36,672 nt of DNA from Spirochaetota bacterium (GTDB taxonomy: Bacteria; Spirochaetota; Spirochaetia; Treponematales; UBA12059), in NCBI GenBank assembly GCA_018815555.1, contig JAHIWF010000362.1, positions 1-36,672 of the forward strand. Direction: 5' to 3'. The stretch's first letter is position 1, and each line of letters begins with the position of its first letter. The notes beneath the pieces were generated by a model that was given only the letters and a program-made list of their open reading frames with translations, searched no databases and had not been told where the DNA came from. The position numbers and the translations under genes are program-made. Positions 1-36,672 of the stretch are shown in pieces.

Positions 1-729
1 GTGGATGAGCAGCAGCCTCAGCCGTTGCGTCAGCTGGCAGCGCAGCTGGTCAGTCTGTGCCGGTCTGTAGATAGCGGCCTTGCAGAGGAGCTAAGCCCGA
101 CTCAGGACGCTCTGGTGCGTGGTATAAATCGACTGCGCCGGTCTATGGAACAGGCAGCCGGAGTAAGTCCTTCAGATTGGGATTTCGCTGATCCGGTAGG
201 CCTTCAGCTGGACGCTTCGGTTCAGCGCTGCTTTCCCGGTGTGCATGCCTATCTGGACGATATCCGGTCGCCTTTCAATGTCGGATCCATCTTCCGGACA
301 GCTGATGCCTTTGGGGTGGACTCACTATATCTTTCACCGTTTAGTGCCGATCCGGAGCATCCAAGGGCGAGCCGCTCGTCCATGGGAGCGCTTACTGTCA
401 TGCCCTGGCAGCGTTTACCGATCGTCGATCTGGCCGCTGCCTTCCCGGGCGGCAATTTTATAGCCCTGGAGCTGCGTGGTCAGCCAATCGAGGATTTTGT
501 GTTTCCGGCAGAGGGCATGGTTTTTGTTGGTTCAGAAGAACTGGGGGTATCTCCGGAGGCTCTGCAGCTGTGTACACACCGGATTTCAATCCCGATGCTG
601 GGAGCTAAGGGTAGCCTGAATGTAGGTGTTGCCTTCGGTGTTTTCATGAATGCCTGGCGCATATCACTGTATAAACAGGGCTACAAAGCAGTTAAACGCC
701 CTTGCCGATCCAGTTTCGATGCTTTATAG
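1..729 (+). CDS. SpoU/TrmH-family RNA 2'-O-methyltransferase (possibly truncated at its 5' end by the window edge)
   Basis: Motifs DDIRSPFNVGSIFRTADAFG, FVGSEELGVS and SIPMLGAKGSLNVGVAFGVFMNAWR match SpoU motifs 1-3. Confidence 0.88.
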   Translation: MDEQQPQPLRQLAAQLVSLCRSVDSGLAEELSPTQDALVRGINRLRRSMEQAAGVSPSDWDFADPVGLQLDASVQRCFPGVHAYLDDIRSPFNVGSIFRTADAFGVDSLYLSPFSADPEHPRASRSSMGALTVMPWQRLPIVDLAAAFPGGNFIALELRGQPIEDFVFPAEGMVFVGSEELGVSPEALQLCTHRISIPMLGAKGSLNVGVAFGVFMNAWRISLYKQGYKAVKRPCRSSFDAL

Positions 730-739
730 TAGAATTACC

Positions 740-2515
740 ATGCAGGATATCAGCGTTGCCATAGTACAAGAATTATTAGATCGCTTAAAACATATAGAAA
801 AAGATACCGAGCACCTGTATCTGGACCTTGGTACCATATTCCCGGTAATAAAAGCCGCCATCGATGAAAGCGCCAGGAATACCGATGCGAGCATCCGGAC
901 CATACTTGCAGGCTATCAGCATGGTGTAAGCGCAGAACAGGCAAAGCGCCGTGCCGATGATTTTATTGATGATTCAAGGCAGTTTTTCGATAAACTCTCG
1001 GTAAAAGAAAAAGCCTTTTTTTCTATTGTAGATGCCAGTATCGGTGAACTGTCTCAATTGGATGACATAATCAGCCGGGTTCGTCTGGATTCTGAAGAGA
1101 TGGAATTGGTATCGTTAAATGCCATGACTGTTGCCCTCAAGTCGGGCCATGCCGGCAAGGCCTTTTCGGTCATTACCGACGAGTTAAAGCGCCTGTCTAC
1201 CCGCACCATTCTGCATGCCAACGAGCTGTCTATGGTAGGGTCTGATTTGCTAGTCTATCTTGCCCAGTTACGTGAGGAACTAGGTGTTCTGGAAAATGAT
1301 CGCCTTGCCCTCTTTAATGCCATAACTGCAATGCTCAGCGAAGGCTTTCATCAGCTGGATGAGCGGGTGCATGCTACTGCCGCCGGTTTCCGCCGCCTGT
1401 CTGATACCGCCGCCACTGTACGTGATCCGGTTGCGCGTATCATGCAGGGAGTTCAGGTGCAGGACATCATCCGCCAATCACTGGATCATGTGCGTCTTTC
1501 CCTGAATGTAGTTTTGGAGGATTCAGGGCAGAACAATGCCCGCTCCGAGTCGGATAACAGCAGCGCCGGATTAAACGAAGAAAAAGCCTTTCTGGCGGAA
1601 ATAACCCGCCTTTCGGCCTTGCTTATCGAAGATATCTACGGCCAGGTCGTGCGCAGTCTTGGCGATTTTGAATCGAGTATCAACAGTATCGATACCCTTG
1701 TGGCCCGGGTCGACGAGGCAAAAAAACAGCTACTGCTTTCGGTGCGCGCCGGAGTGGAACAGAGCAAACTTCCCGCCTTGGTTTCCGCTTACCTGCGCAG
1801 CAAACATCGGGTATCGCAGACCGCCCGTCATGTTGCCGATGGCGTAAAGCGCTTAGATGACCGTTTTAATAAAGTCAATATGATTCTGTCGCGTTTCAAC
1901 AACATCGTAATAGCATCGCGCATCGAAATAGCCCGTAACAAGGCTCTCTCGCTGGTTGCCAATACCGTGGCCGGAATGATGGATCTCACCGAGCGGCTGG
2001 GCGAAGATGTGTCGGCTGCCGGTGCGCTTACCCGCACTTTTTCCAAATCCATCAATACCGAGATGTTTACCTATCTTGGTGATGATGAAAACGCCGATCA
2101 GCAGGATTTTGACTTTGCCATGAAGGCCTTATATGACGAACTGGCCCGGCTGGATTCTTCCTGCAAGACACTGGTAGAAGCTGCGGAAGATTTTCAGCCT
2201 TTTGCTGCCAATTTTTTTACGGCCATCGGTCGCTCCCGCTCCCAGACCGCCCAGATCAAGCTGCTGGCCGATGAGCTGTCGGGAATGCAGCAGAGTCTGG
2301 CAACTCATGCCACAGAGATCGAAAGCGAGCTTGGTATAACTATGCAGCAGACTTTATCCGGCAGTCTTGAGCTGCGCAATAATCGTTTGCGCGAGATTGT
2401 CGATCGCTTCACCATTTTCACCCACCGTCAGACTGCCAGCCGCATAGCCAATCTGGAAGAAGGAGTGGAAGATGAGTCTGAAGCAGCCGTAAGTGGTGAA
2501 GTGACCCTCTTCTAG
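740..2515 (+). CDS. Soluble methyl-accepting-chemotaxis-like coiled-coil protein (degenerate MCP signalling hairpin)
   Basis: ORF 650-2515; ATG at 740 preferred because it follows the SpoU stop. MELVSLNAMTVALKSGHAGKAFSVITDELKRLS resembles the MCP hairpin tip (LLALNAAIEAARAGE.GRGFAVVADEVRKLA). No TM segment evident. Next to cheD. Confidence 0.7.
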   Translation: MQDISVAIVQELLDRLKHIEKDTEHLYLDLGTIFPVIKAAIDESARNTDASIRTILAGYQHGVSAEQAKRRADDFIDDSRQFFDKLSVKEKAFFSIVDASIGELSQLDDIISRVRLDSEEMELVSLNAMTVALKSGHAGKAFSVITDELKRLSTRTILHANELSMVGSDLLVYLAQLREELGVLENDRLALFNAITAMLSEGFHQLDERVHATAAGFRRLSDTAATVRDPVARIMQGVQVQDIIRQSLDHVRLSLNVVLEDSGQNNARSESDNSSAGLNEEKAFLAEITRLSALLIEDIYGQVVRSLGDFESSINSIDTLVARVDEAKKQLLLSVRAGVEQSKLPALVSAYLRSKHRVSQTARHVADGVKRLDDRFNKVNMILSRFNNIVIASRIEIARNKALSLVANTVAGMMDLTERLGEDVSAAGALTRTFSKSINTEMFTYLGDDENADQQDFDFAMKALYDELARLDSSCKTLVEAAEDFQPFAANFFTAIGRSRSQTAQIKLLADELSGMQQSLATHATEIESELGITMQQTLSGSLELRNNRLREIVDRFTIFTHRQTASRIANLEEGVEDESEAAVSGEVTLF

Positions 2516-2520
2516 CGCCT

Positions 2521-3120
2521 ATGTTCAACCATCGCATCAGCAGTTTTGAACAACCGGTTATAACCATTCATCCAGGAGAATTCTTTGTAAGCAAAGAGGA
2601 TGTGGTAATTTCTACAGTGCTCGGTTCCTGCATATCTGTCTCCCTGTTTGATGTGCGCAATCAACTGGGCGGCATAAATCATTTTATGCTGCCAGGTGCT
2701 TTAGATACTAATGATATTTTGCAGAGCGGCAGCGCTAAATACGGTATGTTTGCGATTGAACTGCTGTATAATGAAATGCTTAAAAATGGTTCACGCAAAA
2801 TGGATATCGTTGCCAAGGTTTTTGGTGGCGGCTCAGTACTCCGGGTCAGTAACGGGTCAACCAAAATTCCGCAGAGCAATATTGACTTTGCCTTTAACTA
2901 CCTGGAGCGTGAAAAATTTCCGATTGTTGCCAGTGATACCGGTGGAGTTCTGCCGCGGAAAATTTTTTTCTTTGCCAGAAGCGGGAAGGTGCTGCTAAAG
3001 CGGATTACCGGATCGCAGGTGTATACAGTAGAGCACGAAGAAGAACAGTATCTGCGCAGTATCCAGCGCAAAAAAACCGGCAATGTGGTTATTTTTGGTA
3101 AACCTCCGGTCGAGGCCTGA
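2521..3120 (+). CDS. cheD: Chemoreceptor glutamine deamidase CheD
   Basis: STVLGSCISVSLFDVRNQLGGINHFMLPG and KYGMFAIELLYNEMLKNGSRKMDIVAKVFGGG are typical CheD motifs. Confidence 0.93.
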   Translation: MFNHRISSFEQPVITIHPGEFFVSKEDVVISTVLGSCISVSLFDVRNQLGGINHFMLPGALDTNDILQSGSAKYGMFAIELLYNEMLKNGSRKMDIVAKVFGGGSVLRVSNGSTKIPQSNIDFAFNYLEREKFPIVASDTGGVLPRKIFFFARSGKVLLKRITGSQVYTVEHEEEQYLRSIQRKKTGNVVIFGKPPVEA

Positions 3121-3150
3121 GGCCCTTCCAGGTCTGGCGCAAAGCTGCGG

Positions 3151-4059
3151 TCAGCAGCAGGATCCGCCAGGGTCGGAATCCTTAAGGATGTATCCGCCCT
3201 GCGGAACATAGGCTCGGGAGCCCGGCGGCAGGCTGCTGGTAATCCAGACATTGCCGCCTATTATTGATCCTGCGCCGATGGTAGTACAGCCGCCGAGTAT
3301 GGTGGCGCCGGCATAAATGGTTACTGAATCCTCTATAGTCGGATGGCGCTTGGCGTTACCTTCGTTCTTGGATACGCTTAATGCGCCGAGGGTTACACCC
3401 TGGTAAATTTTTACTCTCTGACCGATAACAGTGGTTTCGCCGATTACCACACCAGTGCCATGGTCAATGAAAAAACCTGGTCCTATGCTTGCCCCGGGGT
3501 GGATATCTATTCCTGTCCGGGAGTGAACATGCTCACTCATCATGCGGGGAATGAGCGGAACGCCCTGCCGCCATAATTGGTGGGCAAAGCGATGCACGGT
3601 GATGGCTTCGAGGCCTGGATAGGAAAGTATCACTTCTTCGATCGATTTCGCCGCCGGGTCGCCTTCCCAGGCGGCTTGCACATCCTGCATGAGGATAGAG
3701 CGGATGTCCGGCAGCGACATGAAAAAGTCTTCGGTAATTTCTCTGGCCTCCAGATGACAGGCAGCCGGGCAGCCTTTTTCACCCCTGATGCGGTAATCAT
3801 AATCCAGACTGCGGGCACTTTCTTCTATTAACGTGCGGGCGCAGCGATTTGCCAGTTCGCCTATAACGAAAGCGGCGTTGCGGTCATCGATGCCATCTTC
3901 GCGTTTGTAACCGGGAAAGGCCAATGTCTCCAGATCGGCTACCAGATGATGTATTGTTTCGCGTGAGGGCAGGTTGTTACCGGATCGGTGGTTGATGCCG
4001 CCGGAGCGGGCATATGATTCCATCAGGTTTTCTATGGCCTGGCTTAAGGTATCAGTCAT
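3151..4059 (-). CDS. cysE: Serine O-acetyltransferase
   Basis: Left-handed beta-helix hexapeptides: [46 protein letters not shown]-like AAGGAG upstream. Confidence 0.92.
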
Positions 4060-4176
4060 ATCGCAGTACTTCTCCTTCCGGCCGGATTTTTAAGGCCGGA
4101 TATAGCCAGCCGCGCCGTTTAAGGCTTTACATAGCTGCCAGGGCGCCGCAGGGATAAAATGGTGACAAACAGCCGT

Positions 4177-4695
4177 CTATATTTCCTGCGCCGGACGGTT
4201 GGCAGCATTTGCCAGACTCAGGGCCTGCTGCTTAACCAGTTCGAAATGCTTGCCGGCTGCCGCATACATGGTCAGCGACTTGCCATCGGCAAGGCGGACC
4301 CGCAAGCCGCAGTTTTTTTTACCGACAGCCCCGGGCAGATACACCAGCGGGTCGTTGGAATCCATTGCTGCGGCCAGATCGGCGCTGTACTCAATGGCCG
4401 ACACTTCATCCAGCGGAACTTGCCAGGATTTCGAAATAAAAACCAGCCCGAAACGCCTCTGCATATAACCTTTTTCCAGGTTGAACACCCAGCGGTCCTC
4501 GGATATGACCATGAAAGGCAGGATTACATAAAAACCGAGCATCAGCGGATGACCTGCTCCGAGCGAGCGGCCGAGTACCACTAACAGAATCACACTCAAA
4601 ACAAGATACACAATACGAACCTTGTTGACCAGTGTTATCTCCATGTTGCCGTTTTTACGGCGAATCAGTTTGTACAGCAGGAACAGGGATTTCAT
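4177..4695 (-). CDS. Hypothetical membrane protein, two predicted TM segments followed by a soluble domain
   Basis: Strong SD AAGGAG 5 nt before ATG (minus strand AAGGAGTACTATG); hydrophobic VRIVYLVLSVILLVVLG and LMLGFYVILPFMVI. Confidence 0.75.
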   Translation of the reverse strand: MKSLFLLYKLIRRKNGNMEITLVNKVRIVYLVLSVILLVVLGRSLGAGHPLMLGFYVILPFMVISEDRWVFNLEKGYMQRRFGLVFISKSWQVPLDEVSAIEYSADLAAAMDSNDPLVYLPGAVGKKNCGLRVRLADGKSLTMYAAAGKHFELVKQQALSLANAANRPAQEI

Positions 4696-4718
4696 AGTAC
4701 TCCTTGTGGAATTCTGGA

Positions 4719-5348
4719 TCAGTGCAGATAACTGTCCAGCTCATAAATACTGCGGATACGCGGCAGATCTTCATGCGTGTATTTATCATAATGATCAATC
4801 AGGATGCCTTTGCCGCCGCAGGCGCTAAAACCGCGCACATAGCGCGGAACATCATCTACAAAAATGCTGTTTTGCGGCGGGCAGGCGGCATCGGTCAGAA
4901 CCCGTTCTACAGCAGCACGGGCTGGTTTTCCGGTCAGGTCGTTGAAGCGCACATCATAGATCTTTTGGAAGCAGTGTTCGATGCCGAATCGTTTTAGAAT
5001 TCGGGTAGCATGTTCCATCGGGGCATTGGTAAAAACATATTTGCGCTGCTGGATGTTTTCCAGAAAGCCGGGCAATGCGGGGTCTATCTCCAGCATGGCT
5101 TCTTCTCCGTCTGGATGCACCACCGAAAAGTAATGATCATAGTCACGTAATCCGTGTTCTTTCATCAGCCATTCGAGTGTGGTTCCATATTGGTGTATAT
5201 TGGCGCGGCGCAGGCGCATTGCTTCTTCGCTGCTTACTCCAAGGAACTCTGCGGCGAATTGGGTCATGCGCCTGACGATATCTTCTTCCATGCCGGCACT
5301 TGCCGGATACAGTGTATTGTCCAGATCGAAAAAAACGGCTTGAATCAT
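4719..5348 (-). CDS. HAD-superfamily hydrolase (pyrimidine 5'-nucleotidase-like)
   Basis: MIQAVFFDLDNTLYP HAD motif I, VFTNAPMEHATRIL motif II, SIFVDDVPRYVRGF motif IV. ORF can extend to 5375; MIQ start chosen. Confidence 0.88.
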   Translation of the reverse strand: MIQAVFFDLDNTLYPASAGMEEDIVRRMTQFAAEFLGVSSEEAMRLRRANIHQYGTTLEWLMKEHGLRDYDHYFSVVHPDGEEAMLEIDPALPGFLENIQQRKYVFTNAPMEHATRILKRFGIEHCFQKIYDVRFNDLTGKPARAAVERVLTDAACPPQNSIFVDDVPRYVRGFSACGGKGILIDHYDKYTHEDLPRIRSIYELDSYLH

Positions 5349-5388
5349 GGTTCTTTGTAGCATGAATACGCACATAGGGGGAATAGGA

Positions 5389-7773
5389 TCAGGCTCCCGG
5401 AGCGGCTTCCCGTGCTGCCGACTCGAATTCCATAAAGCGCTGCTCCAGTATTGGCAGCAATACTGTCAGCTGGTCTATCCGACCGGCCTTGGCCGCAGCC
5501 TCCATATCACGTGCGGCATTTCCCAGCACCCGGGCTGTCATATTCCAGGCGGCCCCTTTGATGGAATGACTGAGTTCCCTCATCTGACTGCAGTCTTCCT
5601 GCTGGACGGCAGCGGCCATTTCGGCCAACTGGCCTCTGGTTTTTGCGATGAAGCGGCCGATAAGGCTGATTACTGTTGCCTTCTGTCCGAGAAAGGTCTC
5701 CACCAGCTCGTTAAAGTCAAAGGTCGGATCTTCGGCACAGGCAGCACCGGGTGTTTCTGCTGGAACCAGGAAGTCGGCCTGCTGGCGGCCGCAGGTTTTA
5801 TTGGCCCAGAAACTGATCATGGATTCCAGATCCTTGCGTTTGAATGGCTTGATTAATATGTCATTCATACCGGTGGCAATGCATTTATCCCGCTCGCCTT
5901 TTAGCGCACTGGCGGTAACGGCGATGATCGGCCGACTGTAACCCTGCTGGCGAAGCAGGCGGCTGGCTTCATAACCATCCATAACCGGCATGAAGATATC
6001 CATCAGCACCATGTCGTAACATTGAGCCAGCGCTTTTGATACAGCTTCCTGGCCGTTGTCGGCTACATCCACGGTGCAGCCGAGTTTTTGCAGCAGCAAA
6101 GTAAAAAGTTCCTGGTTGACCACATGGTCTTCAGCCAGCAGTATCGACAGATTCATCTCGCTGTTATCGGGGCGGATGTCTACGGCTGCTTCGTCGTCGT
6201 CAGCCAGATCCAGTTCGGTCTTCTCCTCCAGGACCCTGTCCAGAGTCTCGTACAGCACCTGTGGATTTAACGGCTTATACAGGTAGGCGTTAAACCAGTT
6301 CAGGTGTTTCATTTTGGCTTCCGGGTCTATAGCCCCTTCCGGAGCCATCAGAATGAGCCGTGTGCTGTTTATTTGGCGGTCGGCGGTAATTTCGGCTGCC
6401 AGACGCCAACCGTCCATGCCGGGCATTTCCTGGTCGATAAGGCAGAGATTATACGGCCGTCCTTGCACTGCCGCCTTTTGTAGCTGCTCGATAGCTTCAT
6501 GGCCGTTAGTAGCTGTGTGGCATTCCAGACCCATATTGGCGGTCTGGCGACAGATATAATCCAATGCTGCCGGATGGTCGTCCACTATCAGAACTGCGGC
6601 AGTCCGGCTGAATTGATGTTCCAATCCCGGCAGGCTGTATTCCGCCTCGGTAAGCGGGTAGGTAAAGCCAAAAATTGCACCGTGCGGCTGATTGTGCTCA
6701 TGAAAAATCCGTCCGCCCATTATTTTTACCAAATATTGCGAAATAGCCAGCCCGAGGCCGGTGCCGCCATGGGTGGTGCTGCCGGCGTTGGCCTGGGTAA
6801 ACGGCGTAAACAGGTGATCCATCAGCTTGGCCGGAACGCCGGAACCAGAATCGCGCACCTGCAGCAAGAGCTCATTGCGTCCGCGAGTGGACTGCAGCTG
6901 GGCTTCGATGATGATTTCACCGGCAGAGGTGAACTTGATGGCATTCTTGAACAGGTTGACTACAATCTGGCGCAGCTTGCCGGGATCTCCCCTTATCAGT
7001 CGCGGCAGTCGGGGGTCAATATCCAGGATTACTTCCAGCTGCTTTTTATGAGCATCAAGGATCAGCAAGGCCACTGACTGGCGCAGAATGTCGAACAGGT
7101 CAAAATCCACATGTTCAAGCTCAACCTTGCCGGCTTCAATTTTGGAAAAATCCAGGATGTCATTGATCAGTCCGAGCAGCACGTCCGCCGAGAAACGGAC
7201 TGAGCCGATATAATCCTGCTGTTCCTTGTCCAGACCGGTTTCGTGCAGTAACTCGGTCATGCCCAGAATGGTCTGAATGGGGGTACGGATTTCGTGGCTC
7301 ATATTGGCCAGAAACTGGCTTTTGGTTATGGTGGCTTTTTCGGCTGACTCTTTGGCGCTTACCAGATCATGCTCGTGCCGCTTCTGGTCGGTAATGTTCT
7401 GGAACATACACCACAGCCAGCGCTCGGTTTGCTGCGGATCGTCCACTTCGCGGGCCGTATTCAGCAAAGACAGTGTCGTGCGCAGCCATACCCGCGAATT
7501 CTGGGCGGTTTTCAGGTTGCTTTCAATGGTCGCCGCACCCATACGTCCCAGCAGTACTTCGGTAATATAATAGGAGTATTGGAAGGAATCCCGCTCCTGC
7601 AGCCAGTCGAACAGCGGTACTGCCAGTTTTTCCGGACTCTGGCCGGACAGTTCGTAGAACAGCTCGTAAAATGCCTCATTCCAAAGAACCGGCATCCCCT
7701 GTTCATTCAGGATGATCATAGCCTGTCTGGCCTGGTTGAAAGCTGCTTCGAACAGGGTTTCCGGCAGAGTCAT
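5389..7773 (-). CDS. Hybrid sensor histidine kinase (PAS-HisKA-HATPase-REC-REC-Hpt)
   Basis: FLANMSHEIRTPIQTILGMTELL H-box, GTGLGLAISQYLVKIMGG G-box, two receivers (LIVDDH..LCLIDQEMPGMDG..YKP; LLAEDH..MVLMDIFMPVMDG..IKP), Hpt ELSHSIKGAAWN. Confidence 0.95.
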   Translation of the reverse strand: MTLPETLFEAAFNQARQAMIILNEQGMPVLWNEAFYELFYELSGQSPEKLAVPLFDWLQERDSFQYSYYITEVLLGRMGAATIESNLKTAQNSRVWLRTTLSLLNTAREVDDPQQTERWLWCMFQNITDQKRHEHDLVSAKESAEKATITKSQFLANMSHEIRTPIQTILGMTELLHETGLDKEQQDYIGSVRFSADVLLGLINDILDFSKIEAGKVELEHVDFDLFDILRQSVALLILDAHKKQLEVILDIDPRLPRLIRGDPGKLRQIVVNLFKNAIKFTSAGEIIIEAQLQSTRGRNELLLQVRDSGSGVPAKLMDHLFTPFTQANAGSTTHGGTGLGLAISQYLVKIMGGRIFHEHNQPHGAIFGFTYPLTEAEYSLPGLEHQFSRTAAVLIVDDHPAALDYICRQTANMGLECHTATNGHEAIEQLQKAAVQGRPYNLCLIDQEMPGMDGWRLAAEITADRQINSTRLILMAPEGAIDPEAKMKHLNWFNAYLYKPLNPQVLYETLDRVLEEKTELDLADDDEAAVDIRPDNSEMNLSILLAEDHVVNQELFTLLLQKLGCTVDVADNGQEAVSKALAQCYDMVLMDIFMPVMDGYEASRLLRQQGYSRPIIAVTASALKGERDKCIATGMNDILIKPFKRKDLESMISFWANKTCGRQQADFLVPAETPGAACAEDPTFDFNELVETFLGQKATVISLIGRFIAKTRGQLAEMAAAVQQEDCSQMRELSHSIKGAAWNMTARVLGNAARDMEAAAKAGRIDQLTVLLPILEQRFMEFESAAREAAPGA

Positions 7774-9053
7774 CAGAAATTGGCCTTCAGTATTTCGAGG
7801 GTTTTAGTGAGTATCTGGTGCGGTTTTAAGGGCTTTACCAGGTAGCTCTTCACTCCGGCCCGGTAGGCCTTTACGACAGCTTCGCGCTGGGTGATGGCCG
7901 ACAGTACAATAATCGGCATATGCTGGTCGCGGGCGTGCATGGTTGCCAGAACCTCAAAACCGTTAACATTGGGCATACGCAAGTCCAGAAAAACCAGGTC
8001 GAAACTGCGCTTTTCGATTTCGTTCAGGAAGCTTTGACCGTTGCTGAAGGTGCTTACCTGGGCATTCATGGTGGCAAACGTGGTTTTTATCAGCTCCTGG
8101 ATGACGAAGTCGTCGTCGACTGCAGCTATCTCCAGATCGCGTCCCAGATCATTGATATTGGCCACTGATGCCAGCGGCCGGTTCTGCTCGGCATCAAAGC
8201 GCAGCGTGACCATTTCGGAACCCTGCCCATGATTCTTGCTGGACAGCACACGGTCATTGATGATGGCGGCCTTGTCTTCCGGCAGATCAGCCGCAGTGGC
8301 TGCTTCAGCTATCAGCCCGTCTATGGCATATTCCAGTGATTTTACAACCTCCATCCCGTTAAACTCGGGTCGGCCGTCAACAAAATCCTGCACAAAGCTG
8401 GAAAGGGTAAGAATCTTGATGTGCCGCGGTCTAGCCCCCGAAGAGCCGGCCACTGCGCTTAGCAGAAATTCCAGATTGGCACCATCAACAAATGAAAGTT
8501 CCATATCGCTTATCATCAGAATTACTTTAGGTTTCTGCATGGAGTACAGATCAACCAGCTCACGGATTTTAAAACGCAGCAGGTCTACCTTGTCGCGGTT
8601 GATGCCTTTGGCAATTTCCACGAAAAGAATATTGTCATTGACATGAGCCTCTACAATGCAGGGCGTTTTATCGATATCGAAACGAATGCCGGTAAGCTCG
8701 GCAATAGTCTGGTAAAACAGGTCCATCTTCAACGGCTTCATGAATATTTTTTTGATATTGAAGGGCAGCAGGTCCAGCAGGCGGTTTTTATCCAGCTTGT
8801 GGGCGGTCAGAATTACCGGAATGTCGGCGGTATTGGGGTTGCGGGCTTTTTCTTCGAGTAGTTCCTGGCAGCTTTTTCGGGTTAGGTGATAGTCCATAAT
8901 TATCAGTTCAGCCGGTTCTTTACGCATTTTGGCCAGGCCGTCGAGTCCGTTTATGGCTACCTCTACTGTCATGCCGGCCCGGATCAGACGTGCCTTCAAA
9001 TAGTCACGAAAGAGCTCGGATTCGTCGATAATTAATGCTGAAGGGCGTGCCAT
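7773..9053 (-). CDS. Response regulator with REC, a STAS-like middle region and a second REC
   Basis: N-terminal REC (ALIIDES..LIIMDYHL..FMKPLK), C-terminal REC (IAAVDDD..LVFLDLRMPNVNG..LVKPLK). Stop and downstream kinase start overlap as TGATG at 7771-7775. SD AGAGG. Confidence 0.9.
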   Translation of the reverse strand: MARPSALIIDESELFRDYLKARLIRAGMTVEVAINGLDGLAKMRKEPAELIIMDYHLTRKSCQELLEEKARNPNTADIPVILTAHKLDKNRLLDLLPFNIKKIFMKPLKMDLFYQTIAELTGIRFDIDKTPCIVEAHVNDNILFVEIAKGINRDKVDLLRFKIRELVDLYSMQKPKVILMISDMELSFVDGANLEFLLSAVAGSSGARPRHIKILTLSSFVQDFVDGRPEFNGMEVVKSLEYAIDGLIAEAATAADLPEDKAAIINDRVLSSKNHGQGSEMVTLRFDAEQNRPLASVANINDLGRDLEIAAVDDDFVIQELIKTTFATMNAQVSTFSNGQSFLNEIEKRSFDLVFLDLRMPNVNGFEVLATMHARDQHMPIIVLSAITQREAVVKAYRAGVKSYLVKPLKPHQILTKTLEILKANF

Positions 9054-9068
9054 ATATACCTCTGTCGA

Positions 9069-9097
9069 AATTATATATCATCATTTGACCATAAACA
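9069..9097 (-). promoter_or_regulatory. Candidate sigma-70 promoter for the 9053 response regulator
   Basis: Minus strand TTGTTT - 17 nt - TATAAT (9097..9069), just upstream of the 9053 start. Confidence 0.5.
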
Positions 9098-9185
9098 AGA
9101 GAACGGCTTATGTAAAATTCGACTTTTTTGTGTGTATTATTTGTCGATATACAGTCAATGTGCTTTATTTTGTGCTATCTTATGC

Positions 9186-9214
9186 TTGTAGTGTGTTTTA
9201 TTTGTTACTATAAT
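9186..9214 (+). promoter_or_regulatory. Candidate sigma-70 promoter for the giant Ig-like protein
   Basis: TTGTAG (9186-9191) - 17 nt - TATAAT (9209-9214), 30 nt before ATG 9244; SD GTGGAGG. Confidence 0.45.
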
Positions 9215-9243
9215 TGTAGTTAAGGGCTTTGTGGAGGTTTCAG

Positions 9244-12200
9244 ATGCAGAAAAAAATACTGATTACAATTGGCGTCTTGCTATGTTGCTCAATGCTGCTT
9301 TTTAGCCAATCAGAACCGGTCAGCTCTGCATCGACAGAGCCGGAAACATTAAACACCGACGTGCAGCCGGAAGAAACGCCGGAAGAAACACCGACCGAAA
9401 CAGCTGGTGAACTTCCTGCTGCCGGCAGCGTAGCTCCAGCAGAGGAAAATCCCGCAGCGCTTGCTCCTGCCAGCGGAACGGCTGCCCCGGGGAAAGAATA
9501 TATCCGGGCCGAAGGGCTGGAGAACTGGCAGCTGGAGTATGATCTTTCTGCCTACAAGCCGGGTAAATATAACATTCTGGTACGGGCTGTCGATTCTGCC
9601 GGCAATGAATCCTTTGCCGGGCCCTTCAACATCATCGTTGACCCGCTTTCTGATCTGCCACTTACCCAGATCAGTCATCCACTGGCCGAAATGCGTGTCG
9701 GTGGCGACCTGATTATTGTCGGCACCGCTGTTGACGATGATGCCGTACAGTCGGTTCAGGTTAAACTGAATGACGGGGGCTGGATGGACGCCCAGGGTGC
9801 TGATTATTGGTCGTTTTTGCTGGAAACAGCCGAGCTGCCCGATGGCTTGCATCAGCTCAGCGCGCGTGCTATCGATAAATTCGGTGTCGAGGGTCATGAG
9901 TCCACCGTCAGCTTCCATTTGGACCGCACAAAACCGCTGCACAGCATACAGAAACCGGGCTTCGGCGCTTTAGTCAGTGGCCGCTTTGCAATCGATGGTA
10001 CGGTGTTTGATGCAAACGCACTGGAACGCATGGAATACTCAATGGATGCCGGCCAGAGCTGGCGTTCTTTGCGGCTTAGTCTGGACAGGGCAAAAACCAC
10101 CGCTACGTTTAGCTTGAATGTTGATACCCGGCAGATGGAAGATGGTCCGGGAGTGGTCTGGTTCCGCACCGAGGATCAAGTCGGCTCGGTTGGAACATCG
10201 GTTTTTCTATATTTTGTAGATAATACCAAACCGCAGATTGATTTTATCAGCCCCAGTGAAACAGCTGCCGTTAACGGTTCTTTTGTGGTCACCGGACGGG
10301 TTTTTGACGTACTCGGTATTACTTCACTGGAATGGGTGTATGGCAAGGAATCCGGAATCATAGAGCTGCTGCCGGGAAATCCTTATTTTAGTCAGGTGTT
10401 CGCGTTACATGAGGCACGTGGCCGGGTTAGTGTGCTTTTCCGTGCTACGGATGTAACGGGCAATGTTACCACCGCAACGCTCACTCGTACTATAGATCAG
10501 ACCGCCGATCTGCCGCGACTGGAGCTTTTTTCGCCGCTGGAGGCCGAAACCTATCGCGACCACATTCTGGTGCGTGGTCAGGCTAGAGACGGCGACGGCA
10601 TAGCGGCTGTGTTCTGGCGTGTAGATAACGGGGAGGAGCAGGAGCTGCCTACTGAAGGTTCTTTTGGCCTTACTATTGGCGAATTGAGCAGCGGTAGGCA
10701 TACCTTGTCGCTTCGTGCTGTGGATGCGAATGGTATTTCAAGCCCCGTGTTGACGCGCTCCTTTGTGTTTGCCGCGACCGCTCCGCAAATCAGTCTGCAC
10801 AAGCTGGTGGACAGTACCGGTGAGCAGGATTTTAGTACCGGCATTGCAGTGTCGATTTTGGATGGCAAGGCCCAGCTAACTGGTTCGGTCGAGGCGGCAA
10901 ATCCGCTGCGCAGCTTGATATATTCGATTAACGGTGGGCCGGAACAGAGTCTGAATCCGGGCAAGAATGCCGGGAACCTCCCCCTTGCTATTCCTTTGCC
11001 GGCCAGTTTGCCTTATGGTGTGCTGGATATACTGGTAAAGGCCACTGATGTGTATGACCGGGTAGGGGAATTGCGCGTACCGGTGTATGCTGTTAATTAT
11101 TCACGGCCGAGGGTTGGTCCGCTGCTGGATTTTGCCGATGCCGGAAGTCAGGCCGGTGGGGTGGTAGATATCAGCCGGCAGAAACCTTTGTTGGGTGTTT
11201 TTATTACACCGTTTAGTGGCGAAGATATCCGCTCTGTGCGTCTGGAGCCAGAAAGCGCTTTGGTACGGGTTTCAAACAGCGGAAAGCAGCTGCGCGTAGA
11301 GTGGCAGGCCGCCGGTATCAGCGAGTCTACCCGGGTGGTAGTCGAAACCGTACGAGGCCATCAGTTTGAATCCGCCGCCATGATATTCCGAACCGACAGT
11401 AGTGCCCCGCGCATCAGCCTGTCTTCACCGTTAACCGGCGCCTGGTTCAACAACCAGTTGAGCATATCCGGAACTGCCGAAGATGACGATCAGATAAACA
11501 AACTGGAATATTCGGTCAATGAAGGCAGCTGGTCAAGCCTGGCTATTGATTCAGGCAGTTTTGATCAGGTTCTGGATCTGGCCAGGTATGAAGGAGCTGT
11601 TCTGCTCTCGCTCCGGGCTGCTGATGCTGCCGGCAATATTTCAGTGGTACGCACTGCTGTTATGGTCGACCGTACTCTGCCTGTCCCCGAGCGGATTGCA
11701 CCCTTGTCCGGGGCTCCGGCCGACGGGAATCTGCTGTATGCCTTCCGGCCCGGTGAGCCTTCCTGGAGTGTGGCCGGCATAGAAATTGAGCGAAACGGCA
11801 GCACCCAGCAGCTTGCCTGGGCTCCGTTACTTACTTTCAACGCCAACGCCGCCAATGGTCCTGTGCTGGTGCGTGTTACCGACAAAGCCGGCAATACCCG
11901 CGAACTGGACCTTGCCGCCGGTTTGAACCTGTCTGCCGCTGTAGCTGCTGTGCCTGCTCTGGAAACTATAAAGCAAAATGTCAGCGGCCAGGGTGCTGCT
12001 GTAATTCAGGCCGCTTTTACCGGAACGGACGCAAACGGTGAAATTGCATGGACTGCGCCATTTGTATCCGGAACCAATACTTCGGCTTTTCCGGAAGAAC
12101 TTAACAATCGGCCGATACGGGTGTCCGGGCCCCTGTCGCTGCAGTTTACCTTGAGCGGTCTTACCCTTGATCCGAAGAAACCGCAGGCCTTCTGGGGTCT

Positions 12201-15200
12201 GACCCCGGAGACTGCCACTCAAGCCATCAGTCTGCGCGGCCAGAGCGGCACTACGGATCTTAGCGGTACCCTGCGTGTGCCGGTCCAAGCGGATGGTCGG
12301 CAGTCGGTCTGGCTGAAGGTCAGTGATACCGCCCGTGGCGATTTGTATACCCGTTTGTATCTTGATTACGACACGACGCCCGCCCAGTTGCGCTTGCTGG
12401 CACCGGCTGAGACTGCCCCGGGATCGTTTACGCTGTTGGTACATGCCGATGACGCCAACGGCATCAGTTCGGCCGAATATGAAATTAATCGTGAGAAAAA
12501 AGCCTTTACCCTGCTGCCCGGCGATACCAATATAGCAATTCCGCTTGAGTTCCCCGCCAAGGCAACTCAGCTGGCGATAATTGTGCGGGTGGTGGACGGC
12601 AGCGGCAATACTGCCATGCAGACCATAAACGTGCGCTATGACCGGACGGCGGATCTACCACAGGCTGCTTTTATCAGTCCGGTAGAAGAAGCTGTATACA
12701 GTTCAGGTGATCAGTTCTTTGTACTGGCCACCGATAACCAGTCCTTGGCTTCGGTCTCGCTTGGTGTAGGTTCAGGTACTGTCGGCGCGGAAGGTGCCGG
12801 TCCGATTTTCGGATTACGCCTACCGGAAAGCTCGGCGGGTGGTAATGCTTTGTCGCTGGTGGCGTTGGACCGTAACGGCTTGTCTTCGGAAAAGATCACC
12901 GGCAGCGTCATCTTCCGGGCGAGCGCTCCTACAATAGAAATAAGCGGCTATCAGCAGGAGAAAGCCGCGCCTGAGAGCTTAAGCATTGGTCAGTATATCG
13001 AGCTTGGCAAAGCTACAGCAGTAAACATTTCGGTAAGTGCGCCGAATGGTCTGGCTGCTGCTGAATATTGTCTGAATAACGGAGAATGGAGCCGGCTGGC
13101 TCTTCCAGCCAAGCCGGATGCATCAGGTGTATATTCCGCACAGCTACCCTTGTCTGCTGCTTTGCCTTACGACAGGATTTTATTGCAGCTGCGGGTGCAG
13201 GACGTTCAGGAACTTGTAGCCGAGACTGCCCTGAGCCTGTATCGGGTTAGCCCGCCTTCGGCAGCACCTGTTGTAGATGCCGAGGGCATCTATTTATATG
13301 ACCAGAGGGTAGCTGCCGACGGCCGTCTTAACCTGGCCCCCGGCGAAGCTGTAGAAATGTATTTTAATGGCCGCAAAGTACAGTCGGTCCGCATGGAACC
13401 GGAGCTGCCCTTTCTGGCGCTTTCCACTCAGGATGCTTTGATCAGGCTGCAGGCAGTCTCCGAGGGCTGGGATGCAGCAGCACAGCTCGTGGTAAGCACA
13501 GAGGATGGCGAAGAATTCCGGTCACGTGAAATTATAATAACAAGTGATGCCTCCGATCCCCGCGTGGCCATAACGGGGCCGGTGGCAGGGTCCTGGCTGC
13601 AGGAAAATATGCCGCTTAAAGCGCTGCTTACCGATTCGGGCGGAATCGCCTCCGCTGAATATTCACTGGATGACGGAAAAACTTGGCTGCCGCTGCCGCT
13701 TTACCAGCCGGAGAACAAGCTGCCGGAATCCGGGCAAGATGCAGCACCGGCTGCCGAGACGGCTGATTCTGCAACCGAGAGTATAGAAAGCGACCGGACC
13801 GATTCGAGCACTGTTGGTGAACCGTCCGGTCTGCAGCCGGCCGATCCGACGGATACCTCCGTCATGGTTAATGCTGATATTCTTTTGTCTGGTCCTGATG
13901 GCGCTGCGGTATTGCAGCTGCGAGCGTACGACCGTGCCGGTCGTACGTCTATTGCTCTGTTGCCATTTATCAAAGATACGCAGCCGGCAGAGCTGGCGGT
14001 AGTTGCGCCGCAAGCGGCTGATGTGGTAAACGGCAGTATACTGCTGGTTTTGGAAGCCGCAGATGCCGGTACTATAGATATTATTGAGTATGCTCTGGAT
14101 GGCGAGAGCTGGCAGCCAGTTCCCGCAGAAAATATCAGTCGGCGGGGGTCTCAGGACCTGCTGCCTTCTGGGCGCGATGCCGTACTACCTGAGTTTATGG
14201 GCTATGCCAGTTTCGCAGTCATGATAGATTTTTCTTCCCTTCCCGGTTCGCTGGAGTCTCTGTCTTTCCGAGTAGTCGATACATCGGGCAATATCCGACT
14301 CTACCAACCTCTGCTTGCTGGTGCCACTGCCTTTACTGTAGATGTGGAAGCAGACAAGCCGGTGCTGGAGATTCAGATCCCGGATGAAAATGAGGTTATG
14401 CAGGCCGATTTTACACTGTCGGGAATGATTTTTGATGATGACGGTGTGAGTGAGGTGTTCTGGCGCCTGGACGAAGGCGAATGGCAGTCCCTTCCCGGAG
14501 ACAGCAGTTTCTCTGTGCCCTTTACCCTGCAAGAACTGGAAGATAATGAGCACTTATTTGAAGCGTATGCAGTAGATGTATACGGTGTGGCCGGCGAAAC
14601 TGTCAGCCGCCAATTCAGGGTGTCGCGCGAAGAGCCGGCCGGCCAGTTGCTGAGCCCCGATGTGAGCATTACCAACCGTACTATGGTGGTAATGAATGGT
14701 GTTGCTTCCGATGCCAATGGCATTAAGGAAGTGTGGATATCTTTTGATAACGGTAATAGCTGGAACCGAGCTGTCGGCACCGAGGAGTGGGAGTACACTC
14801 TGGATACCAGGATTCTTCAGGATGGTGTACACAGTATTTACCTGCGTTTTGTTGACGGCTATGATATCACTGGTTTTTCGGCCGGTCTGATTTCGGTGGA
14901 TAATACCGCTCCGCTGGTAGATCTTGACACACCCTTTGATGGCGATGAATTTATCCAGCAGTTTACTGTGGGGGGCCGGGTATCGGACGGAGTTTTTGTT
15001 GAAGCTTTAAGGTTGGAAATCAGACGTTTGGACGATACTAGCGCGGAGCCCCTAGTTATTGAGCTGCCTACTTCGAGTGTGTTTTCGCGCAGTGTAGATA
15101 TAAGCCAGCTGGAGGCCGGCTGGTACAATCTGCGTATCACAGCGCATGACCGTGCTAAGAATGAATCCTACGTCAGCCGCAATTTTGTGGTTCTGCCGAG

Positions 15201-16551
15201 TCAGAAGGCTGAATCAGTTGAATTTATCTTCCCTGCACATGGTGAAAAAATATCCGGCGATTTCAGCCTCGATGGCCGGGTGTACTCAGGCAGCATACCC
15301 GATAAAGCGGTGATCTACCTGAATAACGAACTTGTGGATACGGTTTCGGTAAGCAAGGACGGCTTTTTCTCCTTACCTATAGGTCCTGATGTTTTGGCGG
15401 CAAAACTGCCAGAGGATGGCAGCCTGAAATTCCGGATCGAGACGGTGAAGCCGGATGGCAGCAGGCTGGTATCCGAAGAGCGTTCGATTCTCTATGTTCT
15501 GGATGGACCCTGGATGCAGATACAGGAATTTGTAACCGGTGATTTTATTATAGGCCGTCCCTTTGTGTACGGTTCCGTTGGCTGGGAAACTGCTGTAGTT
15601 GACAAAGCCGATAAAGTCGCCTGGACTGCCTATCAGGAACTACTGCGCAAGCGCAAGGTAGTCAAAGTAGAATTCAGCCGTGATAACGGGCGCAGTTTCG
15701 AGACCGCAAAGGGTACTGCAGCTTTCCGCTTCCGTCTCGAGACCCAGGAATATCCTAATGGAGAGTTGCGTTTGCTAGTGCGGGCAACCTTTGCCAATGG
15801 CGAAGTTGTGGTTCGCAAGCGCATCTTTACTCTGGATACGCTTCCTCCTCAGGTGCGCATCATCCGCCCAACCGAAAACGGCCGCTTTAACCAATCCATC
15901 ATGATCGAAGGAACCGCCTCCGATCTGAACGGGCTTAAAGAAGTATCGGTAATTGTACGCGATGGCGACAAAGCTTCCTATGAAGTGCCCGGTTTTATAC
16001 AGGGTTCTTATCTGGACCTGCATCTGCTCGGGGCCACCCGTTTCGAAGTTGGTGTCGGCCTGTCCTTCTTTGATGATAATGTAAAACTGCAGCTGCAGAT
16101 AGGACAGGGCTTTGCTGTGCAGCCATCATGGGATAATCTGTTTGGCATTAGATTGGACACCTCCACCGCAGCTGATAATTCACGTTTTGGCGGCATCATA
16201 CTTGGCGCAAAACTGCTGGCCAATGTAGCCTATCTGCCCTTCTCGTACTGGTTTGGTCCCGATCTTGATTTCTTCTCGATGTCCTTCGGTGTCGGAGCCA
16301 GTTTTACCTACTTCAGCCAGCAGGCCTCACTGCTGGATATGTTCAGTCCACCGGACGGCAAGTACATGGTGCTGTCCGGGGTAATCGCCCAGTGGGAGTT
16401 TGCCAAGTTTACCTTTGACCTTCCCCTGTTCCGGAGTTATGGCTTTTATGTCGAAGGAGGATTGATCTTCATTCCATCGGAGGTATCCACCAAACTGGAA
16501 GAGTTTATCCGGCCCACAATAGCCTTCGGCTTGCGGATAAGCGTGTTCTAA
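9244..16551 (+). CDS. Giant secreted protein: signal peptide, P/E/T-rich linker, multiple Ig-like repeats, putative C-terminal outer-membrane beta-barrel
   Basis: MQKKILITIGVLLCCSMLLFSQS signal sequence. Recurrent units of the type 'S.DGG.SW..L......L.DG.H.L.VRAVD..GN.S' about 15 times by eye. C-terminus YLDLHLLGATRFEVGVGLSFF...GVGASFTYF...AFGLRISVF has alternating strands and a terminal Phe. Confidence 0.85.
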   Translation: MQKKILITIGVLLCCSMLLFSQSEPVSSASTEPETLNTDVQPEETPEETPTETAGELPAAGSVAPAEENPAALAPASGTAAPGKEYIRAEGLENWQLEYDLSAYKPGKYNILVRAVDSAGNESFAGPFNIIVDPLSDLPLTQISHPLAEMRVGGDLIIVGTAVDDDAVQSVQVKLNDGGWMDAQGADYWSFLLETAELPDGLHQLSARAIDKFGVEGHESTVSFHLDRTKPLHSIQKPGFGALVSGRFAIDGTVFDANALERMEYSMDAGQSWRSLRLSLDRAKTTATFSLNVDTRQMEDGPGVVWFRTEDQVGSVGTSVFLYFVDNTKPQIDFISPSETAAVNGSFVVTGRVFDVLGITSLEWVYGKESGIIELLPGNPYFSQVFALHEARGRVSVLFRATDVTGNVTTATLTRTIDQTADLPRLELFSPLEAETYRDHILVRGQARDGDGIAAVFWRVDNGEEQELPTEGSFGLTIGELSSGRHTLSLRAVDANGISSPVLTRSFVFAATAPQISLHKLVDSTGEQDFSTGIAVSILDGKAQLTGSVEAANPLRSLIYSINGGPEQSLNPGKNAGNLPLAIPLPASLPYGVLDILVKATDVYDRVGELRVPVYAVNYSRPRVGPLLDFADAGSQAGGVVDISRQKPLLGVFITPFSGEDIRSVRLEPESALVRVSNSGKQLRVEWQAAGISESTRVVVETVRGHQFESAAMIFRTDSSAPRISLSSPLTGAWFNNQLSISGTAEDDDQINKLEYSVNEGSWSSLAIDSGSFDQVLDLARYEGAVLLSLRAADAAGNISVVRTAVMVDRTLPVPERIAPLSGAPADGNLLYAFRPGEPSWSVAGIEIERNGSTQQLAWAPLLTFNANAANGPVLVRVTDKAGNTRELDLAAGLNLSAAVAAVPALETIKQNVSGQGAAVIQAAFTGTDANGEIAWTAPFVSGTNTSAFPEELNNRPIRVSGPLSLQFTLSGLTLDPKKPQAFWGLTPETATQAISLRGQSGTTDLSGTLRVPVQADGRQSVWLKVSDTARGDLYTRLYLDYDTTPAQLRLLAPAETAPGSFTLLVHADDANGISSAEYEINREKKAFTLLPGDTNIAIPLEFPAKATQLAIIVRVVDGSGNTAMQTINVRYDRTADLPQAAFISPVEEAVYSSGDQFFVLATDNQSLASVSLGVGSGTVGAEGAGPIFGLRLPESSAGGNALSLVALDRNGLSSEKITGSVIFRASAPTIEISGYQQEKAAPESLSIGQYIELGKATAVNISVSAPNGLAAAEYCLNNGEWSRLALPAKPDASGVYSAQLPLSAALPYDRILLQLRVQDVQELVAETALSLYRVSPPSAAPVVDAEGIYLYDQRVAADGRLNLAPGEAVEMYFNGRKVQSVRMEPELPFLALSTQDALIRLQAVSEGWDAAAQLVVSTEDGEEFRSREIIITSDASDPRVAITGPVAGSWLQENMPLKALLTDSGGIASAEYSLDDGKTWLPLPLYQPENKLPESGQDAAPAAETADSATESIESDRTDSSTVGEPSGLQPADPTDTSVMVNADILLSGPDGAAVLQLRAYDRAGRTSIALLPFIKDTQPAELAVVAPQAADVVNGSILLVLEAADAGTIDIIEYALDGESWQPVPAENISRRGSQDLLPSGRDAVLPEFMGYASFAVMIDFSSLPGSLESLSFRVVDTSGNIRLYQPLLAGATAFTVDVEADKPVLEIQIPDENEVMQADFTLSGMIFDDDGVSEVFWRLDEGEWQSLPGDSSFSVPFTLQELEDNEHLFEAYAVDVYGVAGETVSRQFRVSREEPAGQLLSPDVSITNRTMVVMNGVASDANGIKEVWISFDNGNSWNRAVGTEEWEYTLDTRILQDGVHSIYLRFVDGYDITGFSAGLISVDNTAPLVDLDTPFDGDEFIQQFTVGGRVSDGVFVEALRLEIRRLDDTSAEPLVIELPTSSVFSRSVDISQLEAGWYNLRITAHDRAKNESYVSRNFVVLPSQKAESVEFIFPAHGEKISGDFSLDGRVYSGSIPDKAVIYLNNELVDTVSVSKDGFFSLPIGPDVLAAKLPEDGSLKFRIETVKPDGSRLVSEERSILYVLDGPWMQIQEFVTGDFIIGRPFVYGSVGWETAVVDKADKVAWTAYQELLRKRKVVKVEFSRDNGRSFETAKGTAAFRFRLETQEYPNGELRLLVRATFANGEVVVRKRIFTLDTLPPQVRIIRPTENGRFNQSIMIEGTASDLNGLKEVSVIVRDGDKASYEVPGFIQGSYLDLHLLGATRFEVGVGLSFFDDNVKLQLQIGQGFAVQPSWDNLFGIRLDTSTAADNSRFGGIILGAKLLANVAYLPFSYWFGPDLDFFSMSFGVGASFTYFSQQASLLDMFSPPDGKYMVLSGVIAQWEFAKFTFDLPLFRSYGFYVEGGLIFIPSEVSTKLEEFIRPTIAFGLRISVF
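10498..11545 (+). repeat. Copy A of a diverged internal ~350-aa duplication in the Ig-like protein
   Basis: Anchors TADLP / LSLRAVDANGISS / FVFAATAPQIS / PLPASLPYGVLDILVKATDV / IRSVRLEPE / VVVETVRGHQFESAAMIFRTDSSAPRISLSSPLTGAW. Confidence 0.7.
12643..13704 (+). repeat. Copy B of the same internal duplication
   Basis: Collinear anchors TADLP / LSLVALDRNGLSS / VIFRASAPTIE / PLSAALPYDRILLQLRVQDV / VQSVRMEPE / LVVSTEDGEEFRSREIIITSDASDPRVAITGPVAGSW. Confidence 0.7.
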
Positions 16552-16557
16552 CAAATG

Positions 16558-16595
16558 GCAAGAGACTGGATAATTGATCCAGTCTCTTGCTTTTC
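16558..16595 (+). terminator. Rho-independent terminator after the giant gene
   Basis: Perfect 14-bp stem gcaagagactggat-aattg-atccagtctcttgc followed by TTTT, 7 nt after the stop. Confidence 0.85.
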
Positions 16596-16688
16596 ATCTT
16601 CTCGTGGCCTAGTATTTTAGGCAGAGGCAAAAATAGGCATCGCCAGTTAAAAAAATTTGTAGTGTGCTGCAGGTAATAAGGGGGAGCG

Positions 16689-18248
16689 ATGGGCGCGACA
16701 CGAGCTAAACCAAGTCCCAGAACAATCCGGGTGCTTATTGCTACCGAGCAAGGGGCCGACCGGCAGGGCTTAAAGACAGTTTTACCGGCAGCCAGTTTCC
16801 CTTCTGTATTTGTTGATACCCTCGGGCAGCTCGAGGCCGCAATACATGATATTGATATAATTATTGCTGATACTGCTTTTTCTCATGGCTCTTTATCGGA
16901 TTGGCTGATGTTATGGCCGGTTCCGGCTTTACTTCTGGCTAGCGAGGATGATGATCCTGACCGGCTGGCCGAACTCACTTCCGATGAATCCAGTGCGTTT
17001 CTGCTGCGTGACAAAGCTGGCTTATGGCTGCAGTACATTCCGGCGATGCTGCGTAAACTTCTGGCTATCCGCGAGAGTGTGAACCGGCAGAATATTCATG
17101 TACTTCGTGCCGAAAACAGTTATATGACACTTATGCGCCTAATCCCAGATATTGTCTACGTTCTTGATGGTGATGGCAACTTCAGTTATATAAATGATGC
17201 CATCCGCCAGCTTGGTTTTGCTCCCGAAGAGCTGATCGGCCGTCATTTTTCAATGATAATACATCCGGAGGACCAGGACGAGATCAGCCGTCATCATGTG
17301 CTGCAGCGTTATCATGGTATTACAACCGGACCGGAAGCAGCCCCGAAACTGTTCGACGAGCGCCGTTCAGGCGAGCGCATGACCCGGAACCTGGAAGTAC
17401 GGCTTATGCAGAAAGGCTTGGCGGAATGGACTCGTGCCAATGTTTCCGCCTGGGGAGAGGTAAGCGCAAACGGAGTGTACCTGCCGGATCTGGGAAGGGA
17501 CCGTTGCGGTACTATCGGCATTATCCATGACGTAAGCGCGCGCCGGATGGCCGAGCATGATCTGCAGATGAAGCTGGATACCTATTCGGTGATGTTAAAA
17601 GAGATACATCACAGGGTTAAAAACAATTTGCAGATTGTGTCCAGTCTGCTCTCGCTGCAGGGAGGAGGGCTGGAAGATGATGCTGCTGCCATTTTTGAAA
17701 GCTGCCAGACCCAGGTTCAAGCTATGGCTTTGGTGCACGAACAGGTATATCGAGGTTCTTCTCTGCAGAATGTACAGGCCGCGGCCTATCTGGCACGGCT
17801 GATCGAATATTTGTCGCTGGTGTACAACACCGATGAGCGCGGTATCAGTTTTAGTGTGGAAGCCGGTGAGCTTACCCTGCCGCTGGCCAAGGCCATTCCC
17901 TTGTCGCTGATCGTCACAGAGCTGATAACCAACTCATGCAAGCATGCGTTTGTTGATGGCCGCGAAGGTCATATCAGTGTACAGCTCCAGGAAAGCAAGA
18001 CGGAATACCAGTTGACAGTGAGGGACAATGGTCCCGGATTCCGTGACTTGGCCAGCCATGCCACTGCAATTCCCGCTGCTCATGCCGACTATGGCCTTAA
18101 CTCTCACCGCAGTATCGGTATGGATATTATTACAGCTCTGTCCGCGCAGCTGCAGGCCGAAATCAGCCGCAGCAATGATAGCGGCGCGCTAACCCGCCTG
18201 CTTATTCCTAAAGTAACCGGTACAGATTCAGGGCTTGCCGCCGGTTGA
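16689..18248 (+). CDS. Sensor histidine kinase, HisKA_2 type, with degenerate N-terminal receiver and PAS domain
   Basis: LKEIHHRVKNNLQIVSSLLSLQ (HisKA_2), LIVTELITNSCKHAF N-box, VRDNGPGF, PAS 'YMTLMRLIPDIVYVLDGDGNFSYINDA'. SD GGGGGAG upstream. Confidence 0.92.
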   Translation: MGATRAKPSPRTIRVLIATEQGADRQGLKTVLPAASFPSVFVDTLGQLEAAIHDIDIIIADTAFSHGSLSDWLMLWPVPALLLASEDDDPDRLAELTSDESSAFLLRDKAGLWLQYIPAMLRKLLAIRESVNRQNIHVLRAENSYMTLMRLIPDIVYVLDGDGNFSYINDAIRQLGFAPEELIGRHFSMIIHPEDQDEISRHHVLQRYHGITTGPEAAPKLFDERRSGERMTRNLEVRLMQKGLAEWTRANVSAWGEVSANGVYLPDLGRDRCGTIGIIHDVSARRMAEHDLQMKLDTYSVMLKEIHHRVKNNLQIVSSLLSLQGGGLEDDAAAIFESCQTQVQAMALVHEQVYRGSSLQNVQAAAYLARLIEYLSLVYNTDERGISFSVEAGELTLPLAKAIPLSLIVTELITNSCKHAFVDGREGHISVQLQESKTEYQLTVRDNGPGFRDLASHATAIPAAHADYGLNSHRSIGMDIITALSAQLQAEISRSNDSGALTRLLIPKVTGTDSGLAAG

Positions 18249-19553
18249 ACCGGCCTTTCGCAACAGTTCCATATCTTCTCGGATGAGGCTGTTCTCCGGA
18301 TCTATTGCGGCGGCGGCTTCCAGAACCACCCGGGCCTGGTCGAAGCGGCGGGCATTATAGTGCAGGGCAAATTCATTGTGTACCGAGTAGGTCCAATTAC
18401 CGCGAGCTTGATCCAGAATGGCTTGCAGCTGAAGGTTCAGCGGCCAGTCTGCCACTGCTTCCCGGGCAAGCTGCCAGGCTTCCAGCCATTGCTTGCTGCG
18501 TGAGGCGCTTTCTATCACTTTGCCATAGGCATAGGTAACCAGCTCATCTCGGTCATTAGCGGTAAGCCATCCATCCTGTTCGGCAAGTTTGATAGCTGAA
18601 ATTGCTTCCGGTACCGGACTCTGCAGTACGTGATCATGCAGCCGGCCCTGCAGAATCAAGCTGCGCAGCGCCTCCAGGTTCTGGTCAAGCTGGTGTCTGG
18701 AAGCAAAGGCTGCCATAAAATCGAAGGCTTCATGCCAGAGTTTTTTATTTACCAGATTACCGGTATAATTGTGCATTCGTGCCGCCAGTACTTTGTACAT
18801 ATCGGAAGAAGGCAGCCAGGCATAGGCATTTACGATGGATTGCAGAGCAGCATCCCATTGCTGCCGGCGTTCTTGTAACGTAGCCATGTTTTGGGCAATC
18901 AAGGCTACCAAAGCCCGGCCATCGGCCGGTTTTCTGGCCAGGTAATTACCCGGCGGCACATAGCGGAAACCGGCCGTCTGATTTTTACTGTCCTCGAAAT
19001 CCTTGCGCGTACCCGGATCCCAACCGTAGGGGTTGGTGGTTTCTGCGTCAACCACCAGGCCCGTGTCCAGGGTAACCAGGCAGAAGGAGTGATCCGTAGT
19101 TACTATGCCCGCTACCTCAAGGCCGGCCGCCCGGGCCATCAGGAAAAAGAGTATGGATGAACTTACACAATTATAGCGGCCTTCAATAAGGGCGGCATCC
19201 AGGGTGCTTGTCTGTTCGTGGTAAGTGCGCAGCACTTCTTCGTGCAGCAGTGTCATCAGCGCTTCGCCGCGTTCGTACTGCGATGGGACAGCAGCCGACA
19301 GCATTGCCGCTTTTTGCAGAAGCTGATCCAGCGCAACAATGGCAGTTTCGCGGCGCGCGGCGCTGGTTCCGGAGAAAATAAAGGCCGCGTCAGCCAGTTC
19401 AGCAATACCCGGATTCTGCTGCTGCGACAACTGTACGATACGCGGATCCGGATCGAGCAGTGTGGTGCCGGACTGGGCCCCGGCAGGCACGCCGCACAGC
19501 ATGAGTGCAAATAACAGTCCAGCCAGACATCGCGATTTAAAGACACGGAGCAT
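18228..19553 (-). CDS. Secreted transglutaminase-like protein with helical-repeat C-terminus
   Basis: Signal peptide MLRVFKSRCLAGLLFALMLCGVPAGAQ; YNCVSSSILFFLMARAAGLEV...TTDHSF...LVVDAETT gives a C-H-D triad order. Overlaps the 3' end of the convergent kinase by 21 bp. Confidence 0.75.
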   Translation of the reverse strand: MLRVFKSRCLAGLLFALMLCGVPAGAQSGTTLLDPDPRIVQLSQQQNPGIAELADAAFIFSGTSAARRETAIVALDQLLQKAAMLSAAVPSQYERGEALMTLLHEEVLRTYHEQTSTLDAALIEGRYNCVSSSILFFLMARAAGLEVAGIVTTDHSFCLVTLDTGLVVDAETTNPYGWDPGTRKDFEDSKNQTAGFRYVPPGNYLARKPADGRALVALIAQNMATLQERRQQWDAALQSIVNAYAWLPSSDMYKVLAARMHNYTGNLVNKKLWHEAFDFMAAFASRHQLDQNLEALRSLILQGRLHDHVLQSPVPEAISAIKLAEQDGWLTANDRDELVTYAYGKVIESASRSKQWLEAWQLAREAVADWPLNLQLQAILDQARGNWTYSVHNEFALHYNARRFDQARVVLEAAAAIDPENSLIREDMELLRKAGSTGGKP

Positions 19554-19694
19554 CAGTACCACCCCTTAAGCTGATGTATAAAGGTTCAGGATGACAAAGC
19601 ATCAAAATAACAGTATATTGTTTTTATACCAATAAACCAAGCAGCTGACCTTCTTTACCGGGGTGCTTCTGTGTATATCTTCTGGAGGAAAAAA

Positions 19695-20633
19695 ATGGAA
19701 TCAATGCATGATCTTGTGGTGATCGGTGCGGGCGCGGCCGGTCTGGGTGCCGCCCAGTATGCCGCCCGGGCCAATCTTGAAGTTCTGGTACTCGAAGAAA
19801 TGGCCCATGGCGGCCAGGCGCTACTCATAGACCGGCTCGAGAATTACCCCGGCCTGCCCGAACCGGTGGACGGCTATACCTGGTCGGAAACCATGCGATC
19901 CCAGGCAGAAACCTTCGGAGCTGCCTTTTCGTCTACCAGTGTAAATTCGGTAAAAAAAAGCGGCGAGCATTTTGAAATAAGTACAACTGACGGGCCACTG
20001 TTGGCAAAAGCGGTTATTCTGGCCACCGGGGCCAAGCATCGTCATGCCGGTGTAAAAGGCGAGGAAGAATTCGGCGGACGCGGTGTATCGTATTGTGCAA
20101 CCTGCGATGGACCCTTCTTTAAGGGAAAAGCGATGGTGGTTATCGGTGGTGGTGATGCCGCCTGCGACGAAGCCATGTATCTGGCGAAGATAGCCTCGGA
20201 AGTAACCATGATCCACCGCAAAGACCGCTTTCGTGCCCAAAAAGCCCTGGCCGACCGTGTTCTGTCCAATCCTAAAATCAAGGTTATCTGGGACACTGTT
20301 GCCGAAGAAATCCGTGGTGAAAAATCCGTTCAGGGTATTACCATCCGTAATCTAAAAACCAACGAGCTTAGCAATCTGGATTGTTCCGCAGTTTTTGTCT
20401 TCGTCGGCTCCATCCCGCAAACGGGGGCCATGCCGGCGGAGCTGCAGCTTGACGAAACTGGTTATATAGTAGCCAACGACCGCATGGAAACTTCGATTCC
20501 CGGTCTCTATGCCGTGGGCGATGTGCGTACCACTCCCTTCCGTCAGGTTATTACCGCAGTGGCCGATGGTGCCGTGGCCGCCCATTGCGCTGCTCAATAT
20601 ATTGATGAACTTGAAGGCCATGCGTATCAATAA
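19695..20633 (+). CDS. trxB: Thioredoxin reductase
   Basis: VIGAGAAGLGAAQYAARANLEVLVLE, redox CATCDGPFF, VIGGGDAACDEAMYLA, AVGDVRTTPFRQVITAVADGAVAA. SD GGAGG. Confidence 0.93.
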   Translation: MESMHDLVVIGAGAAGLGAAQYAARANLEVLVLEEMAHGGQALLIDRLENYPGLPEPVDGYTWSETMRSQAETFGAAFSSTSVNSVKKSGEHFEISTTDGPLLAKAVILATGAKHRHAGVKGEEEFGGRGVSYCATCDGPFFKGKAMVVIGGGDAACDEAMYLAKIASEVTMIHRKDRFRAQKALADRVLSNPKIKVIWDTVAEEIRGEKSVQGITIRNLKTNELSNLDCSAVFVFVGSIPQTGAMPAELQLDETGYIVANDRMETSIPGLYAVGDVRTTPFRQVITAVADGAVAAHCAAQYIDELEGHAYQ

Positions 20634-20693
20634 GTCCGCAATTTTCCGGATCAGGCTTGCCGCCACCTATCGTTTTTGGGAGGCCGGTCGGCC

Positions 20694-22526
20694 ATGATGC
20701 GCTTTTCGGCCGCGCCGCGGCAGGTAATTATTCTCATTTTCATTGCCCTGTTGACTCTTTCCTGCCAGGCACCGGATGATCCATTACTTGCCGGAGGCTT
20801 GGTCGGCGAAGAGCTTTCTGCTGGCGGTTTTGCGGCCGAGGCCATGCCTTCCCAGTCGGAACAGCCCGCTGAAGCCGTTGCAGAATCAGCGCCTGCCCCC
20901 CTGGTCACTTCTTTTTGGGACATGGAAGGTGTGGATACTGATACCGCTGTAGAATTATTATTTGCGGCACTGTCGCCGGAAGCCAGACTGGCACAGCTGT
21001 TTATGCTAACCTATAATGGTACAAATCCCGGCCCCGGCATTCTGTCCTGGTTTAACCGCTTCGGTCTGGGCGGCATTAAAATTTTCGGCTGGAATGCCGA
21101 GAATACCACCGTACTGGCAGCTGCGATCAGGCAAATATATCGGGCGGCAGACAAGAGTCCACTCGGTATCCCGCCCTTCATCGCAACAGACCAGGAGGGC
21201 GGCTGGATTCGCCATGTTAAAGGCGGTACCAGTGTAACCCCGGGCAACATGGCCATCGGAGCAGCCGGCACGGCCAGCGATGCCTATACCAGTGCCTTGT
21301 ATATCGGTCGTGAACTTGCCGCGCTGGGCATACACATGAACTTCGGGCCGGCGGTGGATTTGGCTACCCGGCCGGACAGCACCATTATCGGGCCGCGGGC
21401 TTTTTCTTACGACCCAGTCGCCAATGCCATTCTGTCGGCCGCCTGGAGCCGTGGCATGCATGATGCCGGTGTTATTGCCACCGCCAAACATTTTCCCGGG
21501 CATGGCGACACCGAACTGGATTCTCATGGTGTACTGCCGGTAATCATGATAGATAAAAAGCTGATGCAAAGCAGAGAACTGATTCCCTACAAGCTGCTTA
21601 TTGCCGAAGGTATTCCTGCTATCATGAGCGGTCATCTGGCCTATCCTCTGGTTAGCGGTTCCGATGATCCGGCCTCACTGTCGCGTGTTATGGTGCATGA
21701 TTTATTACGTACTGAGCTGGCCTTTGACGGCTTGATCATCACCGACGATCTGATGATGACCGGTGCATACTCGGAAGGCGGCCTGGCTAATACTGTCATA
21801 CGTGCCAAATCGGCCGGCAATGACATTTTGATGTTTTCGGCCGAACTCAGCACCAATAGTCCTTCCTGGCTGCAGCTGCTGCGTCTATACCAGACTGATA
21901 GCGCCATGCAGCAAAATATTGACGCTTCGGTACGCCGGGTGTTGCGTGCCAAACTGGAAGTATTTCTGCCTCGCGGTCGGGAAGGCCTGGTTCCCTTGGC
22001 TGATTTGGAGCAGCATCTGTCTACGCCTGAGTCCAGACGCTTTTTTCTCGAACAAGCCATGCGCTCGGTAAGTCCGCTGAATGCGGCATTGTTCCGCCCC
22101 TTGCCCGCCAGCGGGCGGCTGTTGTTTGCCGGCCCATATAGTGATTTTTTCCGTTCAGCTGCCGCACGTTTTCCTGGTTCCTCCGCGTTTTCTTTCGGCT
22201 TCCTGCCGACTGATAACCCGGCCAGTGCGGAGCTGGAAGCTTTTCGGGCCAGAATCCGCTCCTTCGATACGGTAGTAGTCTGTGTTGCCAATGCTGCCGG
22301 GGCCGGATATGTCAGGGCTGCTCAGGCTGCCGGAAAACAGGTTTATATAGTTTCGATCTTAAGCCCCTGGTTTGCCTTGGAATTCCGTAACGCGGTTCCT
22401 GGGGTAGCCGTATATTCGTTTGCTGCCGATTCATTTGTGGCTGCCATGGCGGTACTGGCCGGTGACTATGCTCCGGTGGGGAGTATTCCTCTGGATTTTT
22501 CCGAGAGCCAGGCAGAGGCACCATGA
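20694..22526 (+). CDS. Glycoside hydrolase family 3 (beta-N-acetylhexosaminidase-like) putative lipoprotein
   Basis: FIATDQEGGWIRH, AKHFPGHGDTELDSHGVLPVI, IMSGHLAYP, LIITDDLMMTGA are GH3/NagZ motifs. N-terminal hydrophobic stretch ending LLTLSC, a lipobox-like site. SD GGGAGG. Confidence 0.9.
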   Translation: MMRFSAAPRQVIILIFIALLTLSCQAPDDPLLAGGLVGEELSAGGFAAEAMPSQSEQPAEAVAESAPAPLVTSFWDMEGVDTDTAVELLFAALSPEARLAQLFMLTYNGTNPGPGILSWFNRFGLGGIKIFGWNAENTTVLAAAIRQIYRAADKSPLGIPPFIATDQEGGWIRHVKGGTSVTPGNMAIGAAGTASDAYTSALYIGRELAALGIHMNFGPAVDLATRPDSTIIGPRAFSYDPVANAILSAAWSRGMHDAGVIATAKHFPGHGDTELDSHGVLPVIMIDKKLMQSRELIPYKLLIAEGIPAIMSGHLAYPLVSGSDDPASLSRVMVHDLLRTELAFDGLIITDDLMMTGAYSEGGLANTVIRAKSAGNDILMFSAELSTNSPSWLQLLRLYQTDSAMQQNIDASVRRVLRAKLEVFLPRGREGLVPLADLEQHLSTPESRRFFLEQAMRSVSPLNAALFRPLPASGRLLFAGPYSDFFRSAAARFPGSSAFSFGFLPTDNPASAELEAFRARIRSFDTVVVCVANAAGAGYVRAAQAAGKQVYIVSILSPWFALEFRNAVPGVAVYSFAADSFVAAMAVLAGDYAPVGSIPLDFSESQAEAP

Positions 22527-23446
22527 CCGGCAACAAGCTGAAAATTCCGTTCATCGGATCGGTACGTTCTGAGGGCTGGCACTTTGCAAACCCAACTGAT
22601 TTACCTGCCGTGCGGGAATTCCTGTCCGCGCGCGAATCCTGGACCTGTACCTGCAGCGACAAAGTTCGCGCCGCACTTTCTGCAAAGGATATCAGCACTT
22701 TCGAACGGATTTGTATTGCCTTGCACAGTTCAGCCCAAGCTGGCACCCTGGATGCATTGGTATATTTTTCCACCGGCGGCATGGCTTTCCCGGTGCTGGA
22801 CGACTCCATGGCAGACAACAGTACTGCCTTTCAGGTGTTGGCACAGTCGAAAGCGCTGCAGGTGGCCGGATATAGCGAGCCGCCTTTTTCGTGTATCGGT
22901 CGCAGTGCCGACAGTCGCCGGCTCGAGGCGGCCTTCGCTTGGCAGCCGGCACTTAGCATAGAATATTATGCAATGAGCCAGGTGCAGCCGTTAGGATTGC
23001 AGGTTCCTGTGCCTGAGGGTCTGTCGGTACGACCGGCTCGCCGGCAGGACCTCGAGGCCTTGCTGCCGCTGGCCGCCGCGTATGATAAAGAGGAAGTGCT
23101 GACGGTGCTCCACCAGTACAATGCAGCTGCTACCAAGGCGGCTCAGCGCATTAGTCTGATTAAGTACAAGGTCTATGTTGCTGAGTACAAAGGCCGACTG
23201 GTTGGCAGAGCCCAAACCAATGCTGAAGGTTTTACTCGCGAGCAGATCGGCGGGGTGTATGTACAGCCGGAGTTTCGCGGCCGCGGAATAGGCCGGCTGT
23301 TGATGTCCGCACTTCTGCAGGAGATTAACTGTCATGGCCGGCTGGCTTCGCTGTTTGTCAAGAAGCATAATACAGCAGCACAGCGGCTGTATGGTTCTCT
23401 GGGTTTTCAGTCTGTGGCAGATTATTCTATAGACTATTTTGTCTGA
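22523..23446 (+). CDS. GNAT-family N-acetyltransferase with extra N-terminal domain
   Basis: GGVYVQPEFRGRGIGRLLMSALLQEI...LFVKKHNTAAQRLYGSLGFQSV. ATGA overlap with the GH3 stop. Confidence 0.88.
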   Translation: MTGNKLKIPFIGSVRSEGWHFANPTDLPAVREFLSARESWTCTCSDKVRAALSAKDISTFERICIALHSSAQAGTLDALVYFSTGGMAFPVLDDSMADNSTAFQVLAQSKALQVAGYSEPPFSCIGRSADSRRLEAAFAWQPALSIEYYAMSQVQPLGLQVPVPEGLSVRPARRQDLEALLPLAAAYDKEEVLTVLHQYNAAATKAAQRISLIKYKVYVAEYKGRLVGRAQTNAEGFTREQIGGVYVQPEFRGRGIGRLLMSALLQEINCHGRLASLFVKKHNTAAQRLYGSLGFQSVADYSIDYFV

Positions 23447-24219
23447 TCATCTTGCCAGTATTCTCCGCTAAAGCAGTAATCTACCGGTGCGGCTACAAAT
23501 ATGGAATTGTCCTGGGCAGGGTGTACCAATATATCCTGTTTGCGGTGGCTTATCCCCGCCTGGCTCTCACAGTAGGCCTGACTGGAGGCAGCCAGCACAG
23601 TGATAGCGGCCGCCCTGAAAGGATCGCTGTTACCGCAGCGTAATTGTGCTCGGTCGCGGCTGTACAAGCCCAGTTGCAGCCTGTTTTCGTTCACTGCCAT
23701 ATTTCGGGCGCTCCGCGGAATAGGCCCATCCCAGACATGGATGATCGATGCTCCGAAAGCAGTCTGCAGCTTGATTGTGCTTGTATAATTTTCGTCGTCT
23801 TTAAGTTGCGGATTCCGCTGTAAAATGCAGCTTTGAACAGTTTTCTCGCTATCGGTCTTATTCAGGAGGCACACACTAAAAATCCGCGAATCCAGGGCGA
23901 GTACTTCTGTATATTGTTCGGCAGTGCGTAGTCGCAATGAATCATTCACAGCCTGGCCATTGTCAAAGGCCCAACGGGCCGCGCACAGTACCGGCCCGCC
24001 CAGTGCTGACTGTCTGCTGCCGTTTGGCAGCCAGCTGCGAACAGTAAGCTCTTTACCATATTCCAGCACTACCAGAGCGCAGGCACCGGCTCCGGTCAGC
24101 GGATTGCATAGCTCGCGGGCGGTTTTACTATAATCCGGCTCCGGTCCTGCAGTGTTTTTATTTTCCAGAAGTATCCAGGCCGAGCCGCCGCTATGCAGTT
24201 TATAAAAGGTAAGATTCAT
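23434..24219 (-). CDS. Diaminopimelate epimerase-like protein with degenerate active site
   Basis: DapF-like order: FYKLHSGGSAW, LPNGSRQSALGGPVLCAARWAF (equivalent of DGS..CGNG.RC), YSRDRAQLRCGNSDPFRAAAITVLA (equivalent of ERG.GET.ACGTGA..A..A). Confidence 0.65.
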   Translation of the reverse strand: MNLTFYKLHSGGSAWILLENKNTAGPEPDYSKTARELCNPLTGAGACALVVLEYGKELTVRSWLPNGSRQSALGGPVLCAARWAFDNGQAVNDSLRLRTAEQYTEVLALDSRIFSVCLLNKTDSEKTVQSCILQRNPQLKDDENYTSTIKLQTAFGASIIHVWDGPIPRSARNMAVNENRLQLGLYSRDRAQLRCGNSDPFRAAAITVLAASSQAYCESQAGISHRKQDILVHPAQDNSIFVAAPVDYCFSGEYWQDDQTK

Positions 24220-24331
24220 ATCAACAAGCATACTGTTTTATGCCTTGCATCGCAATATAGCCGTCCGCGCGGGATGCAGGTGTGTTATACTGGGCGTATG
24301 TGGTGCAGCAAGAGTATGGGAAATGTAAGCT

Positions 24332-24982
24332 GTGGAGAAGGCTAAATTGTTTGGTGCTGAACAGTTTAATACTAAACTATTTGATGCTGAATTGTTCGAT
24401 GCTGAACTAAACGATTCAATCATATGCGGGTTGGATGAAGCCGGCCGCGGCCCGCTGGCCGGACCGGTCTATGCGGCCGCAGTTATTCTGCCGGCGGATT
24501 TTCCAGTAGCCTGTCTGGCTGATTCCAAGAAGCTTAGCGCCACAGCCCGGCAGGCAGCCTTCGACATAATTGTAGAAAAAGCCTGGTGGGGGATAGATAT
24601 GGCCGACCCTCACGAAATCGATACTATTAATATTTTGCAGGCCAGTATGTTGGCGATGCAGCGGGCCTATAAGCGCATGATTTTAACCTTGCAAGACCCG
24701 GATATTGCGGTGTTGGCCCTGGTCGACGGTAATCGCTGTCCGGAACTGCCTTGTGCCTGCCGTGCAATAGTAAAAGGTGATGCAAAGGTTACTTCGATAA
24801 TGGCCGCCTCAATTTTAGCAAAGGTGGCCAGAGACCGGGCCATGATGAGATATGACTGGCTATTTCCGGAATACGGGTACGCCGGACATAAGGGCTATCC
24901 GACTGCTGCGCATCGGGAATGTTGCCGCCGCTTGGGGCCATCGCCTATTCAGCGGCATAGCTTTTCCTACAGCAAAGAATAA
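24332..24982 (+). CDS. rnhB: Ribonuclease HII with N-terminal pentapeptide-like repeat extension
   Basis: IICGLDEAGRGPLAGPVYAAAVIL, DSKKLS, ASILAKVARDR, YPEY-like LFPEYGYAGHKGYPTAAH. GTG at 24332 or TTG starts within the repeat. Confidence 0.9.
   Translation: MEKAKLFGAEQFNTKLFDAELFDAELNDSIICGLDEAGRGPLAGPVYAAAVILPADFPVACLADSKKLSATARQAAFDIIVEKAWWGIDMADPHEIDTINILQASMLAMQRAYKRMILTLQDPDIAVLALVDGNRCPELPCACRAIVKGDAKVTSIMAASILAKVARDRAMMRYDWLFPEYGYAGHKGYPTAAHRECCRRLGPSPIQRHSFSYSKE
24344..24418 (+). repeat. Five 15-nt units encoding KLFGA-EQFNT-KLFDA-ELFDA-ELNDS
   Basis: Direct reading of the in-frame 15-nt periodicity at the 5' end of rnhB. Confidence 0.8.
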
Positions 24983-24994
24983 GACAGAGAGTAA

Positions 24995-25477
24995 TCAGTT
25001 TTCGTCTTCGCTGCGTTTACGGACAGTCATGCGCCGTGCCCCTTCTTTGGTGGGCCTGGTCGAGCTGCCTGATTTAGCTTCGGGTCTGCTGCTGCCGGAG
25101 CTGCCCGGGCCGTCGGTACGGCGGCGTACCACCCGTGGTTTGCGATCGCCGGTGGCTGCCGGTGCGCCTTCGCGTCGTGGACTGCGAGCAGTCTCTGTGT
25201 GGCCCGTTCCCGCCTGCCGGCCGGTGCCGGAGCGTCCACGCGATGGTCCGGCTTTTTCCATGGCCGAAAGGGCCTTTTCGAAAGACTGCAGGAATTCCTG
25301 TACATTGTCCTTGAATACCACAATGGAGCGTCGGTCAAAACTTTCGTTTTCTCCGGGCTTGCTCTCCACAATGGCAAGAAATAAATCTCCAGTGCGGTTT
25401 TCCTTAACATTGAAGAAGTAGGTTCTGCCTTCGCAGATTACCCGGGATGAAAAAACTTCGCCTCGAACACCCATCAT
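24995..25477 (-). CDS. PUR-domain (DUF3276) nucleic-acid-binding protein with basic low-complexity tail
   Basis: GEVFSSRVICEGRTYFFNVKENRTGDLFLAIVESKPGENESFDRRSIVVFKDNVQEFLQSFEKAL resembles the PUR/DUF3276 family (Borrelia BpuR type). R/G/S-rich C-terminus. ORF can extend to 25543. Confidence 0.78.
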   Translation of the reverse strand: MMGVRGEVFSSRVICEGRTYFFNVKENRTGDLFLAIVESKPGENESFDRRSIVVFKDNVQEFLQSFEKALSAMEKAGPSRGRSGTGRQAGTGHTETARSPRREGAPAATGDRKPRVVRRRTDGPGSSGSSRPEAKSGSSTRPTKEGARRMTVRKRSEDEN

Positions 25478-25582
25478 GCTACCTGTGCTGCGCTCCGTCT
25501 GGAAACATTGAAGCGCAAACCCTTTCGCTGACGATTTTAGCATAAAAACCGCCAGTGGGCAAGCTGACGTCTTGTGTCTCTC

Positions 25583-27562
25583 TCAGCCTTCATCAGCATT
25601 ACGTACGATATCAGTAAGCAGCTCTAGTAAGCGCGGTTCCAGATTTTCTTTTTTGCTGCCTGCATCCACCATGATGCGAAACACTGGTTCGGTACCGGAA
25701 GCCCGCATCCAAAAAAAAGCAAGCGCAGTTCCGGTACTGTCCTTGACAAGGAATTTTAGCCCGCCGCTGCCGCAATCGTCAGCCTGGTCAAGCTTTATCT
25801 CATTAACACCTCTGCTGACTATCGTTTCGTAGCTGCAGTTTCCGAACTCCGGCAACAACAGTTCCTGTATCCGGGGCCAGGCCTGGTCGAACAAGCGGCG
25901 GCTGTTATTTTTAATTTTTTGCATGTCGCGGCTTTGTACGCGCAACGCGGCCCGTGTTTCAAACACGCTGGTACTGCTGAACGCAGGCAGACTGCCAGCG
26001 ATGTCAGCCAGGCTGAACTCGCTGGAAAAGTTTTGGGCCTGTGCGGAACGTTCCATCCATAGCTGGTACGGGCAGGGCGCTTCGTCACTGCTCTGCAGGG
26101 CTATTAGTTTCAGCAGGGCTCCGATGGTGTTAAGCGGATCGCGGACGCTGGCCGGATAGGTTATTACCCCGCCATTTGAGCCTTCACCAAGGATCCGCAC
26201 CTGGTAGCCATCGCTACGTAGTGCTCTAGCCAGTGCAACCACATTAGCCTCGCCTGTCTCAGCACGGAACATGGCTGCGCCAAAACAGCGGGCAATCTGG
26301 TCAGCCCGCAGACTGGTGGCATCGTTGCCTACAACTGCCAGTTTGCTGCTCGTCCGCCCGTCGATTATTCGATCATATTCCATGCTGGCAAGTTCAGCCA
26401 ATACTGCAAGCGCGAAGGTTTCCTGGGCTTCAAGGGTACGTGCGCCGTCAATGCTTTCATCCCAGATAACGATGTTGCCGCGGTCGCCGTCACAGTCCGG
26501 CACGTAGCCGAAGACATAACGGCTGTCCGCCCGATGCGCCGCTTCCAGCGCCCAGCGGCACTGCTCCAGTGATTCGCCCTCCGGTACAATACGGTGGGCG
26601 AAGGAACGCGGCCGGTTGTTGATAGTCTGCACATCAACACCAAGGCCGCTGAAAAACTCCACGTCGATGGACAGACTGCGGGCGGAGCCATTCATGTCGA
26701 TGATCAAGCCGATGCCGCGTTCACGGATGGCCTGTTCAAGCCGGTCCAGGCTACGTTCTTCGGCCTGCATCATTGCTTCCGCTCCGCTTCCTTCTGTATG
26801 CCCGTCCGTAGGCACTGCTGCCAGTATCTGCCGGCAGAACAAAGTATAGGCCGAAACCGCCAGGCGCTTGTTGTACGAACATTCCGCATATACCCGCCCG
26901 CATAGTCTGGCATCAGGGCTGGCAGCCAAGGTACGCAGCAGCGCAATATCCTCAGCGGTACAGGCTCTTTCGCGCAATGCGGCCGCCAGTTCGTTAGCGT
27001 GTACCGGCGCAAGTACACCGCCATCTTTGAGCCCGAATTTAACCCCATTGTGTCCTACTGGATTATGACTGGCCGAGATATAACAGAATCCGTCGATAAC
27101 CGGCTGTATGCCAGAAGTCTTTTCACTGGATGGTTCCGCTCCCGGGTCTTTGCGGTTGGTCCAGCCCGTCCAGGCCATTATTTCCGGAGCGCTTGCTATG
27201 AATGTATAACGTACGTCAATACCTTCCGCCAGATAGATTCTGGTCATCACATCGGCAATTGCCGGGCCGCTAGGGCGGGTGTCGATGCCGAGTGCCAGGA
27301 CCGGCTGGGGATTGGAACTGTGTGCTTTAAGGAAGCGGGCAAAAACCAGAGCCATGCGGGCAACCGCATAAGCCGCAGACGGTGTGATGTCTTCTGATTG
27401 GTCTTCGTCGTCCCGGCCGAACACTCCCCGCCAACCGGAGGCTGAGAGAATGAGTTTGTCAAAAAAGGTGCGCGCTGCCTGGGGGGTGGGGCTGGACTGC
27501 AGGGGAATGCTGTATGGGTCGGCGATGGAAAAACCACTGGCCGGATGCTGTATAAGACTCAT
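25583..27562 (-). CDS. Phosphohexomutase (phosphoglucomutase/phosphomannomutase family)
   Basis: YISASHNPVGHNGVKFGLKDGG active site, PDCDGDRGNIV metal loop, EGSNGG, RASGTEPVFRI. SD AAGGA 8 nt before ATG 27562. ORF can extend to 27601. Confidence 0.92.
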   Translation of the reverse strand: MSLIQHPASGFSIADPYSIPLQSSPTPQAARTFFDKLILSASGWRGVFGRDDEDQSEDITPSAAYAVARMALVFARFLKAHSSNPQPVLALGIDTRPSGPAIADVMTRIYLAEGIDVRYTFIASAPEIMAWTGWTNRKDPGAEPSSEKTSGIQPVIDGFCYISASHNPVGHNGVKFGLKDGGVLAPVHANELAAALRERACTAEDIALLRTLAASPDARLCGRVYAECSYNKRLAVSAYTLFCRQILAAVPTDGHTEGSGAEAMMQAEERSLDRLEQAIRERGIGLIIDMNGSARSLSIDVEFFSGLGVDVQTINNRPRSFAHRIVPEGESLEQCRWALEAAHRADSRYVFGYVPDCDGDRGNIVIWDESIDGARTLEAQETFALAVLAELASMEYDRIIDGRTSSKLAVVGNDATSLRADQIARCFGAAMFRAETGEANVVALARALRSDGYQVRILGEGSNGGVITYPASVRDPLNTIGALLKLIALQSSDEAPCPYQLWMERSAQAQNFSSEFSLADIAGSLPAFSSTSVFETRAALRVQSRDMQKIKNNSRRLFDQAWPRIQELLLPEFGNCSYETIVSRGVNEIKLDQADDCGSGGLKFLVKDSTGTALAFFWMRASGTEPVFRIMVDAGSKKENLEPRLLELLTDIVRNADEG

Positions 27563-27600
27563 GACTATAATCCTTTCTTGTAACAAGTGGATTATAGTCA
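27562..27600 (-). repeat. Perfect 12-bp inverted repeat overlapping SD and start codon of the phosphohexomutase
   Basis: tgactataatcc (27562-27573) / ggattatagtca (27589-27600), with inner cttg-taa-caag. Confidence 0.9.
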
Positions 27601-27619
27601 CGAAGGGTCAGGAGGACAA
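27591..27619 (-). promoter_or_regulatory. Candidate sigma-70 promoter for the phosphohexomutase, -10 inside the distal arm of the inverted repeat
   Basis: Minus strand TTGTCC (27619-27614) - 17 nt - TATAAT (27596-27591). Confidence 0.45.
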
Positions 27620-27647
27620 TACGCTGGTATCTGCTATTAGCCGCTTG

Positions 27648-27866
27648 TCAGCTGCCTAATTCGATCTGCGGCAGCTGCAGCTCAGATTCTGCAGCCATGC
27701 GGTTTTCATTCTGGATGGCTTCGTATACTTCACTGCGAAAGACTTTAACCGAGCGAGGTGCTTCGATGCCTACTTTTACCATATCCCCGCGGATTTCGAT
27801 AATGGATACAATAATATCTTCGTTGATGATGACTTTCTCGTTAATTTTTCTGGTCAGTATAAGCAT
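27648..27866 (-). CDS. csrA: Carbon storage regulator CsrA
   Basis: [56 protein letters not shown] overlap with fliW. Confidence 0.97.
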
Positions 27867-28312
27867 TACTGTTTCCTCGATGCTGCCAATTCAGCCATCA
27901 CATCATGCTTGATCTGCCAGCGCGGATCCGCCTGTACCAGCTGTGTGCCCTGCCGGCTGGAGCGGCATATTACCAGCGGGCCCATCAGGTTGGCCGTTAT
28001 GGGTCCACCTCCCGGTGGTACCGTTACAATGGCCAGGATCAAGGCATCGTCAGGTTTCTTCATGCCGATAAGTGCGGCCAGGTCATCCGGTATGTCTACT
28101 TCATAATCCGGCCTGAAAAGAAATGGATCAAGCAGAATAAAATTCAATTCGGCGAGATCGGCCGACTGCAGGAAAAAGTATGGTTTTTGTGGCGCATCGA
28201 GCAGAGCGAAACGTGTAAATTTGTCAAAACCAATCAGACCACTGGTAAAGGTTATCAGCTGCCGCTCGTCAATATCAATTTCGCCCATTCCCTTAGTCAA
28301 AATGCTTGTCAT
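27866..28312 (-). CDS. fliW: Flagellar assembly factor FliW
   Basis: [20 protein letters not shown]...[15 protein letters not shown]...NLMGPLVI; adjacent to csrA. Confidence 0.95.
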
Positions 28313-28373
28313 GTATCCTGCCTGTTATATAAAAGTTTTAAACCAATTGTTGTCTTAAGGTCAGCCGCCGGTT

Positions 28374-29615
28374 TTAGCGGAGAAAGTCCAGCAGGGTTTT
28401 GGGCAGAACCTGCCCGGCCATCTGCAGCGCGGCCTGGCGCGCATAATCCATCATCTTGTAATCGGTTATTGCCTGCGCCATATCCAGTGATGTTTCATTG
28501 GCAGCCAGGCTGGTAACATCAGGAATTTCCTTGTTCAGGCGCAAAGCGGCACTTTCCAGGCGGTTCATCATTGCACCGGCTTCTGCCAATCGCCGGTTCA
28601 TGTTATCCATGCCGGCATCAATAGCACCCAGAGCCTTGCCGCCGATTTCGATATGGTCACCACGGTATAAGGCGTCGCGTAGATTCATTACCACGTCAAA
28701 AAGCGAACCACCGGACACCGTTGCCGCAGCCGCGTAATCTGAGGGTACTCCGGAACCAGAGAGGATCCCTAGGTCTGCCAGCACCTGCCCGCCCTGACCG
28801 TCTTCAAGTCTTAGCCGGTGTGCCTGCGTGCCTTCGAGAACCAGCGCTTGCCGGACCGGATCCAGCGTTGCTTTTACCGCCGCACCGGAGTCATTGATGC
28901 GGGCAATGATGGCCTGCACGGTGTCTCCTGTACGCAATGCGATTTCCTGGCCGTCGATGAAAATACTGCTGGCTTGTGGAACCCGGTATTGGGTGGCATC
29001 CGCCCCGCCGGCAATTCGCTGTCGTTCAGCCCAGAATACCTCATCACCCGGCAGATTCATCGGCAGGTAACTGCCTTCGCTGATTTCCGCCTCAGGTGAA
29101 CCGAGGCCGCCTATGTACTCCACTGAAGAAGTAACAGATTGATCAGCTCCCTGTACGTGGCCGCTGACAGCACGGAAGGGTTCAGTTTTGGCTTTGTCGC
29201 CGGCAAAGATAAAATCACCATCCGGTCCGCGGGCATTGGCCAGGTTGACAAGCTCGGCCAGTAGCTGGTCCGTTTCCACAGCCATGGCGGCCGTATCCTG
29301 CGCCGAAAAGGTGCCTGTGGCTCCGGCTACGGCAAGCTCGCGGATGCGCTGCATGATGTCCTGGCTCTGGCGCATGTATCCTTCAGCAATCTTAGAACGA
29401 TCCAGAGTGTACTGAATGTTTTTTTCGTAACGGCCCAGTCGGTTCGCAAATGATTCATACCGTACTGCATGAGCCGCCGCCATAGGATCATCACGCAGGT
29501 TCTCGATGCGCGACTGGCGATTCATCTTGTTCTGCATGCTTGTTAGTGAATCCTCACGCCGGCGCAGCCAGAACTGCGTGTCGGTATTCATCATATCTGT
29601 GCTTACGCGTATCAT
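28374..29615 (-). CDS. flgL: Flagellar hook-associated protein 3
   Basis: RVSTDMMNTDTQFWLRRREDSLTSMQNKMNRQSRIENLRDDPMAAAHAVRYES; C-terminal coiled-coil; ATGA overlap with flgK. Confidence 0.93.
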   Translation of the reverse strand: MIRVSTDMMNTDTQFWLRRREDSLTSMQNKMNRQSRIENLRDDPMAAAHAVRYESFANRLGRYEKNIQYTLDRSKIAEGYMRQSQDIMQRIRELAVAGATGTFSAQDTAAMAVETDQLLAELVNLANARGPDGDFIFAGDKAKTEPFRAVSGHVQGADQSVTSSVEYIGGLGSPEAEISEGSYLPMNLPGDEVFWAERQRIAGGADATQYRVPQASSIFIDGQEIALRTGDTVQAIIARINDSGAAVKATLDPVRQALVLEGTQAHRLRLEDGQGGQVLADLGILSGSGVPSDYAAAATVSGGSLFDVVMNLRDALYRGDHIEIGGKALGAIDAGMDNMNRRLAEAGAMMNRLESAALRLNKEIPDVTSLAANETSLDMAQAITDYKMMDYARQAALQMAGQVLPKTLLDFLR

Positions 29616-31489
29616 ACACCCATCCTGTTAATTATCGTATCCAGCATCTCATCAAAGTTCTGGATAAATTTGGCAGCAGCGGCATAACCGTGCTGGAATT
29701 TAATCATGTTGGCCAGTTCTTCATCCATATTAACACCGGAGATTGACGCCCGGGTATCTGCCAGATTTTTCCCGATCCTGGCATTGGTCTCCAGCATCAA
29801 GCCCGACTGCTCGCCCTTCAGCCCGATAGTGGCCACACTGTTTGCGAAAAAATCGTCGAAGGTTCCTTCGGAACCGACCATTACATTGCCGGTGCGCAAT
29901 CGGGCTATTGCCAGCGCCAGGCTGCCGTCGCCGGCTTCGGCTGGGCGGCCATTCCGTCCAAATCCGGCGGCTACACTGGTAAGGTCATTACGTACAGCCG
30001 ATGATACTTCTATCCAGCCGGAGGGGTGAGCTAGCGGCGCGACCGCAAATTCGGTACCACCACCGCGCAGGCTGAGCACAGCGTTTTCCTGTTCCCAATT
30101 ATACGCCGCATCCGGTCCGCTGTCCGCCAGTACACCAGCATAGCCGGTCAGGAATGCGCCTGAATCTTCCACATGTCGGATTACAAAATTCGGATTTGCC
30201 TGATCCGCAGAGCTAGTGGCGCGCAGCTGCAGTTTTCCTTCTGTTGTAAGGCGGGCTGTTACTTCTGCACCAGAATGGTTTATGCGTCGCACCAGATCGC
30301 CGACTGTATCAGTGGGCCGGTAGTCTATCTGCAGGTTGCCCTGCGGACCGGAAAGAGTAATGGTACCGGCCAAGCCAATTTGCTCTTGGGCATCCAGATC
30401 GTTGCTGCCGGTGATACGGTGAATGTAACTGCTGTCATATTCACCGTCGCCGTCGCGGTCATAGTTGCCGGCAATATTGTTAACTCCGGGTTGTTCAGTA
30501 AAGAAATCTATGCCACTTCTGCCGTTTAGTCCGGAGCCGGCACGGTGGGTTTCATTTACCAGATCGGTAAATGTTAGCGTCATCGTATCGATCGAAGCCA
30601 GCTCCTGGCGGAGATCACCGTCACGCAGTTCAAAGAGCGCACCCAGGGACCCCCCGGCCATTAAAGCTTCGTCGCCGGTATCCTTCCACACCAGTTGGGA
30701 AAACCCTTCGTTGGCTGTGCTGCTTTCCAGGCCGAATTGGCGGGCAATTTTGCCTTGCACCAGAACCTGGCCGTCTATGTGCACCATAAACTCGTCCGGA
30801 TCGCGTTTGTCTACAGTAACCGGTACCAGCGCGCCTAGTTTTTCTACCAAAAGATCACGGCGGTCCATCAGGTCGTTTGGATTATCGCCCATTGCCTGTG
30901 ATTTAATTATCTCGGCATTCAGATTGGCAATCTGTGCGCTGAAAGTATTTACCTGATCGGTTACAATACCAATGTCTTGTTCTATCATCTCGCGAGTGGA
31001 GCTGAGTCGCTGGTAGCGGCTGTGTATTGCTGTTATTAGTGATTCACCGCGCTTTACTACCGATTCGCGGGGAGCCAGCTCCGAAGGATGCAGCGAGAGT
31101 TCCTGCCAGGCATCCCAGAATTTGTCCATCTGTGTGCGGATGGATACCTCTGTCGGCTCGTTATGTATCTGCTCGAGCATCTGAATATATTTATCACGGG
31201 TATCCCAATAGCCGTTATTTCCCTGCTGGGCAACGATTCGTTCTTCCAGTAGTTCATCCTTTACCCGGCTGATACGACTTACCAGCGGACCCTGGCCGAT
31301 CTGGCCCGGTACGTGTTCGCGATTCAGTTGCGGTGCGTACAGCGGTTCCATGGTGGCAATGTCAATACGCTGGCGTGAATAGCCTTCGGTGGACATGTTG
31401 GAAAGATTATGGCCGATAACCAGCAGTCCCTGATTGTGGGACATGAGGCTGCGTTTGCCTATTTCAATTCCGGTAAATGTAGAAAACAT
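29612..31489 (-). CDS. flgK: Flagellar hook-associated protein 1
   Basis: MFSTFTGIEIGKRSLMSHNQGLLVIGHNLSNMSTEGYSRQRI; C-terminal GVNMDEELANMIKFQHGYAAAAKFIQNFDEMLDTIINRMG. Confidence 0.95.
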   Translation of the reverse strand: MFSTFTGIEIGKRSLMSHNQGLLVIGHNLSNMSTEGYSRQRIDIATMEPLYAPQLNREHVPGQIGQGPLVSRISRVKDELLEERIVAQQGNNGYWDTRDKYIQMLEQIHNEPTEVSIRTQMDKFWDAWQELSLHPSELAPRESVVKRGESLITAIHSRYQRLSSTREMIEQDIGIVTDQVNTFSAQIANLNAEIIKSQAMGDNPNDLMDRRDLLVEKLGALVPVTVDKRDPDEFMVHIDGQVLVQGKIARQFGLESSTANEGFSQLVWKDTGDEALMAGGSLGALFELRDGDLRQELASIDTMTLTFTDLVNETHRAGSGLNGRSGIDFFTEQPGVNNIAGNYDRDGDGEYDSSYIHRITGSNDLDAQEQIGLAGTITLSGPQGNLQIDYRPTDTVGDLVRRINHSGAEVTARLTTEGKLQLRATSSADQANPNFVIRHVEDSGAFLTGYAGVLADSGPDAAYNWEQENAVLSLRGGGTEFAVAPLAHPSGWIEVSSAVRNDLTSVAAGFGRNGRPAEAGDGSLALAIARLRTGNVMVGSEGTFDDFFANSVATIGLKGEQSGLMLETNARIGKNLADTRASISGVNMDEELANMIKFQHGYAAAAKFIQNFDEMLDTIINRMGV

Positions 31490-31546
31490 CACTTCCTCCA
31501 TGGGCTGCCCGGCAAAACCGGCTGGCCACTGTACTGTAGCGACTGG

Positions 31547-32044
31547 TCAGAATGCTGTATCCAGTACTATCGGGGCGTTACCCGCTGCGCGCAGTGCTCC
31601 ACTCTTGCCATATATTGACCCCTTGCGCTCGGGAAACAGTTCGTGAAGTATGCTGGACAGATTCCCCGCCATGCTGCCGGCAAAGGAGCGCAGGGCGTCG
31701 TTCTCCAGTTTAGCCCGCATAGTGGCCACCCGCAGGTTGCGGCAGGCTCCGGAAATCATGCCGCGATATTCCAGCGGCACCAGTGCGCACAGCTGTCTAG
31801 CGTCGATATCGTCCGGCAGGTTCAGGTCTCGGGCCAGCTGCCGCCAGACCTTCAGTCGGGCCTCCTCTTCGTCAGCCACCATGGCTGCCGCCAGCTGAGC
31901 CTGCTGCATGGCCTTCTCTAGTTCGGGCCAGGCCCGGCTGCGGATGGCGGAACTGACCTGACGTTGCTGTTCCACGAAAAAATCCAGCGCGGCTACTTCG
32001 CTGGTAACCTGTGAAAAAAAACTGTGCATGATGGTCGAGTTCAT
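31547..32044 (-). CDS. flgN: FlgN-type flagellar export chaperone-like protein
   Basis: Small helical protein immediately upstream of flgK; FlgN-like layout. ATG at 32044 or 32029. Confidence 0.7.
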   Translation of the reverse strand: MNSTIMHSFFSQVTSEVAALDFFVEQQRQVSSAIRSRAWPELEKAMQQAQLAAAMVADEEEARLKVWRQLARDLNLPDDIDARQLCALVPLEYRGMISGACRNLRVATMRAKLENDALRSFAGSMAGNLSSILHELFPERKGSIYGKSGALRAAGNAPIVLDTAF

Positions 32045-32059
32045 AACACCCCCGTTTCA

Positions 32060-32086
32060 ATATCGGCAGGCTGCAGAACATGTTTA
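32060..32086 (-). promoter_or_regulatory. Candidate sigma-28 (FliA) promoter of the flgN-flgK-flgL-fliW-csrA operon
   Basis: Minus strand TAAA - CATGTTCTGCAGCCT (15 nt) - GCCGATAT; consensus TAAA-N15-GCCGATAA. Confidence 0.7.
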
Positions 32087-32162
32087 GCGGATTGTGATTA
32101 TAACTGGTGCCGTATATGGATGGCTCTTTACCAGCAAGCGCGCGGCCGATACAATACAGGGT

Positions 32163-33029
32163 ATGGTACATTTTCTGGTAGACATCATCTGGTTCTGGCG
32201 GGGCGTACGGGTTTTTGCTTTGGTAGGCGAGAGCGGCACCGGCAAAAGCTTCAGGGCCAAGCTGGTTTCGCAAAAATTCAATATCGATCTCATTATCGAC
32301 GATGGCGTACTAATCAAGAATGAGGCTATCGTAGCCGGTCGTTCGGCCAAGCGTGAAAAAAACTATATGGCGGCAGTTAAAACCGCCCTGTTTCATGATA
32401 AAACGCATAGAGACGAAGTTGCCCGCTACCTACAGCGCCACCGCTGGAAAAAAATCTTGCTCATAGGTACCTCCGATCGCATGGTTCTGAAAATTGCCGA
32501 ACGTCTGCAAATTCCGCATCCATCCAAAATCATAAAAATTGAAGATATCGCCAGCCGCGACGATATCGAAAGGGCCATCCAGTCGCGCAAAGTAGAAGGC
32601 AAACATGTTATTCCCGTACCGGCCATCGAAGTAAAGCGCAGCTATCCACGTATATTTTATGACAGCATCCGGGTCTTTCTGCAGAAAAATACCGGAACCA
32701 ACATAATTAATCCGCCCAAGCTGTATGAGAAATCAGTAGTGCGGCCGGAATTTTCCAAGCGCGGCCGTATAGCCATTGCCGAATCGGCTTTGTCCCAGAT
32801 GGTTATCCATTGCGTGGCCGAGTTTAACAATGCCATTCGTATTCAGAAGATTACCGTCAAATCGGATTCGCAGGGATATCGCCTTACCGTAGTCATTGCC
32901 GTACCCTTCGGAACCCAGCTCTCCGGCAATATTCATAAACTGCAGCAATACATAATTGACAGCATAGAACGCTATACTGGCATCCTCATCGAAGAGGTAA
33001 ACCTGATCATCGATACTGTTTCCAATTAG
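32163..33029 (+). CDS. P-loop NTPase with C-terminal Asp23/Gls24-like domain
   Basis: FALVGESGTGKSFRAKLV Walker A; C-terminus RIAIAESALSQMVIHCVAEFNNAIRIQKITVKSDSQGYRLTVVIAVPFGTQLSGNIHKLQQYIIDSIERYTGILIEEVNLIIDTV resembles Asp23. ORF can extend to 32094. Confidence 0.72.
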   Translation: MVHFLVDIIWFWRGVRVFALVGESGTGKSFRAKLVSQKFNIDLIIDDGVLIKNEAIVAGRSAKREKNYMAAVKTALFHDKTHRDEVARYLQRHRWKKILLIGTSDRMVLKIAERLQIPHPSKIIKIEDIASRDDIERAIQSRKVEGKHVIPVPAIEVKRSYPRIFYDSIRVFLQKNTGTNIINPPKLYEKSVVRPEFSKRGRIAIAESALSQMVIHCVAEFNNAIRIQKITVKSDSQGYRLTVVIAVPFGTQLSGNIHKLQQYIIDSIERYTGILIEEVNLIIDTVSN

Positions 33030-33139
33030 CCGCTTGCCGCCCGGTCACTGGAAAGCGGCATAAAATTGCTAAGCCATGCGCCGGAATTTGACAATTTTCC
33101 GATTAAGCCTCATTCTATATGTAGAAAAACGGCAAATAT

Positions 33140-33147
33140 GCCGATAT
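33140..33147 (+). promoter_or_regulatory. Possible sigma-28 -10 element upstream of the 33249 gene
   Basis: GCCGATAT with imperfect TAGA 14 nt upstream. Confidence 0.25.
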
Positions 33148-33248
33148 ACATAGGAAGAACCCAGTTCTTTGCATGTTTCAAGCTTGCTGAAACACCGAGT
33201 ATAGCCATTTTAGGGCAGTGTTTCATTGGATTATCTGGAGGTAGTAGC

Positions 33249-34541
33249 ATGAGGAAATTGATTGTCAGTCTGATACTGGTGTGCCTGCTGGTTCCGGCCG
33301 TATGGGCCCAAACCACCTTTACCAGTGCCACCTATGGGCGTTATGTCGCCTGGGTAGATGGAAGCCAGCAGGAAGCCGAAGAATTGGCCATGCGTATGGC
33401 ACTACTGTTTGATATGTACAATGATTACTTCCGTTTCGACGAAAATGAAATAAGCGTACCCCTGGCGGTCCGCAAGTTCAAAGATAAGACGGCATTTAAC
33501 GCATATCTGCAAAAAGTTATTGGTACTACCAAAGATGATTTTGTGTACCTGCATTACCCGACGGCTGAGCGCTCGGAACTGGTAATTTTCGACAAGACTG
33601 ATGCCGTCGAATTTTCCGCCTCACTTGCCCATCAGGGCTTTGTACAGTTTCTGAAAGCTTTTGTGCCCAATCCACCGCTATGGATGCGTGAAGGTTTCGC
33701 CGTTTATTTCGAGCAAGCACAATGGGATCCGGTGTTAAAGAACGTATCATTGAAAGAGAACCTGGCCTGGCTGGAAACCGTAAAACTGCTGGCTGCCGAA
33801 GACAAGCTTTTTATGGTCAATGACCTGATGGGGCTGTCTGATGCCGATGCCCGAGCCAGCCTGGACGTGTTCTACCCGCAGTCTTGGGCTTTGGTTTCTT
33901 TCTTCCTAAATACCACTACAAAATACAACCGATTTATCTGGGATGCCATTGCTCTCTTGCGTTCTGAAGTCGGCAAGGTTGATGCTCAGCTGGCGGTGGA
34001 CGAGTTCTTCGAGCGTTGGTACGGCTATGGTGTAGTGGATAGCGAATTTCTGGCCTATATAGATTCTCAGATGACCTTTGCCGAATATGTTACAACCGGT
34101 GTGGATGCCTACGGTGCAAAGGACTTTGAAACAGCCCGATCCATGTTCTACACAGCGCTGGTCAAGAATGACAACAACTATATTCCATATTACTACATCG
34201 GGTTGATAGCCTATGCCGACAATGATTACCGCACCGCCGATTTATATTACAAGACAGCGCTCAAGCTGGGCAGTGACCAGGCTATCACCAATTATGCCAT
34301 GGGTATTAATTCCTTCGCGGCCCGCAACTATGACGAAGCCCGCGGCTACCTGGTAGAGGCTTCCCGTCTCGATCCCGCCCGCTATCAGGCCAAGGTTGCC
34401 GAATTACTGGACCGCCTGGCAGACGAGACAGAGACTGCCCCTGCCTCCGAAACCGGTATGACGACTGAGACTACGACGACTACAACGACTACTGAAGCTA
34501 CTGAGGCAAGCGAGACTACTACCGAAGAAGGCGGATTGTAA
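33249..34541 (+). CDS. Secreted TPR protein with gluzincin-like domain lacking HExxH
   Basis: SD GGAGG before ATG 33249; signal peptide MRKLIVSLILVCLLVPAVWAQ; SLAHQGFVQFL...PPLWMREGFAVYFE; TPR-like DFETARSMFYTALVKNDNNYIPYYYIGLIAYADNDYRTADLYYKTALKLG; Thr/Glu-rich tail. Confidence 0.8.
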   Translation: MRKLIVSLILVCLLVPAVWAQTTFTSATYGRYVAWVDGSQQEAEELAMRMALLFDMYNDYFRFDENEISVPLAVRKFKDKTAFNAYLQKVIGTTKDDFVYLHYPTAERSELVIFDKTDAVEFSASLAHQGFVQFLKAFVPNPPLWMREGFAVYFEQAQWDPVLKNVSLKENLAWLETVKLLAAEDKLFMVNDLMGLSDADARASLDVFYPQSWALVSFFLNTTTKYNRFIWDAIALLRSEVGKVDAQLAVDEFFERWYGYGVVDSEFLAYIDSQMTFAEYVTTGVDAYGAKDFETARSMFYTALVKNDNNYIPYYYIGLIAYADNDYRTADLYYKTALKLGSDQAITNYAMGINSFAARNYDEARGYLVEASRLDPARYQAKVAELLDRLADETETAPASETGMTTETTTTTTTTEATEASETTTEEGGL

Positions 34542-34568
34542 GAACCCGTATCGGTACCGAGCTATACG

Positions 34569-34611
34569 AACCGCACCGGCAGACTTCCCTGTCTGCTCGT
34601 GCGGTTTTTTT
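34569..34611 (+). terminator. Rho-independent terminator after the TPR gene
   Basis: aaccgcac-cg-gcagac-ttccct-gtctgc-tc-gtgcggtt followed by a T-run. Confidence 0.9.
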
Positions 34612-34734
34612 ATATCCGGGTGTTTTATTGTATGCCGACCGGCTTGCCTTACTGGCGGCTGGAATCCCTGGTCAACCTGGCAAAACCAGTCCAAACTGGC
34701 TAATCAGCAGGGGCAGAGCTGGGCAGCTTTTAGG

Positions 34735-36069
34735 TCAGGGCAGGCGGGGGGGCTGGAAGCGATGCAGTATCGGCATGCGGATCAGATTAACAAATTCATA
34801 ACGGGGGTTGCCAAGTACAGCTGCCAGTGAAGTTTCGGCCGCGCTTTCAAAAACCGCCACCCGAAAAATACCCTGATCATCGAAGTAGGGCAGGAACGCG
34901 GCTACATGAAAGTAGCGCCGCAGCACAAGGTCTTTGGTGTCCCTGGCGTTGAACTGAGCGAAGTACATGGTGCCTGGCTCGCGGCTGGCCAACAGAAATA
35001 GGTATGCCTTCAGGCCGCTCAGATGAACACCGGTGTTATCCTGTGGAGCCGGGAAATTGCTGTAGTTGACTTTTCCGGGTAAGGCACCGTTAGCGGTAAG
35101 CATAAGGGCAAAGCCGGGTTCGGCTACATCATGGGCGGTCGGTGCGGCCGGCTGCCGGTTGTATACTGTCGACCAGGCCGCCGAAGCCAGTGCCCGGCAC
35201 CAGTCCAGCCCGAAAAATGGATCAAACAGTTCCTCCCACGATTCGGTAAAACTTGAGCCACGGTAAGTGATCATCCTGGTTTTCAGGGTTTCTATCGACA
35301 AATAACTGCCGTTGATTGGATACAGCATGCCGTCGACTATCCATTTCAGGAAGCCCGAACAGTTCAGCCCGGCAGCTGCCGGCTGTTCCAGCAGCGAGTC
35401 GATAAATACAGCCTTCCCATCCTCGTCCAGGGCACCGTCTTCGGCATAACGCAGGCCGGGAAGCTCCTGACGGATTTTGTCGGCAAAATCACGAAGATCG
35501 CGGTAGAGGGTTATGTTGGGTGAGAACACTGACCAGTCAACGATATCAGCAGTCATCTTGATGATATCGGCAAGCGGCCTTGTCAGTACCTGACGGAAAC
35601 TGAGCGGAATTATTACCTGATGATATAATACTGCACCGTAAGCCAGTACATCCAGATGGGTTCTGTTTCCATGCGGATATAAGCGGATGTACAGCTCAGG
35701 GTCGCTGCGCAGGAATATCTTGGCCTGTTCCCAGCTGCCGGTATTGCCTGCCCGTTTGATAATCCAGCTGCCCTGGGCGTGCACCGGCCACTGGTCACCC
35801 TTTGCCGGCGAAATAATCGTATACACACTGCCGGCCTGGTTCAGGCGACTGATTTGCCAGTGTCCCCAGGCATTTGAATCATAGATAGTCTGATCAGTCG
35901 CCGCTCGTGAGCCGGTTTCCAGAAAAGTATCCCAATGTTTGGTACGCAAATCAGCTGAGTCCGGAATCTGACTCAGGCTCGCGTCACCACCCAGGGTCTG
36001 ACGGTTTTCATTTGGCCAGGCGGATAAAACCAGAAGCATGCCAAGCAGCAATAAAGTATAATGTCTCAT
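34735..36069 (-). CDS. Secreted protein of unknown function with NlpC/P60-like Cys motif
   Basis: N-terminal signal MRHYTLLLLGMLLVLSAW; GLNCSGFLKWIVDGML resembles the DCSGFV.W motif; RRYFHVAAFLPYFDDQG is a candidate His. Confidence 0.6.
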   Translation of the reverse strand: MRHYTLLLLGMLLVLSAWPNENRQTLGGDASLSQIPDSADLRTKHWDTFLETGSRAATDQTIYDSNAWGHWQISRLNQAGSVYTIISPAKGDQWPVHAQGSWIIKRAGNTGSWEQAKIFLRSDPELYIRLYPHGNRTHLDVLAYGAVLYHQVIIPLSFRQVLTRPLADIIKMTADIVDWSVFSPNITLYRDLRDFADKIRQELPGLRYAEDGALDEDGKAVFIDSLLEQPAAAGLNCSGFLKWIVDGMLYPINGSYLSIETLKTRMITYRGSSFTESWEELFDPFFGLDWCRALASAAWSTVYNRQPAAPTAHDVAEPGFALMLTANGALPGKVNYSNFPAPQDNTGVHLSGLKAYLFLLASREPGTMYFAQFNARDTKDLVLRRYFHVAAFLPYFDDQGIFRVAVFESAAETSLAAVLGNPRYEFVNLIRMPILHRFQPPRLP

Positions 36070-36167
36070 ACTATATTAGTCGGCAATCCGGGGCCAAATA
36101 TCAAGTGTACCCAAAGTCTTGCCGATAGCTCTTAGGGATAGTACTATTGTCCTCGTAAGGGTCAGAC

Positions 36168-36672
36168 ATGCCACTTAAACGACTGCTCAGAATTTCTCTA
36201 CTGGTCTTGGTTATTGCCAGCTGTGTTGCCGCATTTATTCCTTTGCTGTTTGCCCTGGCTTTGCCCAGCCTTACCGCACTGCGAACCATTGATTCAGACG
36301 ATATGCGTCTTGCTGCTACCGATTATCAGCTGTCGGCATCATTACCGGCAGCACTTGTTGCTGCCGAAACCCGGGACCCGGCTGCGCCGCCGGCTAGTGC
36401 CGGTCAGAATCCACAAAAATCCGCTCCTACCGCTGATGCTGCTGATGCTGCTGATGCTGGTGAAAATGCTGGTGAAAATGCTGGTGAAAATGCTGGCTCG
36501 GTCGGTTCTGCACCAGCAGACCAGGCGGCTGCCTCCGCGACTGCCTCCGCCGGTAGCCAGCCGGAAACCGACCCGCCACCGGCTCCAGCTGTCGCCCCGG
36601 CCGCCGCCGCGACGACAGCTCCACGTACCGCGCCAGCCCTGTTTACAGCCGAGGGCCAGTTTGCCAGCCATA
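36168..36672 (+). CDS. Ala/Pro-rich membrane-anchored or secreted protein, truncated by window end
   Basis: ATG 36168 open to window end: MPLKRLLRISLLVLVIASCVAAFIPLLFALALPSLTALRTIDSDD...; absent from the ORF track because it has no stop. Confidence 0.65.
   Translation, partial: MPLKRLLRISLLVLVIASCVAAFIPLLFALALPSLTALRTIDSDDMRLAATDYQLSASLPAALVAAETRDPAAPPASAGQNPQKSAPTADAADAADAGENAGENAGENAGSVGSAPADQAAASATASAGSQPETDPPPAPAVAPAAAATTAPRTAPALFTAEGQFASH
36432..36494 (+). repeat. Tandem microsatellite: (GCTGATGCT)x3 then (GGTGAAAATGCT)x3
   Basis: Direct reading; in frame with the 36168 ORF (ADAADAADA-GENAGENAGENA). Confidence 0.9.

Follow-up and report, generated by a model that had tools for sequence, protein, structure and literature searches.

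How is a bacterial gene translated when its Shine-Dalgarno (SD) sequence and start codon are caught up in one arm of a perfect inverted repeat and its own putative promoter lies in the other? The question arises at a phosphohexomutase gene located downstream of two co-directional genes, fliW and csrA, in the window (the whole stretch of Spirochaetota DNA that was analysed, 36,672 nucleotides). A sequence-only reading had likened the arrangement to the read-through-sensitive start of phage T4 gene e, and had named a CsrA site and a DNA operator as other possibilities.

The repeat and the putative promoter at the phosphohexomutase start

Direct reading of the minus strand bore out the anatomy described in the sequence-only reading: a perfect 12-bp inverted repeat (27589-27600 and 27562-27573) with a 15-nt loop, an SD (AAAGGA) that overlaps the 3' arm by its GGA only, the arm itself running on to the A of the ATG, and a TTGTCC-17-TATAAT sequence with its −10 inside the 5' arm. 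The features of the region are as follows.

25583..27562, minus strand: phosphohexomutase gene, 659 aa (Pfam PGM_PMM_I, E 3.4e-16)
27648..27866, minus strand: csrA, co-directional, 5' of the phosphohexomutase gene and the postulated source of read-through (Pfam CsrA, E 1.4e-21; above the NCBIfam csrA cut-off)
27614..27619, minus strand: putative −35 TTGTCC (4/6 consensus), 17-bp spacer to the −10
27591..27596, minus strand: putative −10 TATAAT within the 5' arm, homologous to TATAATC(C) in the related genomes G005, G009, G014 and G017
27600-27589, minus strand: 5' arm TGACTATAATCC, read from sequence
27588-27574, minus strand: loop ACTTGTTACAAGAAA, 15 nt, read from sequence
27573-27562, minus strand: 3' arm GGATTATAGTCA, read from sequence, its last base the A of the start codon
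27587-27584 and 27580-27577, minus strand: inner loop helix CTTG/CAAG (RNA fold)
27601-27603 with 27559-27561, minus strand: three extra stem pairs, one of them G-U (RNA fold)
27576-27571, minus strand: SD AAAGGA, 8 nt 5' of the ATG

The start codon is the ATG at 27562-27560, in agreement with the N-termini of homologs (M-x-x-x-HP-TG), and judged by its domain match the product is a divergent PGM/PMM-type enzyme, for which no NCBIfam equivalog scored above its cut-off. The putative promoter at 27619-27591 matches consensus at 10/12 positions, and because of where its −10 lies the predicted transcription start site (TSS) falls at about 27584 (± 3), inside the loop. A bidirectional promoter arising from the symmetric TATAAT was considered and rejected, as the opposite strand is without a −35 (GGATGC at 17 bp). 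No terminator-like site was found in the interval between csrA and the phosphohexomutase gene, and the csrA stop codon lies 45 nt ahead of the stem, so that a ribosome ending on csrA should not melt it.

Computed folding of long and short transcripts

A 66-nt RNA carrying both arms folds into a 15-pair stem (one G-U pair; −23.4 kcal/mol, z −5.96) in which the whole AUG is paired, whereas the folds of RNAs starting at 27584 or 27581 are unremarkable (z −0.25 and −0.46). The longer stem, with its three extra pairs, and the CTTG/CAAG helix within the loop go beyond what the sequence-only reading had described. Its expectation that the start is occluded on RNA with the 5' arm and open on RNA begun in the loop is upheld by the computed folds. 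On a 431-nt csrA-to-gene RNA the stem is kept in both the minimum-energy and the centroid structures. Opening the region from SD to AUG has a computed cost of 18.5-19.9 kcal/mol whenever the transcript includes the 5' arm, and of 2.9-3.1 kcal/mol on transcripts starting at 27588-27581; the SD-bearing genes of the same genome have a median of 6.5 and a 90th percentile of 11.1 kcal/mol, and the phosphohexomutase ranks top of 160 of them. The difference in opening cost between long and short transcripts is likewise largest for this gene (16.9, against a median of 1.1) in a sampled set of 99 genes, each with a −10-like hexamer located 18-35 nt upstream of an ATG that follows an SD. The −10 rule of this ranking was widened to TATTAC after the ortholog in G007 had been seen, so the third rank of that ortholog is no independent test.

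The reading that we place first, and that we hold to be about equally balanced between right and wrong, is a read-through silencer like that of T4 gene e, with an internal promoter, at the phosphohexomutase start. RNA polymerase at TTGTCC-17-TATAAT would begin the mRNA in the loop (~27584), and from this short mRNA, with its ~22-nt unstructured, SD-bearing leader, the phosphohexomutase would be translated; RNA reading through from fliW-csrA would keep both arms, and the 15-bp stem would hide SD and AUG and leave the gene near silent. Behind the silencer reading stand the sequence itself, the contrast between the computed folds and the conservation of the −10. On the long transcript the SD and AUG are computed to lie in a stable helix, and sequence and homology point to a promoter in the 5' arm and to a short transcript without it; we infer where the TSS lies, that read-through occurs, that translation is affected and that selection maintains the hairpin.

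In phage T4, long early transcripts of gene e mask the ribosome-binding site (RBS), lysozyme synthesis drops ~100-fold, and the late promoters lie within the region coding the 5' strand; some gene e copies among T4-type phages are also without the structure (PMC3014915). At both loci SD and AUG would lie in a helix on long transcripts, and the sequence that codes the 5' strand would contain the gene's own promoter, which leaves short transcripts without that strand. By analogy, the window hairpin may be a bacterial counterpart of this phage device. It differs in belonging to a chromosomal metabolic gene behind a flagellar/csrA operon, in having a sigma-70-type −10 itself in the arm and in its apparent derivation from a leaderless start; the ~100-fold effect is that of T4, whereas here the effect is one of computed folding. 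A reason for restraint comes from the PvuII C/R system, where, in the part of the report drawn on here (PMC2997769), hairpins are likewise predicted over the RBS of the pair's second gene but had no significant effect when tested, and where, in contrast to the window, no internal promoter in an arm is described. Predicted RBS-occluding hairpins can therefore be inert.

Read-through protection is also known from mobile elements. In IS10 and IS50, RNA that enters from flanking DNA folds so that an inverted repeat covers the transposase RBS; that repeat is part of the mobile element's end, whereas no mobile element was found at the window site.

Probable leaderless starts in relatives and the likely origin of the hairpin

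In relatives with the gene adjacent to csrA and with room for a promoter, TATAATC or TATAATCC stands directly before the gene, except in G007 and G011. The gap from −10 to ATG is 6 nt in G005 and 8 nt each in G009, G014 and G017, and the MAFFT alignment places the −10 boxes of these four on the 5' arm of the window. A TGACC-TTCCGTG-like stretch ahead of the −10 is common to G009, G014 and G017, where the window, compared by eye, has TGACCCTTCGTGAC; no clear counterpart of the −35 was found in the relatives. Homologs whose gene lies away from csrA have TACAAT, TATAGT, TAGAAT or TATAAT 5-7 nt before the ATG.

A −10 only a few nucleotides before the open reading frame is a published signature of leaderless genes (PMC3160421), and in a Leptospira TSS map leaderless mRNAs are common (PMC5243855). 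The spacing suggests that the mRNA is probably leaderless in the csrA-adjacent relatives G005, G009, G014 and G017. Taken together, the 6-8 nt spacing and the published signature indicate that the ancestral state was probably leaderless and that the longer spacing in the window (28 nt, SD included) is a derived condition. Leaderless genes of the published kind (PMC5243855; PMC3160421) would then match the state of most relatives of this phosphohexomutase, whereas the window gene would have shifted to a start with a leader and an SD. Many genes of this uncultured family seem to be leaderless: in samples, −10-like hexamers peak 6-8 nt before starts (G000, 13; G001, 10; G007, 14; G015, 10), typical bins holding ~2-8.

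Compared with its csrA-adjacent relatives, the window species appears to have gained ~20 nt together with the SD and the hairpin. An exact inverted copy of the −10 region closes the added sequence, which suggests an origin by template switching, giving an inverted duplication. The starting point would have been a leaderless ancestor with its −10 6-8 nt before the ATG, as in most csrA-adjacent relatives; the gain of ~20 nt, including the inverted copy, between −10 and ATG would have supplied SD and hairpin together. If the silencer reading is true, an ordinary bacterial gene makes use of a phage-type device, duplication of a −10 in inverted orientation offers a simple route by which a leaderless gene acquires an SD along with protection from translation of upstream transcripts, and the long-minus-short opening energy is a computable signature for finding such starts in other genomes.

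We also entertain, as unlikely, a broader view in which the phosphohexomutase is translated only from its own promoter throughout this family, leaderless starts and fold-back hairpins being interchangeable solutions. The leaderless start of most species would be poorly used by internal ribosomes on a long mRNA; where an SD was gained (in the window species and, independently, in G007) a hairpin would use the −10 region as its masking strand, and the design would have been put to use again at a lipoprotein gene in G015.

Rarity of the arrangement and rival explanations

How unusual the repeat is depends on what is counted. With perfect arms of at least 12 and a loop of 3-30, the window holds 2 such repeats against 0.05 expected from dinucleotide shuffles, and 242 kb of sampled sequence from the same genome holds 13, where shuffles give 0.3 (24 in a larger sample of 425 kb). 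Perfect repeats are common in this genome, many of them terminators or operator-like, and the unusual feature here is position. In 1150 sampled genes from four family genomes, only 8 carry a repeat (8 bp or longer) with its 3' arm ending within 7 nt of the start, and that of the window is the longest of the 8. Repeats number 4 and 6 per 10-nt bin around the start as against 12-22 at 10-50 nt upstream; given this scarcity, a gene that tolerates one there is probably translated from an mRNA without it. A common class of start-codon hairpins in this genome (G000) was rejected: the start falls in the 3' arm 6 times and in the 5' arm 6 times, so the start-codon hairpin is a rarity and forms no class.

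The strongest rival is a neutral by-product, in which a template switch or inverted duplication copied the −10 region and left a usable SD and an unselected hairpin, with hardly any read-through to silence. It owes this rank to arms that are perfect and unshared, one of them an inherited promoter element, and the abundance of perfect inverted repeats in the genome adds to it. In G001, of the same genus, the sequence leading into the gene reads GGCTACAATGCCCC-ATG, without the repeat. (There, csrA and the phosphohexomutase are separated by ~3.5 kb, G001:C36 56157-59664, in which both strands carry ORFs.) The repeat is absent from most homologs as well. Against the silencer reading, the gene in G002 and G020 starts only 0-4 nt beyond csrA, which leaves no space for a promoter; a need to silence read-through is therefore not general.

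Against neutrality stand the general scarcity of such repeats at starts and two recurrences of the layout. Of 57 upstream regions scanned, four contain a perfect repeat (7 bp or longer) whose 3' arm ends near the start: those of the window and G007, and two less alike, L069 (24-nt loop) and L117 (a repeat without an SD). The G007 ortholog, 39 nt after csrA, reads TATTACCTC-actgcagtgcagg-GAGGTAATA-TG (13-nt loop, z −4.65), with a −10-like TATTAC in the 5' arm where the window has TATAAT, and an SD in the 3' arm, in a sequence that differs from the window's. The computed cost of opening this start is 13.9-16.6 kcal/mol when the arm is present and 4.2-7.6 on RNA starting 17-24 nt before the ATG; the −10 is weak and no promoter was called at this ortholog. 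At the base rate of 8/1150, some 18 family members should yield ~0.1 look-alikes; the G007 parallel, which appears to have arisen independently, is a single case, suggestive but not decisive. The second recurrence is the G015 lipoprotein-like gene (L231, G015:C17, ~14994, minus strand), 55 nt after a co-directional gene, where CTCCTCCGCG-atagaatcata-CGCGGAGGAG (11-nt loop) lies over the SD and a −10-like TAGAAT sits in the loop. Moreover, even an unselected hairpin should silence whatever read-through occurs. On balance we think neutrality the less probable account, though a serious one.

The sequence-only reading had allowed that unconserved arms without covariation would tell against it, and this is partly what we find: the arms are missing from G001 and most homologs, G007 offers a look-alike only, and two unrelated stems (window and G007) make no covariation series. 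Its T4 gene e logic keeps the folding contrast, the homologous −10 boxes and the lack of a terminator-like site after csrA on its side, and has the non-conservation of the repeat against it.

Its alternative of a DNA operator has lost ground, and we judge it improbable. Here a dimeric repressor would bind the palindrome, which spans the −10 and the gene start, for autoregulation or promoter control; palindromes over −10 and +1 are typical operators, and the genome has others that are operator-like, namely TCATTATCATTA-tcaa-TAATGATAATGA (L141 4483-4510, Fur-box-like) and, upstream of a gene for an ABC transporter (L145 ~6235-6260), AATGTACTAA-ttga-TTAGTACATT. However, neither the palindrome nor an exact half-site recurs anywhere else in 3.66 Mb, which disfavours a regulon operator; the half-sites lie 27 bp apart, the inner dyad CTTGT-T-ACAAG is one base off-centre, the −10 homologs in relatives have no second half-site, and an operator leaves unexplained why the 3' arm should stop just at the ATG.

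Less probable still is a hairpin in the main mRNA whose opening or closing responds to CsrA, temperature or a ligand. The AAAGGA at the SD and the adjacent csrA had prompted the suggestion of a CsrA site, but a CsrA target has at least two GGA, one typically in a hairpin loop, whereas the predicted leader has a single GGA, which is in the stem on the long RNA. The conserved −10 would put the mRNA start inside the loop, the leaderless csrA-adjacent relatives would have no leader for CsrA to act on, and Rfam covariance models gave no match to 27300-28000 up to E = 1. A mobile repeat was rejected, there being no second copy of the repeat or of loop plus SD.

Several other palindromes came to light in the sampled genome. 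At L145 (G000:C342) 6475-6514, a 15-bp perfect repeat, ATTGCATACCTCCAC-10-GTGGAGGTATGCAAT, covers the SD and ATG of an ORF (MLPEFCPNPRCTYHNA...) that runs off the contig end; a transposase with read-through protection is possible. A further 15-bp perfect repeat, at L135 (G000:C323) 13214-13251 on the plus strand, lies where a cysteine-rich ORF of 81 aa (MDCRPACAACC...) begins, with TATAAT across loop and 3' arm, 8 nt before an ATG that looks leaderless; an antisense ORF there was rejected as a second case, the real gene being on the other strand. Finally, palindromes at L138 10373-10411 and L155 near 1180-1220 (TTTGTC(T/A)TATAA...) are preceded by ~40 nearly identical bases (tcgacatactc..tgtcgagaaattcc..tagtg) and probably represent a dispersed palindromic element.
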